Below, one piece after another: positions 1 through 64,000 of a stretch of 64,000 nucleotides of DNA. This stretch comes from Anaerolineae bacterium. GTDB taxonomy: Bacteria; Chloroflexota; Anaerolineae; DRVO01. The notes beneath the pieces are model-generated. The model was not told the DNA's origin. It worked only from the letters and a program-made list of their open reading frames with translations, and did no database searches. Where the stretch lies: positions 59,906 to 123,905 of the forward strand of contig JABLXR010000016.1 in assembly GCA_013178015.1 (NCBI GenBank). The letters are read 5' to 3'. Made by a program: the position numbers and the translations under genes. Within the stretch, counting starts at the first letter, position 1, and each line of letters begins with the position of its first letter.

Positions 1-45
1 AGCCACAGCCCAATAACCCCACGCGAGCTGTCGCGGAGGATCACT

Positions 46-1185
46 ATGAGAGTATCGTGCCTGCAAGAGAACCTGGCCCGTGGCCTTGGCATCGCCGGTC
101 GAGCCGTGAGCTCACGCATGTCGCTGCCGATCCTCAGCAACGTGCTGGTGGCCACCGACGAGGGTCGCCTGCGCCTCAGCGCCACCAACCTCGAGATCGC
201 CATCACCTGCTCCGTGGGCGCCAAGGTGGAAGCAGAGGGCGCCATCGCCGTCCCTGCGCGCACCTTCGCCGACTTCGTGGCCACCCTGCCCCCACTACCG
301 CTTCTGCTAGAGGCCGACCCGGCCACCCAGACGTTGCACATCCAGTGCGGCCGCACCAAGGCCAACCTCAAAGGCAGCCCGGCAGAGGACTTCCCCGCCC
401 GCGTCCAGGCCGGACCAGACGGGGTTATCGAGCTGGACTCGGACCTGCTGCGCAGCATGATCTCCCAGGTCACCTTCGCCGCCGCTCCCGACATGGAGCG
501 GCCCATCCTGGCCGGCGTGCTGGCCGAGTTCGCGGGGCCCGTGCTTACTCTGGTGGCAGCCGACAGCTTCCGCCTCTCTCTCCGTCGGGCCGCCCTCAAG
601 CATGAGGTACCAGAGTCCACACAGACCATCATCCCCGCTCGGGCGCTCAACGAAGTGGCCAGGATCGCGAGCGACACCGAGGGGCCAATCCGGATGCACC
701 TTCTCAAGGAGAGATCGCAGGTGCTTTTCCGTATCGGCGACGTGGAACTGGTCTCCCAGTTGGTCGAGGGCTTGTTCCCCGACTACAAGCAGATCATCCC
801 CAAGACCTATCTCACCCGCACCGTGGTGGACACCAAGGAACTGCAGGCAGCGGTCCGCCGCACCTCAATCATCGCCCGCGGTGCCAACAACATAATCCGG
901 CTGCAGATCCACGCTGAGGAAGGCGACGAGCCCTCTCACCTCACCGTCTCCGCCGTAGCGGCCGAGCTGGGAGACAACGTGGTGGACCTCGACGCGCTGG
1001 TAGAGGGAGAGTCCACGCGGGTGGCCTTCAACGCCCGGTACCTCCTCGACCTGCTGGACGTAGTGACCACGGAGAACGTGGTGCTGGAGACCAGCAGCCC
1101 CTCTAGCCCGGGTGTCTTCCGTCCGGTGGGACCGGAGGCAGAGGACTTCACCCACATAGTCATGCCCATGTACGTGGCTGACTGA
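46..1185 (+). CDS. dnaN: DNA polymerase III subunit beta (sliding clamp)
   Basis: This is the ring-shaped clamp that tethers the replicative polymerase to DNA. The 379 residues match the usual three-domain clamp (about 366-380 aa). Recognisable landmarks are SRMSLPILSNVL near residue 25, which is the conserved first-domain segment, and the C-terminal MPMYV, close to the canonical end of the third domain. The ATG is preceded by GGAGG at 35-39 with a 6-nt gap. recF follows 93 bp downstream on the same strand, the classic dnaA-dnaN-recF order, so dnaA and possibly oriC may lie just left of the window (inference). Confidence 0.97.
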   Translation: MRVSCLQENLARGLGIAGRAVSSRMSLPILSNVLVATDEGRLRLSATNLEIAITCSVGAKVEAEGAIAVPARTFADFVATLPPLPLLLEADPATQTLHIQCGRTKANLKGSPAEDFPARVQAGPDGVIELDSDLLRSMISQVTFAAAPDMERPILAGVLAEFAGPVLTLVAADSFRLSLRRAALKHEVPESTQTIIPARALNEVARIASDTEGPIRMHLLKERSQVLFRIGDVELVSQLVEGLFPDYKQIIPKTYLTRTVVDTKELQAAVRRTSIIARGANNIIRLQIHAEEGDEPSHLTVSAVAAELGDNVVDLDALVEGESTRVAFNARYLLDLLDVVTTENVVLETSSPSSPGVFRPVGPEAEDFTHIVMPMYVAD

Positions 1186-1278
1186 GCACTGAATGGTAGC
1201 GACTGGCTCATGGACAGCGAACCGCTGCCTCCTTCTGTAGGGTCTGCCATCCATCGCCCATCACCCAGCTAGGGCGGT

Positions 1279-2508
1279 GTGAGGCTCGCCCCGATGCGCG
1301 TAACCCGCCTCGTTCTGGCGCACTTTCGCAACTACGCCCGGGAAGAGGTACGACCCTCACCGGGCGCCAACCTCTTTCTGGGTGGCAACGCCCAGGGTAA
1401 GAGCAACCTGATCGAGGCAGTTGCCCTCCTGAGCACCACCCGTTCCTTCCGCACGGCCGTCGATCGACACCTCATCAATCGGGCCTTCCTGGATGAGCCG
1501 ATCGTGCACGCCCGCCTCCTGGCAGAAGTCGAGGGGGGGCCGCACCGCACTATCGAGCTAGTGATCACTCAGGAGGCAGGGGACAGCATCGCCGGCCCTC
1601 CATCCACCCGCAAGCACCTCCGCCTAGACGGGGTCTCACACCGACTCCTGGACGCACTAGGAGTGCTGCCCACCGTGCTCTTCACCCCCGATGATGTCTC
1701 CCTGGTCGGTGGAGCCCCTTCGGGCCGACGGCGCTTCCTGGACGTGCTGCTGTGCCAGGCAAGCCGAGACTACTGCCGTGCCCTGTCCCTCTACAACCGT
1801 TGCCTCACCCAGCGCAACCACCTCCTCCGCCTCATCCGTCGCCGCCGTAGCGAACCCGATCAGCTCCTCTACTGGGACCGCCTGCTCGCGGAGAATGGAG
1901 TCCTCATCAGCCGGCAACGGGGCGATGCCATCGCCCGCATGTCGGTGGGGGCAGTCGATACCCACGAGGCCCTGGCCAGAGGCGAGCGCCTGACGCTCAC
2001 CTACTTGCCCAGCACGCCCCTGGGCGAGACAACCGTCGATGGGCCCGATCCGGTGCAGCGGTGGGAGCAGGCATACCAGGCCATGCACGAGACGGACCTG
2101 GACCGGGGCGTCACCACGGCGGGGCCGCATCGCGATGACGTGGCAGTGGAGATAGACGGGATGGAGGCCGCCAGCTATGCCTCTCGGGGGCAGATGCGGA
2201 CGGCAGCGCTCACTCTGCGGCTGGTGGAGGCGGACTATCTCCGTCAGGAACTGGGCCGTCGGCCCGTCCTGCTCTTTGATGACGTCATGTCAGAGCTGGA
2301 TGCTGCCCGGCGCCGGGCTCTGGAGCAGGTCATGCTGGACTCAAGCCAGTCCCTCATCACCGGCCTGGATCAGGAGCCTTTCAGCTGTAGCTTCCTTCGC
2401 GCCGCCCGCGTATTCGCCATTTCGGCCGGACGAGTGGAGCTACTCAGACCGCCCGGAGAGGACGCCGGGACGGGACTCCCGGCCGACGGGGATACTCCGG
2501 AGGGGTAA
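1279..2508 (+). CDS. recF: DNA replication and repair protein RecF
   Basis: RecF is an SMC-like ATPase that loads RecA at gaps with RecOR. The Walker A motif GGNAQGKSN lies at residues 35-43, an ABC-type signature (ASRGQMRTA) near residue 300, and the Walker B/D-loop LLFDDVMSELD near residue 330. The length of 409 aa is slightly above the usual ~370 because of a C-terminal Gly/Pro/Asp tail. The start is ambiguous: GTG at 1279 has AGGG just upstream, but ATG at 1294 (MRVTRLVLAHFRNY, with GAGG 9 nt upstream) fits the RecF N-terminus better. The 3' end overlaps the convergent rsmG by 65 bp. Confidence 0.95.
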   Translation: MRLAPMRVTRLVLAHFRNYAREEVRPSPGANLFLGGNAQGKSNLIEAVALLSTTRSFRTAVDRHLINRAFLDEPIVHARLLAEVEGGPHRTIELVITQEAGDSIAGPPSTRKHLRLDGVSHRLLDALGVLPTVLFTPDDVSLVGGAPSGRRRFLDVLLCQASRDYCRALSLYNRCLTQRNHLLRLIRRRRSEPDQLLYWDRLLAENGVLISRQRGDAIARMSVGAVDTHEALARGERLTLTYLPSTPLGETTVDGPDPVQRWEQAYQAMHETDLDRGVTTAGPHRDDVAVEIDGMEAASYASRGQMRTAALTLRLVEADYLRQELGRRPVLLFDDVMSELDAARRRALEQVMLDSSQSLITGLDQEPFSCSFLRAARVFAISAGRVELLRPPGEDAGTGLPADGDTPEG

Positions 2509-3181
2509 GGCTCGTCTTGCGGAGCACTACCAGCGACCTAGGCAGAGCGGTCCCGGGCACCTCGACCCGCAGCACTCGCTCCACCCGTCCCCCGAGCACG
2601 GCCACGGCGTGCTCTGCTCGGACCACCTCTTCCTCCACCTCTTCTCCCTTCTGAGCCACTACCAGACCCTGGCGACGGGCCAAGGGCAGGCAGTACTCCG
2701 CCAGAACGGCCATCTCCGCCACCGCTCGTGCCAGCACCACGTCGTAGGACTCCCGGTGCAGGGGGTCCCGCCCCACCTCTTCGGCGCGGGCGTTCACCAC
2801 CGTCACGTTCGTCAGCCCCAACTCGCGCGACACCTCCTCCAGGAAAGTGCACTTCTTGCCCACCGCCTCGATCAGGGTGAGGCGAGCCTGAGGCCACACA
2901 ATCTTGACCGGTAACCCCGGGAAGCCCGCTCCAGTGCCTACGTCCGCCAGGCGGCAGGCAGCTCCGCGACGGACGGCCTCGAGGAGAGCAGGAGCCGCCA
3001 GCAGGCAGGTGAGCGAGTCGGCGAAGTGTCGTACTTGCACCTGCTCGTAGTCGGTGATGGCAGTGAGATTGAACCGCTGGTTCCACTCCACCAGCAGTTC
3101 GTAGTAACGCTGAAACACCGGGAGGTGCTCGGACCGTAGAGGCAGACCCAGGTCCCGAGCCGCCCTCAGCAGCTTGTCCAT
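2444..3181 (-). CDS. rsmG: 16S rRNA (guanine527-N7)-methyltransferase RsmG
   Basis: This enzyme methylates G527 of 16S rRNA using SAM. The protein has 245 aa, close to the family's 205-240. The SAM-binding motif DVGTGAGFPGLPVKI lies near residues 100-115, preceded by the family's N-terminal YYELLVEWNQRFNLTAI segment. A basic/proline-rich C-terminal extension reaches into the opposite strand of recF, giving a 65-bp convergent overlap; its last ~20 residues look like translated read-through and may be non-essential (inference). No strong Shine-Dalgarno sequence is visible before the ATG. Confidence 0.95.
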   Translation of the reverse strand: MDKLLRAARDLGLPLRSEHLPVFQRYYELLVEWNQRFNLTAITDYEQVQVRHFADSLTCLLAAPALLEAVRRGAACRLADVGTGAGFPGLPVKIVWPQARLTLIEAVGKKCTFLEEVSRELGLTNVTVVNARAEEVGRDPLHRESYDVVLARAVAEMAVLAEYCLPLARRQGLVVAQKGEEVEEEVVRAEHAVAVLGGRVERVLRVEVPGTALPRSLVVLRKTSLTPPEYPRRPGVPSRRPLRAV

Positions 3182-3226
3182 AGGCCAGATTCTAGCCGGC
3201 CGCCAACCCGGCTGCCAGGTGCCGGC

Positions 3227-4129
3227 TCAGTCCGCCCGGCGTTGCGTGGCGGAAGTGGTTGTCTTCCGCACGTTCACCAGCACCACCCCGACTAGGGCTA
3301 GCACCCCTCCTCCGAGGGACACCGGTGACGGCGCCTCCCCCAACCAGAGCCAGGCGATCAAGGTGGCTAACGGGGGAGATAGGAAGAGGAAGGCCGACGC
3401 CTGCGAGGCAGGCATCTGGGAGAGCACGTAGGTCCAGCTCACGTAGGCCACCGCCGCGGGGAAGACGCCCAGGTAGACGGCCGCCAGAGTGGCCGACATG
3501 GGAGCCTGGCGCACCGCTGCTGGAAGCGACAGGCCGAAGGGCAGCATCAGCACCGTTCCCACCCAGATAGCGTAAGTGGTGAGAGGCAAGGCGCGATAAC
3601 GCTGCAGCAGTCTCTTCTGCAGGACGAAGTACAGACTGGTGGCGATGGCCGACACCAGGATAAGCAGAACTCCGGGTTCCAAGCGCATCTGCTCCCCCTC
3701 GCCCAGCGCGATGACGGTCACTCCCACGAAGCTTACTCCTATGCCGGCCCACCCCGGCGCCGACAACCGTTCTCCCAGCCAGAGCCACCCCAGAGCGGCG
3801 GTCACCACGGGAGCCGCATTGACGAGAAAGGCGGCCGGACCGGCGCCCACGGTAAGCTCGCCGTAGTTCAATGTCAGGTGGTAGACGGTGATTCCTAGGA
3901 GACCGGCCAAGGCTATCTGCGGAAGGTCTTCTGGCCGGGCCACACGCATGCGGGTGATGACCGCGTAAACAGCCAGTACGGTGGAAGCGATCACGAATCG
4001 AAACAGCGCCAGCTCCCCAGGGCCGTACCCGGCCAAGGCCGCCCGTATTCCCGCGAAGGCTGAGGCCCACAGCACTAGCGTCACCGAAGCCGCCGCCAGG
4101 GCCCCAAGGCTCAAGTTACGTCTGCTCAT
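3227..4129 (-). CDS. DMT-superfamily (EamA) transporter
   Basis: This is a membrane protein of about 300 aa with around ten hydrophobic segments in two EamA repeats, typical of drug/metabolite exporters and nucleotide-sugar-type transporters. It opens with a transmembrane helix (VTLVLWASAFAGIRAAL, the W-x-S/G-F-x motif of EamA), and the second repeat contains the PPLATLIAWLWLGE end motif. I place the start at ATG 4129 because GGAAAGGAG lies immediately upstream (4131-4140); an in-frame codon at 4159 has no such signal. The substrate cannot be told from sequence. Confidence 0.85.
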   Translation of the reverse strand: MSRRNLSLGALAAASVTLVLWASAFAGIRAALAGYGPGELALFRFVIASTVLAVYAVITRMRVARPEDLPQIALAGLLGITVYHLTLNYGELTVGAGPAAFLVNAAPVVTAALGWLWLGERLSAPGWAGIGVSFVGVTVIALGEGEQMRLEPGVLLILVSAIATSLYFVLQKRLLQRYRALPLTTYAIWVGTVLMLPFGLSLPAAVRQAPMSATLAAVYLGVFPAAVAYVSWTYVLSQMPASQASAFLFLSPPLATLIAWLWLGEAPSPVSLGGGVLALVGVVLVNVRKTTTSATQRRAD

Positions 4130-4373
4130 GGACTCCTTTCCCCCAAGCAACGCCGCCATATACTGCGGCAGTCCGGCGGGTACCGCAACAAAGCCGGCGG
4201 CATGAGCTCAGGGTCGGGGGAGGTGGCCCCGTCCACGCGCCCACCCCGTAGCGATGGGGAGCCACAGCAGGCCGAGCCTGCCTGAGCGAGCTGGCGGAGT
4301 CTCCCAGTCACCGGGAGCTGCTGAGCCAGGTGGATGGGCCGGCTGAGCCGCCTGTGCCGCCGCGGCCCGCTTA

Positions 4374-4511
4374 CCCCCGAGCAGTTCGCGCGCCCACGCG
4401 CGAAAGGGTCCCAGCAGCACCCGTCCCAGTCCCAAGCGCCACCGCACCTGGGGTCCGATAGCCCCCGAGGAGTTCGCGCGCCCACGCGCGAAGGGGTCCC
4501 GGCGGCACCCG
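4374..4511. repeat. Two copies of a 50-bp palindromic repeat in the 4130-4705 gap
   Basis: Two ~50-bp copies lie at 4374-4423 and 4462-4511, 88 bp apart. Each begins CCCCCGAG and centres on a perfect hairpin TTCGCGCG-CCCA-CGCGCGAA (8-bp stem, 4-nt loop; 4385-4404 and 4473-4492), followed by RGGGTCCC and GCACCCG. They look like REP-type dispersed elements. The rest of the 575-bp gap is GC-rich with no credible gene, apart from the promoter listed at 4637. Confidence 0.75.
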
Positions 4512-4636
4512 CGGCCGCCCTGGGCAGGCACGAAGCGTCACGGCGGAACCGTGGCTGGCGGTCCTGCGCCTGCGGCCGGTCGGCGTGGCATGCGTCGTGA
4601 GCAGCGCCAGCGAGGAGTCGCGCTGCACGCCGATGC

Positions 4637-4665
4637 TGGACACCGGGCGACGCGGTTCATATACT
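4637..4665 (+). promoter_or_regulatory. Sigma70-type promoter for the DUF362 gene
   Basis: The -35 box TGGACA (4637-4642) and -10 box TATACT (4660-4665) are separated by 17 bp, and each matches consensus at 5 of 6 positions. The -10 lies about 40 nt upstream of the TTG start at 4706, in a locally AT-richer patch. Called by eye. Confidence 0.5.
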
Positions 4666-4705
4666 GAATAAAGGCGCTCTTAGCAGATACCCCCTGGAGG
4701 TTGCC

Positions 4706-5929
4706 TTGATAGACCCCGCCAGCTTCCCTGGCAGAGGCAAAGTGGCCGTGCTCCGCACCGCGCCGGAGACGGTTGTCGAGGACGTCGGCCGCCTCATGCA
4801 CATGGCGGACTACCGGGCTGCCCTGCCTCAGGGCCGCCGCACCATTCTCAAGATCAACATCTCCTGGCAGCAGTGGTACCCAGCCTGCTCCACCACCCCC
4901 TGGCAGCTCGAAGGCGTGATAGTCCGGCTGCTAAAGGACGGCTACAGCGACCTCGTCGGCGCCCACAACCGCACCGTGGTGGTAGATGCCTACGTGGGCG
5001 AGGTTAACAACAAGCACAAGCTGGTCACCGACCGGCACGGGGTCCCCGTGGTGCACCTCTACGAGCCCGAGGTAGAGTGGATCACTTACGAGCCCAGGCA
5101 GCCGTTCCTGGTATTGGATCGTATCTTTCCTGACGGTGTCCGCATCCCCAAGATGTTTGTGGGGAGCAACATCATCCAGCTGCCCACGGTGAAGACACAC
5201 GTCTTCACCACCATCACCGGCGCCATGAAAAACGCCTTTGGCGGCCTGCTCAGCGAACGGCGCCACTGGACCCACGCCTGCATCCATGAGACCTTGGTGG
5301 ACCTACTCATGATCCAACAGGACATCCACAGCGGCCTCTTCGCCGTGATGGATGGCACCTTTGCCGGAGATGGACCCGGGCCCAGAGCCATGCGCGTACA
5401 CGAGAAGGACATGATCCTGGCTTCTGCCGACCAGGTGGCCATCGACGCCATCTCGGCCAAGCTTCAGGGCTTCGACCCCCTGTCCATCCCCTTCATACGT
5501 CTGGCCCACGAGCGCGGCTTAGGCGTCGGCGATCCCAGACAGATCGAAGTCGTAGGCACCGACATCTCAGGGGTAGACTGGCACTTCCAGACGGCCGACA
5601 CCTTCGCCTCATGGGGGCAGAAGCTCATCTACCACGGCCCCCTCAAGCCATTCGAGAAGCCGCTCCTGCAGTCTCCCATCGTGCCCTGGTCCTACTTGGC
5701 ATCTCGCGCTTACTACGATGGCTTCTGGTATCCCTTCGTCGGCTATCCTCGCGTGAAAGAAGCCCTGCGCAGCAAGTGGGGTCGCCTGTTCGACGAGTAC
5801 GGGGGAGTGCCAGCTCACATCGAGCCTCTCTATCGGCCCGAGGTGGGCCTGGGCGTGGCCACCGGAGCGGCAGCCGCCGGCCTGGGCGTGCTCGCTTCTC
5901 GACGGATGCGCTGCAGGCGCAGGAGGTGA
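4706..5929 (+). CDS. DUF362 domain-containing protein
   Basis: A 407-residue protein of the DUF362 family, whose function is not established; some members sit beside ferredoxin-like domains, but no Cys cluster is present here. The family core is seen in ILKINISWQQWYPACST (near residue 48), LPTVKTHVFTTITGAMKN (near 155) and DGTFAGDGPGPRA (near 215). The C-terminus ends in a short Ala/Gly hydrophobic stretch followed by an Arg-rich tail, perhaps a membrane anchor. The TTG start is chosen because GGAGG lies 5 nt upstream (4696-4700). The stop overlaps the start of the PHP gene, so the two are probably co-translated. Confidence 0.8.
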   Translation: MIDPASFPGRGKVAVLRTAPETVVEDVGRLMHMADYRAALPQGRRTILKINISWQQWYPACSTTPWQLEGVIVRLLKDGYSDLVGAHNRTVVVDAYVGEVNNKHKLVTDRHGVPVVHLYEPEVEWITYEPRQPFLVLDRIFPDGVRIPKMFVGSNIIQLPTVKTHVFTTITGAMKNAFGGLLSERRHWTHACIHETLVDLLMIQQDIHSGLFAVMDGTFAGDGPGPRAMRVHEKDMILASADQVAIDAISAKLQGFDPLSIPFIRLAHERGLGVGDPRQIEVVGTDISGVDWHFQTADTFASWGQKLIYHGPLKPFEKPLLQSPIVPWSYLASRAYYDGFWYPFVGYPRVKEALRSKWGRLFDEYGGVPAHIEPLYRPEVGLGVATGAAAAGLGVLASRRMRCRRRR

Positions 5930-6633
5930 CCCGCCCTCTACCGGTGCCCGCCGACCGGCTGGCCGTGGATCTGCACGTGCACACGCTCTATTCCAAGGAT
6001 TCGCTCAGCACCCTGGAAGATCTCATCGCCGCCGCTCAGGCCGTGCGCCTCAGCGGCCTGGCCATCACCGATCACAACCAGATCGAGGGAGCCTTGCGCC
6101 TGCGCGATGCCGCGCCCTTCGCCGTCATAGTGGGCGAAGAAGTCCAGACCGCGGAGGGCGAGATCATCGGGCTGTACCTAGAGCGCCGAATCCCGGCCGG
6201 CCTCTCGCCCGAGGAGACCGTCGCCGCCATCCGGGAGCAGGAGGGGCTCGTCTACCTGCCCCACCCGTGCGACCGCATCCGTCGCAGCACCCTGAGCCAG
6301 GCAGCCATCGAGCGTATCATCGGCCAGGTGGATGCCGTCGAGGTGATCAACGCCCGCGTCCTCTCCTCCCGGCAGAACGCCGAGGCCTGGGAGCTGGCCG
6401 AGCGGCACGGCATCGCCATGGGCGCGGGAAGCGATGCCCACACTCCGGGCGAGCTGGCGGGAGCTTACGTGCTTCTGCCCCTGTGTGACCTCACAGATGC
6501 TTCCTCGTTCGGTAATGCGCTGCGTCGGGCCCGGCCCATGGGAGGGCTGAACAGCCCTCTGGTTCACCTATCCAGCACTCTGGCCCGCCTGAGGAAGCGG
6601 CTCAAGGTGCCTTCGCGGTCGGTGCTGGGCTGA
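5926..6633 (+). CDS. PHP-domain metal-dependent phosphoesterase
   Basis: This is a PHP-family hydrolase, usually acting on phosphoesters with bound divalent metals. Metal ligands are visible in order: DLHVHTLYSKDS at the N-terminus, ITDHNQ, the Glu in VGEEVQT, LPHPCD, and GSDAHTPGE near the C-terminus. The reading frame is open far upstream, but homology starts only at the HVH motif. I use the GTG at 5926, which overlaps the preceding DUF362 stop as GTGA, giving 235 aa. GTG 5944 is an alternative. The substrate is unknown. Confidence 0.8.
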   Translation: MTRPLPVPADRLAVDLHVHTLYSKDSLSTLEDLIAAAQAVRLSGLAITDHNQIEGALRLRDAAPFAVIVGEEVQTAEGEIIGLYLERRIPAGLSPEETVAAIREQEGLVYLPHPCDRIRRSTLSQAAIERIIGQVDAVEVINARVLSSRQNAEAWELAERHGIAMGAGSDAHTPGELAGAYVLLPLCDLTDASSFGNALRRARPMGGLNSPLVHLSSTLARLRKRLKVPSRSVLG

Positions 6634-6742
6634 GCGCACGTGCCATGTGCCGGTAAGACGGGAAGGACCAACGCATCAGATACGGTCAAGCACATGGCCG
6701 GAGCCAGGGCAGCGCCTTCCGGCCGTCAGGGAGGGTAAGTGC

Positions 6743-7822
6743 ATGCACTACAAGGAAGATTGGGCGGAGGCCCAAGCCCGGCTTCTCGCCTGGTGGGAAG
6801 GCGAAGTGCTCGACCGCCCCTGCCTGCAGGTGACCGCGCCCCAGTCCGGCCAGGCGGAGCAGTATCACACTGCCCTCTGTCGGCCCCCGTCGGTGGGGCT
6901 GGAGGAGTGGTGGACCGACGTGGAGCGGATCGTAGAGCGCACCGGGCGCCGAATCGCGGCCACCTTCTACGGCGGCGAGGCCTTTCCCCTCTTCAACCCC
7001 AACTTGGGTCCTGATCTCTTCGCCGCCTACCTGGGAGCCCCCCTCCGTTTCCTCGACACCCACACCAACTGGGTCGAGCACATCCTGGACGACTGGGCAC
7101 TGGCGGACCTGGCCATCCGCGAGGATAACCGCTGGTGGCGCCTCCAGCTCCAGCTCCTGCAGGCGGCTCAGGAGGCTGGCCGCGATCGCTGGATCACCGG
7201 CATACCAGATACCCACGCCGGAGGCGACGCCCTCTCGGCCCTCCGGGGCAACGCCCGCCTGTGCACCGACCTCTACGACCAGCCCCATCAGGTGCGCCAG
7301 GCCCTCGCCAGCCTGGACCGGGCTGTGGCTCAGGCGTACGACCGGTATTTCGACGTCGTCGAGGTCGAGCGCTACGGCAGTAGCAGTGGCTGGCTCCCCT
7401 CCTGGTACCAGGGCCGCACGGACGCCGTGCAGTGCGACTTCATCGCCCTCATCTCGCCTGCCATGATGCAGGAGTTCATCCTTCCTTCCATTGCCTTCCA
7501 GGCCCGCCTCCTGGACCGGGCCATCTTCCACCTGGACGGACCCGACGCCATCAGGCACCTGGACGCGTTGATGGCCCTCCCCGAAATCCACGCCATTCAG
7601 TGGGTGCACGGAGCCGGCCGCGAGCCCATGACCCGCTGGGTGCCCCTGCTCCGCCGCATCCAGGCGGGGGGCAAGAGCCTGCACATCTCGGCCACCCCTG
7701 CAGAGGTTCCCGCCCTTCTGGAGGCGCTGCGCCCCGAGGGCCTGATGATCCACACTCATACCGACACAGAAGACGAAGCCCGTGCCCTCCTGCGCTCCGT
7801 GTCGCTCTACGCGCGGGCCTGA
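6743..7822 (+). CDS. Uroporphyrinogen decarboxylase (URO-D)-like protein
   Basis: A 359-aa protein resembling URO-D/MtaA-type TIM barrels. The N-terminus (AQARLLAWWEGEVLDRPCLQV) and C-terminal half (FILPSIAFQARLLDRAIFHLDGPDAIRHLD, then an ALRPEGLMIHTH strand) follow the pattern of the many URO-D-like proteins found in sugar-catabolic loci. No other haem-biosynthesis gene is nearby, so a true haem role is unlikely (inference). ATG 6743 is chosen because GGGAGGG lies about 8 nt upstream. The next gene is a second, divergent URO-D-like protein 22 bp downstream. Confidence 0.7.
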   Translation: MHYKEDWAEAQARLLAWWEGEVLDRPCLQVTAPQSGQAEQYHTALCRPPSVGLEEWWTDVERIVERTGRRIAATFYGGEAFPLFNPNLGPDLFAAYLGAPLRFLDTHTNWVEHILDDWALADLAIREDNRWWRLQLQLLQAAQEAGRDRWITGIPDTHAGGDALSALRGNARLCTDLYDQPHQVRQALASLDRAVAQAYDRYFDVVEVERYGSSSGWLPSWYQGRTDAVQCDFIALISPAMMQEFILPSIAFQARLLDRAIFHLDGPDAIRHLDALMALPEIHAIQWVHGAGREPMTRWVPLLRRIQAGGKSLHISATPAEVPALLEALRPEGLMIHTHTDTEDEARALLRSVSLYARA

Positions 7823-7844
7823 ACCCGACCCAGGAGGACCAGCC

Positions 7845-9080
7845 GTGGCCCTTCCCCCTAGAGACGCCGTCGTGCTACGCACCCTGGCCTCCCGGATAGC
7901 CGAGGCTGCCACCCTGCCGGAGCAAGAGCAGCGCAAGAGCCTCTGGTATGCCACCAATGCCCTTCGCCCACGCCGCCCGATCGTCTTCTGCTCGCCCGAG
8001 GGAGCCTGGGAGGAACTCCTGCCCGAGAGCACACTGCAATGCACCGATCCTCTATCGCGCGACTGGGAGCGGCGTCTGAGAATGCGCCTGTACGCCTGGG
8101 AGCACTTCGACGACGACGTCGTGCTGGACGCGGCCTTTCCGCTCGGGCACGTGTACACCGACTCCGGCTGGGGGATGCAGCCCGAGAAGGTCTTTAGCGA
8201 CCAACCACGCGGGGCCTACTACTGGTACGGCCCTCTGAAGCAGGAAGCCGACCTGGACAGGCTCACCTCACCTCGAGTGGAGGTGAACTGGCCGGAGACC
8301 GAAAGACGCCTGGCCCTGGCCCAGGAGCTGTTCGATGGCCTGCTGCAGGTGCAACTCAAGGGCCGCTTCTGGTGGTCTGTGGCCCTCATCGGCGAGTTTG
8401 CTCAGCTCCGAGGGCTGGAGCAGGTGCTGTTGGACATGTGCGAGCGACCGGCCTGGGTGCATCGTGTCATGCGCTTCCTCATGGAGGGGCGGCTGCACTG
8501 GCTGGAAGACCTGGAAGGGCAAGGATTGCTGGCCCTCAACAACGGCAACGACTATGTCGGCTCTGGCGGCTTCGGCTGGACGGACGAGCTCCCCGCTCCC
8601 GACTTCGACGGCAAGCGGGTCAGGACCCGCGACATGTGGGGCTTCGCCGAGGCTCAGGAGATCAGCGGCGTATCCCCTGCCATGCACGAGGAGTTCGTCC
8701 TAGAGTACCAGCTCCCCATCCTGGATCGCTTCGGCCTCAACTGCTACGGCTGCTGCGAGCCCCTGCACCACAAGCTCGACATGCTTCGCCGCGTGCCCCG
8801 CTTGCGCCGTATCTCCATCAGCCCCTGGTGCGAGCGTGGCCTGGCGGCCGAAGCCCTCGCGGACCGGTACGTCTACTCCTGGAAGCCCCACCCAGGATAC
8901 TTGGCCGACGTCGTCTTCGACCCCGAGGCCGTGCGCGGCTACCTGCGGGAGACGCTGGACATCACCCGTGGGTGTGTGGTGGAAATGGTCCTCAAGGACA
9001 CCCACACCTGCAACGGCCAGCCGGAGCGCTTCGACCTCTGGACCCGGATTGCCAAGGAGGAGGCCGAGCGCGCCGCCTAG
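7845..9080 (+). CDS. URO-D-like protein, second paralogue
   Basis: A 411-aa protein related to the preceding one but only at fold level. It begins RDAVVLRTLASRIAEAATLP and shows the URO-D-like core LPILDRFGLNCYGCCEPLHHKLDML followed by RRISISPWC and the terminal VVEMVLKDTHTCNG. Conserved Cys/His in the NCYGCCEPLHH stretch could bind metal or be involved in methyl/cobalamin chemistry, as in MtaA/MtbA relatives (inference). The GTG start has AGGAGG at 7832-7837. Co-transcription with the upstream paralogue is likely. Confidence 0.7.
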   Translation: MALPPRDAVVLRTLASRIAEAATLPEQEQRKSLWYATNALRPRRPIVFCSPEGAWEELLPESTLQCTDPLSRDWERRLRMRLYAWEHFDDDVVLDAAFPLGHVYTDSGWGMQPEKVFSDQPRGAYYWYGPLKQEADLDRLTSPRVEVNWPETERRLALAQELFDGLLQVQLKGRFWWSVALIGEFAQLRGLEQVLLDMCERPAWVHRVMRFLMEGRLHWLEDLEGQGLLALNNGNDYVGSGGFGWTDELPAPDFDGKRVRTRDMWGFAEAQEISGVSPAMHEEFVLEYQLPILDRFGLNCYGCCEPLHHKLDMLRRVPRLRRISISPWCERGLAAEALADRYVYSWKPHPGYLADVVFDPEAVRGYLRETLDITRGCVVEMVLKDTHTCNGQPERFDLWTRIAKEEAERAA

Positions 9081-9091
9081 CGGGGCGGCTC

Positions 9092-9436
9092 CTACAGCTC
9101 CCGGCTGACCAAGACCTTGCCACTGCTATCATAGTGCGCCGTCGAAATGCTTCCCCGGGGCCACCGCCTGCCGAACAGCACCCGGTAGCGGGCCATCTGC
9201 TGCGGATGCCTGTACCGGCCGCATTCCTGGACGTCCTCCGCCAGGTCCACCTTGTTGAGGTAGATCGGGAGCTGGGGACGGTTGCGGGCAGCCGTGAAGA
9301 GGTACCGTTCCACCAACCCGGACCAAACCGTGGGGTCACGCCAAGAGGTCACCACCAGCAGCTGATCCACGTTGGCGGCGATGACCTGGCTCAGGTGAGG
9401 ATGGGACGCGTCCGGCCTGCCCGGGCGGTGCGACCT
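9092..9436 (-). pseudogene. Truncated RsgA-like (ribosome GTPase) remnant
   Basis: Reading leftward from 9436, the segment SQVIAANVDQLLVVTS, then VERYLF, then LPIYLNKVDLAED matches the stretch around the G4 (NKxD) motif of the circularly permuted GTPase RsgA. The N-terminal OB domain and everything after G4 (G1, switch regions, zinc domain) are absent, and the 22 nearest downstream residues do not resemble RsgA. It lies in the same frame directly after the stop codon of the adjacent amidohydrolase. I see no start codon with a Shine-Dalgarno sequence (only GTG at 9370), so I treat it as a decayed fragment. Confidence 0.6.
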
Positions 9437-10264
9437 CTATGCCGCGTCGCCGCCGAAGGGCCAGAGCCGGAGTGCCGTGCGCCCCAGAACCCACTCCAAC
9501 TCATCGGGCAACAGGAAGGTCATGTGATCCCTGACCACCGCCAGCGTCTGCCCGTAACTGGCCCGTTCCAGGCATACCGGCCAGTCGGTGGCCCACATGA
9601 TGCGCTCGGGGCCGAAGGCATCCCGCACCCGAGCCACTAGACCGTGCGTGTCGGCCCAGGGATATCTCTGCCCGGACAGGGACCAGGTATGGCTGATCTT
9701 GATGAAGGCTCTGGGGAAGCGCGCCATCGCCAGGACGGCCCGCACCTGCTCGGGGTCGGACGGGTCGGCGTCCGCCATGTGGTCAATGCACACGTCCAGC
9801 TCCGGGTGCCGCTCCATCAGCCGGGCCAGGTCCGCCAGTCGCGGCGGCCGCGTCAGGATGAGTATAGGCACCTGCAGATGCTCCGCCCGGGCGAACAGCG
9901 GGTCCATGAGGGGGCCAGTGAACCAGTCTCCCGAGGCGTCCGCGGCAGGACTGAGGCGAACCCCGTGGAAATGGTCCTCTTCCACCAGGCGGCTGAGGTG
10001 ATCGGGGGCCATCGGGTCCTCAGGGTTGACCCGGCACACCGCCATGAACCAACCGGGAAACCGCCGCAAGGCGTCGGCCACGTAGCGGTTGTCCCACCGG
10101 TACTGGATGGGCTGCACCAGCACCGTACGGTCCACACCGTGGGCCCGCATGAGCTCCAACAGCATCTCGGGGGTGTAGTCCTTCTCCGGCGGGTTCGCCG
10201 TCTCCCTCGCCCAGGGGAAGGCGGGGTCGTTCTTCCAGACGTGAACGTGCGAATCCACGACCAT
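9437..10264 (-). CDS. Amidohydrolase_2-type TIM-barrel hydrolase
   Basis: A 275-aa metal-dependent hydrolase of the amidohydrolase-2 group (lactone or dicarboxylate hydrolases and decarboxylases). Metal and active-site features in order are VVDSHVHVW at the N-terminus, HGVRLSP near residue 120, VCIDHMAD near 175, KISHTWSL near 205 and the terminal IMWATDWPV with its catalytic Asp. The start ATG overlaps the stop of the upstream isomerase-like gene (TGATG), showing translational coupling. Probably the pair degrades a sugar-derived lactone or acid (inference). Confidence 0.8.
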   Translation of the reverse strand: MVVDSHVHVWKNDPAFPWARETANPPEKDYTPEMLLELMRAHGVDRTVLVQPIQYRWDNRYVADALRRFPGWFMAVCRVNPEDPMAPDHLSRLVEEDHFHGVRLSPAADASGDWFTGPLMDPLFARAEHLQVPILILTRPPRLADLARLMERHPELDVCIDHMADADPSDPEQVRAVLAMARFPRAFIKISHTWSLSGQRYPWADTHGLVARVRDAFGPERIMWATDWPVCLERASYGQTLAVVRDHMTFLLPDELEWVLGRTALRLWPFGGDAA

Positions 10265-11139
10265 CAGCGTCCTGCCTCCTCATCCGAGGCCGCGACCCCT
10301 CGCTCCCGCCGGGTCCCGACCCGCCGCAGGCTACCCGCCACCGTGGCGCATCCGAGCTCGGGCCGATCGGCCCGCATCCACCGGAAGCACTCCACCGATA
10401 TGTACCCGCGATAGCCGATCCGCACCAGCGCCTCCACGAAGCCATCCACATCCAGCTCGTCCCCTTCCTCGCCGGGCACCAGGAACTCCTGGTACGGGTA
10501 CCGTCCCCGGACCCCCTTGAGGTGGCAGTGCACGATGTGCGGCCCCAACAGACGAACGGTATCGCCGATGTCGCTCCCCAGTATGTGGAAGTTAGTGATG
10601 TCGCACAGGACCTTGAGTCGGTCCGAGCCCACGTGATCCATCAAGACCAGGCACTTGCCCGGAGCGTCAATGATGTGCGCCTCGTGGTTGTGGATGGCCA
10701 GGTTGACGCCTAGCTTCTCCGCCATCTCGCACAGGCGCCGAAGCACCTCGATCAGAAGCTTCCAGGCGGCCGTGTCCCCCTCGGGTAGCCACCCGGGCAG
10801 GAAGTTCACGTTCCGGGAGCCCAACTCGTAGGCGATCTGCAGGAGGCTGCCCCAGAACCCGAGGGCGCCGTCGAGGTCGTCCCGGGCGTAGTTGACCAGA
10901 GCGGGGGCGGTGTAGGGATTGATGGCACTCACGGCCAGGCCGGTCTCTTCCAGCAGCCCCCGCGCCCGCTCGATCTGAGGCCCCAGTGGCTCCGCGGTGC
11001 GCAGATGCGCTTCCGGGCCACACACGATCTCTACCGCGTCGTAACCGGCCCGGGCCAGCCTTCTGATGACCTCATCGAAGGGGCTGTCCACCAGCCCGCC
11101 CGAATGGAACGACACCCCGATGCTGGCCTCTTGAGCCAC
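10264..11139 (-). CDS. Sugar phosphate isomerase/epimerase family (xylose isomerase-like TIM barrel)
   Basis: A 291-aa AP-endonuclease-2/xylose-isomerase-like barrel. Landmarks are DEVIRRLARAGYDAVEI (first helix and strand), the NLAIHNHEAH strand carrying metal ligands near residue 150, LCDITNFHILGSDIGD near 180, IVHCHLKG near 205 and YISVECFRW near the C-terminus. Such proteins isomerise or epimerise sugars or inositols. It leads a two-gene unit with the overlapping amidohydrolase and is divergent from a second family member at 11394. The substrate is not known. Confidence 0.8.
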   Translation of the reverse strand: MAQEASIGVSFHSGGLVDSPFDEVIRRLARAGYDAVEIVCGPEAHLRTAEPLGPQIERARGLLEETGLAVSAINPYTAPALVNYARDDLDGALGFWGSLLQIAYELGSRNVNFLPGWLPEGDTAAWKLLIEVLRRLCEMAEKLGVNLAIHNHEAHIIDAPGKCLVLMDHVGSDRLKVLCDITNFHILGSDIGDTVRLLGPHIVHCHLKGVRGRYPYQEFLVPGEEGDELDVDGFVEALVRIGYRGYISVECFRWMRADRPELGCATVAGSLRRVGTRRERGVAASDEEAGR

Positions 11140-11172
11140 CTGATCGTCTCCCGTGCGGCGAATTCGTGTGCG

Positions 11173-11201
11173 TTCCTAACACAGCTCCCGCTGCCGGTCA
11201 A
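11173..11201 (-). promoter_or_regulatory. Candidate promoter for the isomerase-amidohydrolase pair
   Basis: Read on the minus strand, the -35 box TTGACC (11201-11196) and -10 box TAGGAA (11178-11173) are 17 bp apart and about 34 nt upstream of the ATG at 11139. The -10 is weak (3 of 6). Confidence 0.3.
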
Positions 11202-11220
11202 TCAGGCTTGCCGTTCCCTC

Positions 11221-11295
11221 CGCCTCTCGCGGGGCGGACAGGGTCGCCCCCCCTACGGGCGGCGCCCGGTAGGGGCAGGCCACCGTGCCTGTCCC
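11221..11295. repeat. Dispersed GC-rich hairpin element between divergent isomerase genes
   Basis: The stretch contains GGGGCAGGC (11272-11280), the loop CACCGT and GCCTGTCCC (11287-11295), a 9-bp stem with one G-U-type mismatch, preceded by a CCCTACGGGCGG segment. The form resembles widespread intergenic repeats of Chloroflexota genomes (recollection, not searched). Confidence 0.5.
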
Positions 11296-11317
11296 GCGAC
11301 CGGCCGCCAGATGGCGC

Positions 11318-11346
11318 TTGCCGAGCCGAGCCTCCGCTCCTACCAT
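11318..11346 (+). promoter_or_regulatory. Candidate promoter for the plus-strand isomerase gene
   Basis: TTGCCG (11318-11323), a 17-bp spacer and TACCAT (11341-11346) lie 48 nt before the GTG at 11394. Each box matches consensus at 4 of 6 positions. Confidence 0.35.
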
Positions 11347-11393
11347 AGCCGCAGGCGCACCAGGGCCGTGCCAGGCGCTGTTGGAGGTGATGC

Positions 11394-12233
11394 GTGAGAC
11401 TGGGTGGACCGGTGTTGACTGACTACGAGGGTCCCGACGCGTGGGTCGCCGCCCTGCGCCAGCGGGGTTACTCTGCCGCCTACTGCCCGGTGGAGGCCAG
11501 CGCCGACGATGCCACCGTGAGGGCGTACGAGAAGGCTGCCCGGGCCGCCGACATAGTCATCGCCGAGGTGGGCGCCTGGAGCAATCCCCTCAGCCCCGAC
11601 CCAGAGACCCGCCGGGCCGCCCTGGCCAGGTGTAAAGAGCAGCTTCACCTGGCCGACCGCATCGGAGCCCGCTGCTGCGTCAACATCGCCGGCTCCCGCG
11701 GCCCGTCCTGGCACGGCCCCCATGCCGATGACCTGACCGAGGCCACGTTCGGCCTCATCGTGGAGACCGTACGCGAGATCATTGATGAGGTCGAGCCCTC
11801 GCGAACCTACTACACCCTCGAGACCATGCCCTGGCTCTACCCCGACTCCCCCGACAGCTACCTCAGCCTCCTGGAGGCGATAGACCGGGACCGCTTTGCC
11901 GTGCACTTGGATCCCGCCAATCTGGTCTGCAGCCCCCAGCGGTACTTCCACACTGGCCGCCTCCTGCGCGAGTGCTTCGATAAGCTGGGACCCTTCGTGC
12001 GCAGTTGTCACGCTAAGGACGTCGTTCTCGCCGATCGTTTCATGGTGCACCTGGACGAAGTACGTCCCGGCCTGGGTAACCTGGACTACGTCACCTTCCT
12101 GCGCGAGCTCTCCCGCCTACCCGCCGATACGCCTCTCATGCTGGAACACCTGGCCACTGAGGAGGAATACCGCGCCGCAGCCGACCACATCCGGTCCCTG
12201 GCCGCGGCCCACAACCTGGCCCTCCACCCGTAG
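11394..12233 (+). CDS. Sugar phosphate isomerase/epimerase family protein
   Basis: A 279-aa xylose-isomerase-like TIM barrel, a distant paralogue of the gene at 10264. Metal-site strands are YYTLETMPWLYPDSP near residue 135, FAVHLDPANLVCSP near 165, RSCHAKDV near 205 and LMLEHLATEEEY near 250; each places an acidic or His ligand at the expected strand end. The GTG start is 3 nt from a strong GGAGGTGA (11383-11390). The short spacing is unusual, but no better in-frame start exists. The AlkD-like gene follows 34 bp later. Confidence 0.8.
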   Translation: MRLGGPVLTDYEGPDAWVAALRQRGYSAAYCPVEASADDATVRAYEKAARAADIVIAEVGAWSNPLSPDPETRRAALARCKEQLHLADRIGARCCVNIAGSRGPSWHGPHADDLTEATFGLIVETVREIIDEVEPSRTYYTLETMPWLYPDSPDSYLSLLEAIDRDRFAVHLDPANLVCSPQRYFHTGRLLRECFDKLGPFVRSCHAKDVVLADRFMVHLDEVRPGLGNLDYVTFLRELSRLPADTPLMLEHLATEEEYRAAADHIRSLAAAHNLALHP

Positions 12234-12267
12234 CGCCACCCCGTACCCGGTGAGATCGAGGCAGTCG

Positions 12268-12948
12268 GTGACTTACGACGAGGTACTGAGCGAACTGGAG
12301 GCCAGGGCCGACCCGGACTCGTTGGCCGGCATGGCCCGCTTTGGGATCACACCTGCCCGAGCCCTGGGCGTGCGCCTGCCCGCCCTGCGCCGTCTGGCCC
12401 GACGCATCGGTACCGATCGGGCCCTCGCCGCCCATCTCTGGGAGGAGGGAGTACGCGAGACGCAGATTCTGGCCTCCATGGTGGACGACCCGGCTCAGGT
12501 CACCGAGGACCAGATGGAAAGCTGGGCGGCGGAGTTCTCCTACTGGGAGATCTGCGACCAGGTCTGCATGAACCTATTCGCCAGGACCCCCCTGGCGTGG
12601 GCCAAGGCCCTGGAGTGGTCTGCCAGGCCGCAGGAGTTCGTCAAGCGGGCCGGCTTCGTCCTCATGGCTTGCCTGGCGGTCAGCGACAAGAAGGCCGCCG
12701 ATGGCGCCTTCGAGCCCTTCTTCCCCCTCATCGAGCGCCAGTCCGATGATGACCGGACCAACGTGCGCAAAGCGGTGAACTGGGCCCTGAGACAGATTGG
12801 CAAGCGCAATCCAAGTCTGTGGCGCCAGGCGGTGGCAGTCGCTAGGCGCCTTGCCTCCGGCGGCGACCGCACCTCACGATGGATCGGCAGGGACGCTCTC
12901 AAGGAGTTGACCAGCGAGGCGGTCCGGGAGCGCTTGCAGATCGAGTGA
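12268..12948 (+). CDS. AlkD-like DNA alkylation repair protein
   Basis: A 226-aa, all-helical HEAT-like protein resembling AlkD DNA glycosylases that excise alkylated purines. Family features are GITPARALGVRLPALRRLAR (N-terminal repeats), LWEEGVRETQILASMV, WEICDQVCMNLF, and ERQSDDDRTNVRKAVNWALR, the helix that carries the family's key Asp and Trp. It ends in a helix rich in Glu and Arg. The GTG start has no clear Shine-Dalgarno sequence, so it may be read from the upstream transcript. Confidence 0.85.
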   Translation: MTYDEVLSELEARADPDSLAGMARFGITPARALGVRLPALRRLARRIGTDRALAAHLWEEGVRETQILASMVDDPAQVTEDQMESWAAEFSYWEICDQVCMNLFARTPLAWAKALEWSARPQEFVKRAGFVLMACLAVSDKKAADGAFEPFFPLIERQSDDDRTNVRKAVNWALRQIGKRNPSLWRQAVAVARRLASGGDRTSRWIGRDALKELTSEAVRERLQIE

Positions 12949-13013
12949 ACGGCGGCTAGTCTTGAGCTCGCGCGGCGCGTCCGTCGCCGATGCCAGACTT
13001 GGAGGTCGGACCC

Positions 13014-13466
13014 ATGCAGAAAGCCAACCTCTTCGGCGCGGAGGCCGAGACCGTCGGCCACATCTCTCGCGGCGCCGACGAGATCCTTCAGGCGGAGGAG
13101 GCCGTGATCGAGAGAAGCCTCTTGGCGGCTGTAGTTGCCCGAAACGACGCCAGCGTGTCCAAGAGCCTTACCCTTGCCACTGTGGCCGGCCATGACGTCC
13201 AGCTAAGCCAGTCCGGCGGCTCGGCCGTGGTTGCTGGCCACGACGTCAGCTTGAGCCAGGGGGGCGCCGGCCTCATTCTCACTGGCGGCGATGCCCACGT
13301 GGACGGAGGCTTCGTCGGTTTGGTGGCCTCCGGCAAGGTAGCCCTGACCGGAGGGTCGCGGGTGCTGCTGACCCTCCCCCTGGCTGTGGGCCTGGGGGTC
13401 GCCCTGGGCGTCACCTTCGCCCTCCTGCAGCTCCTGTTCCGGGGCAAGCCCGCCCGCACCAGCTAG
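13014..13466 (+). CDS. Small predicted beta-helical protein with C-terminal membrane anchor
   Basis: I do not recognise a named family. The 150 residues hold an N-terminal helix-like segment, then about six short repeats with the periodic pattern xxVVAxxDxxxSxS (LAAVVARNDASVSKS, LATVAGHDVQLSQS, SAVVAGHDVSLSQG, LILTGGDAHVDG, LVASGKVALTGG), suggesting a small right-handed beta-helix like bactofilin or autotransporter passengers. A single hydrophobic segment (LLTLPLAVGLGVALGVTFAL) and a basic tail follow. So it is probably membrane-bound with the helix on one face. ATG 13014 has GGAGG at 13001-13005; an ATG at 12990 lacks one. Confidence 0.6.
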   Translation: MQKANLFGAEAETVGHISRGADEILQAEEAVIERSLLAAVVARNDASVSKSLTLATVAGHDVQLSQSGGSAVVAGHDVSLSQGGAGLILTGGDAHVDGGFVGLVASGKVALTGGSRVLLTLPLAVGLGVALGVTFALLQLLFRGKPARTS

Positions 13467-13512
13467 CCGGCGCTCATCCGGCGCTACGCCAACCAAGTAC
13501 ACAGGAGAGACT

Positions 13513-15312
13513 ATGCCAGCCTTTACCACCCGACCGGTGGTCATGGGGAAGCGCGGTGTGGTGACGTCGGGTCACTACCTGGCCACTGCCGCCGGCTTCC
13601 GCATCATGGAGCGGGGCGGCAACGCCGTGGACGCGGCTGCCGCCATGTGCTTCTGCCTCAACCTGCTGGAACCGCAGAGCAACGGCATTGGAGGCGAAGT
13701 GCCCACCCTGATCTACTCGGCGAGGGAGGAACGAGCCTATGCCGTCAGCGGCATGGGCTGGTCGCCGGAGGCCTTCACCATCGAGTGGTGCCAGCAGCAT
13801 GGAATCGACCTCATCCCCGGAGACGGCTTTCTTCCCGCCTGCGTCCCCGCCGTGGTCGGCACCTGGGCCCTGGCGCTGGCTCGCTTCGGCACCATGAGTT
13901 TTGCCCAGGTGCTGCAGCCCGCCATCGAGCTGGCCGAGGACGGCTTCCCCATCTATCCTGGCCTGCGCCAGGCCCTCCAGGACGGACGGCAGAAGTACAC
14001 CGAGCTCTACCCCACCACCGGAGCCCTCTACTGCCCGACTGGTCGCGTCCCCGAGGTGGGCGAGGTGTTCCGCAACCGCGAGTGGGCCGAGGTGCTGAAG
14101 GGCATGTGCCGGGCGGAGGCGCATGCCGCCGCCAGGGGGCGGGTTGCCGGGATCGAGGCTGCCTCCGATTTCTTCTACCGGGGCGAGGTCGCCGCCCGCA
14201 TCGTGGACTACATCAGCTCCCACCCGGTCGAGGACGCCAGCGGCAGCGCCCACACCGGTCTGCTCTCCCTGGGAGACATGGCAGACTGGGAGCCTCGGCT
14301 GGAGAGCCCGGTCACCTACACCTACCGCGGCCTGGAGGTGCACAAATGCTCCTCCTGGACTCAGGGTCCGGTGTTCCTCCAACAGCTGGCCGTGCTCGAG
14401 GGCTACGATCTGGCTGCCATGGGTCACAACTCGGTGCAGTACCTGCATACCCTCATCGAATGTACCAAGCTCGCCTTCGCCGATCGGGAAGCCTACTACG
14501 GCGATCCCCTCTTCGACGACGTTCCCTTCGAGGCCCTGCTCTCGGCGGAGTACTGCGCTCGCCGCCGTGAGCTGGTGGGCGATCGGGCGTCGCCGGAGCT
14601 GCGGCCGGGAGACGTGGGGCGGGGCTTCCCCGACTACGTCACCCGCTCCGTCCTGGAAGACAACCGGCAGGCGCTGGAGGTCGAGGGCCGAGAAGTGCGC
14701 GACCTAGGGCTGGGCCACGCTCACGTGGGCGACACCACTCACCTGGACGCGGTGGATCGGGAGGGCAACATGGTGGCCGCCACTCCCAGCGGCGGCTGGC
14801 TGGGTTCCTCTCCCGTCATCCCCGGCCTCGGCTTCCCTCTGGGCACCCGGGGCCAGATGTTCTACCTGAACCCGCGCCGACCCAACGCCCTCCAGCCCCA
14901 CAAGCGCCCCCGCGCCACCTTGACTCCCACCCTGGTCACCCGGGATGGCCGGCCCTACATGGTCTTCGGCACCCCGGGAGGCGACTGCCAGGATCAGTGG
15001 ACTCTTCAGTTCTTCCTGAACTACGTGGACTTCGGCATGGACATGCAGGAGGCGCTGGACGCGCCCACCGTGCACAGCATGCACTTTCCGTCCTCCTTCT
15101 ACCCCAGAGAGGGCTTTCCTGGCCGCATGGTGGTGGAGGGCCGCCTCTCCCCCGAGGTGATTCGCGGGCTCGAGAGCCGCGGTCACCAGGTGGAGGTCAC
15201 CGGCGACTGGGTCAACGGCAAGACCATGGCCATTCGGCTGGACGGAGGGCGCGGAGTCATCATGGGGGGCGTCGCCCCCAAGGGGATCATCGGCTACGCT
15301 CTGGCTTGGTAG
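13513..15312 (+). CDS. Gamma-glutamyltransferase family protein
   Basis: An Ntn-hydrolase of the gamma-glutamyltranspeptidase family, cleaving gamma-glutamyl bonds and autoprocessing at a Thr. The 599 aa match the family. The N-terminus MGKRGVVTSGHYLATAAG, ERGGNAVDAA and NGIGGEVP motifs are typical, and the predicted processing site is GDTTHLDAVD with Thr408 as new N-terminus. Downstream NGIGGE-type and GTPGGDCQDQ motifs complete the small subunit. No signal peptide is visible, so it may be cytoplasmic. Some members are cephalosporin acylase-like rather than glutathione-specific. Confidence 0.9.
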   Translation: MPAFTTRPVVMGKRGVVTSGHYLATAAGFRIMERGGNAVDAAAAMCFCLNLLEPQSNGIGGEVPTLIYSAREERAYAVSGMGWSPEAFTIEWCQQHGIDLIPGDGFLPACVPAVVGTWALALARFGTMSFAQVLQPAIELAEDGFPIYPGLRQALQDGRQKYTELYPTTGALYCPTGRVPEVGEVFRNREWAEVLKGMCRAEAHAAARGRVAGIEAASDFFYRGEVAARIVDYISSHPVEDASGSAHTGLLSLGDMADWEPRLESPVTYTYRGLEVHKCSSWTQGPVFLQQLAVLEGYDLAAMGHNSVQYLHTLIECTKLAFADREAYYGDPLFDDVPFEALLSAEYCARRRELVGDRASPELRPGDVGRGFPDYVTRSVLEDNRQALEVEGREVRDLGLGHAHVGDTTHLDAVDREGNMVAATPSGGWLGSSPVIPGLGFPLGTRGQMFYLNPRRPNALQPHKRPRATLTPTLVTRDGRPYMVFGTPGGDCQDQWTLQFFLNYVDFGMDMQEALDAPTVHSMHFPSSFYPREGFPGRMVVEGRLSPEVIRGLESRGHQVEVTGDWVNGKTMAIRLDGGRGVIMGGVAPKGIIGYALAW

Positions 15313-15353
15313 GTTGCCCTGGGGCCCGGAGCCGGGCGTTGGTTGCCCTGGGG
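15312..15353. repeat. Direct repeat and short hairpin after the GGT gene
   Basis: The 13-mer GGTTGCCCTGGGG occurs at 15312-15324 and again at 15341-15353, with a GCCCGG-AG-CCGGGC palindrome (15324-15337) between. It could act as a weak terminator, but no T-run follows. Confidence 0.4.
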
Positions 15354-15462
15354 AGCCCTGCCCTCTCCGCGCAATGGGTGTCGCGCCCGGCCGGGACGGC
15401 TGCCGTGCGCTCTCCTTGGCAAGCCGCACCGGGCGCCCAGTCCCACAGACATCGGAGGCGTC

Positions 15463-16200
15463 GTGAACTTCTTCGACCTGGTCAACATATCCGAGAGGTA
15501 CATGGAGCTGGTCAACCCCGCCAGCCCCGAGAAGGTTCTGGAGGTCGGCCGGGTACTGGGCCTGAACGCCGACTCCCGCGTCATAGACTTCGGCTGCGGG
15601 TACGGCGAGCCCCTGGCCCTGTGGGCGGGGGCCTACGGCATCTCTGGCATAGGCATTGACGTTCGGGAGCACGCCTGCGCTCGGGCGCAGGAGAAGATGG
15701 CCGCCCGAGGGCTGGAGGGCCGCATACAGATCGTCTGTGGCGACGCGGCCCAGTACCGGTTCCAAGAGCACTCCTACGACGACGCCGTGTGCATAGGAGC
15801 CTCCTTCATCTGGAAGGGCTTTCAGCCTACCGTGGCCGCCATGGGAAGCGCTATCGTGCCCGGCGGTCGGCTCGTGGTTGGGGAGCCCTACTGGCTGTCC
15901 TCTACCGTACCCCCGGAATACGCTCAGTCTGGGGGGTTCCACACCGAGACGGAGTTACTGCGCATCGTTAGGGAGGAAGGCTACGATCTGGAGTACGTGG
16001 TGCGCTCCAGCCACGACGACTGGGACCGCTACGAGTCCGGCAACTGGTACGGGCTCATCCGCTGGCTGGAGGGCAACCCCGATCACCCGGAGCGACACGA
16101 GGTGGTGGAGCACCTGCACCGCAGACAGGACGAGTACTTTCGTTACGCGCGCGAGTACCTGGGCTGGGCAATGTACGTCCTCAGCCCGGCCCAGTCGTGA
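15463..16200 (+). CDS. Class I SAM-dependent methyltransferase
   Basis: A 245-aa Rossmann-fold methyltransferase. SAM motif I is VIDFGCGYGEPLALW (about residues 43-57), followed by the acidic strand IGIDVREHA and the motif IVCGDAAQYRF; LVVGEPYWL marks the strand after motif III. GTG 15463 has GGAGG at 15454-15458. It is the first of four genes joined by 4-nt overlaps (15463-18042). The acceptor is unknown. Confidence 0.85.
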   Translation: MNFFDLVNISERYMELVNPASPEKVLEVGRVLGLNADSRVIDFGCGYGEPLALWAGAYGISGIGIDVREHACARAQEKMAARGLEGRIQIVCGDAAQYRFQEHSYDDAVCIGASFIWKGFQPTVAAMGSAIVPGGRLVVGEPYWLSSTVPPEYAQSGGFHTETELLRIVREEGYDLEYVVRSSHDDWDRYESGNWYGLIRWLEGNPDHPERHEVVEHLHRRQDEYFRYAREYLGWAMYVLSPAQS

Positions 16201-16676
16201 CCGTGGCAACCATAGACGCTACCTGGTACCGCCGCCCGCCCGACGTTCCGGAGCGCACCTCCGCCGGAGGTGTGGTGGTGCGAAGGGAAGGCGATACCTT
16301 GATGGTGGCCCTGGTGAAGGAGGGCGACTTCCCCGGGTTCATCCTCCCCAAAGGACGCCTGGAGCCCGGCGAGGCTTGCGAGGAGGCCGCTCGCCGGGAG
16401 ATCGCCGAGGAGTCGGGGCTGGAGGACCTGCGGCTGCTGGGCTACCTAGGCACTCGGGAGCGCCTCAGCTTCGACCGCCGCTGGTGGATCATCACCCGCT
16501 ACTACCTCTACCTCACCTCCCAGACTGGCGGGGAACCCAGCGACGCTTCGCACGATTACGTGCTTCGCTGGTTCCCTCTGGACGACCTGCCGGACTTCAC
16601 CTGGCCCGAACAGCACCAGTTGCTCCAGACCAGCCACGAGACCATACGCCGACTGGCGGAGAAGGGGCGACTATGA
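16197..16676 (+). CDS. NUDIX hydrolase
   Basis: A 159-aa pyrophosphohydrolase with a perfect Nudix box at residues 53-75 (GRLEPGE, then REIAEESGL), the metal-binding catalytic helix. The start GTG overlaps the stop of the upstream methyltransferase (GTGA). The N-terminal strand TSAGGVVVRREGD is the usual entry to the fold. Diadenosine-polyphosphate or damaged-nucleotide substrates are possible, but none can be assigned. Confidence 0.93.
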   Translation: MTVATIDATWYRRPPDVPERTSAGGVVVRREGDTLMVALVKEGDFPGFILPKGRLEPGEACEEAARREIAEESGLEDLRLLGYLGTRERLSFDRRWWIITRYYLYLTSQTGGEPSDASHDYVLRWFPLDDLPDFTWPEQHQLLQTSHETIRRLAEKGRL

Positions 16677-17284
16677 CTTCTGAACGCCAGGCAGTGGACC
16701 TTTCCTGCTATCCCCTGACGCCCGGTCGCTGGGCCGATTTCCAGGCCTTGTTCGGCGAGCGCGGCGCCTGCGGCGGCTGCTGGTGCATGTGGTGGCGCCT
16801 TGCCCGGGCTCAGTTCGAGCGCGGCAAAGGTGAGGGCAATAGGGAGGCCATGCGGTGCCTCGTCCACTCGGGCGAGGTGCCGGGCATCCTGGCGCACGAC
16901 GGTGGCCGAGCCGTGGGCTGGTGCTCTATCGGTCCCCGTGACGCGTTCCCGGCGCTGGACCGTACTCGCCTCCTCAAGAGGGTAGACGACCGGCCGGTCT
17001 GGTCAGTGGTGTGCTTCTTCGTAGCCCGTCCCTATCGTCGGCGCGGCGTGAGCAGAGCCCTGCTCTCGGCAGCGGTGGAGTATGCCCGCGAACGGGGGGC
17101 CGACGTGGTCGAGGGCTATCCGGTGATCCCCAAGAAGGAGCGCCTGCCCGATGCCTTCGCCTACACCGGGCTTCTCTCGACCTTCACCGCAGTCGGTTTC
17201 CGGGAGGTCCTGCGGCGCTCCGACAACCGGCCTATCGTGCGCCTGTACCTGAGCCCCGTGGCCAGCGAGGCCCCCTCCTCATGA
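16673..17284 (+). CDS. GNAT-family N-acetyltransferase
   Basis: A 203-aa protein with the GNAT acetyl-CoA site: the strand VVCFFVARPYRRRGVSRALL includes the R/Q-x-x-G-x-A-type loop. An N-terminal GACGGCWCMWWR segment is unusually rich in Cys and Trp, a feature of a subset of these enzymes. ATG 16673 overlaps the Nudix stop as ATGA. The substrate is unknown, and the association with two methyltransferases suggests small-molecule modification (inference). Confidence 0.88.
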   Translation: MTSERQAVDLSCYPLTPGRWADFQALFGERGACGGCWCMWWRLARAQFERGKGEGNREAMRCLVHSGEVPGILAHDGGRAVGWCSIGPRDAFPALDRTRLLKRVDDRPVWSVVCFFVARPYRRRGVSRALLSAAVEYARERGADVVEGYPVIPKKERLPDAFAYTGLLSTFTAVGFREVLRRSDNRPIVRLYLSPVASEAPSS

Positions 17285-18042
17285 CGCATCGGCGGTCCGC
17301 ACGCGACGTCTTCGGCAACCGGGCCAGCTACTACACCACCAGCCCCGTCCACGTGGACCCCGCCAACCTGGCTGATTTGGTGGGCCTGGCCCACCCAAAG
17401 CCACACTGGTATGTCCTGGACGTAGCCACTGGGACCGGTCACACCGCCTTCGCCTTCGCTCCCCTGGTCAAGCTGGTCGTGGGCTTGGATCTCACCCCCG
17501 AGATGCTGGCCGAGGCAATGGAGCTGCGCCGCAGGAAGGGGCTCACCAACGTGCAGTTTTGCCAGGGCGATGCCCACGCCCTCCCCTGCTCCTCCGGTTC
17601 CCTGGATCTGATCACCTGCCGCCGCGCCGCCCACCACTTCGCCGACTTGCCCCTGGCCCTATCCGAGGCCCACCGCGCGCTACGGCCCGGTGGCCTGCTT
17701 CTGGTTCACGACCGCAGCGTGCCCGAGGATGACTTCGTGGACGCCACTATGAACCGGCTGGATCGTCTTCACGACCCCTCGCACGTCCGGGAGTACCGCC
17801 CCTCGGAGTGGGCCGCGAGCCTTGAGGGGGCCGGGTTCTCTCTGGAGCACCTGTCGCTTTCCTCCCAGCACCGGCCCGTCTCCTCGCTCACCGACAACGC
17901 CGGCCCGGCTGAGGTAGCCGAGATCCTCTCCCTGCTACAGGGGTTGACGGAGCCCGAGCGGTGGGCCCTCAACCTCACCGGGGCAGGCCCGGAGATGCGC
18001 ACCGACCACTGGTACGTCACCGCCCTGGCCCGCAGAGCCTGA
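17281..18042 (+). CDS. Class I SAM-dependent methyltransferase (UbiE-like)
   Basis: A 253-aa methyltransferase. Motif I is VLDVATGTGHTAFAFA (about residues 41-56), then LDLTPEML, FCQGDAHALPC and the post-motif LDLITCRRAAHHFAD. It ends the four-gene chain, with its ATG overlapping the GNAT stop (ATGA). A hairpin at 18072 follows. The domain order and SLDLITC pattern suit UbiE/COQ5-like small-molecule methyltransferases. Confidence 0.88.
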   Translation: MTHRRSARDVFGNRASYYTTSPVHVDPANLADLVGLAHPKPHWYVLDVATGTGHTAFAFAPLVKLVVGLDLTPEMLAEAMELRRRKGLTNVQFCQGDAHALPCSSGSLDLITCRRAAHHFADLPLALSEAHRALRPGGLLLVHDRSVPEDDFVDATMNRLDRLHDPSHVREYRPSEWAASLEGAGFSLEHLSLSSQHRPVSSLTDNAGPAEVAEILSLLQGLTEPERWALNLTGAGPEMRTDHWYVTALARRA

Positions 18043-18071
18043 TAGGCGTCCTCCCACCGGCAACCGAAAAC

Positions 18072-18094
18072 GGCCCACCGACACACGGTGGGCC
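18072..18094. terminator. Bidirectional stem-loop between convergent operons
   Basis: The 9-bp stem GGCCCACCG (18072-18080) and CGGTGGGCC (18086-18094) are separated by ACACA. The side towards the minus-strand inositol-phosphate synthase has TTTT just beyond the stem (AAAA at 18067-18070 on plus), so it best terminates that gene; it also follows the plus-strand methyltransferase stop. Confidence 0.65.
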
Positions 18095-18118
18095 ATCGGA
18101 TAGCCTATTGTCCCGGGC

Positions 18119-19321
18119 CTACTCGGCTTCCGAGCCCCCCGCGTCATCGTGGGCCGGCCGTGCCTTTCGCGACCCCTCGCGCGACTGCCCCCCGTTCGCG
18201 CCCGCGGTCGCCGTAGCTGTTGGCAGGACGATGGCTTCGTCCGGGGTCACCTGGTTGAGGATGTAGCGCTCCAACCTCTCGCGTGCCTCATCGTCTGTTA
18301 GCTGGGTGGGCGGGCTCTTCATGAAGTAGGCGCTCGGCGCCTCGAGAGCTCCGGCGATCCCCCGGTCCATCGCCAGCTTGCAGCAGCGCACCGCATCTAT
18401 GACCACGCCTGCCGAGTTGGGGCTGTCCCAGACCTCGAGCTTGACCTCCATGTTGAGAGGAGCCCCGCCGAATGTGGTGCCCTCGATCCGGATGTAGCAC
18501 CACTTGCGATCCTGCAGCCAGGGCACGTAGTCGCTCGGCCCCACGTGGATGTTCTCCGGGCCCAGGTCGTAGTCCAGCTGGCTGGTGACGGCGTTGGTCT
18601 TCGACTCCTTCTTGCTCTGCAGGCGTTCACGCTCCAGCATGTTGTAGAAATCGGTGTTGCCACCGAAGTTAAGCTGGTAGGTCCGCTCGATCTTGACCCC
18701 GCGCTCCCGAAACAGCCGGGTGAGCACTCGATGGGTTATGGTGGCTCCCACCTGGCTCTTGATGTCGTCGCCGATGACCGGGAGTCCGCGCTCATTGAAG
18801 CGCTTCTGCCAGTATCCCTCGCGGGCGATGAACACGGGAATACAGTTGACGAAGCCACAACCGGCGTCCAGGATCTGCTCGACGTACCACTTGGTGGCCA
18901 TCTCACTGCCGACTGGCAGGTAGGAGACCACCACGTCAGTCCCTGTGTCCTTGAGAATCCCCACAATGTCAGAGGTGGCGCCGGGCGCCTTCTGGATCTT
19001 CTCCTTCAGGTAGCGGCCCAGCCCGTCGTGCGTCATCCCCCGAGATACGGGCACTCCCATCCGGGGGACGTCGGCGAACCGCAGGGTGTTGTTGGGCTCG
19101 ACCCATATGGCTTCGGACAGGTCCTTGCCCACCTTGTTGGCGTCGATATCGAATGCGGCAGTGAACTCTATGTCCCTAACGTGATAGCCTCCCAGGTTTA
19201 CATGCATCAACCCGGGCACGAAGTCATTCTCGGAAGCATCGCGGTAGTAATGCACGCCTTGTACGAAGGCCGAGGCGCAGTTTCCCACGCCGATGATCCC
19301 TACGCGGACCTTGTCTGCCAC
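18119..19321 (-). CDS. ino1: Inositol-3-phosphate synthase (MIPS)
   Basis: The enzyme converts glucose-6-phosphate to inositol-3-phosphate with bound NAD, the first step to inositol lipids, mycothiol-like thiols or di-inositol phosphate solutes. The Rossmann NAD-binding start [38 protein letters not shown], the [15 protein letters not shown] catalytic segment and LQLNFGGN-type motif ([12 protein letters not shown]) are all typical of the prokaryotic 360-400 aa type. GTG 19321 has GGAGG 4 nt upstream. A ~25-residue Ala/Gly/Glu tail after residue 375 looks non-conserved. Confidence 0.93.
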
Positions 19322-19384
19322 ATTCCCTCCTTGACGATGGACGACCAGCCACGCCGGTCGGCCTCAGGCTGCAAAACGAGCGGC

Positions 19385-19413
19385 ATGATATCCCCGTGCC
19401 ACCAGAGAGTCAA
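19385..19413 (-). promoter_or_regulatory. Promoter for the inositol-phosphate synthase gene
   Basis: On the minus strand, -35 TTGACT (19413-19408), a 17-bp spacer and -10 TATCAT (19390-19385), with 5 and 4-5 consensus matches. The -10 is ~64 nt before the GTG. Confidence 0.55.
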
Positions 19414-19451
19414 ACACCCCGCCGCAGTACAGGTTGCACCAGCAACTCGCA

Positions 19452-19479
19452 TTGACACCGCTACCCCAGGCGCTACCAT
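19452..19479 (+). promoter_or_regulatory. Promoter for the degenerate receiver gene
   Basis: A perfect -35 TTGACA (19452-19457), 16-bp spacer and TACCAT (19474-19479), ending 29 nt before the GTG at 19509. It is divergent from the inositol-phosphate synthase promoter, about 40 bp away. Confidence 0.55.
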
Positions 19480-19508
19480 GGCGGCGATCCCATCTGCGGT
19501 GCTGACAG

Positions 19509-19928
19509 GTGGCAGAAGACCAACCGCTCATACTAATGGTTAGCCCTGAGGAAGAAGCCCTTCGACCGGTGCGGGCGGCGCTTGAGGACCGCGGCTACGC
19601 TATCCACCGCGTCCCGGACCTGCAGAGTGCCCTCAACGTGCTTGCGTCTGTCCCCGTCCGCGCCACGATGACACACATGGCCACAACCCACCCAGATGCT
19701 CCGGAGGCTGTGCGCATCCTGCGCCAGGCCTATCCCGACGTACCTCACCTGATCCTGGTGGACCCCGCTGCTGAGGCGGATGCCCTCTCCCGGGTGCGCC
19801 CGGGCGGCCCGCAGATCATTCGGGCCCTGCCAGACGACGAGGGGAAGTGGTTGGCGCCTCTAGAGGGCGCTCTGGCCGCCCGAGAGCGAGCGCGACGGCG
19901 CGACCGCCTGCGAGGTTCCATACCCTAG
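19509..19928 (+). CDS. Degenerate response-regulator receiver-like protein
   Basis: A 139-residue protein that starts LILMVSPEEEALRPVRAALEDRGYAIHRVPDL, the alternating beta-alpha pattern of CheY-like receivers. The phosphoacceptor Asp expected at the end of strand 3 is absent (RATMTHMATTHPDAP), and the KP-type lysine of strand 5 (QIIRALPDD) is also missing. So this looks like a pseudo-receiver, probably a protein-interaction module. An in-frame ATG at 19536 is a second possible start. It overlaps the next, convergent gene by 4 bp. Confidence 0.55.
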   Translation: MAEDQPLILMVSPEEEALRPVRAALEDRGYAIHRVPDLQSALNVLASVPVRATMTHMATTHPDAPEAVRILRQAYPDVPHLILVDPAAEADALSRVRPGGPQIIRALPDDEGKWLAPLEGALAARERARRRDRLRGSIP

Positions 19929-20599
19929 GCAGAGCCCCTCAGGAACAGCAGGGCATCCTCGAGGGCGGCCAGAGCCGGGGCCTCCAGCACGCTGAGCGCC
20001 ATCGCCGCCCGCACGTACCGTTCTGCGTCTGGGCGGCGCAGAAACTCGGCCACGTCGGTGGCCAGGGCATTGGAGGGCAGTTCGGCCGGCGGTTGCGGCC
20101 GCTTGCGACCTTCGTCCGCCTTCTCCGTTCCCAGAACGGTCTCCGGACGGCACCTGTAGAGCCAGGCCAGGAGCTCCAGCTGCGCCAGGTCGAGTTCCGC
20201 CTGCCCCAACTCCACCCCTCGGAGCCATCCCTCCGATAGCCCGGCTTGCTCCGCCGCCTCTGCCCTCGACAAGCCTCGCTCCTGGCGTCGCTCCGCCAGG
20301 GCAGCACCCAGCAGCTTGCGCCGTATTCGCAGCATCGGCCCGTCCAGGGGGCGGCCGCCCGGCTCAGCCTGTATGGCGTAGGCATCGGCCGGCAGCACTC
20401 CGAGGTAGTGACAAAGCCGCCAGAGGTCGCCCACCTGGAGTGGCTCGGCCCCTAGCTCGCGGTCCAGCACCTCTTCGGCACTCAGGCCAAGAGCCTGTCC
20501 CGTTTCCTCCAGGCTCAGATCGAACCGCTCCCGCAAGGCCCGCAGGCGCAGCCCGGCCATTTTATGCCGCACCCTCATTGCCCTCCCGGCACCTCCCAT
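19925..20599 (-). CDS. Two-HTH (XRE-like) DNA-binding protein
   Basis: A 224-residue protein with two helix-turn-helix segments of XRE type: LSLEETGQALGLSAEEVLDREL near residues 28-49, and LSRAEAAEQAGLSEGWLRGVELG near 109-131, each followed by an LAWLY/LCHYLG-type helix. A Lys/Arg-Pro linker and an acidic C-terminal helix domain follow. I chose the first ATG (20599) because GGAGG lies 5 nt upstream; an ATG at 20578 has a closer one. It is probably a transcription regulator, target unknown. Confidence 0.65.
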   Translation of the reverse strand: MGGAGRAMRVRHKMAGLRLRALRERFDLSLEETGQALGLSAEEVLDRELGAEPLQVGDLWRLCHYLGVLPADAYAIQAEPGGRPLDGPMLRIRRKLLGAALAERRQERGLSRAEAAEQAGLSEGWLRGVELGQAELDLAQLELLAWLYRCRPETVLGTEKADEGRKRPQPPAELPSNALATDVAEFLRRPDAERYVRAAMALSVLEAPALAALEDALLFLRGSA

Positions 20600-20624
20600 A
20601 CCACCCTCCGTCTGCGGCGCGTCC

Positions 20625-21122
20625 TCAGGGCCTCAGGTCGTGGATGCTTGCTTGCCCGCTCTCGGTGTCGTACAGCCCATAGGTGGACCGGCCCAGCCTC
20701 CCCATCACCTCCCCCGGGTTTAGCCCCACGCACTCGCCCCGGCGCACCAACTCCGATCGGTGAGAGTGTCCGTAGAACACCGCGGCGAAGGCCCCTGAAG
20801 CAGTCAGCCGCCTGCCGATGTCCTCGTAGTGAGTGACCGCCACCAGCCGTCCATCCAGGCTGAGCTCAGCATAGACGCCGTGCAGCGTCACGTGCTCGTG
20901 CCGGGCGGCCACGCGAGAGAGCAAGAACTGGTCTCCGTCGTTGTTGCCGAAGACCACGTGTACCGGCCCGCTGAACCCCTCGGCCATGGACTGCAGGCTG
21001 AAGGGGGCGCACAGGTCGCCGCACACCACCAGAGCCCGGGCCCCATCTTCGCGGATGTTGTCCAGCACCCCAGCCAACTTCCAGATGTTGTCGTGAACGT
21101 CCGAGATAACCGCCACCCTCAT
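20625..21122 (-). CDS. YfcE/MJ0936-type metallophosphoesterase
   Basis: A 165-aa calcineurin-like phosphodiesterase. All metal motifs are present: VISDVHDN (residues 5-12), VVCGDLC, VFGNNDGD and YGHSHRSE. This short family hydrolyses phosphodiesters with two metals (Mn/Ni). It lies 22 bp downstream of proS and could be co-transcribed with it. Confidence 0.88.
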   Translation of the reverse strand: MRVAVISDVHDNIWKLAGVLDNIREDGARALVVCGDLCAPFSLQSMAEGFSGPVHVVFGNNDGDQFLLSRVAARHEHVTLHGVYAELSLDGRLVAVTHYEDIGRRLTASGAFAAVFYGHSHRSELVRRGECVGLNPGEVMGRLGRSTYGLYDTESGQASIHDLRP

Positions 21123-21144
21123 ATCATGTCCTCCCGCGATGGCG

Positions 21145-22860
21145 CTATCGCGTCCCCGGCCAGGTCTGCAACGCCTCCTCGACGGCGGTCTCCAACTCCT
21201 GCAGAGGGACCACCTTCGCCTCGGTACCCCAGCGCGCCTTGATCTCCACCCCGCCGGCTCTCAGGCTCCGCGAGCTCACAGTGACCCGCACCGGAAAGCC
21301 GAGCAGGTCGGCGTCGTTGAACTTCACTCCGGCGCTGGGCTCGGTCCGATCGTCGAGCAGAGCATCCCATCGAGTCCTGACCCGGCGGTAGACGTCCTCA
21401 GCAGCCTCGGACACCTCCTCCCGGTCGAGGTTGAGCCCCACCACATGCACCTGACAGGGCGCGATGGATGGCGGCCAGATGATCCCTTTGTCGTCGTGGT
21501 GCTGTTCAATGGCAGCCGCCAATAGCCGCCCGATGCCAATGCCGTAGCACCCCATGACGATGGGCCTCTCTCGCCCCTCAGCATCCAAGTACGTGGCGCC
21601 CATGGCCTCGCTGTACTTGGTGCCCAGCTTGAAGATGTGTCCCAGCTCGATGCCTCTCTGATCGGCCAACAGGCTCCCGCAGGTGCTGCAGACGTCGCCG
21701 TGCCGCGCCAGGGCAATGTCGGCCACCAGGTCCGCCTGGAAGTCCCTGGGGTAGTTGACGTTGCGGAGGTGGTAGCCCTCCCGGTTGGCTCCCGCGACCA
21801 GGTTGGCTGCCTGCGCCACCGAGTCGTCCACCACTACCCGGACGCCATTCACGCCGATGGGAGAGGCGTAGCCGGGCACGATCCCGGCAGCTATGAGCTC
21901 CTCGTCGGTAGCGGGCCGCAGAGTCGTGGCTCGCAGCACGTTGGCCAGCTTCACCTCGTTGACGTCCAGGTCACCTCGGATCACGGCGAAGACGATCCTG
22001 CCGTCCTGATCCACGTAGAACACTGCCTTGGCCGTGCGGCTGGTGGGCACTCCCAGGAAGTCTGCCACTTGCTGGATGGTCTTCATGCCGGGAGTGGCCA
22101 CCTCCTCCAGCGATTGTGCCTCCTCGCCATCGGAGGTGCCCTTATCGAAACGGGCGGCCTCGGCATTGGCGGCGTAGCCACAGTTCTCGCAGTGTATGAG
22201 AGTGTCCTCGCCCGCCTCGCTCAGGACCATGAACTCGTGCGAAGCAGTGCCACCCATCATACCCGGGTCCGCTTCCACCAACACCGCGTCCAGCCCGCAG
22301 CGTCGGAAAGCATTCTCATATGCCTGACGCACCTGGGGATAGTAGCGGTCCAGGTCTTCGAAGTCGGCATGGGCACTGTACCCGTCCTTCATGGTGAACT
22401 CGCGGACCCGCACCAGGCCACCCCGCGGCCTGGGCTCGTCACGGAATTTCACCTGAAACTGGTAGATCATCATGGGAAGCTGGCGATACGATGACACTTC
22501 CCGGCGCAGCAGGTCGGTCACCGGCTCCTCGTGGGTCATGGCCAGCACCATGTCCCGTCCGGCTCGATCCTCGAAGCGCACCAACTCCGGCCCCACGCTG
22601 TACCACCGCCCGCTCTCCTTCCACAGCTCGGCCGGGTGCACCACCGGCAGGAGCAGCTCTTGTCCTCCGATGGCGTTCATCTCCTGCCGTATGATCTCCT
22701 CGATCTTGCGCATGGCCCGATACGCCAGGGGAAGGTAGCAGTAGATGCCGGCGCTAATGGCACGGATGAGCCCCGCCCGCACCAGGAGCCGATGACTGAC
22801 CAGCTCAGCGTCAGCAGGGTCCTGCCGCAGCGTGGTTCCGAACAGGTGACTCATTCTCAT
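21145..22860 (-). CDS. proS: Prolyl-tRNA synthetase
   Basis: A class II synthetase of the bacterial type (571 aa) with editing INS domain. Motif 1 is YLPLAYRAMRKIEEIIRQEMN, motif 2 FRDEPRPRGGLVRVREFTMKD, and motif 3 GCYGIGIGRLLAAAIEQ near residue 440. The inserted editing domain is about residues 250-380 (the VFYVDQDGRIVFAVIRGD region), and an anticodon-binding domain closes the protein. Start and length fit the family. There is no T-box-like structure visible in the short upstream gap. Confidence 0.97.
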   Translation of the reverse strand: MRMSHLFGTTLRQDPADAELVSHRLLVRAGLIRAISAGIYCYLPLAYRAMRKIEEIIRQEMNAIGGQELLLPVVHPAELWKESGRWYSVGPELVRFEDRAGRDMVLAMTHEEPVTDLLRREVSSYRQLPMMIYQFQVKFRDEPRPRGGLVRVREFTMKDGYSAHADFEDLDRYYPQVRQAYENAFRRCGLDAVLVEADPGMMGGTASHEFMVLSEAGEDTLIHCENCGYAANAEAARFDKGTSDGEEAQSLEEVATPGMKTIQQVADFLGVPTSRTAKAVFYVDQDGRIVFAVIRGDLDVNEVKLANVLRATTLRPATDEELIAAGIVPGYASPIGVNGVRVVVDDSVAQAANLVAGANREGYHLRNVNYPRDFQADLVADIALARHGDVCSTCGSLLADQRGIELGHIFKLGTKYSEAMGATYLDAEGRERPIVMGCYGIGIGRLLAAAIEQHHDDKGIIWPPSIAPCQVHVVGLNLDREEVSEAAEDVYRRVRTRWDALLDDRTEPSAGVKFNDADLLGFPVRVTVSSRSLRAGGVEIKARWGTEAKVVPLQELETAVEEALQTWPGTR

Positions 22861-22882
22861 CGCGACACCCTACACTTTGGGA

Positions 22883-22969
22883 GTGGCTAGTGGATAGCCG
22901 ACAGTGGACAGGAGCTCGCACTAGTGCAGGTGCCGTCTCGCTGGCCACGGTCCACTATCCACTGGCCAC
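22883..22969. repeat. Imperfect inverted repeat between proS and the MBL gene
   Basis: Arm GTGGCTAGTGGATAG (22883-22897) matches CTATCCACTGGCCAC (22955-22969) at 14 of 15 positions, with a second inner pair GTGGAC/GTCCAC. The gap is 57 bp. It overlaps the MBL promoter's -35 box. Confidence 0.5.
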
Positions 22970-22991
22970 CATTCACCATCTCTCGTATAAT
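22963..22991 (+). promoter_or_regulatory. Promoter for the MBL-fold hydrolase
   Basis: -35 TGGCCA (22963-22968) and a perfect -10 TATAAT (22986-22991) with a 17-bp spacer. The TSS would be ~50 nt before ATG 23048. Confidence 0.5.
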
Positions 22992-23047
22992 CGGCGTCAT
23001 CCAGGAGGCTGCCGCTGCAACCTCAGCCGGGAGGCCCCGCCCGTCCC

Positions 23048-23728
23048 ATGATCGAAACCCTGTCACTGGGCCCGCTGGAGACCAACTGCTACGTCTACGG
23101 CTCCGAAGGGGAAGGCATGGTCGTTGACGCCGCCGGCGGGCCCGAGCCTATCCTGGAGGCCGCCCAGAGGCTGCACCTGAGGCTTCTCTACCTGGTCAAC
23201 ACTCACGGGCATTTCGACCACATCGGCGGGCTGGCATCCCTGGCCACAGCCACGGACGCCACCGTGCTCATCCACCCCGACGACCTGACCCTCCTCCTGG
23301 GAGGCGGCCTGGTGCCCGAAGGCACTCCCACTGACGAGCTGCCTCCTGACTTCCCCATCTGGATGGCCGAACCGATCCAGCTGCCCAGACCCCCAAAGAC
23401 CATCGTCCACGGAGATCGCCTCCGGGTCGGGCGGACAACGTTCCGAGTCATCCACACGCCCGGCCATACCCCCGGCAGCATCTGCTTGTACGACCCCGAG
23501 GAGGAGATCCTCTTCAGCGGCGACACGCTCTTCCGGCTGGGCGTGGGGAGGGCCGACCTCCCGGGCGGCGACGGACGCACCCTCCTGCGCTCCATCAAGG
23601 AGCGCCTCTTCGTCCTGCCCGACACCACCCGCGTCTACCCTGGGCACGGCCCCGGCACCCTCATCGGACTGGAGAAGGCTCGCAATCCCTTCGTGAGACC
23701 GGAGGGCTGGGCGCCCGGCTTAGCGTAG
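23048..23728 (+). CDS. MBL-fold metallo-hydrolase (glyoxalase II-like)
   Basis: A 226-aa metallo-beta-lactamase fold protein of the YcbL/GloB-like group. The zinc-binding THGHFDH motif is at residues 52-58, followed by HTPGHTPGS, SGDTLF and the GHGPGT end motif. These enzymes hydrolyse hydroxyacylthioesters or related compounds; a specific substrate cannot be read from sequence. The ATG has GGGAGG about 13 nt upstream. It overlaps the convergent gene at 23720 by 9 bp. Confidence 0.88.
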   Translation: MIETLSLGPLETNCYVYGSEGEGMVVDAAGGPEPILEAAQRLHLRLLYLVNTHGHFDHIGGLASLATATDATVLIHPDDLTLLLGGGLVPEGTPTDELPPDFPIWMAEPIQLPRPPKTIVHGDRLRVGRTTFRVIHTPGHTPGSICLYDPEEEILFSGDTLFRLGVGRADLPGGDGRTLLRSIKERLFVLPDTTRVYPGHGPGTLIGLEKARNPFVRPEGWAPGLA

Positions 23729-24526
23729 CAGCTCCGGTGGCCCGTACCATCGCGCCAGCTCCTCGAGCCCGACCGAGCCGGTCAAGCAGCGCGCCAACTC
23801 CTCACCCGGACCACCAGCAGCGTAGGCGATCCACACGCCCACCATCAACGGGTAGTCGCCTTCCCGCACTCGCTGCGGCTCCGGCCGCCGCCCCTCCAAC
23901 GTCAGAGCACGCACCCCCTCGCGGAGGTTGCTGGCCGGCACATAGCCGATGGCGCCGGGCGTAGAGGCCACGTAGTCTAGCACGGCGCCGTCGCTCGCCG
24001 CAACGACCGTGCTGCTGGAGAGGCCGCCGCCTTCCAGCACCACTTCCTCCAGAATCTGGCGCGCGCCCGATCCTTCCTCCCGGCTGATCAGGCGTACTGC
24101 TCCTAAGGACTGCCCCAAGCTCCACCAATCGGACACTTCGCCGCTGAAAAGTCGACGGATCGTCTCCTTGTCCAGCGGCCCAATCTGGTTGCTGGGGTGC
24201 ACGATGAACGCTAACGCGTCCGCCCCGATCGCCACTACTATGGCCTCCCCCACAGTAGGGCGAGGCCCCCAGGTGAGAGCCGCCTGCACGTAACCCAGCT
24301 CCAGGCTCTCCAGTGCAGCATCATCCGAGTACAGTCCCGCCACTTCCTCGGCCGGCAGACACCAGGCCAGGTCGCCGATGGCACCTTCCATGTGCACCGA
24401 TACCGCCACCCGGCCCTCTGCTGCCCGCGCCGCCTCGCCGGCCACACGTCCTGGGGCGGAGCATCCTCCGGCAGTGGCCGCCGTCAGCAGCAGCACCGCC
24501 GAGGCACCCAGTCGCAGCAGCCCCAT
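23720..24526 (-). CDS. PstS/PBP-like phosphate-type substrate-binding lipoprotein
   Basis: A 268-aa periplasmic binding-protein-like lipoprotein. A signal peptide of about 20 hydrophobic residues ends at TAGGC with Cys22. The mature part has PstS-like features: SNQIGPLDKETIRRLFSGEVSDWW (the LT/GKLx interaction segment), SREEGSGARQILEE (the phosphate-binding Ser/Arg loop) and ASTPGAIGYVPAS. No pst permease or ATPase genes are in the window. The ATG overlaps the upstream uppP stop (TGATG), so I prefer it over an in-frame start at 24556. Confidence 0.75.
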   Translation of the reverse strand: MGLLRLGASAVLLLTAATAGGCSAPGRVAGEAARAAEGRVAVSVHMEGAIGDLAWCLPAEEVAGLYSDDAALESLELGYVQAALTWGPRPTVGEAIVVAIGADALAFIVHPSNQIGPLDKETIRRLFSGEVSDWWSLGQSLGAVRLISREEGSGARQILEEVVLEGGGLSSSTVVAASDGAVLDYVASTPGAIGYVPASNLREGVRALTLEGRRPEPQRVREGDYPLMVGVWIAYAAGGPGEELARCLTGSVGLEELARWYGPPELLR

Positions 24527-25335
24527 CAGCCTCGGACGAGGACGATGGCCAGACATAGCCCACCGAAGGCCCAGCAGTAGCAGGCGAAGGCCAGCAGACT
24601 CCGCTGGCGCAAATACCGTATGAGCGCGCCGATGGCCACGAACCCGGTGGCGGCCGCCGTCAACCCCCCGACTAGCCCCAACAGAAGGCTGGGCAAGTCG
24701 CCGGCCAGGGTCACCTGTGCCACTTCCAGCAAGCCAGCCCCGGCGATGATGGGAGTGGCCAGCAGGAAGCTGAAACGGGCCGCCTCCGCCCGATTGATCC
24801 CCCGGCCCAAGCCGGCGGCGATGGTAGCGCCTGACCGGGAGATGCCGGGAGCTATGGCCAGAGCCTGCGCCAGCCCCACCATCACTGCGTCCGGCAGTGA
24901 AGCCTGTTCCGCCGCCTTGCGCTCGCGGCTCAGGCGTTCGGCCAGGGCCAGGAACCCGCCGGTTACCAGCAGCAATACCGACACCAGCAAGGGGCTGGAG
25001 AACATGGCCTCGAACCAGTCCTCCAGCAACACGCCGGCGAGGGCAGCGGGGATGGTGCCGGCGATGACCAGCCAGGCCAGCCTGCCGTACGGATCGGCTA
25101 CTTGGCGATAACGCAGGGTCCTCACCCAGGCCCTAGCCATGACCCACAGGTCCTGGCGGAAGTACGCGAGAACCGCCGCCAGCGTACCCATGTGCACGGC
25201 GGCGCCGAAGAACAAGCTGTTGGCCTCCCACCCCAGCAACCATGGCACCAGAACCAGGTGCCCAGAACTGCTAATGGGAAGAAACTCGGTCGCCCCCTGG
25301 AGCGCCCCCAGAACTGCCGCCTGCCAGATGGTCAT
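24526..25335 (-). CDS. uppP: Undecaprenyl-diphosphatase (UppP/BacA)
   Basis: An integral-membrane phosphatase that recycles the C55 carrier of cell-wall synthesis. Both catalytic motifs are visible: [20 protein letters not shown] at the N-terminus (Glu17) and [16 protein letters not shown] near residue 165. The 269 aa and about 7-8 TM segments match the family. The ATG shares a 4-nt ATGA overlap with the upstream tgt stop; its own stop overlaps the next gene. Confidence 0.95.
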
Positions 25336-26498
25336 TCATTCATCTCCCTTCGGCGCGTCCCCCGGTTGCTCCTTCTCGCGTCCTGGTCCACCGTTCGGTA
25401 GCGGCCCAGAAACTCGGCTCTGGCTTCCCCAAAGCGTCTGCGGGCGATGGCGCTCCGGATGCGTTCCATGACCCGGACGAAGAACCGGAGGTTGTGGGCG
25501 GTCACCAGGTGCAGGCCAAGGATCTCATTCGCCTGGAACAGGTGCCTCAAATAGGCGCGGGAGAAGTGCTGGCAAGTGAGGCAGTCGCAGTCGTCCATGA
25601 GGGGCGAGGGGTCGCGAGCGTACTGAGCGTTGCGCAGGTTGATCCTGCCCTCCCAGGTGAACGCCGCCCCGTTGCGCGCCACGCGAGTGGGCAGGACGCA
25701 GTCGAACATGTCAATGCCGCGAGCTACCGACTCCCATAGATCCTCTGGCGACCCTACCCCCATAAGGTATCGTGGCCGGCCCTCAGGTAGCCGGGGTACC
25801 GTCACCTCCAGCATGCGGTGCATGTCCTCCTTGCTCTCCCCCACGCTCAGCCCGCCTATGGCGTAGCCGGGGAAATCGAGACCCACGAGGAAGTCGGCGC
25901 TGCGCTCCCGCAAGTCCGGGTATATGCCTCCCTGCACAATGCCAAACAGAGCCTGATCCGGACGGCGCTGAGCCTCTCGACAGCGTTCTGCCCATCGGTG
26001 AGTACGGTCTAGCGCCGCCTCCAGCCCCTGTCGGTCGTGAGGTGGCGCGCACTCATCTAGGCACATGATGATGTCCGCCCCCAACGCCTCCTGCACCTGT
26101 ATCACCAGTTCGGGAGTGAAGTAGTGCTCGGAGCCGTCCAGGTGAGAGCGAAAGCGGACCCCGTCTTCGTCCACCTGCCGCAGGTGCTCTAGGCTGAACA
26201 CCTGGAAGCCGCCGCTGTCGGTCAATATGGGCCCGTCCCATCCCATGAACCGGTGCAGGCCCCCCAGGTTGGCGATGACTTCCGCGCCCGGGCGCAAGTA
26301 CAGGTGATAGGTGTTGGCGAGGACGATCTCGACCCCTGCCTGCCGCAGATCCCAGGGCGCCATCGCCTTCACCGTGGCCTGTGTCCCCACGGGCATGAAA
26401 GCAGGGGTGGCGAAAGTCCCGTGCGGTGTCCGCGCTATGCCCCGCCGAGGGCTTGCAGGTCCTGCCTCAGCCCAGAGCAGGTCAAAAGAGAACGCCAA
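25332..26498 (-). CDS. tgt: Queuine/preQ1 tRNA-guanine ribosyltransferase
   Basis: The TIM-barrel enzyme exchanges G34 of tRNAs for preQ1 (queuosine pathway). The nucleophile region [12 protein letters not shown] (Asp94), the general base Asp in CLDECAPP, and the zinc site [17 protein letters not shown] are present. The start is TTG 26498 because AAGGAG lies 6 nt upstream (26505-26510); upstream in-frame codons would give an unconserved 21-residue leader. It is the first gene of the overlapping tgt-uppP-PBP chain. No other queuosine gene is in the window. Confidence 0.95.
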
Positions 26499-26586
26499 CT
26501 CGCGCTCCTTTCCCGGCCCGTCCGCGCCCTTGATCCGGCCAAGCGGCACTCGGTCCCGCATCCGGCGCCGAGCGCCTCACGAGAAA

Positions 26587-26611
26587 GGCGCAGGCCTCAG
26601 TGGCCTGCGCC
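26587..26611 (-). terminator. Terminator at the end of the nuo operon
   Basis: A 10-bp perfect stem GGCGCAGGCC (26587-26596) and GGCCTGCGCC (26602-26611) with TCAGT loop, starting 26 nt after the nuoN stop. On the minus strand TTTCTC follows. Confidence 0.65.
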
Positions 26612-26636
26612 CGGCCAGCTCCGTCTCCTCCGGCGA

Positions 26637-28109
26637 TCAGCGCATCAGCCCCAGTATCAAGACCGACCGCGAGGCCAGGTCCACCAGAGGCTGAGGATAC
26701 ACGCCGATGGCCAAAGTGACTACGGCCGCCAGGACCATGCCTGTCCGCACGCTCCCGCTCACCACCACCTGCGTGCTGCCCTCCCCGCCGGGGAGGAAGA
26801 ACATGTGGCGCACTACGTTCAGGTAGTAGAACGCTGCCACCACGCTGGTTGCCACCCCGACTGCCGCCAACAGGACTCCGAAGGGGCCCGCCTGGACGGC
26901 CGGAGCGAAGACGAAGAGCTTGGCGAACATGCCCCCGGTGAATGGAATGCCGGTGAGGGAGAAGAGGAAGTAGGCGAGCACGGCAGCCAGGAAGGGCGAG
27001 CGCCGCAGCAGACCGGCGTAGTCGGAGATGGCGGTCGAGTCAGTAGCGTCCTCGAAGGCAATGACGCCCAGAAAGAGGCCGACGTTGGTGAACAGGTACA
27101 CCATGGCGTAGAGTAGCACGCCGTTGAGCCCGGTGAACCCAGACGGGTCGAGCGAGTAGGTGACAAACCCGACCATGATATAGCCGGCATGGGCGATGCT
27201 GGAGTAGGCCATCATGCGTTTGATGTCCCGCTGGTGGAGCGCCACCAGGTTACCCAGGACCATGCTCACGATGGCGAACGCCCCCAGCACGCGAGCCCAC
27301 GTCGGCTGGAGATCGCCCATGGCTACCACCATGACCCGCATCAGCACGGCAAACCCGGTCATCTTGGAGGCCACCGACAGGTAGGCCGTCACCGGAGTGG
27401 GCGCCCCCTGGTAGGCATCCGGAGCCCATTGGTGAAAGGGAGCGATCGCGATCTTGAAGCTAAAGCCAGCTAGCAGGAGGATGCTCACGGGAATGGCCAG
27501 CCAGGCCAGCGACGGCCCGGATCCCCTGAGCGCCCCCGCGATCCCAGCCAGACTGGTGGTTCGGGCGGCCCCGTAGAGGAAGCTCATGCCATACAGCATC
27601 ACCGCCGATGCCACCGCTCCATAGAGAAAGTACTTGACCCCGCCCTCTACCGAGAGGTCGCTGCCTCTGATGTAGCTAACCAGCACGTAGCTGGCCAGGC
27701 TAAGGAACTCGAAGGCCAAATAGAGGCTGATCAGGTCGGTAGCCGCCGTCGCCAGCATAGAAGCCAGCGTCGCCGAGAGCAGCAGCACGTAGAACTCGCC
27801 CGTGCGCAGCGCCCGCTCGGCGATGTGGCGCCGCGCGCCCAGGGTCACCAAAGCCGCTGAGCCCAAGGCTACCAGCTTGAAGAACAGGGCGAAGTCGTCC
27901 ACCACCATCATGTCGCTGAAGAGAGAATCGTTCTGACCGAACAGCGCCAGGGCGGCCACGGCCGCGCTGACGACCACCGCCAGGGCCAGATATGGCAGTA
28001 ACTCCCGCCTGTCATCTTTCCAGACGAGGTCGAGTGTTAGGATCACCAGTGCCCCCACGAGCACCAGCAGTTCCGGTGAGAGCAGCCCTAGTGTCGTCAG
28101 CGCGCCCAT
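26637..28109 (-). CDS. nuoN: NADH-quinone oxidoreductase subunit N-like
   Basis: An antiporter-like membrane subunit of Complex I (490 aa, about 14 TM helices). It shows the NuoN/proton-pump signatures: FFYLALGVLLA-like segments, FKIAIAPFHQWAPDAYQGAP (the ubiquitous subunit loop with the pump Lys), and HQRDIKRMMAYSSIAHAGY. It lies last in the operon, 10 bp after nuoM, before the terminator at 26587. Confidence 0.95.
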   Translation of the reverse strand: MGALTTLGLLSPELLVLVGALVILTLDLVWKDDRRELLPYLALAVVVSAAVAALALFGQNDSLFSDMMVVDDFALFFKLVALGSAALVTLGARRHIAERALRTGEFYVLLLSATLASMLATAATDLISLYLAFEFLSLASYVLVSYIRGSDLSVEGGVKYFLYGAVASAVMLYGMSFLYGAARTTSLAGIAGALRGSGPSLAWLAIPVSILLLAGFSFKIAIAPFHQWAPDAYQGAPTPVTAYLSVASKMTGFAVLMRVMVVAMGDLQPTWARVLGAFAIVSMVLGNLVALHQRDIKRMMAYSSIAHAGYIMVGFVTYSLDPSGFTGLNGVLLYAMVYLFTNVGLFLGVIAFEDATDSTAISDYAGLLRRSPFLAAVLAYFLFSLTGIPFTGGMFAKLFVFAPAVQAGPFGVLLAAVGVATSVVAAFYYLNVVRHMFFLPGGEGSTQVVVSGSVRTGMVLAAVVTLAIGVYPQPLVDLASRSVLILGLMR

Positions 28110-28119
28110 GTTGCTGCCC

Positions 28120-29634
28120 CTACAGGAGGTTCGCTAGAGCGGTGGTGGCCGTGTTGAACAGGTCCACGAGCGGAGTCGGGTACACCCCGAAGAAGAACAT
28201 GAAGGCTAGCAGCGGCGCCAGCGACACCACTTCCCAGGCATACATGTCCGGCAACGATCGCCAGCGTTCGTCCAGGCTGCCGAAGAACAGATTCTGCATC
28301 ACCTTCCACAGGATGTACGCCGCCGTGAAGACGATGCCCAACCCGCCGACGATGGCGAACACGGGCATGATAGCCAGGGCGCCGCGGAAGACGAACAGCT
28401 CGGCCCAGAAACCCGCCAGACCCGGCAGGCCCAGCGAAGCGAAGCCAGCCACCAGCATGAAGCCGAAGAAGTAGGGCAGGATGGCGCCCAGGCCCCCAAA
28501 CGCCCTCAGGTCCCGTGTGTGCGCCCGCTCATAGATCACACCCACCAGAAGAAACAGCGCGCCGGTTATCACTCCGTGGTTGAACATCTGCATGGCCGCC
28601 CCGTTGAAGGCGATGGCCACGCTAGTCTCTCGCCCCTGCATGCCCAGCCCCGCGGCCCCGGCGGCTACTCCGAGCATGACGTAGCCCATGTGAGAGACGG
28701 ACGAGTAGGCGATCAGGCGCTTCAGGTCCCACTGAGCGATACAGACCAGAGCCCCGTACACGATGCTGACCACGGCCAGGGCCGCCACTAGCGGAGCCCA
28801 ATAGCGGAAGGCCGTGGGGAACACCGGCAGCAGAATGCGCAGAAACCCGTACCCGCCCAGCTTCAGGAGCACACCCGCCAGGATGACGCTTCCGGCGGTG
28901 GGAGCTTCGGTGTGAGCATCGGGCAGCCAGGTATGGAAGGGCCAGAGCGGAAGCTTGATGGCGAACGCCAGGAAGATGGCCCAGAACACCAGGCTCACGA
29001 TCCCCCGGTTGGCCGAGAACGGGCGGACGCTCTCGAAGGTGGCGGCCACCTCCGGGATGCTGAACGTGCCGGTGGTGAAGTACAGGTACAGCAACCCGAG
29101 CAACATGGCCACGCTGCCGGCCAGGGTGTAGAGGAAGAACTTGATGGCGGCGTACTCCCGGCGCTCGCCTCCCCACAGGCCGATGAGGAAGTACATGGGC
29201 ACCAGGCCCAGCTCCCAGAACACGTAGAACAGCACCAGGTCCAGAGCGCAGAACACGCCCAGCATGCCCGTCTCGAGCACCAGGAAGAGGAGGAAGAACT
29301 CCTTCACCCGCGTGTTGATGGTGTAGGCCGAGTAGAGCAGCGCCAAAGGCGTCAGTAGCGTAGTGAGGAAGATCAGTGGCACGCTCAACCCGTCAGCGCC
29401 CATGTGGTAATGGACGTCAATGCTGGGGATCCATTGCGCCATCTCCACGAACTGTAAGCCGCCGGCGGCCCGGTCATAGGCGCTCCAAACGATGGTGCCC
29501 AGGCCAAGGCCCACCACGGCCGTTCCCACCGAGATCTGCTTGATGGAGCGGGTGTTCTCCGCCGGCAGCAGTAGCACCATCAACGCGCCCAGCAGGGGCA
29601 GGAACGTCACCAGCGAGAGAATCGGGAACCCCAT
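28120..29634 (-). CDS. nuoM: NADH-quinone oxidoreductase subunit M
   Basis: The 504-aa antiporter-like subunit. NuoM features are MGADGLSVPLIFLTTLLTPL, the Glu in LFYVFWELGLVPMYFLIGLWGG, IKLPLWPFHTWLPDAHTEAPT and AQWDLKRLIAYSSVSHMG. It belongs to the proton-pumping arm with NuoL and NuoN. Confidence 0.96.
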   Translation of the reverse strand: MGFPILSLVTFLPLLGALMVLLLPAENTRSIKQISVGTAVVGLGLGTIVWSAYDRAAGGLQFVEMAQWIPSIDVHYHMGADGLSVPLIFLTTLLTPLALLYSAYTINTRVKEFFLLFLVLETGMLGVFCALDLVLFYVFWELGLVPMYFLIGLWGGERREYAAIKFFLYTLAGSVAMLLGLLYLYFTTGTFSIPEVAATFESVRPFSANRGIVSLVFWAIFLAFAIKLPLWPFHTWLPDAHTEAPTAGSVILAGVLLKLGGYGFLRILLPVFPTAFRYWAPLVAALAVVSIVYGALVCIAQWDLKRLIAYSSVSHMGYVMLGVAAGAAGLGMQGRETSVAIAFNGAAMQMFNHGVITGALFLLVGVIYERAHTRDLRAFGGLGAILPYFFGFMLVAGFASLGLPGLAGFWAELFVFRGALAIMPVFAIVGGLGIVFTAAYILWKVMQNLFFGSLDERWRSLPDMYAWEVVSLAPLLAFMFFFGVYPTPLVDLFNTATTALANLL

Positions 29635-29685
29635 CTACGCTTCCTCCTTGCCTCACCTTGTCTGATAGCCGGTCGCCCGCTCATC

Positions 29686-31725
29686 CTAGAGGTACAGGAA
29701 CACCGCGAGCAGAAGCAACAGCGTGGTGGCGATCACCAACAAGTAGTCCTGAACCTTGCCGGTCTGCACCTGGCGGAGAGAGCGACCGGCCGCTCTGATC
29801 ACTCGCCCCGTCCCATCCACCGCGCCATCTACCACCCGGAAGTCGAAACCGGCCACGGCCTCCGACAACGCCGCCACCCCGCGGCCCACCGCGTTCACCA
29901 GCGGATCTATGGCCCAACGAGCGTCGAACGAAGCGCACAGGGCCGACAGCCGTATCACTCCCCGGACCAGGGTAGCGTGGTAGAGCTCATCTATGTAGTA
30001 GCGGTTCTCCAGAACCGGGTAGACAGGACCCAGGGCGCGACGGAGAGGGTCCGGCTGGCCCGCCTCCAGCGGCCGGAGGCCGTAGACCAGCCACCCCAGT
30101 ACCAGCCCACCCACCCCTAGCGCCAGAGAGAGCCCCAGTACCGTCCAGTTCACGGGCAGGGCCTCGGCGTGCGTCCCGGTCAGCTCCAGCATGGCCCCCA
30201 CGTAGTGATGGAAGGGGTTCTCGCCCAGCAGAGGCCCGAGCACGGGGAAGTCCGCCGGGACCCCCATGAGCCCGAGGAAGGTGACCGCCACTCCCAGAAT
30301 GGCCAGAGGGCCCCACATGAATGGAGTGACCTCGTGCGCCTCCTCCGCCTGGTGGCCGCGCGGGTGCCCAAGGAAAGTCAGGCTGACCTGGCGGCCCATG
30401 TAGAACGCAGTGAGCAGGGCCGCGACAGTGAGGGTAAGGTACACCGCCCACCGGCCCCCGTGGAACGCCTCGGCCAGGATCTCGTCCTTGCTCCAAAAGC
30501 CGGCCCAAGGGAAGACTCCCGCCAGAGCCAGAGTGCCCGCCAGGAAGGTCCAGAAGGTGATGGGCATGCGCCGGCGCAGCCCGCCCAAGTTCATCATGTC
30601 CTGCTCGTGGTGCGCGCCCGCGATCACCGCGCCCGAGGCCAGGAACAGCAGGGCCTTGAAGAAGGCGTGAGTGATGAGGTGGAAGACCCCAGCCACGTAG
30701 GCGCCGATGCCGAGGGCGGCCATCATGTATCCCAGCTGGCTGATGGTGGAGAAGGCCAGCACACGCTTCACGTCGTTCTGGGCCACGGCGATGGTGGCGG
30801 CGAATAGGGCGGTGAAGGCGCCGATGAAGGCCACTACTCCCATCGCCGCGTTATCGGCTCCCGATGCCACGTAGAGGGGGAACATCCGCGCCACCAGGTA
30901 CACGCCCGCCGACACCATGGTGGCGGCGTGGATCAATGCGCTGACCGGGGTGGGGCCCTCCATCGCATCGGGAAGCCACACGTGTAGGGGGAACTGGGCC
31001 GACTTACCTACCGCCCCGCCGAACGCTAGCAGGCTGATGACCGCAGCCACGGGGAGGGTCCCCAGTAGGGGCAGGGTCATGGTATCGGCCGCCAGGGCTC
31101 CCAGGGTCTCTTCCGTGAAGATGCGGGAGAAGTTCAGGGTGCCCGTACGGCTGTACAGCAGCAGCAGCCCGAACAGAAGCAGCGTGTCGCCCACCCGCGT
31201 GGTGAGGAAGGCCTTAAGCCCCGCCCGATAGACGCTCTCCCTCTCGAACCAGAAGCCGATCAGGAGGTACGAACAGAGGCCCATGACCTCCCAGAAGATA
31301 AACAGGAACAGGAGGTTGTCAGAGACGATCAGCCCCAGCATGCCGGTAGCAAATAGGGACACGTAAGCGAAGTACCGGCTGTACCGGGGGTCGCCATCCA
31401 TGTAGCCGCGCGAGTAGACGAAGATGAGCAGGCACAGGAAGGGCACCATGAACAGCATGATGCCGGTGAGCGGGTCCACCATGAAGCCGAGTTCGAGGGC
31501 TTCAGTGCCGGTAGGGACGGAGTAGAGCACCACCCGATGGGGCTGCTCTGCTAGATGGGGCTCCCCCCAAGTGCCCACGAAGATAGCCCACGCGATCAGC
31601 CAGGACACGCCGATGGCTACCCAGGCGGCCCAGGTAGTGACCCGGCGGTCACGCCACAACCCCAACGAGATGGCGGCGAAGGCGGCCAGCGGCAACAGGG
31701 GGACGAGCCAGACCAGGTTGTGCAT
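29686..31725 (-). CDS. nuoL: NADH-quinone oxidoreductase subunit L
   Basis: The largest pumping subunit (679 aa). Features are EWGFMVDPLTGIMLFMV-like start (ELGFMVDPLTGIML), FWEVMGLCSYLLIGFW, GKSAQFPLHVWLPDAMEGPTP and NDVKRVLAFSTISQLGYMMAALG. The C-terminal long lateral helix follows the conserved core. The start has no strong SD but lies 32 bp after nuoK. Confidence 0.96.
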   Translation of the reverse strand: MHNLVWLVPLLPLAAFAAISLGLWRDRRVTTWAAWVAIGVSWLIAWAIFVGTWGEPHLAEQPHRVVLYSVPTGTEALELGFMVDPLTGIMLFMVPFLCLLIFVYSRGYMDGDPRYSRYFAYVSLFATGMLGLIVSDNLLFLFIFWEVMGLCSYLLIGFWFERESVYRAGLKAFLTTRVGDTLLLFGLLLLYSRTGTLNFSRIFTEETLGALAADTMTLPLLGTLPVAAVISLLAFGGAVGKSAQFPLHVWLPDAMEGPTPVSALIHAATMVSAGVYLVARMFPLYVASGADNAAMGVVAFIGAFTALFAATIAVAQNDVKRVLAFSTISQLGYMMAALGIGAYVAGVFHLITHAFFKALLFLASGAVIAGAHHEQDMMNLGGLRRRMPITFWTFLAGTLALAGVFPWAGFWSKDEILAEAFHGGRWAVYLTLTVAALLTAFYMGRQVSLTFLGHPRGHQAEEAHEVTPFMWGPLAILGVAVTFLGLMGVPADFPVLGPLLGENPFHHYVGAMLELTGTHAEALPVNWTVLGLSLALGVGGLVLGWLVYGLRPLEAGQPDPLRRALGPVYPVLENRYYIDELYHATLVRGVIRLSALCASFDARWAIDPLVNAVGRGVAALSEAVAGFDFRVVDGAVDGTGRVIRAAGRSLRQVQTGKVQDYLLVIATTLLLLLAVFLYL

Positions 31726-31757
31726 CAGGGTCTCTCCAGCCTCCTCGCGTGCACCGA

Positions 31758-32084
31758 TCAGCCCTGAAGCAGATCAGCGTCGCTCAAGTCCACCGACCGT
31801 CGAGAGCGGTAGATGGCGATGATGAGCGCCAGGCCCACTGCGGCCTCGCACGCCGCTACCGTCATGACGATCAGGGCGAAGACCACGCCGTCGAACCGTT
31901 CCGGGCCGATGTGGCGCCAGAAAGCGATGAAGTTGAGGTTGGCCGCATTGAGGATGAGCTCCACCCCCATCAGGATGGTGACCGCGTTGCGTCTCGAGAG
32001 CACCCCGTACAGGCCGATGCAGAAGAGCGCTGCTGCCACCACCAGGTACCACGTCAGGGGTACTTCGCCTACGATGTCTTGCAT
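31758..32084 (-). CDS. nuoK: NADH-quinone oxidoreductase subunit K
   Basis: A 108-aa protein with three TM helices, as NuoK. The conserved acidic residues in the membrane occur in LMGVELILNAANLNFIAF and VMTVAACEAAVGLALIIAIYR. It is needed for proton transfer in the membrane arm. Confidence 0.95.
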   Translation of the reverse strand: MQDIVGEVPLTWYLVVAAALFCIGLYGVLSRRNAVTILMGVELILNAANLNFIAFWRHIGPERFDGVVFALIVMTVAACEAAVGLALIIAIYRSRRSVDLSDADLLQG

Positions 32085-32105
32085 GGACCCACCTCGGCGA
32101 CCAGT

Positions 32106-32594
32106 CTAGGGCTCCCGGGCTATGTACACCGCGCCGACGAGCGAGATCAGCAGCACCACGGACGCCACCTCGAAAGGCAGCAGGTAGCGCTCCACCAGGG
32201 CCTCGCCCAGCCGGGCCACCATGTCCATTGGCGGTGCCGCTGCCACCACCGGCCACGCCGTACTGAGGGCGACACTCACCAGGAGGACAAACAGCACGGC
32301 CGACACCAGCGCCGTCAGCCCCCGCTGGGGCAGGAAGGCTTCCGCGGGGCTCTGTTGCATGGGCCGCTCGCTCACCATGATGGCCAGAATGATGAGAACC
32401 GACACCGCCCCCACGTAGATCAAAACCTGCACCACGGCCACGTACCCGGCGCCCAACAGGGCATACAGCCCGGCGATGCCCAGGAGGGCCAGCACCAACC
32501 CCAGCGCCGCGTGAAAGACGTTGGGCAAGCTCACGACCGCCAGAGCGGCCAACACGGTGATCGTGCTCACCACCAAGAAGATGACCTTGGCCAT
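32106..32594 (-). CDS. nuoJ: NADH-quinone oxidoreductase subunit J
   Basis: A 162-aa protein with five TM helices, including the family segment YVAVVQVLIYVGAVSVLIIL. It is 9 bp after nuoI and 21 bp before nuoK. Confidence 0.93.
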   Translation of the reverse strand: MAKVIFLVVSTITVLAALAVVSLPNVFHAALGLVLALLGIAGLYALLGAGYVAVVQVLIYVGAVSVLIILAIMVSERPMQQSPAEAFLPQRGLTALVSAVLFVLLVSVALSTAWPVVAAAPPMDMVARLGEALVERYLLPFEVASVVLLISLVGAVYIAREP

Positions 32595-32603
32595 GGACCC
32601 CCC

Positions 32604-33125
32604 TTAACCCCAAGCCTCTCCGGTGTGCCGAATGCCGCTCCTGTCGCCCAACTCCAGGAGATCCTTCAGGTCCAGTGTCTGGTCTTTGGTGGTGCTGGTG
32701 AACTCGTATATCTGGCTCATCTCGATAGCGTCGAACCGGCACGCCTCCACGCAGAGCCGACAGAAGATGCACCGCCCTAGCTCGTACGTGTAGGCCTTGG
32801 GCTTGCGCTCCCGGCCCCTACCCTCGGCCACAATGCTGATCACCCCGTGGGGACAGGCCCGCTCGCACGCCATGCAGGCGGTGCAGCGGGGCTGCCCGGT
32901 CTCGGGGTCCCGCAGTTGCACCAGCACCCCCCGGAAACGAGGCCACATCTTGTACCGCTCGAAAGGGTACTGCAGGGTCAGCATGCCCTGAGTGTCAGGG
33001 TCCGGCCGGTCCAGCTCGCTTTGGCGCAGGTACCGCTGGGGGAACCGGCGCGGTCCCTTGGTGTAGGAAGAGATCATGTGCTGGAGGGTCACCCACAGGC
33101 CCTTCAGCATTCCGCGTCCCAGCAT
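32604..33125 (-). CDS. nuoI: NADH-quinone oxidoreductase subunit I (2x4Fe-4S)
   Basis: A 173-aa ferredoxin-like subunit. Two complete tetra-Cys motifs are CTACMACERACP and CIFCRLCVEACRFDA, which hold clusters N6a and N6b. The N-terminal TPTEYTKGPRRFP-like segment is present as TKGPRRFP. It is 1 bp after nuoH, strongly coupled. Confidence 0.96.
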   Translation of the reverse strand: MLGRGMLKGLWVTLQHMISSYTKGPRRFPQRYLRQSELDRPDPDTQGMLTLQYPFERYKMWPRFRGVLVQLRDPETGQPRCTACMACERACPHGVISIVAEGRGRERKPKAYTYELGRCIFCRLCVEACRFDAIEMSQIYEFTSTTKDQTLDLKDLLELGDRSGIRHTGEAWG

Positions 33126-33126
33126 G

Positions 33127-34287
33127 TCAGACCTCCCCCAGGACCAGCGCTCTGATGCGCCGCGATGAGCTCTGGCGCGCTCGCCACACCAGCGAGGCGG
33201 CCACGACCGCCAGCAGAACCACGTTCCCCGCCAGCGTCAGCAGAGAAGCCACCACCCCCCCGCCGGCGATCTTGTACATGAGCGCTACCAGCATGAGATG
33301 GGCCAGGCTGATGGGGATGAGCAGCTTCCAGGCGAAATCCAACAGCTGGTCGATGCGCATGCGGGGCCAGGTGGCCCTGATCCACAGGACCACGAACACC
33401 ACGGCGAAGCTCTTTACGAAGAACCAGATGTACCCCGGAAGGATGGGACCGCGGTAGCCTCCCAGGAACAGCGTGGCCGTTAGTGCTCCCACGATGAATA
33501 TGTGGGCGTACTCGCCGATGTAGAACATGGCGAAGCGCATGCCGGAGTACTCCAGGTTGAAGCCGGCCACGATCTCGGACTCGCCCATCAGCAAGTCGAA
33601 GGGCGAACGGTTCGCCTCTGCCAGCGCCGCCAGGAAGTAGATGGCGGCCGCCACCGGCATCACTATGGCATAGGGGATGGTCTGGGACTCCACGATGGTC
33701 ACAGTGCTCAGGCCCCCGCTGGCCAGGACCACCGCGAGGATGGAGAAGGCCATGGGGATCTCATAACTGATAAGCTGAGCCACCGACCGGAAAGTGGCTA
33801 TCAGGGAGTACTTGTTGCCGGAGGACCAGGTGGCCGCCAGCACGGCGATGATGTTGATGGAAGCCACCGCCACGGCGAAGAGGATGCCCACGTTGAGGTC
33901 CGCCGCCACCAGGCCGCGCCCCACCGGTATGATGGTGAACACCAGAAGCGTGGGGATGATGACCACCGCCGGCGCCAGCTTGAACACGCGGCGATCGGCA
34001 GCGGCCGGCGTCACGTCCTCCTTGGTGAGGATCTTGATGGCGTCGGCAAAGGCCACGATCAGCCCATAGGGGCCAGCCACATTGGGCCCAAAGCGGTCCT
34101 GGCTGCGGGCCAATACCTTGCGCTCCATCCAGGTGAGCACAATGACCGGCATGATGGCCAGCACCAGCACCAGCACCACCTTGAGCAACGCCACCACCAG
34201 CTCCACCCCCCACAAAGGGAGGAACTGACTCAGAGTCGTCCGCAGCCACTCCATGATCGTTATCGGGAGCGTATCCAGGAAGCCCAT
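33127..34287 (-). CDS. nuoH: NADH-quinone oxidoreductase subunit H
   Basis: The quinone-site membrane subunit (386 aa). Typical motifs are WMERKVLARSQDRFGPNVAGP, LADAIKILTKEDVTP-type (FADAIKILTKEDVTP), ALAEANRSPFDLLMGESEIVAGFNLEYSGMRFA, and WIRATWPRMRIDQLLDFAWK. About eight TM helices. Confidence 0.97.
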   Translation of the reverse strand: MGFLDTLPITIMEWLRTTLSQFLPLWGVELVVALLKVVLVLVLAIMPVIVLTWMERKVLARSQDRFGPNVAGPYGLIVAFADAIKILTKEDVTPAAADRRVFKLAPAVVIIPTLLVFTIIPVGRGLVAADLNVGILFAVAVASINIIAVLAATWSSGNKYSLIATFRSVAQLISYEIPMAFSILAVVLASGGLSTVTIVESQTIPYAIVMPVAAAIYFLAALAEANRSPFDLLMGESEIVAGFNLEYSGMRFAMFYIGEYAHIFIVGALTATLFLGGYRGPILPGYIWFFVKSFAVVFVVLWIRATWPRMRIDQLLDFAWKLLIPISLAHLMLVALMYKIAGGGVVASLLTLAGNVVLLAVVAASLVWRARQSSSRRIRALVLGEV

Positions 34288-34299
34288 GCAGACTCCTCG

Positions 34300-35424
34300 C
34301 TAGCGGTCTATGTCGGCGACGGTGGGGTTGAGGCTGCCGAAGATGATCACCAGGTCCTGCAAGGTATGGCCAATGACCATGTGCCTCAGCGCCGTCAAGT
34401 TGATCTGGGCGGTGCTCCGCACCCGGCAGCGGTAGGGCTCCGCCCCACCCTCGCTCACGATGAAGAAGCCTAGGTCCCCCTTGGGAGACTCGATGCGACC
34501 GTAGGCCTCTCCCGCGGGCGGACGGAGGCGGCGCGCCTTGTCATCCATCACCGGGCCTTCGGGGAGGCCGGCCAGCGCCTGCCGCACTATGGAAAGGCTC
34601 TGCTGCATCTCGGCCTGGTACTGGCGATAGCGGTCGTAGGTATCCCCGTGCGGCTGCGTCGGCACTTCCCACTCGAAGCGATCGTAGATGCTGTAGGGTT
34701 CCACCCGACGCACGTCGTAAGGCACTCCGCTGGCCCTCAGCACCGGTCCGGTGACGCTGCAGTTGACAGCCACGTCCGGGGGCAGTACCCCCACATCCAC
34801 GGTGCGGGCCAGGAAGATCTCGTTCTCCGCCGTAAGGGTGCTGAACTCGTCCAGGAACCGAGACAGCGAGTCCACCGTCTTCGCTGCGCGTTCCGTCCAA
34901 CCGCTGGGCAGATCGGCCACCACCCCGCCCGGCCGGATGTAGTTATGGAACATCCGGGCGCCGGAGGCCATCTCGAACAGGTCCTGGAGGAACTCCCGCT
35001 GACGGTACGCGTAGATCATGGGGGTAAAGGTGGCGCCCAGCTCGTTCCAGAGGAAGCCCACCGCCATCATGTGGCTCATGATCCGCGTCAGCTCGGCCAT
35101 CATGACTCGAATGTACTCGGCCCGCTCCGGGACCTCGAGCTGGGCCAGCTTCTCTATGGCCACACAGAAGGCTTGCTCGTTGGTCATCGGGCACACGTAG
35201 TCGAGCCGGTCCACGAGGGGCATGGACTGGATGTAGGTGCGCTCCTCCATCAGCTTCTCGATGCCCCGGTGGAGGTAGCCCATCTTGGGCTCCAGGTCCA
35301 CTACCGTCTCACCGTCCAGCGTCACCAGCATGCGGAAGATGCCGTGAGTGCTAGGGTGGTGCGGCCCGATGTTAATGGTTACGGTCTCGGTATCTAGGCG
35401 CCTCGGTTCGGCTATGGCAGCCAT
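34300..35424 (-). CDS. nuoD: NADH-quinone oxidoreductase subunit D
   Basis: The 374-aa 49-kDa homologue next to the quinone site. Start region VNIGPHHPSTHGIFRMLV is diagnostic; EKMGYLHRGIEKLMEERTY-type (KMGYLHRGIEKLMEERTY) and the RSTAQINLTALRHMVIGHTL end follow. Its length is slightly below 400-430, as usual for NuoD without the NuoC fusion. Confidence 0.96.
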   Translation of the reverse strand: MAAIAEPRRLDTETVTINIGPHHPSTHGIFRMLVTLDGETVVDLEPKMGYLHRGIEKLMEERTYIQSMPLVDRLDYVCPMTNEQAFCVAIEKLAQLEVPERAEYIRVMMAELTRIMSHMMAVGFLWNELGATFTPMIYAYRQREFLQDLFEMASGARMFHNYIRPGGVVADLPSGWTERAAKTVDSLSRFLDEFSTLTAENEIFLARTVDVGVLPPDVAVNCSVTGPVLRASGVPYDVRRVEPYSIYDRFEWEVPTQPHGDTYDRYRQYQAEMQQSLSIVRQALAGLPEGPVMDDKARRLRPPAGEAYGRIESPKGDLGFFIVSEGGAEPYRCRVRSTAQINLTALRHMVIGHTLQDLVIIFGSLNPTVADIDR

Positions 35425-35434
35425 GACACGCTCC

Positions 35435-35926
35435 TCACCGCTGCTCCTCTGGTGGAAGGGTGAGCCGCATCTCCTCGAAGGAGTAAGTGCGGTTCACGAA
35501 GTCCTTGCGGAGCGGGTGACCGGGGAAGCCCTCCCAGAGCAGGATCCGCTCCAACTTGGGATGCCCCTCAAACACGACGCCGAACAGGTCGTAGACCTCC
35601 CGCTCCTGGAAGTTGGCGCCCTCCCACACCCCCGTCACCGAGGGCAGACGCGGATCTGCCTTGTCCTCCAATCGCACCTTGAGGGCCAGAGGGGGCCCGG
35701 GATCGGCGGTGGAGTAGAGATGGTAGACGACTTCGAAGCACTCGGGCCGGTCCACCGCCGTCAGGTTGGACAACAGATCGTACCCCCGCTCGTCGCGCAG
35801 GAACCGGGCCACCTCCACCAGGTGGCCCCGGTCCAGAATCAGGGTGAAATCAATGCCCTCCGGGTGCTCCAGCACTCCCTCAGGGAAGCGCTCGCGGAGC
35901 ATGTCGAGCGTCTGCTCGTGGTTCAA
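35435..35926 (-). CDS. nuoC: NADH-quinone oxidoreductase subunit C
   Basis: A 163-aa 30-kDa homologue. Key motif EREVYDLFGVVFEGHPKLERILLWEGFPGHPLRKDF lies near residues 110-145. The reading frame is open upstream, but the gene starts at TTG 35926, with AAGGAGGAG just before it and a 4-nt TTGA overlap with the nuoB stop; nuoC is a separate gene, not fused to nuoD. Confidence 0.96.
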   Translation of the reverse strand: MNHEQTLDMLRERFPEGVLEHPEGIDFTLILDRGHLVEVARFLRDERGYDLLSNLTAVDRPECFEVVYHLYSTADPGPPLALKVRLEDKADPRLPSVTGVWEGANFQEREVYDLFGVVFEGHPKLERILLWEGFPGHPLRKDFVNRTYSFEEMRLTLPPEEQR

Positions 35927-36468
35927 GCCTGCTCCTCCTTCCGGTACCAAGACACCGTCCTGACCGACTGCTGCCCCACCATCTCGTGGAGCTTGGTGAA
36001 GGCGTAGATCAGCGCCTCCGGCCGAGGGGGGCAGCCCGGAAGGTAGATGTCCACCGGGATGAGGTCGCTGGCGCCCTGCACCACGGCGTACGACTTGAAG
36101 GTGCCTCCAGCCACGGTGCAGGTGCCCATGGCGATAGCGTACTTGGGCTCCGGCATCTGATTCCAGATGCGCAGCACCTGAGGCGCCATCTTGTGGGTGA
36201 TGGTGCCGCTCAGTATCAGCAGGTCCGCCTGCCTGGGGGAAGCGAAGGGAATGTCCATTCCCAACCGCCCGTAGTCGTAGCGCGACGCTCCCGCGGCAAT
36301 CATCTCGAGGGCGCAGCAAGCGAGGCCGAACGTGAGCGGCCACATGGAACGGCGGCGAGCCCAATTGTAGGCCGCGTCCACAGTAGTCAGCAGCACGTTG
36401 CGTCGCCAGTCCTCGGGGACCAGCGTCTCCGGAACCGTCAGGGTGTGATGCAGCTCCCGATCCGACAT
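35923..36468 (-). CDS. nuoB: NADH-quinone oxidoreductase subunit B
   Basis: The 181-aa N2 cluster subunit. Cys ligands are present in LACCALEM, GTCTVAGG and LPGCPPRPEA. Homology starts at the ATG 36468 (AAAGGG 7 nt upstream), with no need for the longer open frame. Its 3' end overlaps nuoC. Confidence 0.96.
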   Translation of the reverse strand: MSDRELHHTLTVPETLVPEDWRRNVLLTTVDAAYNWARRRSMWPLTFGLACCALEMIAAGASRYDYGRLGMDIPFASPRQADLLILSGTITHKMAPQVLRIWNQMPEPKYAIAMGTCTVAGGTFKSYAVVQGASDLIPVDIYLPGCPPRPEALIYAFTKLHEMVGQQSVRTVSWYRKEEQA

Positions 36469-36485
36469 GGCTGTGCCCTTTCCCG

Positions 36486-36845
36486 TTACACCCACCGCAA
36501 GTCGCCCTTGGCCCAGGCATAGGCCAGGCCGAAGGCCAGTATGCCGACGAAGACGAACCCCTCCAGGAGAGCGAAAAGCCCCAGGCGGTTGTAGGCCACT
36601 GCCCACGGATAGAGGAACATCGTCTCCACATCGAAGAGAACGAAGAGGAAAGCGTAGATGTAGTACTGCGCCCGGAAGCGAACCCAAGCCTGCCCCCGAG
36701 GTGTCATGCCACTCTCGTAGGTGGTGGCCTTCTCCCTAGTGGGACGCTTCGGCCTGAGGAAGTAAGCTACACTGAAGGCAAGAAAGGGAAACAAGATGGC
36801 CACCAACACGAAGACGACGAGAAAGGCGGTATTGGGGGTCACCAT
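36486..36845 (-). CDS. nuoA: NADH-quinone oxidoreductase subunit A
   Basis: A 119-aa subunit with three TM helices; YESGMTPRGQAWVRFRAQYYI and the acidic FLVFDVETMFLYPWA segment (present as LFDVETMFLYPWA) are conserved. It starts the operon at 36845; the nuo promoter at 36885 precedes it. Confidence 0.94.
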   Translation of the reverse strand: MVTPNTAFLVVFVLVAILFPFLAFSVAYFLRPKRPTREKATTYESGMTPRGQAWVRFRAQYYIYAFLFVLFDVETMFLYPWAVAYNRLGLFALLEGFVFVGILAFGLAYAWAKGDLRWV

Positions 36846-36884
36846 TGCCCTCCTTCGTTTCTCTTGGCGGGGAAGACCTCACAG

Positions 36885-36912
36885 ATTGTATCACAGAATC
36901 ACAAGCCCGCAA
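36885..36912 (-). promoter_or_regulatory. Candidate promoter of the nuo operon
   Basis: On the minus strand, TTGCGG (36912-36907), 16-bp spacer and TACAAT (36890-36885), about 40 nt before nuoA. The -10 matches 5 of 6. Confidence 0.45.
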
Positions 36913-36944
36913 CTGCGTCTCGCCCTACGTTTGGGGCTTTCGCA

Positions 36945-37067
36945 AAGTCCTGTGGCAGGCCACCGGGGATGGCTATCGGAGAATACTGCGGGCGAACACG
37001 AGGTTCGCCCCTACGGCCAGGGCGCTGTCGAAGTCCTGGGGGAGGCCACCAGAGGTGACTGTCGGAG
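36945..37067. repeat. 37-bp imperfect direct repeats flanking a GGGCGAAC hairpin (36846-37428 gap)
   Basis: Copies at 36945-36981 and 37031-37067, 86 bp apart, match at about 30 of 37 positions and share AAGTCCTG, AGGCCACC and TCGGAG. Between them is a perfect 8-bp hairpin GGGCGAAC-ACGAG-GTTCGCCC (36990-37010). The rest of the 583-bp gap, including 37205-37428, has no gene or clear signal besides the nuo promoter. Confidence 0.6.
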
Positions 37068-37428
37068 CCAGGCTGGGCGCTGTCGGACGCTGCATCGCCT
37101 CTGTTCCCTGCCTGCTGGCTGGCCGGTGGTGGTTCCTGGCCCGCGCCAGATGGCAGCTCGCCCAACGCTGGCACGACTTTGAGAAGGCCCTAGCCCCACG
37201 TTAGGACCCCAGGAGTCCCGGGCCTGCAGACGCCTGGCGTCCCGCGCCGAGCCGGCCTCGTTGCTGCCCGGGTCCGCCCCGCCATCCGACGCCTCATGCA
37301 CCCTGCCGGCGCCCCCTCTGGGGCAGGATTAGGCCTACACTGCCATTGCAGGCAGGTAGCCGGCACAAGTGTGCGAGCAGTGTGCCAGTACCTCCTTGGG
37401 AAGGGGTTAGGTCCCGCCAGGCCCCGCT

Positions 37429-38553
37429 CTAGGCTCGGCCGCGACGGCCTCGGGGCAGCACTATCAGCAGGCCGAACCCGGCGATCAGCACTCCCACCAC
37501 GGCCACGATGAACCACATGGACCCGAAGAAGCCCGATTCGGCGGGGCTGGCGCCCGCATCAACACGCGCCGGCGCACCCGTCGACGCGGGCGTGCCCTCC
37601 GCCGCCAGCGCCTGCTTCACCGGGGTGTGGGTTGCCGTGGCTCCATCTGCGCTTCCTCGGATGGTCTCGGGTACGGGGGTAGCCGTGAGGGGGGTGGCCC
37701 TAGCGGGCATGAGCGTAGGCGTGCCGATGGGCGAGTCCGACATGGCGACGACGCCGGCCTCCCGGGTCGGCGGGGATAGGGGAGACTGAGACCAGGTGCC
37801 GCTCTCTGAAGGCTGGCCCTCTGGGGTGACGGTGTCTTCCTGGGAGGCTGCGCTCTCGGTGCCCACGTCGAGGGTAGCCGTCGGCTCGGGTGGTGGGGTG
37901 GCAGTAGCCGGCTCGGTGGGCACCTCGGTGGGAGTCGGTTCGAGAGTGGCGGTGGGCGTGGGCTCGGCGAGCTCAGTCGTGGGGGTAGCCGAGGCCTCCG
38001 GCGGCGCCGGCACATCGCCCACGTACACCGTCGCCATTCGGGTGCGGGCGGGAGCACGGGCCAGCTCGGCGTCGAACAGGATGACCGAGCTCACCTTGAC
38101 CGGTACCTCGCCCTCTGCCTTCCCCCTGACCCTGAAGGTGGCCAGCACCCCTTCTCCGCTGGCCCCCTCCCGAGGTGCCTCCTGGGTGAAAGCCAGAGCT
38201 ACGAACCCCCGTTCGTTGTCCGCTTCGTTGTTCAGGACGATGTCGGGCTCCAGGAAGCCACCCACGAAAGTGGCTTGCACTCCTTCTTGGGCGGGGTCAT
38301 CGTCCAGGACCTCCAGCAGTCTGGCATCGAACTCAGCCTGCATCTCCAGAGCATACAGGTTGGTGGCCCCACGCACTACCACCTGTAGGGTGACCTCCTC
38401 GCCCACTCCGATGCGGATCTGAGCCGGCTCCAGGCTGATGGTGGCCACCTCCTGTGCCGCGGCCGACACCGGCCCCATCAGCGCTAGCGCCCAGAAGAGC
38501 GCCACCCACACCAACCACCTAACGATCGCGCTCACTCCACCACTGCGCCTCAT
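37429..38553 (-). CDS. Secreted cohesin-domain protein with Thr/Pro stalk and C-terminal membrane anchor
   Basis: A 374-aa surface protein. An N-terminal signal peptide ends near SAAAQE, followed by a cohesin-like beta-sandwich (ISLEPAQIRIGVGEEVTLQVVV through TRMATVYVGD, about residues 35-165), with the typical dockerin-fold-binding ALEMQAEFD and FTQEAPREGASGEGVLATFRV segments. A TPT-rich stalk of about 120 residues follows, then a TM helix (WFIVAVVGVLIAGFGLLIVL) and RGRRGRA. I see no dockerin protein in the window. ATG 38553 vs GTG 38559 is uncertain. It is separated from the upstream operon by terminator hairpins. Confidence 0.7.
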   Translation of the reverse strand: MRRSGGVSAIVRWLVWVALFWALALMGPVSAAAQEVATISLEPAQIRIGVGEEVTLQVVVRGATNLYALEMQAEFDARLLEVLDDDPAQEGVQATFVGGFLEPDIVLNNEADNERGFVALAFTQEAPREGASGEGVLATFRVRGKAEGEVPVKVSSVILFDAELARAPARTRMATVYVGDVPAPPEASATPTTELAEPTPTATLEPTPTEVPTEPATATPPPEPTATLDVGTESAASQEDTVTPEGQPSESGTWSQSPLSPPTREAGVVAMSDSPIGTPTLMPARATPLTATPVPETIRGSADGATATHTPVKQALAAEGTPASTGAPARVDAGASPAESGFFGSMWFIVAVVGVLIAGFGLLIVLPRGRRGRA

Positions 38554-38786
38554 CACCACACACTCCCGCGCGCCAGAATGGATCCCGTGTCCCCGTGGCC
38601 CTGCCTGCGGTCACCCAACCCAAGGTTACACGTACTCCGCCGGCGGCGCTAGCGAGCGCTGGCATATCCGCCGACTGGAGCAACCGGGCGGATCGGCGTC
38701 GTGCCGGGGACCGAGGGGCGTGTCGGGACCCATCCGGTGCCGAAGGGTGGGGACGTGCGAAGGACGCGTGAAAGAAAGAAAGCATA

Positions 38787-38806
38787 CCGGAGGGTGAACC
38801 CTCCGG
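38787..38806 (-). terminator. Intrinsic terminator of the secretion operon
   Basis: CCGGAGGG-TGAA-CCCTCCGG, 8-bp stem and tetraloop, followed on the minus strand by TATGCTTTCTTTCTTTC. The T-rich tail makes this a good terminator, about 160 nt past the Pro/Thr-rich gene. The 411-bp gap 38554-38964 otherwise shows the second hairpin and GC-rich sequence only. Confidence 0.7.
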
Positions 38807-38818
38807 CTACCTAGGCCA

Positions 38819-38838
38819 AGCCCGCCCTCCGGCGGGCT
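38819..38838 (-). terminator. Second hairpin preceding the terminator
   Basis: AGCCCGCC-CTCC-GGCGGGCT, 8-bp stem and 4-nt loop, 13 bp from the first hairpin. No T-run directly follows on minus, so its role is supportive. Confidence 0.5.
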
Positions 38839-38964
38839 CACGAGTCAGCCAGCGAAGGCCGGCTTCGCAGGATCTAGCACGCGGGCCTACCCCGTGCGGT
38901 GCCCGCGCGGCGCCCGTGCGAGGAACCGCCACCCGCATCCGTATCACACGCGCTCGCCCACGGA

Positions 38965-40965
38965 TCAGCCCTGATCGCCATCGTCTCCAGTGACCGGGTC
39001 GGCGGTCGGGGTCGGTGGCTCGGGCGTCGGAGTGAGAGGCACGGGCGTATCTGTCGGCGGCACCGGAGTAGGCGTCGGCGGCTCGGGTGTGGGTGTGGGC
39101 GGCACCGGAGTAGGCGTCGGCGGCTCGGGTGTGGGTGTGGGCGGCTCGGGCGTAGGCGTCGGTGGGGCCGGCGTCTCGGTCGGGGGTACCGGCGTGGGCG
39201 TCGGAGGCACCGGCGTCTCAGTGGGTGGCACCGGTGTATCAGAGGGTGGAACCAGGGTAGGCGTGGGCGGCACAGGGGTGTCCGTCGACGGGACCGCAGT
39301 GGGCGTGGGGGTCCCGGTGGGCGTGGGCGAGGCCGCTTGGGTGGGCATCGGCGTGGAGGTCGGCGTCGCGGAAGGCGGCTCGGGCGCCGGAGTGGCCGTC
39401 GGGACGGGCGTGGCCGTGGCCTCGGGCGTCGCCGTCGGCTCCACCGTGGGCACCGGCTCCGGCGTGGGCGAGGGCACCGTCGTGGCGGTCGGAGTAGGCA
39501 GGGGCGGCGCCTCCCCGGGAGTGGGTGTGGGCGTCTCCCAATCGGCAACCGGTGTCTGGGTCGCCGTCGCCGTCTCGGCGGAGGTCGGCTCGGTCACGGG
39601 CGTGTCCGTTGCCAGCACTGGCTCGGTAGGCGTCGGCTCGAGCGTCGCCGTAGCCGTCGGCTCCTCGGTGGGAACCTCCGCCGGCTCGGTGGCCGTGGGA
39701 GCGGGCAGCGTCTCGGTCGCGGTAGGCGCGACCGTGGCTGTGGGCGGAGACTGGGCGCCGGCGGGAAGGGGCAGGAGTTCGAACGTCAGCGGACCGAGCA
39801 GGTTATTGCCCCGGCTGACCTCCTCTATCTCCTCCACTTCGAGCCACGGGGCGTTGACCAGCACCCAGATCGTGTGACTCCCGGGCGCCAGCAGCACTTG
39901 CCCCCCATCCTCCGGTAGGAGCGCAGTGGCCCCGGCGTCGGAGTCGCCGTGCAGTACCAGCCGGGCCCGCGCACCGGCCTCCAGCCCAGGCACCAGCCAG
40001 TAGGCCGAGGGCGCGTCCGAGGGCGCGGGGGGCTGGGCCAGGTCGAAGTACACCGCCACCCCGAATCCGACGGCAGCGCCTGGACCGCCGTTGGCGATCG
40101 TCAGCTCCAGGTCCACCTCCCACCCTTCAGCCTGCGCCTCCAGAGGGCGGACGAAGGCCCGGGAGGGCCTCAGGTCGGGCAGGGGCGCCGGCACGGTGGG
40201 CTCGACCTCCTGCGGCGTCGGCACGGCGGTGTCAGTGATGCCGACCGTCGGGGAGGCCGGGGCAGGCTCGGCAGTCCCTTCGGGCGCCGCCGTCTCGGTG
40301 GCCTCACGCGTGGGCGTGGGGGTGGCGGTGGGCACCGGCGTCGGCGTGGGTGTGGCTGCGACCGTGGCAGTGGGGGCGGTGTCGAGCTCCGGCGCTGCGC
40401 CGGCCTCGGGATCGACGAGCCTGACCGTGTCCCTGCCGGCGAAGGGCCGGCCGTCCACCAGCCCCGAGACGGTGAAGACGACGTCCGCCGGAGGTTGGAT
40501 GTCCGCCACCAGGCCGATCACCGCCGCCCGGTCGAAGGTGACCTTGAGGTCGGGGATGCCGTCCTTGTCGGCGTCGCCCACCTTAGGCTTGCCCCCGCCG
40601 GGAAGACCGTCGGGAGGCACACATCCGCCAGCGAAGGGCTCCTGGAGGCAGAGAAGGAGGGTGGTCACGTCTATCTGGGCCACGTCGTGCTCTGGCGGGA
40701 GCTCGATGAAGGCGGTGACGGGGGAGCCCTGGCTCTTCTTCTCCAGCGACTCGGGCTTGAGGTCGAGGTCGGCGGCGATGGCGGTGGGTTCGGGTGTGGC
40801 GGTGGGAGTGCATGCAGGAGTGGATGTCGCGGTAGGCAGCTGTACCGTCACATCAATGACGAACGCCTGGATGCAGCCGCCATTCACCGCAAGCGAGGCG
40901 GCCGATGCCGTGACTGCGGTCATGGCCATCACGAACAGCAGGACGGCCGCCAGACGCCGGAGCAC
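38965..40965 (-). CDS. Large secreted Pro/Thr-rich protein with CARDB-like domain
   Basis: A 666-aa protein in four parts: a signal peptide (cleavage near TASA-AS, residue 22); a domain at residues ~63-187 with a calcium-like loop DADKDGIPD; a TPTPxP linker; a CARDB-like beta domain (~262-400: [35 protein letters not shown]); and a ~265-residue [14 protein letters not shown] tail. No sortase or TM anchor is seen. After cleavage the mature protein begins [12 protein letters not shown], like the small secreted protein at 42769. It starts 3 bp after the signal peptidase gene, so it is co-transcribed. Confidence 0.7.
38968..39756. repeat. Coding low-complexity tandem repeat (PTPTPEPP)
   Basis: The 3' ~790 bp of the preceding gene encodes 8-10-residue Pro/Thr periods; DNA copies around 39000-39260 are nearly identical 30-36-bp units such as GGCGTCGGCGGCTCGGG. 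Slippage variation is likely. Confidence 0.7.
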
Positions 40966-40968
40966 AGC

Positions 40969-42678
40969 CTAGCTCCTCTGCGACACGCGAGGCACCTCGT
41001 ACGTGTACACTACCTGGCCGTAGTGCACGAAGAAGAGATCACGCCCCGCCTCCACCAACTCGCACATGACCTGTCCGTCCCTCTCGGCAAGACGAGCGAG
41101 GTCCGCGATGCTGGCCATCCGGATGTGGCGGGCCCCACCGAAATCGGCCGACGACGCCTCGACGAGCAAGGAGCGATACCGGGCGCGGGCTCTGTCTGCC
41201 TCCGACAGCCCTAAGCCTCCGTACACAATCGCTGCCAACAGAGCGGAGAGCGCCCCCGTCACCCCCGCCCCCAGCTGAGAGAGACGGCGGAGATCGCCCA
41301 CCGGGGCCGAGAACCCGACGGCGCGCACCTCGGCCTCGCGTACCACCTGCTCGGCCTCGGTCTGCGCCTCCGAACGTTCTAGCCCAGGGTCAAGGGTGAT
41401 CTTGGTATCGGTCAGCTGCATGGTGAATGGGGGAGAGAACACCGTCTCAAATCGTCGCTCGCCTGCAATTCCCTCCACGCGCACAGTAGGGACGATGCGG
41501 ATTTGGTGGCTGCCCACACGAACGCCCGTCTCCGCTTCGACGGTCTGGATGAAAGAGATGATATCTGGGAAACTCACAGACAGATGAGCGTCAGCCGTGG
41601 TCCCGCCAAAAGGTTGGGGTGGCATCAGCTCGAACGTCTTGGTCCATGCCTCGCCCGACGCGATTTCCATGACAGCACCGATCTCACCTGACGCTTCTGT
41701 GTCACCGGTTGACCGGAGTTGATAGGAGAAGCGTAGATCGAGGATCTGGGCCAAGCGTGTTAGGACGGTATTCCCGGCCGCTCTCGTGTCAGGCGGGCTG
41801 TCCGGCCCCACTGGCCCAATGAGACCAGACGGGTACAGAGAGGACGAAGCCGTGCGGATGCTGTACGTGAAGGTACCCGTGTTCTCGTAGCGCAGTAGCA
41901 CGACGTTGTCCGTTCTAGTGAGCGGCTGGCGGTAGCTGTACACGCATAGGGAAGCCAAGCCCAGGGTGAGCAGACCGGCGCACACGAGCAACACCCGCGC
42001 TGTACGAAGGGCCACATGTGAGCGACGAGGGCCACGCTCTCTGGAGGTGAGCGTCGCGCTGTACCCCGCAGCTACGGAATGCCTCGACGGCGCTCCCCGC
42101 GATTCGCCCTCGGTTCCTGCATCGAGCTCTGTCACTTCGGCGTGCCCCCTCACTCTCTCGTCCGACCCGCCCGCGCCGTCCCCGGCGCGGCGTGCCAGCC
42201 ACCGGCGACCCCGTGCCCTGCGGCGCGTGCCTTCCTCGGTGACAGCGATGCCGACCAGCAGCGCGAACAGCCCGGCGTTGAGGGGCTTGCCGAGAAAGGC
42301 GAGAACGCGACCTGCCCGTGGAATGCGCAGCCACATGGCCCCAGAGATGTTCTCCGGCTTGGGTCGCCACGGGTCCGGGCTCTCCTTGTTGTCTCCCTGA
42401 GTGATATACCCTTCGTCCGCCGAGCCACCGACTATCCGGTGGATGACCTGGCCGCCCTGAACGGCAAAGCCGATCACGTCACCGTGTTCGTACGTCGCGT
42501 GTCGGTGCAGGACGGCCAGGTCGCCAGAGTGCAGCGCGGGCTCCATGCTGATCCCGGACACTATGACATAGCTCGTTGACCCGCCGAGTGCCGCCGGTCT
42601 CATCCAGACTACACAGACGGCGCCCAGAGCCACCGTAAGGGCACATAGTAGTCGCACGGGACGACTCTGATGCCGCAT
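40969..42678 (-). CDS. S26B signal peptidase fused to a DUF5305-like ectodomain
   Basis: A 569-aa membrane protein. N-terminal peptidase: TM helix, then SGISMEPALHSGD with catalytic Ser44, VIHRIVG with His80 in place of the bacterial Lys (SipW/archaeal/ER type), and TQGDNKESPDP with Asp96. A TM follows, then a basic, low-complexity linker, a second TM pair at about 200-225, and an exterior region resembling DUF5305 (FTYSIRTAS, WTKTFELMPPQPFGG, ETGVRVGSHQIRIVPTVRV). A cytoplasmic C-terminal part ends the protein. ATG 42678 is chosen; the open frame from GTG 42717 lies inside a hairpin. Confidence 0.75.
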   Translation of the reverse strand: MRHQSRPVRLLCALTVALGAVCVVWMRPAALGGSTSYVIVSGISMEPALHSGDLAVLHRHATYEHGDVIGFAVQGGQVIHRIVGGSADEGYITQGDNKESPDPWRPKPENISGAMWLRIPRAGRVLAFLGKPLNAGLFALLVGIAVTEEGTRRRARGRRWLARRAGDGAGGSDERVRGHAEVTELDAGTEGESRGAPSRHSVAAGYSATLTSRERGPRRSHVALRTARVLLVCAGLLTLGLASLCVYSYRQPLTRTDNVVLLRYENTGTFTYSIRTASSSLYPSGLIGPVGPDSPPDTRAAGNTVLTRLAQILDLRFSYQLRSTGDTEASGEIGAVMEIASGEAWTKTFELMPPQPFGGTTADAHLSVSFPDIISFIQTVEAETGVRVGSHQIRIVPTVRVEGIAGERRFETVFSPPFTMQLTDTKITLDPGLERSEAQTEAEQVVREAEVRAVGFSAPVGDLRRLSQLGAGVTGALSALLAAIVYGGLGLSEADRARARYRSLLVEASSADFGGARHIRMASIADLARLAERDGQVMCELVEAGRDLFFVHYGQVVYTYEVPRVSQRS

Positions 42679-42700
42679 TCCCCTCACTGCCACGCGTTCG

Positions 42701-42744
42701 CCCTGGGCCTCTCGCACCAGGTGCGCGGTGTCAGAGGCCCAGGG
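42701..42744 (-). promoter_or_regulatory. Intercistronic stem-loop before the signal peptidase gene
   Basis: A 12-bp perfect stem CCCTGGGCCTCT (42701-42712) and AGAGGCCCAGGG (42733-42744), with an inner CGCAC-CAG-GTGCG hairpin (42713-42725). No T-run follows, so it probably attenuates read-through or protects the upstream mRNA. Confidence 0.6.
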
Positions 42745-42768
42745 GCTACTGCACTCGTCAGCTCGAGC

Positions 42769-43233
42769 TCAGTGTTCACCCTCGATGTATAGCTCGATGC
42801 CGTAGATCGCCTGTGCGGGTACGCCGTGACCGCCAGAGACGTTGACCCCATTTGCGTCTGTCGGAGCAAGCTCTAGCTTGACCGTGCCCCCGCCGTCGGG
42901 GATGACGTATGCAGCCGGCACCACAGGAGCACCGCCATTCGTAAGGTTACCATTGGTACCGATCATCTGGCCGGTATCGCCCTCAATGCGGGCGACCATC
43001 CGGTTGCCGGCACACGCCGCATCGACGCCGTACACCTGGATTGAGGTAACAATGCCGTCATAGTTGACATTCCAGCTGACTGTCACCCCGTCATGATCGC
43101 AGACGAGCGCTGTGTCAGCCCCTGCCTGCACGGAACCACCTCCAACGCCCAGGTTGGCCGCTGAGGCGAAGGTGGCGCCCACTAGGACGGCCACAACCAC
43201 GACTAGAGATACAAGCCTGATAAGCCTAGACAT
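42769..43233 (-). CDS. Small secreted protein (SipW-dependent substrate-like)
   Basis: A 154-aa exported protein with no named family that I recognise. The signal peptide SLVVVVAVLVGATFASA ends at about residue 25; the mature N-terminus ANLGVGGGSVQAG parallels the Pro/Thr-rich protein at 38965. The mature domain (~130 aa) appears beta-rich with two Cys pairs possible. ATG 43233 has GGAGG about 5 nt upstream; the longer frame from 43422 has no support. As the first gene, with the strongest RBS, it is likely the major product (inference). Confidence 0.75.
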   Translation of the reverse strand: MSRLIRLVSLVVVVAVLVGATFASAANLGVGGGSVQAGADTALVCDHDGVTVSWNVNYDGIVTSIQVYGVDAACAGNRMVARIEGDTGQMIGTNGNLTNGGAPVVPAAYVIPDGGGTVKLELAPTDANGVNVSGGHGVPAQAIYGIELYIEGEH

Positions 43234-43630
43234 CGTTCCCTCCACTCGTCCTTTCGTACTGGTTGCCCTGAGACAGGCGCGACATCTGTGCCGCAATAGT
43301 GTCGCTCGCCAGGCGACATCTGGCCTTCCCCACCTCCTCACCCAGGGTCGCCGGGGTAAGGCCGGGCAGACAACGCGAGGACGCGCGCCTGACCTGCCTC
43401 GCCGCGGCCGCCAGGGCCGCACCGCTCACGGCGGCACGACCACCCGGACTTGGCCGGTCCCGCCGGGCAGCCGCGGGGCAGGAGCACGAGGAGGGATCCA
43501 CCGAGGGCGCCACTTGCGAACTGGACTGCAAGGGTTCACAATGGAGGCGCACAGGGAGGCCCACAAACCCACCCCGTGCACCGGCCTCGCGTGGCTGCCA
43601 CCATGCGGGGCCGTCTTTCACTCAAGCTTG
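43234..43630 (-). other. Long untranslated leader of the secretion operon
   Basis: If the promoter at 43631-43659 is used, the transcript has about 390 nt before ATG 43233. The region holds a 10-bp direct repeat GCGACATCTG (43279-43288, 43313-43322), a TGTCGC/GCGACA inverted pair (43300-43318), but no ORF that looks real. Confidence 0.4.
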
Positions 43631-43697
43631 ATACTACTGTATCACCTGAACGTCTTCAATACCTTACGAGCCCCAATGCATTAGAGAATCCTTAGAA
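43631..43697 (-). promoter_or_regulatory. Candidate promoter plus direct-repeat operator for the secretion operon
   Basis: On the minus strand, from the upstream end: TTCTAA-GGATT-CTCTAA (43697-43681), 21 bp, TTGAAG (43659-43654), 17-bp spacer, TAGTAT (43636-43631). The half-sites are 11 bp apart, one helical turn, as for OmpR-family regulators. The operator lies inside the 3' end of the regulator gene. Confidence 0.45.
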
Positions 43698-44386
43698 AAC
43701 CCCCCAGTTGGGCCGGCCTGGAATACGTATCCCCACTTCTTGCGCGTAAGTATGTACCGGGGGTGTGTCGGGTCCGGTTCCACCTTGTGCCGCAGATAGT
43801 GAACGTAGAGGTGCAGCCTACCGGCCAACTTCCTGTCCGCCGTGCCCCAAGTGGCCCGAAGCAGCTCGTCCGACAACACGATCTCTCCCGCACGCTGCAT
43901 CAGCGCCCCCAGCAGGCGCGTCTCGGTGGCCGTTAGCGCGCTGATCCTGCCGTTCACCGCTACCCTCCGCGCCGGCAGGTCCACCGTCACCACCCCGTCC
44001 GCGTATCGCGTCCTCCAGGGGTGGCCCCCCTTCACCCGGCGAACCAGGGCCTCCACGTGAGCGCGCAGGAGAGCGGGGCCGAACGGCCACACCAGCTGCT
44101 GGTCTGCCGCAGGCGATGGCCCCGAGCCGTGACCCTGTTCGGAACTCCGGCGCAGCAGCACCAGGAGAGGAACGTCACTGCCCTGGCGGATGCGGTCGCA
44201 GAGGCGCGAAGCATCCACCCCACCGTCGAGGAGATCTAGGATGACCACGTCGGGCTCGGCTCCGGCGAGATGCCGGCCGAGCTCCTCTAGAGAGCGGAAT
44301 TCTACTTCATGCGGACACTGAACCAGCCAACTACCGAGCACGTGCGCCCGGGCCTGATCGGCCCCGGCCAAGACAATCCCCGCCAT
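43664..44386 (-). CDS. OmpR-family winged-helix response regulator with degenerate receiver
   Basis: A 240-aa protein. The N-terminal domain resembles a receiver: VVILDLLDGG holds a candidate Asp51, but the acidic pair at the start is reduced and the conserved Lys-Pro is Trp-Pro, so phosphorylation is doubtful. The C-terminal wHTH (about residues 145-230) has the OmpR/PhoB pattern ALTATETRLLGALMQRAG, KLAGRLHLYVHYLRHKVEP and RYILTRKKWGYVF. ATG 44386 has GAGGAG 6 nt upstream. No adjacent histidine kinase; the neighbouring secretion operon has a matching operator. Confidence 0.82.
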   Translation of the reverse strand: MAGIVLAGADQARAHVLGSWLVQCPHEVEFRSLEELGRHLAGAEPDVVILDLLDGGVDASRLCDRIRQGSDVPLLVLLRRSSEQGHGSGPSPAADQQLVWPFGPALLRAHVEALVRRVKGGHPWRTRYADGVVTVDLPARRVAVNGRISALTATETRLLGALMQRAGEIVLSDELLRATWGTADRKLAGRLHLYVHYLRHKVEPDPTHPRYILTRKKWGYVFQAGPTGGFSKDSLMHWGS

Positions 44387-44611
44387 GCCAGGCTCCTCTA
44401 CTTCAGCAGACGCGCCACAGGTGCACGCATGAGCGCACTCGCGAGAGAGCGCGGGCTTCCGCCGCTCCCTGCGACTGATGGGCCGCGCCAGCAACGACGA
44501 AGAGGCTTCGTGCGAGGGGTAGACCGTCGGTGTCCGGCCAGCGATCAGGAGCGCCGGATCCTGCTGAAGGCGCCCCCAGACCCGCCTTCGTCCCCAGCTT
44601 CCCGAAAGCCA

Positions 44612-44678
44612 AGTGTACTCCAAGCTTACTCGAATGCAAGCACCTCAGGGCCACGAAAGTGTTAGAACTTCGTTAGAA
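44612..44678 (-). promoter_or_regulatory. Candidate promoter plus operator of the regulator gene
   Basis: On the minus strand: TTCTAA-CGAAG-TTCTAA (44678-44662), 22 bp, TTGCAT (44639-44634), 16 bp, TACACT (44617-44612). Total span from operator start to end of -10 is 67 bp, as at 43631-43697. It lies about 230 nt before ATG 44386. The rest of the 525-bp gap 44387-44911 holds a CCTATAACCTGTAACCTG-type microrepeat near 44870 and nothing else. Confidence 0.45.
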
Positions 44679-44911
44679 TCGCCCGACAACTGGGCTACGG
44701 CCCACCGCGCCCAGGCCAGACGACGCCGGACCCCCCACCTAGGCGCCCAATCGGGATCCAGCCAGCGGCCTGCCGAGGCATGCCCTAAGGCCGCCCCGCG
44801 CCATCTGCGGCTGGGCGCGCAACTTCACCAGCCGCGCCGCCGCCCGCGCGCTTGCGTCCCTACCCCCTATCCCCTATAACCTGTAACCTGTTCCCTACCA
44901 AGGAGCTCAGC

Positions 44912-45997
44912 ATGCGTGTGCCGCTGGCAAGGCCCCGACCCGATGTGGAACGATTCCTCCGCTTCCTCTCCGGCGACGAGATCGCCGGCCGGCCTCCCCT
45001 CATCGAGTACCTGGTGGATCACCAGGTCATGCGGCCTATCGTGGTCGAGGGCCTGGGTCGTACGTGGGCCGAGCCCACCCCCGGCGACCGGGAGGCGCAC
45101 GAGGCCTACCTGAGCAACTTCATCGCCTTCTGGCATCACCTAGGCTACGACTTCGTCCGCCTGGAGATGGGGCTGCCTTTCCAACGCCACCGTCTGGCTG
45201 CGCCCGATCCCGCTCCCGGCTCGGAGGCCACCCGCAACTGGGCCGATCAGCACCGGGGCGAGATAGCGTCATGGGAAGACTTCGAGCGCTATCCCTGGCC
45301 CCGGGTGCGCGACTTCGACTTCCACCCCTTCGAGTACGTCAACAATCACCTGCCCGACGGCATGGGCCTGATCGTGTCCCACGGTGGTGGCGTCTACGAG
45401 CACCTGTCCGACCTCTTCTCCTACGAGGGCCTGTGCCTGGCCCTCCACGATCAGCCCGACCTGGTGCATGCCGTGGCTCAGCGTCTCGGCACCCTCATGC
45501 TAGAGTTCTACCGCTACCTGGTGGACCTGGACGGGCTCATCGCCCTCTTCCCCGGGGACGACATGGGGTTCCGCAGCGCCACCCTGATATCGCCGGGCGA
45601 CCTGCGGCGCTTCGTGCTGCCCTGGCACGCCCGCTTCGCTGCCCTGGCCCACGAGCGCCGGCGCCAGTACTACTTGCATTCCTGCGGCAACATCGCCGCC
45701 GTCCTGCCCGACCTCATGGACGACGTGGGCATAGACGGCAAGCACTCCTTCGAGGACGCCATCATGCCGGCGGAGCGCTTCCACTTCCGCTATGGCGGCC
45801 GGGTGGCCACCCTGGGCGGGGTGGATGTGGACATTCTGGCCCGGGGCACCGAGGAGGAGGTGCGAAACCGTACCCGGCAACTGGTAGACGCCTGCGCTCC
45901 CCTGGGCCGCTTTGCCATCGGCTCGGGCAACTCCATCCCCAGCTACGTCCCAGTGCGCAACTACCTAGCCATGCTCGACGAGGCGCTAACGGCATAG
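44912..45997 (+). CDS. URO-D-like protein, third paralogue
   Basis: A 361-aa URO-D-fold protein. It includes DVERFLRFLSGDEIAGRPPLIEYLVD at the N-terminus and the C-terminal YLHSCGNIAAVLPDLMDDVGIDGKHSFEDA, the URO-D-type HxCGN and substrate-pocket region found in methyltransferase-like members (MtaA). ATG 44912 has AGGAG at 44901-44905. A divergent operon for an ABC importer lies beyond, so a sugar-linked role is possible. Not likely to be HemE because no haem genes accompany it. Confidence 0.75.
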   Translation: MRVPLARPRPDVERFLRFLSGDEIAGRPPLIEYLVDHQVMRPIVVEGLGRTWAEPTPGDREAHEAYLSNFIAFWHHLGYDFVRLEMGLPFQRHRLAAPDPAPGSEATRNWADQHRGEIASWEDFERYPWPRVRDFDFHPFEYVNNHLPDGMGLIVSHGGGVYEHLSDLFSYEGLCLALHDQPDLVHAVAQRLGTLMLEFYRYLVDLDGLIALFPGDDMGFRSATLISPGDLRRFVLPWHARFAALAHERRRQYYLHSCGNIAAVLPDLMDDVGIDGKHSFEDAIMPAERFHFRYGGRVATLGGVDVDILARGTEEEVRNRTRQLVDACAPLGRFAIGSGNSIPSYVPVRNYLAMLDEALTA

Positions 45998-45998
45998 A

Positions 45999-46088
45999 AC
46001 GCCGATACTACGCTGGTCTACATTGATCTCCGGATATTGCCATGTTCTGATCAGCGGGGATCGGCTTAGTATCAGCGTCTATCGGCGT
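45999..46088. repeat. Long inverted repeat of the GATCAGCG type
   Basis: Arms ACGCCGATA-CT-ACGCTG (45999-46015) and CAGCGT-C-TATCGGCGT (46073-46088) give 15 paired bases with a bulge. The interior holds GATCAGCGGGGATCGG. The right arm covers the 3' end of the glycerophosphodiesterase gene. A relative lies at 47884. Confidence 0.55.
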
Positions 46089-46774
46089 GCCATTCTTAGC
46101 CAGTCGGGCCAGTTGATGGTCATGCCATCTACGCCTGCCTCGAGGGCCTGCCACATGTCCCGCTCAGACTTCACTCCCCAGGCCCGGACCTCCAGCCCTA
46201 GGCGGTGCGCCTCCCGGACCACCTCGGCGGTGACGCCTGACGCCCGCGGGCATGCCTGGCGGATGCCCTCTGCAGCAAGCGCCGTCAACTCTCCGGGGGT
46301 GAACGTGCGAGTCAGGTAGCCCGTGCGCACCTCGGGCGCCAGGGCCAGCAGACGCAGCAGTCGCTCTCGCTCGAAGGAAGTGGCCGTGGCCGTCTCCAGC
46401 AGCGAGCGCTCCCTGATCTGCGCCACCACTGCCGGCTCCAGCCCGTCCACCTTGAGCTCCAGGGCCAGATGGGTCCGCCCGCCGAACTCATCCAGGAACT
46501 CGGCCAGCGTCAGTATCCGTTCGCCCGCGAACTCGGGGGAGAACCACGAGCCGGCATCCAGCGCCCTGACTTCCGCCAGCGAGAGCTCCGCCACCGGCCC
46601 GTGACCGTCAGTCGTACGGTCTACCCGCTCGTCGTGCAGGAGAACCACCTCCCCGTCCCGGGTGAACCGCAGGTCAGTCTCCAGCCCGTCAGCGCCCAGC
46701 CGCAAGCCCAGATGGAAAGAAGCCCGGGTGTTCTCCGGAGCGTAGGCCGAGGCGCCTCGGTGGGCGATGTTCAT
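46079..46774 (-). CDS. Glycerophosphodiester phosphodiesterase
   Basis: A 231-aa GDPD-family TIM barrel, hydrolysing glycerophosphodiesters to glycerol-3-phosphate and an alcohol. The catalytic HRGASAYAPENT at residues 5-16, ETDLRFTRDGEVVLLHDE near 33-50, ELKVDGLEP and GVKSERDM near the end are all present. ATG 46774 is my choice; GTG 46795 overlapping the upstream stop is an alternative. It is the last gene of the minus-strand importer operon. Confidence 0.9.
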   Translation of the reverse strand: MNIAHRGASAYAPENTRASFHLGLRLGADGLETDLRFTRDGEVVLLHDERVDRTTDGHGPVAELSLAEVRALDAGSWFSPEFAGERILTLAEFLDEFGGRTHLALELKVDGLEPAVVAQIRERSLLETATATSFERERLLRLLALAPEVRTGYLTRTFTPGELTALAAEGIRQACPRASGVTAEVVREAHRLGLEVRAWGVKSERDMWQALEAGVDGMTINWPDWLRMARR

Positions 46775-46791
46775 CACTGCCCGGCAAGCGC

Positions 46792-47865
46792 TCACACGGC
46801 CCCCCGCCGACGCAGGTGCTCGCGATATATCTCCTCGAACAACCGCACGTCCGTGCGGGCATCCTCGCCTGGAGAGCGAAACGGTTCCCCCCTGAGGACG
46901 GCCCGGACGAAGTGCTCCGCCTCGCGCTTGTAGGACCACGACCACGCCGGCGAGGGAATGGGCCGGCTGAACTCCTGAGTGCCTCCTGCCCGGTACACCT
47001 CCACCTCCGCCGGCGCGTTGCGCAGCAGCAGCGGCGGCGCCCACGTCTTCACCCAGCCGTGCTCGAAGTAGACCTGAGTGTGCTCGTCCCAACGGTAGTG
47101 CGATACCCGGCCGCTCTCTAGCACCGCTCGATGGCCGTCTACGTCCAGTACCACTATCCCCGTGTATCCGTCGTCGTCCAGGTCTACCAGCCGCACGCTC
47201 GTCCTGTCTCCGGCATCCAACAGCCAGCGCACTAGGTTGACGTTGTGGGTGTATTGTTGCAGGTAACCCAGATAGGCAGACAGGTGCTCCGGGGGAAGCC
47301 ACGCCGGAGCGAGGGCGCCCTCTGCCTGCGGCTTGGGTTCGTCGGTGACGTCCATGGGCGCGTCCAGCCCGGCTACCCAGTCGCCGCAGAAGCCGTGATT
47401 GCGCACATAGGTGATGGCACCCAGCTCGCCCGAACGGCGAAAGCGGTCCACGTAGCTCTTGGCCAGCTCGTTGCCGGCATCGTAGCGCTTCATATATGCC
47501 ACCATCAGCCGGGCTCCCGCCGCCTCCCCCGCCTGCAGCAGGCGGTCGGCCTGGTCTAGAGAGACGGCCATAGGCTTCTCCATGAAGACGTCCTTGCCCG
47601 CCAGCAACGCCTCCCGGGCGATCTCCCCCTGCACGGCGTAGTCAGCCGACACGGCCACCGCCTCCACCCGGTCATCGTCGATCAGCTCCCGGTGCGAGGG
47701 GTACAGGCGGGGGATGCCGAAGCGGCGCTGGACCTTCCGCCCCAGCTCGGGCCGGACCTCGGCCAGCGCCACCAGTTCGCACTCCTCGATGGAGCTGAAG
47801 CTCGGGAGGTGCACCTTCTGGGCCATGAAGCCCGCCCCGACGTAGCCGACCCGCAACCGCCTCAT
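46792..47865 (-). CDS. Gfo/Idh/MocA-family NAD(P)-dependent oxidoreductase
   Basis: A 357-aa sugar-type oxidoreductase. The Rossmann start LRVGYVGAGFMAQKVHLPSF (residues 4-23), followed by EKPMAVSLDQADRL (the family's EKP) near residue 92, and C-terminal substrate domain. ATG 47865 has GGAGG about 6 nt upstream, preferred over 47907. It acts downstream of the importer, probably on a sugar or cyclitol (inference). Confidence 0.88.
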   Translation of the reverse strand: MRRLRVGYVGAGFMAQKVHLPSFSSIEECELVALAEVRPELGRKVQRRFGIPRLYPSHRELIDDDRVEAVAVSADYAVQGEIAREALLAGKDVFMEKPMAVSLDQADRLLQAGEAAGARLMVAYMKRYDAGNELAKSYVDRFRRSGELGAITYVRNHGFCGDWVAGLDAPMDVTDEPKPQAEGALAPAWLPPEHLSAYLGYLQQYTHNVNLVRWLLDAGDRTSVRLVDLDDDGYTGIVVLDVDGHRAVLESGRVSHYRWDEHTQVYFEHGWVKTWAPPLLLRNAPAEVEVYRAGGTQEFSRPIPSPAWSWSYKREAEHFVRAVLRGEPFRSPGEDARTDVRLFEEIYREHLRRRGAV

Positions 47866-47883
47866 GGCATCCTCCCCGGAATG

Positions 47884-47989
47884 GAACGCTGACCGGCGCT
47901 GATGCAACGCCGATCTCCGCTGATCAGAAAAAGAAAGAATATCGAACGATCAGCGTGAATCAGGGTCGCATCAGCGCCGATCAGCGTCT
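47884..47989. repeat. GATCAGCG-type inverted repeat between permease and oxidoreductase
   Basis: Arms 47884-47905 and 47968-47989 pair at 19 of the first 20 positions (GCATCAGCGCCG shared), with a 62-bp centre. It may be a 3' mRNA-stability element or a MITE-like repeat. Confidence 0.6.
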
Positions 47990-47991
47990 CG

Positions 47992-48855
47992 TTATCCCTT
48001 CACCCCGCTTAGGGTGATGCCCTGAACGACGTAGCGCTGCATGAAGAGGAAGATCAGGAAGGTGGGCGTGAAGGTGAGGGTAGCGCCCGCCATCTGCACC
48101 CCGGCGCCTCCTTCCTGCACCACCATGGTGGCCAGGCCCACAGTCAGTATGCGCATGCTGGACTTGGTGGTGACGATCAGGGGGTAGAGGAAGGCGTTCC
48201 ACTGGCCCAGGAAGGTCAGGGTGGCCAGCGTGGCCAGGGCCGGCTTGGCCAGGGGCAGGATCACCATCCGGTAGATCTGGAACAAGCTGGCCCCATCAAT
48301 CAGAGCCGCCTGGTCATAGTCGGTGGGAATGGTTAGGAAGAACTGCCGCAGGAGGAAGGTGCCGAATATGGATGTCGCCGCGGGTATGATCAGGGCGGCG
48401 TAGGTATCCACCCACTTCAGCCTAGAGAGGATGAGGAAGAGGGGCACTATGGTGACCGTCGAGGGCACCATGAGTGTGCCCATGAAGATCCAGAAGATCA
48501 CGTCTCGGCCGGGGAAGCTGCCTCGAGCGAAGGCGTAACCGGCCAGCGAGCAAGTGACGAGCTCCAGCACCGTTACCGTGGAGGCCACGAAGACGCTATT
48601 GAAGATCCAGCGTCCGATGGCGGTCTGACTGAACAGACGAATGTAGTTGTCTATGCCCGGGTTCTCCGGGATCAGGCTGATGGGGAAGGTCATGTAGCTG
48701 AAGTTGGGGCGAAGCGACGCCGAGACCATGACCAGGAAGGGCCCCACCGTGGCTGCCGCGATGATAAGGAGGAGGACGTAGATCAGCACCGTCCGCACGG
48801 CGGTGCGCACCATAATGCCTGTATCGCGCTTCTTCACCCTGGCTGCCGCTGTCAC
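47992..48855 (-). CDS. Carbohydrate ABC transporter permease (MalG/CUT1)
   Basis: A 287-aa membrane protein with six TM segments and the EAA loop DQAALIDGASLFQIYRMVILPL for docking the ATPase. GTG start. Paired with the MalF-type permease 15 bp upstream. No ATP-binding gene is near, so a shared ATPase elsewhere is implied. Confidence 0.9.
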   Translation of the reverse strand: MTAAARVKKRDTGIMVRTAVRTVLIYVLLLIIAAATVGPFLVMVSASLRPNFSYMTFPISLIPENPGIDNYIRLFSQTAIGRWIFNSVFVASTVTVLELVTCSLAGYAFARGSFPGRDVIFWIFMGTLMVPSTVTIVPLFLILSRLKWVDTYAALIIPAATSIFGTFLLRQFFLTIPTDYDQAALIDGASLFQIYRMVILPLAKPALATLATLTFLGQWNAFLYPLIVTTKSSMRILTVGLATMVVQEGGAGVQMAGATLTFTPTFLIFLFMQRYVVQGITLSGVKG

Positions 48856-48870
48856 AATCGCTCCCTCAAC

Positions 48871-49809
48871 TCAGAAGATCGACTCGGACCAACGCATGTA
48901 CTTACGCTGCACCAACGAGGCAATCAGGATAATGACGAACAGGAGCAGGGACACGCCGCTGGCGTAGCCCATGCGGTAGCGATTGAAAGCCTGCTGCCAG
49001 ATGTAATACACCATGGTGGTGGTGGCATGCACCGGTCCCCCGCCGGTGAGCATGTAGGGCGGCCCGAACATCTGGAAGGCCCCAATCCCGGCGATGAGAG
49101 TGATGAAGATGGTAGTGGGCTTCAGCATGGGCACGGTGACGTAGCGGAACATCTGCCACCGCCCGGCGCCGTCTATCCTGGCTGCCTCGTACATCTCCTC
49201 CGGTATGCCCTGCAGGCCCGCCAGCCAGAGCACCATGTAGTACCCCATCGTGCTCCAGATCTGCATCACCGTGATGGAGGGCAGAGCCAGCCGGATGTCG
49301 AGCAGCCACTCCTTGTAGGGAATGCCCACCAGCCCGAGGAGATAGTTGGCGATGCCGTCCGGTCGAGGAACCAGAATGAACTTCCAGATGATGGCCAGGA
49401 CGGCGATGGACGTCACCACCGGCAGATAGTAGAGGGCCCGAAACAGGTACATGCCCCGCAGCCGCTGGTTAACCAGGCTGGCCAACCCCAATGACACCGC
49501 CGACACCGGCACCACGAACATGATGGCGTACTGAATGGTGTTGATCAGGGCCTTGTGTAGGATGCGGTCGTTCAGCATCCGCGAGTAGTTCTCCAGGCCC
49601 ACGTACTCTCTCGCCCCGAGCAAGTTCCAGTTATGGAAACTCAAGAAGATGAGGAAGATCCAGGAGAAGAGCGTGAAAGCGAGGAAGGTAAGGACGTTCG
49701 GAGCGATGAAAAGGTACCAGGGCCAGGCTTTCCGTAGCCGAGCGCCCAGAGAGCTCTTCTCTGCCCTGGCGACAACCACCCGGCCAGCAATCGCGGTCTG
49801 CTCACTCAC
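48871..49809 (-). CDS. Carbohydrate ABC transporter permease (MalF/CUT1)
   Basis: A 312-aa permease with six TM helices; the EAA loop lies in YEAARIDGAGRWQMFRYVTVPML. GTG start 49809 follows the SBP gene after the stem-loop at 49853. Confidence 0.9.
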   Translation of the reverse strand: MSEQTAIAGRVVVARAEKSSLGARLRKAWPWYLFIAPNVLTFLAFTLFSWIFLIFLSFHNWNLLGAREYVGLENYSRMLNDRILHKALINTIQYAIMFVVPVSAVSLGLASLVNQRLRGMYLFRALYYLPVVTSIAVLAIIWKFILVPRPDGIANYLLGLVGIPYKEWLLDIRLALPSITVMQIWSTMGYYMVLWLAGLQGIPEEMYEAARIDGAGRWQMFRYVTVPMLKPTTIFITLIAGIGAFQMFGPPYMLTGGGPVHATTTMVYYIWQQAFNRYRMGYASGVSLLLFVIILIASLVQRKYMRWSESIF

Positions 49810-49852
49810 CGTGGCTACCAGCTCCTCTCTACCGATAGATCGTCGGCATCAA

Positions 49853-49886
49853 CCGGTAACCTGGCCCTGCCAGGCCAGGTTACCGG
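49853..49886 (-). promoter_or_regulatory. Intercistronic stem-loop after the binding-protein gene
   Basis: A 14-bp perfect stem CCGGTAACCTGGCC (49853-49866) and GGCCAGGTTACCGG (49873-49886), loop CTGCCA. Typical of a 3'-end stabiliser or attenuator between SBP and permease genes. Confidence 0.65.
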
Positions 49887-49904
49887 CACGCCCGACGTAT
49901 CGGG

Positions 49905-51332
49905 TCAGCTGCGGCTCGCGTTCCACTCGTCCACAATCGCGTGCAGTTCGGCTTGGGCACCCGCCAGCGCTTCCTCCACCGACTGGTATCCCAGCACAGC
50001 CGCCTGGAAGTACGGAGCACAAGTGACTTTGCCTTCCTGCCAGAAGTAGGACGAGTCCTGGTTCATCTCTAGCAAGTCCACCCGCATGGCGACAAACTGC
50101 TTCGGTAGCGGTTCCGCGGCCCAGTAGTCCCACGCCGACCGTCGCGGAGGAGCGAACTTAGTCACCGAGCCGTAGAAACCCTGCTGCTCCGGCTCGATCA
50201 GCCAATTGAGCCAGGCCGCCGTCGCCTCTGGGGCCTTGCTTCCCTTGAAGACACCCCAGCACCCGGCACCGCCCAGGCAGACCTGACGCTTGTTCTTCCA
50301 TACCGGGTTCAGGCCGAAGTCTATCTCCGGAGCCTGAGCGCGGGTGTTGGTGGTGATGTCAGGGTTGCCGAAGCCACTGAGAGACGAGCGCCCCTCGATC
50401 CAGTAGTTGATGGCGCTTATGGCGGCCGCCTCGGCCTCGGAACCTACCGCCCCTTCCTTGGGCACCCATCCATTCTGGAACATCTCGGTGGCGAAGCTCA
50501 GAGTCTCGAAAGCTTCGTCGCTATCCAGCAGCACTCTGGTCAGATCCTCGCTGTAGACGTTGCCGCCGGCCTGCCAGAGCACGGTTACCCAGCAGTTACC
50601 CCAGTCCGTAGTGCTCCAGGTAGTGAGGAAGTAGTTGTGGGCCACCGAAGCAGCACCTACCTCGCGGATCTCGTCCCAGGTCACCGGAGGCTGCTCGGGG
50701 TCAAGCCCCATCTCGGAGAAGAGGCCCTTGTTGTACAGGTGGCCAGTCCCGATCAGGAGTGCCGGGTACATCAGCCGCCTGCCCTCCCAGGTAAGGCCCG
50801 GCTGCAGGTTGCCGTAGAGGTCGTCCCAGGCCTCCTGGGGAACCACGTCATCCAGAGGCGTGAGCACGTCGTTGGTGCCGAAGAGGGAAAGGGTGTCGGT
50901 GTTTACGTAGGCCACGTCGGGGGCTTCGCCCGCCGCAAACGCCGTCAACATCTTCTCCCGCCGGCCGCCCCACGGCAGAAGCTCAATGTTGAGGTTGATG
51001 TTGGGATACTGCTGACGGAAGCGCCCGACGAGCGGGGTCCACAGGGTGTCCATGTCGTTCTCACCCATGGGGAAGACCCAGACTTTCAACTCGCCGGCCA
51101 GGGCAGACGGCGCTGCGGTCACCTCGACCTCGACCGTCCGCTCTACCACCTTCTCCACCTCGACCGTCCGCTCGACGACCTTCTCCACCTCCTGGGTGAC
51201 CACAACCGTCTCTCTGATCACCTGAGGCGTCGGGGTGGCAGCGCACGCCGCCAACACGCCTGCTCCGCCCAGCGCCAGTCCGGCACCCAGCAGATGCCTC
51301 CGACTCACGCCACGCCCAGTGTGCTCTTGCAT
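49905..51332 (-). CDS. ABC transporter sugar-binding lipoprotein (family 1)
   Basis: A 475-aa extracellular solute-binding protein. Tat motif SRRHLLGAG at 10-18, lipobox LAAC with Cys30, then a Glu/Val spacer with two VEKVVERTVE units (about residues 48-68), then the family-1 fold LKVWVFPMGENDMDTLWTPL. It is first in the importer operon (51332 to 46079), upstream of both permeases, the oxidoreductase and the phosphodiesterase. The sugar is unknown. Confidence 0.92.
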   Translation of the reverse strand: MQEHTGRGVSRRHLLGAGLALGGAGVLAACAATPTPQVIRETVVVTQEVEKVVERTVEVEKVVERTVEVEVTAAPSALAGELKVWVFPMGENDMDTLWTPLVGRFRQQYPNINLNIELLPWGGRREKMLTAFAAGEAPDVAYVNTDTLSLFGTNDVLTPLDDVVPQEAWDDLYGNLQPGLTWEGRRLMYPALLIGTGHLYNKGLFSEMGLDPEQPPVTWDEIREVGAASVAHNYFLTTWSTTDWGNCWVTVLWQAGGNVYSEDLTRVLLDSDEAFETLSFATEMFQNGWVPKEGAVGSEAEAAAISAINYWIEGRSSLSGFGNPDITTNTRAQAPEIDFGLNPVWKNKRQVCLGGAGCWGVFKGSKAPEATAAWLNWLIEPEQQGFYGSVTKFAPPRRSAWDYWAAEPLPKQFVAMRVDLLEMNQDSSYFWQEGKVTCAPYFQAAVLGYQSVEEALAGAQAELHAIVDEWNASRS

Positions 51333-51613
51333 GATCTGATCTCCTCCATCGCGTGTGTGTACTGCCGGCTCTGAGGTCCCCAGCGTCCGGCTTCACGCCA
51401 GTGCCACAGCTACAATTGGCTCAGCGGCCCGGCCGGGGAAGGACGATTGGCGCGCTCATTCTAGCGCAGCGGTCCGGTTCGCGCCAGCGCGAGCAGGGCG
51501 CACCGGCCATGTCCCACCGTGCGGGCAAGTGGCAGGAACCATGTGAGCCCCTCACGCGTCAGGTCTGGCGGAGCGTCTACTTGCGGGGTGAAGCATCCCA
51601 GCTCGCCAACGCG

Positions 51614-51765
51614 GAGATTCCTCGCTGTCGCTCGGAATGACAGAAGGGGACAGTCGTGACTTGCCGCTGACGCTGCTCATGACGCCGGGAGGCGCCGAAC
51701 GAAGAGACCGGCGAGCGCCGAGGCTGCCCCCCTGCAGTGTCATGCCGAACCAAGTGAGGCATCTC
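51614..51765. repeat. Inverted GGAATGACA-type repeat pair in the 51333-52027 gap
   Basis: Arm 51614-51642 is roughly the reverse complement of 51738-51765 (shared TGTCAT, CCGA and ATCTC). A further perfect 10-bp stem GGGAGAGGGA/TCCCTCTCCC (51817-51826, 51871-51880) and a GATGCCG-AA-CGGCATC hairpin (51898-51913) follow. No gene or promoter is clear in the remaining ~690-bp gap. Confidence 0.55.
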
Positions 51766-52027
51766 CGGGTCGCGGGTGGCATCCTTCGTATCTTCGTGAA
51801 GGGAGCTATGGATGCGGGGAGAGGGAGCCGGAGAGACCCTGGAGCCAGCGAGCTCGTGACGGAAACGAGGTCCCTCTCCCACCTGGCTGACTCGCTGGAT
51901 GCCGAACGGCATCTGCGCTGGCGTTCAGAGCCCGCCCTGAGCCCCCCGAAGGCATGACCGCCCTACGCCCTGACTTCCCCGGCCCTCAGACTTGCCCCCA
52001 ACTTGGAGTGCAGCTGGGCCTGGACGT

Positions 52028-52750
52028 CTAGACTCCAAAGAGGCGCCTGGCATTACCCGAGAGGATGAGCTCGCGCTCGTCCTCGGATAGACGGGCCGCC
52101 CGGATCTTGCCCAGGCAGTAATGCAGGTTGGCGTTGTCGGTCCCGAACAGTACCCGCTCCACCCCCACGCTCTCAACCAGCACGTCTACCATGTCTGCCT
52201 CGGCCAGGCTCCCGCTCGTGTCCACCCACAGGTTCGGGCAGTCGCGGGCCACCTTGGCCCCGTCCTCCCACTCGCCCCCAAAATGGGCCAGCATGAACCG
52301 CGCCTTCGGGAACCGCCGAGCCAGATTGGCCACGTGCTTTGGCCGGCTCTCGAAAGGCAGCTGCCCCACCGTCTTGACCCAGGCGTGGGCCAGGACCACA
52401 GCTCCCTTCTCCTGCGCTACCTCGATCAACGGGTCCACCCGGGGGTCATCCGCCAGGACGGAGATCCAGAGCTTCACTCCCTTCATGCCTGAATCGAGGC
52501 ACCGCTGCAACTCGCGCACGCCCTCCTCGCCCAGACGCGGATTGACGTAGGCGAAGCCTATCACCCGGTCAGGATACTCCTCCATCCAGCGGAGAACGTG
52601 ATCGTTGGACGCCTGCAGGTGCTTCAGCGAAGGGAAGGCTCCGCCCTGAAGAGAGCTGATGGCCACTACGTCCACCAGCCGTCGGTCGAGCATCTTCCGC
52701 ACCACGTCGTTTGGACCCAGATCCAGGTGCAGGTGCGCATCAATGATCAT
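52028..52750 (-). CDS. Amidohydrolase-type TIM-barrel hydrolase
   Basis: A 240-aa protein with IIDAHLHLDLG at the start, KGVKLWISV, VVLAHAWVK, RFMLAHFGGEW and VLFGTDNANLHY near the end, the usual metal/acid positions of amidohydrolase-2 members. It is the last gene of the 60286-52028 operon; its start overlaps the previous stop by 11 bp. Confidence 0.82.
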   Translation of the reverse strand: MIIDAHLHLDLGPNDVVRKMLDRRLVDVVAISSLQGGAFPSLKHLQASNDHVLRWMEEYPDRVIGFAYVNPRLGEEGVRELQRCLDSGMKGVKLWISVLADDPRVDPLIEVAQEKGAVVLAHAWVKTVGQLPFESRPKHVANLARRFPKARFMLAHFGGEWEDGAKVARDCPNLWVDTSGSLAEADMVDVLVESVGVERVLFGTDNANLHYCLGKIRAARLSEDERELILSGNARRLFGV

Positions 52751-53525
52751 CTCCGCCTCCCAGCCCGAACAGACGCCGCGCGTTCCCGCTCAGAATGGCC
52801 TCCCGAGCCTCTTCGGCGATGGGTGCCTCCTGCACTGGCAGGAGCAGGCTCTCCGGGTACTGCAACACCGCACCCGACCCGTACAGCATGCGCCCACCAT
52901 GGCCCTCTTCCACCACCCTCTCCACGAGGAAAGCCGGGGGCTTGTAGGACATCTCCCAGGCGCCGTCAGCCACCAGCGCCAGGTCCGGCAGCAACGCCGA
53001 TACCTCGGCGAAGGTGGCCTGGCTCAACAGGTATCTGCCCTCGGGTAGCTCCCGCAGCAGGAACCGCACGTCGTCCACCGAGACGGGAGGCACGTGCATG
53101 CACCAGTGATGCGAGCGCTCGTCCTGCATCCTGACGGTCACCACCACCGGCAGCCCGGCGGCCTGAGCCCGCCGGACCAGCTCCAGGGCGACATCGTCGT
53201 ATAGCCGATATCCGTGGTAGTTAGGGATCAGGCGCAGGGCCACGCACCCCATCTCCCCCACCATAGTCTCGAAGTCTGCTTCCCAGCCGGGGAACGCCGG
53301 GTTCACCACCGCCATCGGCTTCATGCGCGCCGGGTCCCAGCCCTGCTCCTCCAGCATGCCCCGCATGGCGCTCAAGCAGTCCCGGTAGAAAGCACCCTCC
53401 ATAGGGCTGACCAGGGCCAGATCGGTCCCGGTGCGCGACATGAGCTGGCCCAGGCCCGAGGCGCCGCTGTAGTGCAGCCGGCGGAAGGGCCATCGCCCGG
53501 CCCAGGCATTGGCGTCAATGATCAT
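52740..53525 (-). CDS. Amidohydrolase-like TIM-barrel protein, divergent
   Basis: A 261-aa relative of the downstream gene. It has IIDANAWAGRWPF at the start in place of the HxH motif, so one canonical pair of metal ligands is absent; HHWCMHVPP and the terminal GNARRLFG are retained. So it may be inactive or use a different metal site. ATG 53525 overlaps the aminotransferase stop (ATGA); the open frame extends far upstream but is a shadow. Confidence 0.7.
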   Translation of the reverse strand: MIIDANAWAGRWPFRRLHYSGASGLGQLMSRTGTDLALVSPMEGAFYRDCLSAMRGMLEEQGWDPARMKPMAVVNPAFPGWEADFETMVGEMGCVALRLIPNYHGYRLYDDVALELVRRAQAAGLPVVVTVRMQDERSHHWCMHVPPVSVDDVRFLLRELPEGRYLLSQATFAEVSALLPDLALVADGAWEMSYKPPAFLVERVVEEGHGGRMLYGSGAVLQYPESLLLPVQEAPIAEEAREAILSGNARRLFGLGGGDDH

Positions 53526-54772
53526 CTCTCCCTCGCTTCCGCGGCCTCCGCCACCCGCTCCAGAGAGACCCGAAGCGCGGCCGCCGTCTCCTGCATTACT
53601 TCCATGTCGTGGGAGTAGGATATGTACCAGATAGGGAAGTAGGGGAACACCCCATGGAGCAGAAGCTCCCTCTGCAGCGTCACCCCCATCTCGGCAGTGC
53701 CCTGCCCGAAGACGATGTTGGGCAGGGCGTCGAACCCGAGCGCCCTGACCTCCAGCCCTACCTCCTCTCCCATGCGAACCGCCCGAGCCTTGAGCCAGGC
53801 GCCCCGCTCGGCGATGGCACCAGTGGTGTCCTTCTCCCGCGCCTCGCTGATAGCGGCGATGGAGGCCGCGATGGAGGCCGTCTCTCCCCCGAAGGTGGAG
53901 GAGATGGTGGTGTCGTTCCAGGCAGTCATCACCTCCCGCCTTCCCACCACCGCCGCGATGGGAAACCCGTTGGCCATCCCCTTGGAGAACACGGCCAGGT
54001 CGGGCGTCACCCCTATCAGCTCCTGCAGGCCCCCCAACGAGACCCGGAAGCCGGTCACGATCTCGTCGAAGATGAGGACAGCCCCGTGGCGGTCCACCAG
54101 CTCCCGCACGTGCCTGAGGTACTCGCGTATGCTGTCCGGCTCTTCGTGGTAGGGGGCGGCGAACACGAAGGCGGCTACCTGGTCGCCCCGCGTGGCGAAC
54201 AGGTCCGCCAGCTTCTCTCGGTCGCCGTAGGGCACGTCCACGGTAAGCGCCTTCACACACTCAGGGATCCCCTTCAGCCTGGCGTGCTTGGCCATGCTCC
54301 AGTCATGCCAGCCGTGGTAACCGCAGGACAACACCAGGTCGCGGCCAGTGTAGGTCCGGGCCACCCGGACGGCTGCTGACGTGCCCTCGGCCCCGGACTT
54401 GAGGAACCGCGCCATCTCGGCGCAGGGGATCACCTCAGTCAGCAGCTCCGCCAGCTCGACCTCCAGGGGATGGGCACTGCCGTACACCAGCCCCTCCCCC
54501 ATCTGCCGGGCCGCCGCCTCGATCACCCGGGGGTAGGCGTGGCCCAGCGTCACCGGCCCGCAGCCCAGCTTATGGTCTATGTAGCGGTTGCCGTCCAGGT
54601 CCCAGACGTAGGCGCCCTGGCCCCGCAGGATGTAGGGAGGATAGGCACCCTTGAGGTTCGGCGGCGGCATCTTGGAATTGGTCTGCCCGCCGCCGGGGAT
54701 GACCCTCAGGGCCCGCTCGTAGAGGGCCTCCCCCTTAGCAAGACGACTTCGATTCGCACCATCATCCATCAT
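53522..54772 (-). CDS. Class III aminotransferase (GSA-aminotransferase-like)
   Basis: A 416-aa PLP enzyme. The lysine for the Schiff base is Lys264 in VFSKGMANGFP, with IFDEIVTGFR (Asp236-Glu237) and GYHGWHDWSM upstream. HemL-like features include PGGGQTNSK and GAEGTSAAVRVART, but the surroundings (nitrilase, hydrolases, importer) suggest an omega-amino acid or amine substrate rather than haem (inference). ATG overlaps the nitrilase stop (ATGA). Confidence 0.88.
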   Translation of the reverse strand: MMDDGANRSRLAKGEALYERALRVIPGGGQTNSKMPPPNLKGAYPPYILRGQGAYVWDLDGNRYIDHKLGCGPVTLGHAYPRVIEAAARQMGEGLVYGSAHPLEVELAELLTEVIPCAEMARFLKSGAEGTSAAVRVARTYTGRDLVLSCGYHGWHDWSMAKHARLKGIPECVKALTVDVPYGDREKLADLFATRGDQVAAFVFAAPYHEEPDSIREYLRHVRELVDRHGAVLIFDEIVTGFRVSLGGLQELIGVTPDLAVFSKGMANGFPIAAVVGRREVMTAWNDTTISSTFGGETASIAASIAAISEAREKDTTGAIAERGAWLKARAVRMGEEVGLEVRALGFDALPNIVFGQGTAEMGVTLQRELLLHGVFPYFPIWYISYSHDMEVMQETAAALRVSLERVAEAAEARER

Positions 54773-55692
54773 CGTCCTCCGTGACGCTCCATATGCCGCG
54801 GCCCGGCCGAGGTGAGGTCAAGGCACCCATCCCCCGGCAGGCGCGCTGGCTCCACCAAAGCGCCGTAGACCTCAGGCCGCCGCCTTGCCATAGCATGGAA
54901 CCGGTAGTTGGACAAGCCCACCACCCCGAAGCAGCGCACCCACCGCGGCTGGTCCAGATCTACCACCACCGAAGCCACTCCCGGCAGCCGCCCGGCGGAG
55001 ACGAGGGTCTCCCCGTCGTGCCCGATGACGCCGCTGCGACCCATGATCGTGCCCGGCATCCAGGGTTCCTCCCGCCCGACGCCAAAGGTGACGGGCACCA
55101 GGTAGACGCAGCTGTCTATGGCCCGGCTGATGAGCTGCGCCATCCAGCCCACCTCCCCAAAGCCGCTCTGCACGTGGGGGAAGAATATGATCTCTGCCCC
55201 CTTCACCGCCAGCGTGCGCGCTGTCTCCGGGAAGGAGTTGTCCAGGCAAGTCATGATGCCGATACGGCCGAAGTCCAGGTCGAAGACCGGTAGCTCGTCC
55301 CCAGGCACGTAGCCGGCGTCCAGCTCGGGCTGGGTCAGGTGCACCTTGAAGTACTGCCCTAGGATGGCGCCGTCCCGCCCCAGAACCACCGCCGCGTTGC
55401 GCTTCACCCCCTCCACCACTCCGGCGAGAGGGGCGATGACATACATGCCCCACCGGGCCGCCACGCGGGCCACCGCCTCGGTCACCTCTCCCGGCACCGG
55501 CTCCGGGCTGGCGTCTAGGGGTACCCGGTAGGTAGAGAAGGCCTCGGGCAAGCAGGCGATGTCGCAGCCTCGGCTGCCCGCCTCATCGAGGGAAGCCACG
55601 GCATGGTCTAGATTGCTCCTGCGGAGGGCCTCGTCTGTGTCGCCCTCGGGCGGCGGAAGCTGGAGCGCAGCGATGTGAACTTCTCGTGCCAT
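54769..55692 (-). CDS. Carbon-nitrogen hydrolase (nitrilase superfamily)
   Basis: A 307-aa amidase of the nitrilase fold. The catalytic triad is Glu50 (ACLPEAFS), Lys116 (GQYFKVHL) and Cys149 (IMTCLDNSF). These hydrolyse amides or nitriles, often of N-carbamoyl or omega-amino acids. It is located directly upstream of the aminotransferase, so it likely generates its amino substrate (inference). Confidence 0.9.
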   Translation of the reverse strand: MAREVHIAALQLPPPEGDTDEALRRSNLDHAVASLDEAGSRGCDIACLPEAFSTYRVPLDASPEPVPGEVTEAVARVAARWGMYVIAPLAGVVEGVKRNAAVVLGRDGAILGQYFKVHLTQPELDAGYVPGDELPVFDLDFGRIGIMTCLDNSFPETARTLAVKGAEIIFFPHVQSGFGEVGWMAQLISRAIDSCVYLVPVTFGVGREEPWMPGTIMGRSGVIGHDGETLVSAGRLPGVASVVVDLDQPRWVRCFGVVGLSNYRFHAMARRRPEVYGALVEPARLPGDGCLDLTSAGPRHMERHGGR

Positions 55693-55774
55693 CAGGTACC
55701 TCCCTTGAAACGCCTACCCACACTTCTCGGTGTGGGCAGCCGTCAGACAGCCTCACATCAGGGCTGGACAAGGG

Positions 55775-56866
55775 TCACCAGGTTTCCTCTACGAGCCATC
55801 TCTGCAGAAACCGAATCCCTGCCTCCACGTCCGTTTCGTGTCCGCCCTCATGTAGGTCCAGCTCTATGCGCTCTCCTACCCCTAGCTTCCGATAGTGCTC
55901 GGCCGCTTCTTCGTACTCCTCCAAGACAAATGGCCACCAAGCGATCCCATCGCACTTGCCCGTCTGCACCTGCAGCGGCCGAGGACATATCAGTGAAGCC
56001 AGGTCGCTGTCGCCGAACTCGCGCAGCCACCCAGGGATGAACACGTGCTCCGCATCAGCGGAAAGGAAGCAGCTATAGCGAGGGTCGTCGACCACCATCT
56101 TCGGCACGCGCTTGTTGAACCAGGCTGTAGTGATCCCGGCCCGCAGCCTAGGTTCCAGCGGAAGCGTGAACATCACGTAGGCGCCGCCCATGCTGACTCC
56201 CCACATGGCCGTTCGGTTCACATCGAGGTCCGGTCTGGTCTCTGCGTAGTCCAGCAGCCTGGACGTCTGCTGTATCTCTAGACCGAACAGGGTACCCCCC
56301 AACATGAGGCACATGCGCTCCAACCTGGCCCTTGGCGCCGCTTCTGTGACATTGAGCGGCGCTAGAACGGCGAAACCCGCCTCAACCAAGCGCCTGCCGT
56401 AAGCGTGGTATGCATTGCGAGCATCATTGAAGCCGAAGATGACCTCCGGCGAACTGCCCACCCCGTGCTGGGCCACGACGATGGGGAAGGGCGGGTCGCC
56501 TCGTTCTGGCACCGCCAGTACGGCCCGAGCTCGATAGCGCCCCAGAAAAGGCAGAACCACCCACTGCGCTCGAATGGTATCGCTCTCCAGGAACGGCGAG
56601 AACTCCGCGCTGGGCGGCTCAGGCGCAGTTGGGAAGGAACCCACGGCCTGCAGCCACCGAGCTCGGTTGTCCTTCACGGACTCAAGGAAGGCCTCCGGCG
56701 ATGAGTAGTCCCACCTCCATAGCGTAGATCTGCGCTCTGGCAGTGCCTCTGATTCCGCCCGTAGGAAGTCCTCAACCTCCTTGCGGAGCAGATTCTGCCT
56801 GTCCTCAACCACACGTGAGACCTCGGCCTCCCCCATGCTGTCCACCGTCTTCCAGACATTCCGCAT
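55775..56866 (-). CDS. Alpha/beta-hydrolase (acetyl-xylan-esterase-like)
   Basis: A 363-aa protein with an ~80-residue N-terminal extension, an oxyanion-type VVAQHGVGSSP near residues 131-140, the nucleophile elbow WGVSMGGAY with Ser225, and late Asp and GGHETD His. No signal peptide, so cytosolic. ATG 56866 has GGAGG 6 nt upstream. It lies 82 bp before the nitrilase and belongs to the same operon. Confidence 0.82.
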   Translation of the reverse strand: MRNVWKTVDSMGEAEVSRVVEDRQNLLRKEVEDFLRAESEALPERRSTLWRWDYSSPEAFLESVKDNRARWLQAVGSFPTAPEPPSAEFSPFLESDTIRAQWVVLPFLGRYRARAVLAVPERGDPPFPIVVAQHGVGSSPEVIFGFNDARNAYHAYGRRLVEAGFAVLAPLNVTEAAPRARLERMCLMLGGTLFGLEIQQTSRLLDYAETRPDLDVNRTAMWGVSMGGAYVMFTLPLEPRLRAGITTAWFNKRVPKMVVDDPRYSCFLSADAEHVFIPGWLREFGDSDLASLICPRPLQVQTGKCDGIAWWPFVLEEYEEAAEHYRKLGVGERIELDLHEGGHETDVEAGIRFLQRWLVEETW

Positions 56867-56923
56867 TGCACACCTCCGCACCGAGCCTCCGGCGTGTTGC
56901 AGGCTTCGAAAGCCCCAGCCGCA

Positions 56924-56959
56924 GCTCTGCCTTGGAGCCGAAGAGCTCCAAGGCAGAGC
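56924..56959 (-). promoter_or_regulatory. Intercistronic stem-loop between SBP and esterase genes
   Basis: A 15-bp perfect stem GCTCTGCCTTGGAGC (56924-56938) and GCTCCAAGGCAGAGC (56945-56959), loop CGAAGA. No T-run on minus. It resembles the stem-loop at 49853 in its position after the binding protein. Confidence 0.65.
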
Positions 56960-57018
56960 ACTCGTGACCCTATTGCGTCTGCAGGCGTAACGGCTTCCAG
57001 GAGCTAAGTCTCACTCGC

Positions 57019-58380
57019 TCAAGCGCCACCTTCCGTAGCCCACCACTCATCCAGAATCACCTGGATATTGTCATGAGCAGTCTGAGTCGCCTCTTTAGCA
57101 CTCAGGGTCTCCTCCAGAGAGAAGAACGCGCTAAGCGGGTCACCTACGGCTGTCGCGATCTTGCTGGACATGGGGTGAACCAGATATGGGATGGCGAACT
57201 CGGCCGAAACCAAGAAAGCTCGGATGTTGTCCGGCTTCTTGCCCGACTCGGCGAAGGCTTCAGATTCGGCGATGGGCATCCGCCCAGGCACCACGTGACC
57301 CTCGGATGCCGCCCAGGTTAGCAGCTCGGGACCACTGGCCCACTTGATGAACTGCCAGGCTTCCTCTTTGTGTGGCGTAGTGTTGATGATGAAGAGCTCC
57401 TCCGTCCACATGCCGGTGCCGCGGTGATCGCCGTCCGACCACCTCATGATGGGCAGAGGCACGATGTCCCAATCGAACTCGAGCATGCGCGCCGGCTCCA
57501 GGAACCAGGAGCCACCGGCGTACATCCCGATCCGGCCGGCCTCAAACATGGGCATCAGCCCCTGCTCAGCGGTGACGGCCGGCGGCGGCGCGATCTTGTC
57601 CGTGTTCCACAGATCCTTCCACATCTGCACGATGTAGACCCGCAGGTCCGAGTAGAACAGCGAGTTGCGCCAGTCCTCGTCGGCAATGGGACCGGCGATG
57701 AACAGGGGGGCGTAGTAGCTCCCCTGATCGAGCATGACGCCGTACAGGTTGTTCTCCGGATCGGCGATGGCGGCGCCCATCTGCTTGAGGTCGTCCCAGG
57801 TCCAATCGTCGGTGGGGTAGTCCACACCAGCGTCGTCAAACAGCTTCTTGTTGAAGTAGATTAGGGTACAAGTGAAGCCCATGGGCATCGTCAGTCGCTG
57901 CCCGAGCCATTGCGTAGCGTCTAGCAGCTTGGGATAGAAGTCGTCGATTCTGACTTCGTCAGCGTCACGCTGGATGAGATCGTCCAGCACCAGCAGGTTC
58001 TTCCAGAGAGCTGGCCACCCGCCTCCCAACCACCCGCAGTCGGGCGGTGTCCCGCCGGCAATCGTGATGGTTACCTTCTCGAGCGCGTTGGTGTTGTACA
58101 TGGGCTCGATCTCGATGTCCGGATTCTTCTCCATGTACGTGTTGATGATGTACTCACCGTAGCGCGCTTTCTCCGGGGTATACTGCGGCCACTCGAATAC
58201 CAGCTTCACCTTCTCTCCGGCCGCCCTGGGCGGTTCGGTGGCAGCGGCGGGAGCCGCCGTCTCGCCAGCCGCAGGGGCCGGAGTAGCCCCGGCACAGGCG
58301 GCCAGTGCGGCTCCGCCGGCTGCCGCCAATCCAAGCGCACCTGCCGCCCTCAGCAACTCCCTTCTAGTCCACTTGCGCAT
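57019..58380 (-). CDS. ABC transporter sugar-binding lipoprotein (second importer)
   Basis: A 453-aa extracellular binding protein. Tat-type TRRELLRAAG (residues 5-14), lipobox LAAC with Cys29, a PAPAAGETAAPAA spacer, and then KVKLVFEWPQYTPEKARYGE. The fold ends with FIKWASGPELLTWAASEG, typical of family 1. ATG 58380. It is transcribed after the two permeases. Confidence 0.92.
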   Translation of the reverse strand: MRKWTRRELLRAAGALGLAAAGGAALAACAGATPAPAAGETAAPAAATEPPRAAGEKVKLVFEWPQYTPEKARYGEYIINTYMEKNPDIEIEPMYNTNALEKVTITIAGGTPPDCGWLGGGWPALWKNLLVLDDLIQRDADEVRIDDFYPKLLDATQWLGQRLTMPMGFTCTLIYFNKKLFDDAGVDYPTDDWTWDDLKQMGAAIADPENNLYGVMLDQGSYYAPLFIAGPIADEDWRNSLFYSDLRVYIVQMWKDLWNTDKIAPPPAVTAEQGLMPMFEAGRIGMYAGGSWFLEPARMLEFDWDIVPLPIMRWSDGDHRGTGMWTEELFIINTTPHKEEAWQFIKWASGPELLTWAASEGHVVPGRMPIAESEAFAESGKKPDNIRAFLVSAEFAIPYLVHPMSSKIATAVGDPLSAFFSLEETLSAKEATQTAHDNIQVILDEWWATEGGA

Positions 58381-58440
58381 CTTGTTCCTCCTCCGCTAGG
58401 TTCGCCGAACGCATCGCGACAGTGCCGTGGGTCGCCTCCT

Positions 58441-59328
58441 CTACGCCTTCATCCCGCTCATCACCACCCCCTCAATGAAGTACCGCTGGGCCAGGAAGTA
58501 GACGACGATCGGGGCTATGGCCACCATCACCGTGGCCGCCATGAGGTAGTTCCATTCCACGCTAAAAGGCCCCTTGAACCGATACAGGCCCACCGCCAGC
58601 GTCATCTTCTCCGCCGAATGCAGGTACACCAGCGGCCCAAAGAAGTCGTTCCAGTGGGCCACGAACTGGAATACCGCTATCGCCCCCAAGGCTGGCTTGC
58701 AGAGCGGCAATAGGATGTTCCAGAAAGTCCGAAAGTTGCTGCAGCCGTCGATCCTGGCGGCATCATCAAGCTCGTAAGGCAGAGTCATGAAGAACTGGCG
58801 AAGAAGGAAGATGTTGAAGGCCCCCCCGCCAAAGAACGAGGGAATGATCAACGGCCACAGGGTGTTGATCATCCTCAGGTTGCGGAAGATTATGTAGACA
58901 GGGATGAGAGTCACCCATCCGGGGAGCATCATGGTAGCCAGGACGACGATGAAGATCAGATCGCGGCCAGGGAACCGCAGCCGGGCAAAGGAGTACGCCG
59001 CCAGGGCCGAGGTTGCCATGGCACCGACCATCGACAGGCTGGTCACCAGCACCGTATTCTTCAGCAGTACCGGGAAGTCCATCACCTTCATGGCAGTGAC
59101 GTAGTTCCCCCAGACGACGGGGTCTGGTATCCACTGCGGAGGGAACTGGAACACGGCGCCGGACTTCTTCAGCGAGGTGGACAGCATCCAGGCGAACGGC
59201 ATGATGAACACCACGCTCCCGGCGACGAGCAGCAGCGAGTAGAACACCGTGGGCAGGAACCGCCGCCAGCTGCGGCGGGTCCTGACCGCCACTGCCTGAC
59301 CTCCCAGGGCTTCCACCTTGGTGGTCAC
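58441..59328 (-). CDS. Carbohydrate ABC transporter permease (MalG/CUT1, second importer)
   Basis: A 295-aa permease; EAA loop DDAARIDGCSNFRTFWNILLPL. Start GTG 59328, with GGGGAGG upstream; TTG 59343 is alternative. Six TM segments. Confidence 0.9.
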   Translation of the reverse strand: MTTKVEALGGQAVAVRTRRSWRRFLPTVFYSLLLVAGSVVFIMPFAWMLSTSLKKSGAVFQFPPQWIPDPVVWGNYVTAMKVMDFPVLLKNTVLVTSLSMVGAMATSALAAYSFARLRFPGRDLIFIVVLATMMLPGWVTLIPVYIIFRNLRMINTLWPLIIPSFFGGGAFNIFLLRQFFMTLPYELDDAARIDGCSNFRTFWNILLPLCKPALGAIAVFQFVAHWNDFFGPLVYLHSAEKMTLAVGLYRFKGPFSVEWNYLMAATVMVAIAPIVVYFLAQRYFIEGVVMSGMKA

Positions 59329-59356
59329 GCCTCCCCTCCCCAAGTCCTTGTCGCTC

Positions 59357-60286
59357 TCATTTGCGCAGCGTCCCCTCGTAGAAGACCCACATGGGGGAAG
59401 AGCGGATCACCACCAGAGTGAGAGCTAGGATGATGGCGAATAGAATCCAGGCCAGGGCTGACGCGTACCCCATCTCGAAGTACTGGAAGGCGTTCTGGTA
59501 GAGGTACAGACCATAGAAGAGGGTGGCGTTGTTGGGCCCTCCCTGGGTAGCGATGAACGCCTGGGCGAACGTCTGCAACGAGCCTATGATCCCCATGACC
59601 AGGTTGAAGAAGATGGTCGGAGTGAGCATGGGCACAGTGACGTGCCAGAACCGCCGCATCGCCCCAGCCCCATCCATCTCCGCCGCCTCGTACAGGTGGC
59701 CCGGGATGTTCTGCAGGCCCGCCAGGAAGATGATCATCCTGCCACCTACCCCCCACAGGCTCATGATGATCAGCCCGGGCAGGGCCCAGACCTGGCTCTG
59801 GAACCACAACGGCCCCTCGAGGCCGATCATTTTGAGGAAGGTGTTGAGCAAGCCGTAGGCCGGGCTGAAGATCCACATCCAGATGAGGGTCAGTGCCACT
59901 CCACCAAGCAGCGAGGGGAGGTAGAACGCGGTACGGTAGAAGCGCATCCCCGGCACTCTCTGGTTCAGTAGCATGGCCACCGTGAGCGCCAGCACCATGC
60001 CTAGAGGAACGGAGGCGAGGGAGTAGCGGAAGGTGACGCTAAGGGATATGCCGAACTTATCATCGGCGGAGAACAGCTTGCGGTAGTTGTCCAGCCCCAC
60101 CCACTTCGAGGGCTCCAGCAACGAGTAGTCGGTGAAGCTGAAGTAGAAGGAGGCTATCATTGGCCCAATGGTGAAGAAGAGGAAGCCAAGGATCCAGGGC
60201 AAGATGAAGAGATAGCCGTCCAGCTTCTCCCGGCTGGACGCGGACATGCCTCGCCAGGGCAGGCGAGCCTGAGCCACCACACTCAC
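59357..60286 (-). CDS. Carbohydrate ABC transporter permease (MalF/CUT1, second importer)
   Basis: A 309-aa permease; EAA loop YEAAEMDGAGAMRRFWHVTVPML. GTG 60286 has GGAGG 8 nt upstream. It starts the second importer operon, ending at 52028. Confidence 0.9.
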   Translation of the reverse strand: MSVVAQARLPWRGMSASSREKLDGYLFILPWILGFLFFTIGPMIASFYFSFTDYSLLEPSKWVGLDNYRKLFSADDKFGISLSVTFRYSLASVPLGMVLALTVAMLLNQRVPGMRFYRTAFYLPSLLGGVALTLIWMWIFSPAYGLLNTFLKMIGLEGPLWFQSQVWALPGLIIMSLWGVGGRMIIFLAGLQNIPGHLYEAAEMDGAGAMRRFWHVTVPMLTPTIFFNLVMGIIGSLQTFAQAFIATQGGPNNATLFYGLYLYQNAFQYFEMGYASALAWILFAIILALTLVVIRSSPMWVFYEGTLRK

Positions 60287-60403
60287 CCGTAACACCTCCC
60301 TCGTTCGCCCTCTACTCCGCTAGGGACCAGTCCTCCCCCTTCTCAGTATACTAGGCCCGCAAGGGTCCCGGCTGCCAACTCCCTGCCATCTGCCTGCCAG
60401 GAG

Positions 60404-60433
60404 TTGCACCGGTCGCGCCGCCTTGGGTAGCAT
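60404..60433 (+). promoter_or_regulatory. Weak candidate promoter for the HTH-receiver gene
   Basis: TTGCAC (60404-60409), 18-bp spacer and TAGCAT (60428-60433), about 70 nt before ATG 60505. Confidence 0.25.
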
Positions 60434-60504
60434 GTACTGGTTGGCACGCTCTTCGGAGGCCGTCCGTTACAGCGTCAGCACCTGCACGCGGCTAGCAGAA
60501 CGCC

Positions 60505-61680
60505 ATGTCAGAGTCCGGGCTTGATCTCGATACCGTCCGGTGGTTGCTGGCCCACATGGACGACAGGATCGCCCTCGCCGGCAATCCTGCGCTGGCGGAG
60601 ATCCCCTCCCTGGCCGGGGCCGCACCCTACGATCGAGCCAACACCATCCGTACCCTCCTGCTGGAAGCCATGGAGTTCCTGCGGCCGCCGCGGCGCGGAG
60701 TCCGCCAGGCGGATGATGCCCGCGCCTATAACGTGCTCTGGCTCCGCTATGTCGAGGGCATGAGCGTCCTTCAGGTGGGGGAGGAATTGGCGCTCAGCGA
60801 GCGCCAGACTCACCGGGAGTTGCGGGCGGCTGAGGCCAAGCTGGCCGAGGTGCTGACCATCCGCCTGGCCAAGCTCGAATCGGCCCCGCCCGGGGTGGAC
60901 TCGGCCGACCAGCCGGAGGCCATCGAAGTGACCGCTCGTCCGGCGCAGGTGAACCTCCAGAGCCTGCTGCAGGACGCCATCAAGACGGTGACCCCGCTGG
61001 CTCAGAGCGTGGGCGCAACCATCAGAGTGGAGACGGGCCAGGCACACGGTAGCGTCTTCGCCGACGAAGGCATCCTCCGCCAATGGGTCATCCAGGCTCT
61101 CAGCCTCGGGGTGCAGACGACGCCGGACGGTGAGGTCGAGCTGTCGTCCATCGCTTCGGAGGGCACCACCATCGCGGTCTCCTTCCACCCGCCGCTCGTT
61201 CCCTACAGCCGCGAGGCCCTGGCCGATCTGCGTCGCCTGGCCGAGGCTCTGAACGCGCGCTTCGTCCCAAGCGGCGGGACGGCGGATCCCGTGCGACTCA
61301 GCCTCTTCTTGCCCGCGCGCCAAGCCCGTCCGGTGCTCGTGATAGAGGACAGCGCCGCCGCAGTGGAGCTGTACCGCCGTTACCTGGAACCCCAGGGAGA
61401 GTGGCGCGTGATCGCCGCCGACGACCCTCAGCGCGCTTACGACCTGGCGCGCGAAAGCCGACCCTCGGTGATCCTGCTGGACCTCCTCATGCCGGGGACG
61501 GATGGCTGGACCATCCTCAACCTGCTGCACGCCAACGAGGACACCGCCGACATACCGGTCATCGTGTGCTCCGTCTTCCACGATGCCCTGCTGGCCAAAG
61601 CTCTGGGGGCCAAAGCCCACCTGCGCAAGCCCGTGTCTCAACCGGAGCTCCTGGCCGCGGTCAACCGCTGGGCTCGGTAA
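60505..61680 (+). CDS. HTH + ATPase-like + receiver regulator
   Basis: A 391-aa protein in three parts. Residues ~75-115 form an HTH like sigma-70 region 4 (LRYVEGMSVLQVGEELALSE, then RQTHREL). Residues ~147-272 follow the HATPase beta-alpha pattern (FADEGILRQWVIQALSLG) but lack the N, G1 and G2 boxes. Residues ~274-391 form an intact receiver (VLVIEDSAAAVEL, VILLDLLMPGTDGW, AHLRKPVSQPELL). It is a non-canonical order, output first and receiver last. It faces the histidine kinase at 61724, separated by 43 bp. Confidence 0.78.
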   Translation: MSESGLDLDTVRWLLAHMDDRIALAGNPALAEIPSLAGAAPYDRANTIRTLLLEAMEFLRPPRRGVRQADDARAYNVLWLRYVEGMSVLQVGEELALSERQTHRELRAAEAKLAEVLTIRLAKLESAPPGVDSADQPEAIEVTARPAQVNLQSLLQDAIKTVTPLAQSVGATIRVETGQAHGSVFADEGILRQWVIQALSLGVQTTPDGEVELSSIASEGTTIAVSFHPPLVPYSREALADLRRLAEALNARFVPSGGTADPVRLSLFLPARQARPVLVIEDSAAAVELYRRYLEPQGEWRVIAADDPQRAYDLARESRPSVILLDLLMPGTDGWTILNLLHANEDTADIPVIVCSVFHDALLAKALGAKAHLRKPVSQPELLAAVNRWAR

Positions 61681-61723
61681 AAGGCCACGCTGTAGGGGAA
61701 TCCCGGAGCCGGATTCCCTGGTT

Positions 61724-63898
61724 CTACCCCTGCCGGTCGCTCTCACGGACCACCTCGTTCGCCTCTTGGGTCCCGCCCACGTAGTCGCTGCGCACCCCGC
61801 CCAGAATCGCCCTCAGGACTGCCAGTACTTCCGCGTCTTGGAGCCCGCTTCTCTTGAGCAGACGGATCTCTCGTGCCCGATCGCTTGACGCCGTTGATGT
61901 AGCCCCCGTGACCGCCACGATGGGTATCTCTCCCATTCCAGCCTCAGCCCTGATCTGCCGGGCCAACGCCATGCCGTCCATCGGCTGCATCACCATGTCC
62001 ATGAGCACTACATCCGGCCGGGAGTGAGCCAGCTTGCTCAGAGCGCCTTCGCCGTTGTAGGCCCACTGCACCTCGTACGGGGCATCCGAGGAAGCGACCA
62101 TGCGTCGCACCAGCTGCACGAACCCCGGATCATCGTCTACCACTAAAATGGAGCCCCGTGGCACGAAGCGCCTGACCGCCCCCAGAAGCTCCTCGGCCGA
62201 GACCGGCTTGCTGAGGAGAGCGTCAAACACGCTGTCGTGCGAGGGCGTGCGCAGAGCGGGCAGATCGAGCAGCACCACCGGCACCCCGGCAGGAACCCGC
62301 GAGGCCAGCTCGGCCCCATCGGGAGCGCAGTTGATGAGAACGGCCGCAGGGTGGTGCGTGTCCAGAAGGGCCTGCATCTCATTCACGTCCGAGGCCACCA
62401 GAGTCTCCCATCCTTCGAGGTGCCGCCCGAGATAGGTGGCGGCATCCTCGGAGAGATCAGGATTGAATAGGAGCAGCTTGCCGCTGCGGGTGCCGCGTGG
62501 AGCCGAGGCCGTGGTCCCCCGCAGGCGCGATACCCGCTTCTCCGACAGCGGGAGAGTGAAGCGGAACACCGATCCCTGCCCTACTTCGCTCTCGGCCCAG
62601 ATCCTCCCCCCGTGGAGGTTCACAAAGCGCTTGGCCACGGCCAGACCCAGGCCCTTGCCACCGCGCGCTTCCCGTCCTTCGGCGTGCCGGAACTCCTCGA
62701 ACACGGCCTCCACCTCGTGCGGAGGAATGCCCACTCCCGTGTCGGCCACCGACACGGTCACCTCCTCGGCCGAGCACTCCGCCGTCACCGTGATCTCACC
62801 CTCGTCCGTGAAGCGGATGGCGTTGCTCAGGAGGTTGAGCAGCACCTGTCGTATCCGCGTTCTGTCCACCGACAGGAGAGGCAGGTTCTCGGGCAGTCGC
62901 ACCACCAGGCTCACGGGCCGCTCGCCCAACAGGCGCTCCGCCAGGACACAGGTCTCCCGGATGACGGCCACCAAGTCCGTCATCTCGCGCTTCACCGGCA
63001 TCTCCAGCGCGTCTATCCGCGCCAGTTCCAGAATGTCGTCCACCAACTCCGTTATGTACCGGGCGCTGCGCCAGATCTCAGCCACGTCCCTCCGGAGCAT
63101 CTGCGGCCACTCCTCCAGCCCATACACCTCGGGAGTGCGGTGAATGATGTCCGCGAATCCTAGGATGATGTTGAGAGGCGTGCGCAGCTCGTGGCTGACG
63201 GAGGCGGCGAATTCCTCTTTGAGCCGCCTAGCCTCGTCCGCCTCCTGCTGGGCCAGGGCCAGCTCGCGGTTGGTGCGCCCCAGCAGCTGGTAGGCCAGAC
63301 GGAGCTGGGCCAGGGCGTTGTTCAGCTCGCCTTGCCGGTCCCGCAACTCCTCAGCCAGGTAAGTGGCCTCTGCACTTCGCTGCCAGGACCACTCGATGAT
63401 GCTCTCCCTCGGGCGCAGGACGGCGTAAAGGGCAAGGCCGACCGTCGCCACCTGCAGGGCGGCCCCGGCCCCCATCCCACCCCCCGAGGGCCAGAAGCCG
63501 AGAACCACCGCAGCCACAGCGCCCACCGCTAGGCCCGCCCCCGCGCTGACGGTACCGGCTACTACCAGGCCGGGCATCACGGCCAGCGGCGCTACCGCCT
63601 GCCATTCCAGTTCCCCGGCCAGCACGGGGAGGGCCGCCGCCGAGGCGACGGCCAGAGCCAGCCCGACCGATAGGGGACGCCTCGCCCCGAAGCGAAAGCC
63701 CAGCCCCCCGAGCAGCGCCGACGAGGTGGCGATCGCCAGCAGTACCAGGTTGGGTCGCTGCTGGAACAGCAACTCCCACCACCACAGGAGCGAGGCTCCG
63801 CCCAGGCAGGCGGCCAGGCCCCTCACCGTGCGCTCCCGTATCTCGCGCTGGTTAACCAGTCCGATCTGCCTGACCCTATCGCTCCTAGCGCCGGCCAT
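61724..63898 (-). CDS. Hybrid histidine kinase with two receivers
   Basis: A 724-aa membrane protein. Six or so TM segments (residues ~30-160), coiled-coil 190-225, HisKA with His236 (ASVSHELRTPLN), ATPase N box LLNLLSNAIRF, G1 VADTGVGIP, G2 GKGLGLAV. Receiver 1 (~474-577) has Asn523 (VLINCAPD) in place of the phosphoacceptor Asp; receiver 2 (~583-) has Asp634 (VLMDMVMQ). ATG 63898 has GGGGGAG upstream. Its phospho-partner may be the adjacent convergent HTH-receiver protein. Confidence 0.88.
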   Translation of the reverse strand: MAGARSDRVRQIGLVNQREIRERTVRGLAACLGGASLLWWWELLFQQRPNLVLLAIATSSALLGGLGFRFGARRPLSVGLALAVASAAALPVLAGELEWQAVAPLAVMPGLVVAGTVSAGAGLAVGAVAAVVLGFWPSGGGMGAGAALQVATVGLALYAVLRPRESIIEWSWQRSAEATYLAEELRDRQGELNNALAQLRLAYQLLGRTNRELALAQQEADEARRLKEEFAASVSHELRTPLNIILGFADIIHRTPEVYGLEEWPQMLRRDVAEIWRSARYITELVDDILELARIDALEMPVKREMTDLVAVIRETCVLAERLLGERPVSLVVRLPENLPLLSVDRTRIRQVLLNLLSNAIRFTDEGEITVTAECSAEEVTVSVADTGVGIPPHEVEAVFEEFRHAEGREARGGKGLGLAVAKRFVNLHGGRIWAESEVGQGSVFRFTLPLSEKRVSRLRGTTASAPRGTRSGKLLLFNPDLSEDAATYLGRHLEGWETLVASDVNEMQALLDTHHPAAVLINCAPDGAELASRVPAGVPVVLLDLPALRTPSHDSVFDALLSKPVSAEELLGAVRRFVPRGSILVVDDDPGFVQLVRRMVASSDAPYEVQWAYNGEGALSKLAHSRPDVVLMDMVMQPMDGMALARQIRAEAGMGEIPIVAVTGATSTASSDRAREIRLLKRSGLQDAEVLAVLRAILGGVRSDYVGGTQEANEVVRESDRQG

Positions 63899-63956
63899 AT
63901 TCTCCCCCACAGCACATCTGGCCTGGGTCAAGTATAGCACCGCGCCGCCCGCGAGG

Positions 63957-63994
63957 CGGAGAGGGGGAGACACGGAGACGCGGAGAGGGGGAGA
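63957..63994. repeat. Short tandem purine repeat
   Basis: CGGAGAGGGGGAGA occurs at 63957-63970 and 63981-63994, a 24-bp period, with the second followed by TGGGGA at the window edge; the array may continue. Confidence 0.5.
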
Positions 63995-64000
63995 TGGGGA

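Follow-up and report, generated by a model that had tools for sequence, protein, structure and literature searches.

A 64-kb stretch of a Chloroflexota genome (the whole stretch analysed, here called the window) carries a signal peptidase gene of the S26B type between the genes of two secreted proteins, the small protein U and the larger protein D, which have a common signature around their predicted cleavage sites. We consider it probable (roughly 0.55) that these genes form a dedicated secretion-and-assembly module, in which the S26B peptidase releases a tail shared by both proteins, U builds a donor-strand fibre, and D acts as starter, cap or decoration.

Organisation of the locus

The following features were located in the window.

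43664..44623, minus strand: orphan OmpR-type winged-helix regulator (PF00486; receiver domain under cut-off), upstream of U
42769..43233, minus strand: small secreted protein U, 154 aa, ATG at 43233, stop at 42769
43123..43167, minus strand: signature in U, ASAANLGVGGGSVQA, comprising the predicted AxA cleavage site plus ~12 residues of the mature N-terminus
40969..42678, minus strand: S26B (SipW/archaeal-type) signal peptidase with DUF5305 ectodomain, ATG start; alternative GTG at 42717
40999..41646, minus strand: match to PF17231 (DUF5305) within the gene of the peptidase, the sole one in this genome
38965..40965, minus strand: second secreted protein D, Pro/Thr-rich, 666 aa, GTG start
40864..40908, minus strand: signature in D, the 15-mer matched to that of U

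The order of transcription is OmpR-type regulator, U, S26B-DUF5305 and D, which bears out the first-pass annotation in placing an S26B peptidase between two secreted proteins. A good ribosome site lies just 5′ of the U start codon, and the stop codon of the peptidase and the GTG start of D are 3 bases apart. U consists of a signal peptide, a conserved mature N-terminal tail and a small beta domain with two cysteines that are invariant across the U family. It is proposed to be the major fibre subunit, and D to be a minor subunit, initiator or adaptor. The OmpR-type regulator is a candidate regulator of the module; a relative of it is also found upstream of the two U genes of the related genome G370 (locus L039).

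Shared N-terminal signature of U and D

Across the predicted cleavage site, the 15-mers of U and D are identical at 10 of 15 positions and score 48 when compared without gaps (BLOSUM62), while the runner-up 15-mer in the six-frame translation of the window scored 34. None of 921,249 15-mers from 66 loci reached 48; the next best, with 45 and 36, were the small proteins of G370, located beside their S26B gene. A relaxed DNA pattern, [AG]xAAxLxVxGGxxQA, loosened to take in G370, was searched in 395 Chloroflexota genomes and gave four matches, two in the window and two in G370, all of them at S26B-DUF5305 genes, whereas a reversed control pattern gave three scattered matches. Both the 15-mer scoring and the pattern search led us to reject chance as the source of the signature. 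The cleavage-site signature that the first-pass annotation had noticed in the two flanking proteins is thus real, and the search across Chloroflexota that it had proposed found no match away from the peptidase in these genomes, so that a wide occurrence elsewhere, which it had named as counter-evidence, was not seen. The resemblance of U and D is limited to about 10–15 residues.

The S26B-DUF5305 peptidase

The peptidase scored above the cut-offs of both the archaeal-type signal peptidase model TIGR02228 (60.9 bits, cut-off 51.85) and the DUF5305 family PF17231 (61 bits, cut-off 29). Ser44, His80 and GDN95 are present when numbering starts at the ATG, and the catalytic Ser, the His (in place of Lys) and the GDN/D stretch are invariant across 35 relatives. 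The earlier assignment of Ser44 and His80 to a SipW/archaeal-type enzyme fused to a DUF5305-like ectodomain was therefore confirmed. With the SipW equivalog model NF046067 only 30.4 bits were obtained (cut-off 190), and the enzyme is therefore classed as S26B and not as SipW itself. Four TM-like segments were recognised (residues 8–26, 128–146, 229–247 and 473–491); the peptidase domain and DUF5305 would both lie outside and the C-terminus in the cytoplasm.

DUF5305 was matched at E up to 0.001 by 28 of the 35 related peptidases scanned, and at one locus (L078) it is encoded by a separate gene adjoining S26B. In two relatives (L104 and L106), which are peptidases of different families, DUF5305 is followed by a full EAL domain. 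This fusion suggests control by c-di-GMP, which is typical of matrix systems, and is a pointer to a biofilm matrix. A literature search confined to open-licence papers found no paper naming DUF5305.

The source genome (4.57 Mb, 95% complete) also encodes two PF10502 type I signal peptidases, on contigs 2 and 10, and a second S26B peptidase on contig 22, located after a classic TasA-type protein (GVAYALWTDTLEVSGTVNTGEV). As a positive control, this protein passed the SipW-cognate model TIGR04088 (21.6 bits, cut-off 19), whereas U and D of the window gave no match to it at E up to 1. One genome hence harbours both a standard SipW/TasA pair and the module with U, S26B-DUF5305 and D. The reservation in the first-pass annotation that the window enzyme might be the only general signal peptidase does not apply, and a role as general signal peptidase was rejected: since two ordinary signal peptidases and a separate S26B with a TasA-type substrate are present, the window S26B-DUF5305 is a dedicated peptidase.

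Recurrence of the module in Chloroflexota

A search for S26B in 400 Chloroflexota genomes gave a match in 116, and 60 neighbourhoods were taken in addition to earlier ones; the relatives named here are metagenome-assembled. The order U, S26B with a long C-terminal extension, and D was found at 24 loci beside the window. At most of them U begins with AAxNTVPxTxAGDG and D with AxTNTVPxTR, and at the remaining ones both proteins have drifted from the NTVP wording. At these 24 loci D is short and has RTX-type repeats where the window D has its Pro/Thr-rich body; the single D tested was confirmed to match PF00353, and the rest look similar in sequence. In a sister group of loci the peptidase lacks the long extension and is preceded by a tandem of two or three U proteins (AASLNLTSDSLGAG), often together with a CBM96 protein (PF24517 in L130).

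Profiles of both U types were then searched in the same 400 genomes. Of 27 matches to the window-type U, 23 had an S26B gene of the same strand within 3 kb, and two further ones adjoin an S26B gene cut by a contig end, giving 25 of 27; for the NTVP-type U the figure was 31 of 34, while about 0.3% per match would be expected near S26B by chance. Many of these matches come from S26B loci and had themselves served as training sequences, so that the proportions are partly circular and the matches away from S26B, five in all 400 genomes, are the more honest measure. Free of this circularity, the window U alone as query found matches in G370, G021, G320, G278 and G147, which all adjoin S26B. The searches covered Chloroflexota and one informative scan of genome contigs. 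An earlier scan of general genome contigs with the single window protein had given no match; the informative one, made with an alignment (A3), gave nine loci, which belong to Chloroflexota and Ca. Dormibacterota and of which several lie on contigs already in the Chloroflexota set; its outcome leaves room for occurrences in other phyla.

A tree of 66 S26B domains separated 38 on a substrate-linked side from 28 beside TasA-like or other neighbours (support 91/86). The former side takes in every peptidase adjoining U-type substrates, and two of its 38 rows have other neighbours. Peptidases with substrates of the U/D type are thus a lineage separate from those with TasA neighbours. The closest to the window peptidase was the G370 enzyme, with 46% identity. 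As several forks are open within the substrate-linked side, a single origin of the DUF5305 fusion is not claimed. Because of the near-exclusive co-localisation and the matching peptidase lineage, U and D are very likely processed by the dedicated S26B peptidase.

Predicted structure of U and the shared tail

In both U families the first 22 mature residues are more conserved than the rest of the protein (2.67 versus 2.15 and 2.00 versus 1.28 bits per residue). This bears on the explanation that the locus serves processing only, the signature being what the S26B peptidase recognises, while U and D would be separate soluble or surface proteins that form no joint polymer. The shared stretch does begin at the cleavage site, D and U have only some 10–15 residues in common, and the motif class tracks the peptidase lineage, all of which would suit a recognition sequence. 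Type I signal peptidases, however, read chiefly positions −3 and −1, and conservation in U reaches to about +20. The equivalent shared stretch in TasA and TapA is a donor strand, and the arrangement of one small beta protein and one variable protein per peptidase is that of tasA-sipW-tapA. We therefore regard processing without assembly as rather unlikely.

AlphaFold predicted a small beta domain for the mature window U (pLDDT 64.8, pTM 0.62, i.e. of medium quality), with 75–85 in the core and less than 50 at residues 1–9 and 11–18. The mature U of locus L111 gave a better model (pLDDT 76.8), with a six-strand core at 78–91, mostly 84–91, and residues 1–19 below 50. In these models a conserved tail that appears loose in the monomer precedes a small beta domain, which would fit a donor strand and equally any binding tail. 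Low pLDDT in such a tail may also mean mere flexibility. Foldseek comparison of both models with the PDB gave best E values of 0.21 and 0.15, with no TasA or pilin among the matches listed. A PDB sequence search with U gave nothing below E 0.03 and no TasA among the matches, and a Pfam scan assigned no family; U was accordingly not placed in the TasA/camelysin family by the Pfam and PDB sequence searches. Profiles of the window-type and NTVP-type U aligned from end to end (P 4.5e-4, probability only 33%), and common descent of the two types is plausible.

U might also associate laterally into a sheet or cell-wall coat, in which D would be an anchor or a glycan- or calcium-binding layer and the tail would be used for anchoring instead of strand exchange. 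The RTX-type calcium repeats, CBM96 domains or long Pro/Thr stalks of D and the small size and frequent tandem duplication of U would agree with a coat of this kind. Such coats need no shared tail, however, and family scans recognised no SLH, sortase or lipid-anchor feature in either protein, so that we hold a surface layer to be improbable.

The tails of U and D scored 26.2 against each other, compared with an average of 0.5 for shuffled D tails. Similarity within a locus was 30.9, and between close relatives 29.6–30.1. Pairwise co-variation of the two tails gave a permutation p of ~5e-5, but coevolution pair by pair beyond shared lineage was rejected, since cross pairs whose peptidases are at least 50% identical score nearly equal. 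The match of the U and D tails follows lineage and is not proof of pairwise coevolution. Although this small excess within loci is what simple inheritance of both N-termini from one ancestral secreted protein, or a mere likeness of signal peptides, would give, such an origin is very improbable. The tails are alike at most of 25 loci, in front of bodies that are unrelated (a beta domain in U; RTX, CBM96 or Pro/Thr in D), and their similarity begins only past the hydrophobic core and vanishes on shuffling. Among signal-bearing ORFs, moreover, the NTV motif, picked after inspection of the loci, was present in 37 of 160 near S26B and in 0 of 103 elsewhere.

Proposed mechanism

In the secretion-and-assembly module that we favour, U and D would be exported through Sec, as their signal peptides suggest, and cut by the neighbouring S26B peptidase, whereby the conserved mature N-terminal tail common to both would be set free. 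The tail of one U may then act as a donor strand that fills the open beta sandwich of its neighbour, giving rise to a thin surface or matrix fibre. In D this tail precedes a body unrelated to that of U, Pro/Thr-rich in the window and of RTX or CBM96 type at other loci, so that D could serve as starter, cap or decoration of the fibre in the manner of TapA with TasA. The S26B-DUF5305 fusion would release the subunits and perhaps hold them; that the ectodomain probably does so at the site of release is speculative, and c-di-GMP may act on the system. Fibre assembly by donor strands of U is plausible but not proven, because no structural match to TasA was found. A surface-matrix or pilus-like export system, as suggested in the first-pass annotation, still seems the best reading, although no solved pilin gave a confident match to the predicted fold.

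More tentatively, the loci might represent a hitherto undescribed donor-strand fibre of Chloroflexota, in which one N-terminal plug hooks RTX, CBM96 and Pro/Thr bodies onto a fibre of small subunits, cleavage and assembly both take place at S26B-DUF5305, and a fused EAL domain brings the process under direct c-di-GMP control in some lineages. The findings offer a likely function for DUF5305 and link a group of small, so far unnamed proteins of Chloroflexota to a dedicated peptidase. If the proposal is true, TasA-like matrix assembly would extend to a phylum that is large and for the most part uncultured, and a simple, testable code would follow, in which the mature N-terminal tail of a secreted protein names both its peptidase and its fibre.

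Comparison with known systems

With the enzymes of TIGR02228 and MEROPS S26B the window peptidase, which scores above the model cut-off, has in common the catalytic Ser and His and the GDN/D stretch; it differs from them by a C-terminal extension with DUF5305 and two additional membrane segments, to which an EAL domain is added in two relatives. Archaeal threads (Saci_0406) are reported to be built from secreted beta-sandwich subunits joined by an N-terminal donor strand after removal of the signal peptide (PMC9715654), and the same is reported of archaeal bundling pili. No sequence match or confident fold match of U to either was found, and these accounts describe no DUF5305-fused peptidase.

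Another close parallel is the tapA-sipW-tasA operon of Bacillus subtilis, together with the camelysin operons. The substrate families of the module differ from those of this operon, the mature U proteins being ~95–130 aa and thus about half the size of TasA; the tail reads AxLxVxGG or AxNTVPxT instead of A-F-x-D; the peptidase is fused to DUF5305; and repeats of RTX, CBM96 or Pro/Thr type make up the partner's body. Common to both are a dedicated S26B peptidase beside a small beta major subunit, a minor partner (TapA, like D) with a mature N-terminus near-identical to that of the major subunit, and tight coupling of the genes, which in B. subtilis stand in a matrix context (PMC9674648, PMC10151520). 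There, SipW cuts both TasA and TapA, the N-terminus of TasA is the donor strand and TapA starts the fibre (PMC9674648, PMC10151520). The first-pass annotation rightly named SipW/TasA/TapA as a precedent, but its remark that those substrates do not resemble the present ones does not hold for the N-termini, since mature TasA begins with AFNDI and mature TapA with the nearly equal AFHDI, which is the same feature of sharing (PMC10151520). By the same logic, with a dedicated S26B peptidase, one small beta protein and another body that bears the same N-terminus, U would be the fibre subunit and D a partner hooked into it, and we conclude that the module is a novel form of matrix-fibre system of the SipW/TasA kind.

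Fused and separate forms of the module's domains

At two loci, separate genes were found adjoining that of the S26B signal peptidase, which suggests that fused and separate DUF5305/S26B forms do the same job.

L078:4-1650, stand-alone DUF5305 gene
L109:7088-8455, stand-alone gene for a membrane protein built like the DUF5305 protein

Two loci of different families encode a single protein comprising S26B, DUF5305 and a full EAL domain of the c-di-GMP phosphodiesterase type.

L104:2225-4735, S26B-DUF5305-EAL protein
L106:4009-6417, S26B-DUF5305-EAL protein

Domains resembling the small secreted protein U, lacking its usual tail (the conserved mature N-terminus), were also observed distant from any S26B found, and may be U domains put to use elsewhere.

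L150:5374-6066, U-like domain
L151:6667-7377, U-like domain

Surroundings of the module and a second S26B system

About 400 bases downstream of the Pro/Thr-rich protein D lies a cohesin-domain gene, whose product has a Pro/Thr-rich stretch and, at the C-terminus, a membrane segment. This protein is probably outside the module, since no relative was found in the other S26B loci. Complex I genes lie directly downstream; the frames adjoining the PF00329 ORF resemble NuoB and NuoA.

37429-38559, minus, cohesin-domain (PF00963) secreted protein
~35435-36845, minus, complex I genes
35435-36631, minus, ORF with the 30-kDa complex I subunit (PF00329)

Besides the window module, the source genome carries a second S26B system, a standard SipW/TasA-type pair.

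L038 (contig 22), 4276-6388, TIGR04088-positive secreted protein, then an S26B frame of 411 codons

Follow-up and report, generated by a model that had tools for sequence, protein, structure and literature searches.

Which protein reads the tandem TTCTAA-type repeats that stand upstream of an OmpR-type regulator gene and of a secretion operon in this member of the Anaerolineae, and how far do such sites extend beyond the locus? The term window denotes the whole stretch of DNA that was analyzed (64,000 nucleotides), and the regulator is designated Reg1. The features of the locus are collected in Table 1.

Two promoters with a common layout

In the promoter of Reg1 the operator (core TTCTAACGAAGTTCTAA, 44678-44662, minus strand) is followed by 22 bp, TTGCAT, 16 bp, and TACACT. 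The operator of the secretion operon (core TTCTAAGGATTCTCTAA, 43697-43681, minus strand) is followed by 21 bp, TTGAAG, 17 bp, and TAGTAT. The half-sites start 11 bp apart in both operators. The hexamers TTGCAT and TTGAAG are what we take to be -35-like boxes from the familiar consensus. On re-reading of the sequence, both sites and their spacings were found exactly as an earlier note had given them, and the 67 bp that it had counted from the start of the operator to the end of the -10 box holds for both promoters. A weaker TANNNT (TAAGCT) is also found at positions 51-56 of the Reg1 promoter, and the assignment of its -10 box is therefore ambiguous. The operator of the operon lies within the last codons of Reg1, which encode a C-terminal tail that is absent from most aligned relatives. 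This tail extends approximately 17 residues past the usual end of the domain (43664-43714 of the window), and its DNA contains the operator.

Table 1. Genes, operators, and promoter boxes at the locus (window coordinates)
Feature	Coordinates	Strand	Basis
Reg1, 240-aa OmpR/KdpE-like regulator, intact DNA-binding domain, degenerate receiver	43664..44386	-	Pfam, NCBIfam, alignment, structure-relative search
Operator 5' of the Reg1 gene, TTCTAAC-GAAG-TTCTAAC, slots 1 and 12	44661..44678	-	sequence, genome-wide pattern search, shuffles
-35-like box TTGCAT, Reg1 promoter	44634..44639	-	sequence
-10-like box TACACT, Reg1 promoter, lattice positions 62-67	44612..44617	-	sequence
Operator 5' of the secretion operon, TTCTAAG-GATT-CTCTAAT, inside the 3' end of Reg1	43680..43697	-	sequence, pattern searches, shuffles
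-35-like box TTGAAG, operon promoter	43654..43659	-	sequence
-10-like box TAGTAT, operon promoter, lattice positions 62-67	43631..43636	-	sequence
Small secreted protein, 174 aa, first operon gene, no Pfam or NCBIfam match	42769..43293	-	translation, Pfam, NCBIfam
Signal peptidase I, archaeal/SipW type, fused to DUF5305, 582 aa	40969..42717	-	Pfam, NCBIfam
Secreted Thr/Pro-rich repeat protein, 666 aa, weak sub-threshold Pfam match only	38965..40965	-	translation, Pfam
Cohesin-domain protein, 376 aa, C-terminal membrane segment (by eye), probably last gene of the run	37429..38559	-	Pfam

The pattern TTCTAA-N5-YTCTAA occurs twice in the 64-kb window, and 100 dinucleotide-preserving shuffles gave a mean of 0.00 matches with a largest value of 0. 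There are 4 occurrences in the 4.57-Mb assembly, against 0 for the reversed-pattern control and approximately 0.06 expected, a value computed from the base composition of the window (66% G+C). The genome-wide scan that the earlier note had proposed thus places the motif well above background frequency. The scans were made as pattern searches with no full weight matrix, and degenerate sites may have been missed.

The winged helix of Reg1 (Trans_reg_C) scores 58.9 bits against a Pfam cutoff of 26.2, and its receiver domain scores 15.9 bits against a cutoff of 30.2. Because the receiver falls below its cutoff, Reg1 is filed as an atypical member of the OmpR/PhoB family. In the alignment the Asp of the receiver is kept, the acidic pair is altered, the Thr is changed to Leu, and the Lys to Trp; the full set of a canonical phosphorylated response regulator (acidic pair, phospho-acceptor Asp, Thr/Ser, and Lys) is not present. 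The NCBIfam KdpE equivalog, the second-best model, scores 88.5 against a cutoff of 325, and there is a weak Pfam match to GlnR_1st. One contig scan of named genomes gave 48 relatives, the best at 35-38% identity and with Anaerolineales and Chloroflexi assemblies among them, and no ortholog. Close to the gene of one relative, from Paenibacillus (L057), is a TCTAAC-like pair in tandem. No ortholog of Reg1 is found among the matches in genomes G001 (same genus, 93% complete) and G002 (same family, 80% complete), where the best paralogs are 44% and 41% identical, respectively.

The signal peptidase of the operon is of the SipW/archaeal type, with scores of 60.9 for sigpep_I_arch (cutoff 51.85) and 61 bits for DUF5305 (cutoff 29); its score of 30.4 falls short of the cutoff of 190 for the Bacillus SipW equivalog. 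Homologs of the operon were found in 13 of 150 genomes, this one included, and in neither G001 nor G002. The corresponding gene of G027 is split over two contigs. No operator motif was found in the 12 stretches examined around operon homologs or related signal peptidases. Conservation of the motif in orthologous regions, whose failure the earlier note had named as grounds for giving up its reading, therefore breaks down for the operon. Since the homologous loci carry no motif, the operator was probably gained at the secretion operon in this lineage, beside a young regulator.

Related sites in the genome, the family, and the class

The third exact copy of the motif in this genome (C18:70521) lies 5' of the gene for Reg2, a 228-aa OmpR-like protein, where TACAAT at positions 62-67 gives the same 67-bp layout. 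The fourth copy (C16:58244), just left of the window, precedes the gene for a DUF5658 protein; here TATACT appears at 51-56, one 11-bp turn closer, and a third half-site is present at 34. When one mismatch is allowed, 8 places are found in this genome (2 for the forward and reverse controls together). Several of these have a second layout, TTCTAAY-N4-TTCTAAY-N15-YTCTAAY-N10-TANNNT, and the last two half-sites with the -10 pattern are found at 6 places (control, 0). The genes behind these sites, identified by inspection of translations, include those for a secreted protein before a MoxR operon, a nearby TadE-like protein, and a large secreted protein; a protein with DUF11 repeats was identified with Pfam. 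The same inspection gave no convincing gene downstream of C69:2855, one of the 8 places, and only short, unconvincing first frames at the sites on C30 and C2.

Six sites with at most one mismatch were found in G001 and G002 together. This set is not clean, because the controls gave 2 matches in each genome. Two of the sites lie 5' of Reg2 orthologs, which here too diverge from an lpd-like gene, and the 67-bp layout is kept at both, with TAGAAT and TACAAT at 62-67. Further sites precede the ortholog of the DUF5658 gene in G001 and, in addition, the secreted-protein/MoxR operon and a Flp-pilin-like gene (G002). Reg2, whose operator promoter is thus conserved, has a degenerate receiver and no recognizable winged helix or recognition helix. 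A TTGACATAA-like element is present at positions 26-34 upstream of Reg2 in all three genomes (L006:8522-9308, L138, and L139).

Across the three family genomes, 14 sites deviate from the pattern by no more than one mismatch. TANNNT appears at 51 or 62 in 12 of them (8 at 51, 5 at 62, one with both), and the background rate at the other 70 offsets is 11/980, or 1.1% per offset. After removal of the three defining sites and with orthologs counted once, 5 of 7 sites fit the register (p ~1e-7); the two misses are the C30 site (TATAAT at 52) and the pilin-like site of G002 (none). Position 8, directly after the first half-site, is G in both window sites and C in all 12 other family sites. This split has a chance of 1 in 91, for a position that was chosen after inspection and a contrast that rests on two sites; it hints at a dedicated reader.

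Among 86 distinct strict pairs in the retrieved loci, the position of TANNNT peaks at 51 (43 pairs), with 6 pairs at 62. Pairs further along an array give peaks at 40 and 29, and of the 47 strict pairs in which slot 34 is also occupied, 41 show TANNNT at 51. The YTCTAAY sites form an 11-bp lattice that is anchored to the -10 box. In G003 and G072, from another family, an array with the -10 box at 62-67 precedes the gene for a small pseudo-receiver protein, and the upstream layout therefore recurs before receiver-like genes in a second family. The small pseudo-receiver proteins of L116 and L117 in that family, with the same arrangement upstream, are 136-144 aa long.

With up to two mismatches, YTCTAAY at slots 1, 12, and 34 was found in 66 of 100 class relatives, and the reversed pattern gave 4 matches in 4 genomes. 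There are at least 74 class sites with no more than one mismatch, many of them orthologs from few families and thus not independent. Among the matches listed, a chaperone pattern (DnaK, Hsp20, GroES, or ClpB) is present within 1.2 kb downstream of 33 of 74 sites, these labels being short sequence patterns partly confirmed with Pfam. Sorted by position 8, again among the matches listed, 32 of 51 sites with a purine and 1 of 23 with a pyrimidine have a chaperone downstream (Fisher p 1.8e-6). Stricter patterns applied to 396 class genomes gave 38 purine places in 21 genomes and 10 C places in 8 genomes, with controls of 0. Thirty of the purine loci were retrieved, 20 of them new, and by pattern or Pfam 17 of these 20 have Hsp20, DnaK, HtpG, GroES, or Clp downstream; the remaining three have an HtrA-like protease, a small Cys-rich protein, and nothing clear. 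Three new C-type sites precede genes for a ClpB-like protein, pyruvate:ferredoxin oxidoreductase, and a response regulator. Because one of these three is a ClpB-like gene, the split between purine and C is not absolute, and its C side is thinly tested. Other C- and T-type sites precede genes for secreted proteins, an RHS protein, alkaline phosphatase, a sugar kinase, and response regulators; the alkaline phosphatase (L203, in G049) is the sole phosphate-related target seen.

Four-slot YTCTAAY arrays stand before Hsp20, DnaK, GroES, ClpB, and HtpG genes at L105, L108, L111, L121, L122, L174, L189, L276-L298, and others. Some chaperone operators (L174:7546, L178, and L225) exceed four slots, or run in opposite directions and overlap in the region between divergent dnaK and hsp20 genes. 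An OmpR-type regulator adjoins DnaK in several class genomes. Directly behind the heat-shock operators of L173, L178, L196, L294, and L304 is the gene for a small Cys-rich protein (~80-100 aa, CANCGI...YCC.GC..GGPC.CDY), with DnaK further downstream in several loci. The one such protein that was searched, that of L304, has no Pfam match. In nine Hsp20 loci of the three family genomes the best match was a single weak pair in G001, with 12 of 14 letters in agreement, and the heat-shock flavor is therefore unsupported in this family.

Candidate readers of the operators

On the sequence evidence the window sites are taken to be real OmpR/PhoB-type operators. The earlier note had proposed this, and the proposal is supported by the genome-wide rarity of the motif, its location on promoters, its fixed register to the -10 box, and the recurrence of the 67-bp layout 5' of another OmpR-like gene in three genomes. 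From the motif, register, distribution, and neighboring genes, all of which are observed, we infer the binding protein, the direction of its effect, and Reg1 as the reader. The reading we favor, with somewhat better than balanced confidence, is that both sites serve as operators in a regulon of the OmpR/PhoB family that is common to the class, and that Reg1 most likely reads both of them in an autoregulatory loop, by which it would drive the secretion operon as well as its own gene.

Autoregulation and control of the operon by the neighboring regulator, as the earlier note had suggested, appear plausible. Autoregulation has a precedent, because response regulators of the class (in G014, G075, and G008) carry such arrays 5' of their own genes. 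Other results do not fit a scheme confined to Reg1: the operon homologs examined are without the operator, several more loci of this genome carry it, which makes it not specific to Reg1, and it is present in G001 and G002 with no ortholog of Reg1 among the matches, so that another protein must read it there.

A phylogenetic tree placed the response regulators that adjoin DnaK operators (G029, G062, and G044) in one clade (100/100). The self-array regulators of G014, G075, and G008 group with G000_C8, G001_C357, and G002_C36 (88/89). Reg1 lies outside this clade, which counts against it as the reader, as does its degenerate receiver. It groups with G000_C54, G001_C333, and G002_C27 (90/99), and its branch is so long (3.05 changes per column) that its place is unsure. 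An LYxxYLR-like recognition helix is common to all; its variable position is T or N in the DnaK-linked regulators, R in the self-array group, and H in the Reg1 group, with H also in two members of the self-array group, a pattern that is no more than a lead. Tandem repeats 5' of regulator C35a (3 mismatches) were rejected as a further array, as the stretch is coding.

A serious rival, which we regard as possible though less probable, is that the sites are read by a conserved regulator shared within the family, for example from the C8/C357/C36 or the C54/C333/C27 group, and that Reg1 is no more than one of the targets, whose pseudo-receiver might make it a decoy or modulator. The operator is present in G001 and G002, where no ortholog of Reg1 was matched; each of the two groups is represented in all three genomes; and the self-array regulators share a clade with the first. 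Reg2 bears the operator with no recognizable recognition helix, and being a target therefore does not imply being a reader. The winged helix of Reg1 is intact, however, and both window sites depart from the family consensus at position 8. In addition, no array was found 5' of C8 or C357 in the search upstream of the regulators, in which absences are less firm for regulators on the minus strand.

It is very unlikely that the motif is the Pho box of this lineage, read by PhoB and responsive to phosphate. The Pho box is described as a 22-bp element of two 11-bp repeats with the consensus CTGTCAT (PMC2648988). The promoter of Escherichia coli K-12 pstS, fetched as a yardstick, carries CTGTCAT in slots 1 and 12, a degenerate version of it in slot 23, and CTGTCAC in slot 34, with TATTTT at 51-56. 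Slots 1, 12, 23, and 34 and the -10 box at 51-56 are identical in the array promoters of the class, head-to-tail 7-bp half-sites with 4 bp between them and a period of 11 bp are common to both, and one surface-type array precedes an alkaline phosphatase gene. The half-site, however, is YTCTAAY in place of CTGTCAT, the slots of the window promoters are shifted upstream by one turn relative to pstS, and the pst-like operon of this genome (L274) carries no motif at the thresholds used. Unlike those of the Pho box, the targets of the arrays are mostly chaperones, surface or secreted proteins, and regulators. Coincidence of the two window sites and their spacing is extremely improbable: one site does fall within coding sequence and the pair was picked out after the fact, but the shuffles yield no matches and the layout is found again at a third, independent locus (Reg2) and its orthologs.

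Proposed mechanism and comparison with known systems

With Reg1 as the favored reader, regulator monomers would occupy successive YTCTAAY half-sites in head-to-tail order with an 11-bp period, in an array held in helical register with the -10 box. The slots would lie at -61, -50, -39, -28, and -17 relative to the first base of the -10 box. Most promoters would use -50, -39, (-28), and -17, which cover the place of the -35 element as in E. coli pstS. In the window promoters only -61 and -50 would be occupied and a -35-like box is retained, and for this reason the regulator is probably an upstream, class-I-like activator in the window; activation from upstream is expected there by analogy with known OmpR-family activators. 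The regulon of this family would consist mainly of cell-surface and secretion genes, with an autoregulatory loop in the window in which Reg1 would drive the secretion operon and its own gene, perhaps from sites that a conserved paralog also uses. With the lattice as a direct and testable criterion, regulon members can be sought in a large group that is mostly uncultured and in which little regulation is known, and the locus may be a naturally occurring example of a young, degenerate regulator connected to an old operator network.

The evidence is evenly balanced on a wider proposal. In it, an OmpR/KdpE-type activator would control the main heat-shock genes of the whole class (Hsp20, DnaK, GroES/EL, ClpB, and HtpG) by reading YTCTAAY repeats placed on an 11-bp lattice that has Pho-box geometry and is anchored to the -10 box, the base after the half-site would split the code (purine for heat shock, C for surface and secretion), and the fast-evolving pseudo-receiver Reg1 would have captured the secretion operon one turn further upstream. 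The lattice suggests that OmpR-family activators may generally use Pho-box geometry to take the place of the -35 element, and that this geometry was reused for heat-shock and surface genes through a changed half-site. A literature search found no paper that lists the YTCTAAY motif or describes heat-shock control by an OmpR-type regulon in this phylum, a weak sign of novelty given that most subscription journals lie outside its coverage.

Among solved structures the closest relatives of Reg1 are those of KdpE (4KNY/4KFC). Reg1 differs from KdpE by its score below the cutoff and its degenerate receiver, and there are no kdp neighbors in the stretch listed. GlnR, ChxR, and HP1043 are atypical OmpR-family regulators with pseudo-receivers, and Reg1 resembles them in having a receiver fold with an incomplete phosphorylation site and an intact winged helix. 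The likeness shown is one of architecture, and their target sites are not known to resemble those found here.

The known routes of heat-shock control are those of HrcA, HspR, and sigma-32, and the heat-shock part of the proposal, if true, would be a departure from them. CIRCE, the operator of HrcA, is the inverted repeat TTAGCACTC-N9-GAGTGCTAA, whereas the class arrays are direct repeats. The orphan response regulator MXAN_4468 of Myxococcus controls groEL genes (PMC9040617); its likeness to the class arrays is that a response regulator beside a chaperone gene controls chaperone transcription. As described there, MXAN_4468 acts negatively, in part by helping HrcA to bind CIRCE, whereas the direct repeats found here are placed as activator sites.
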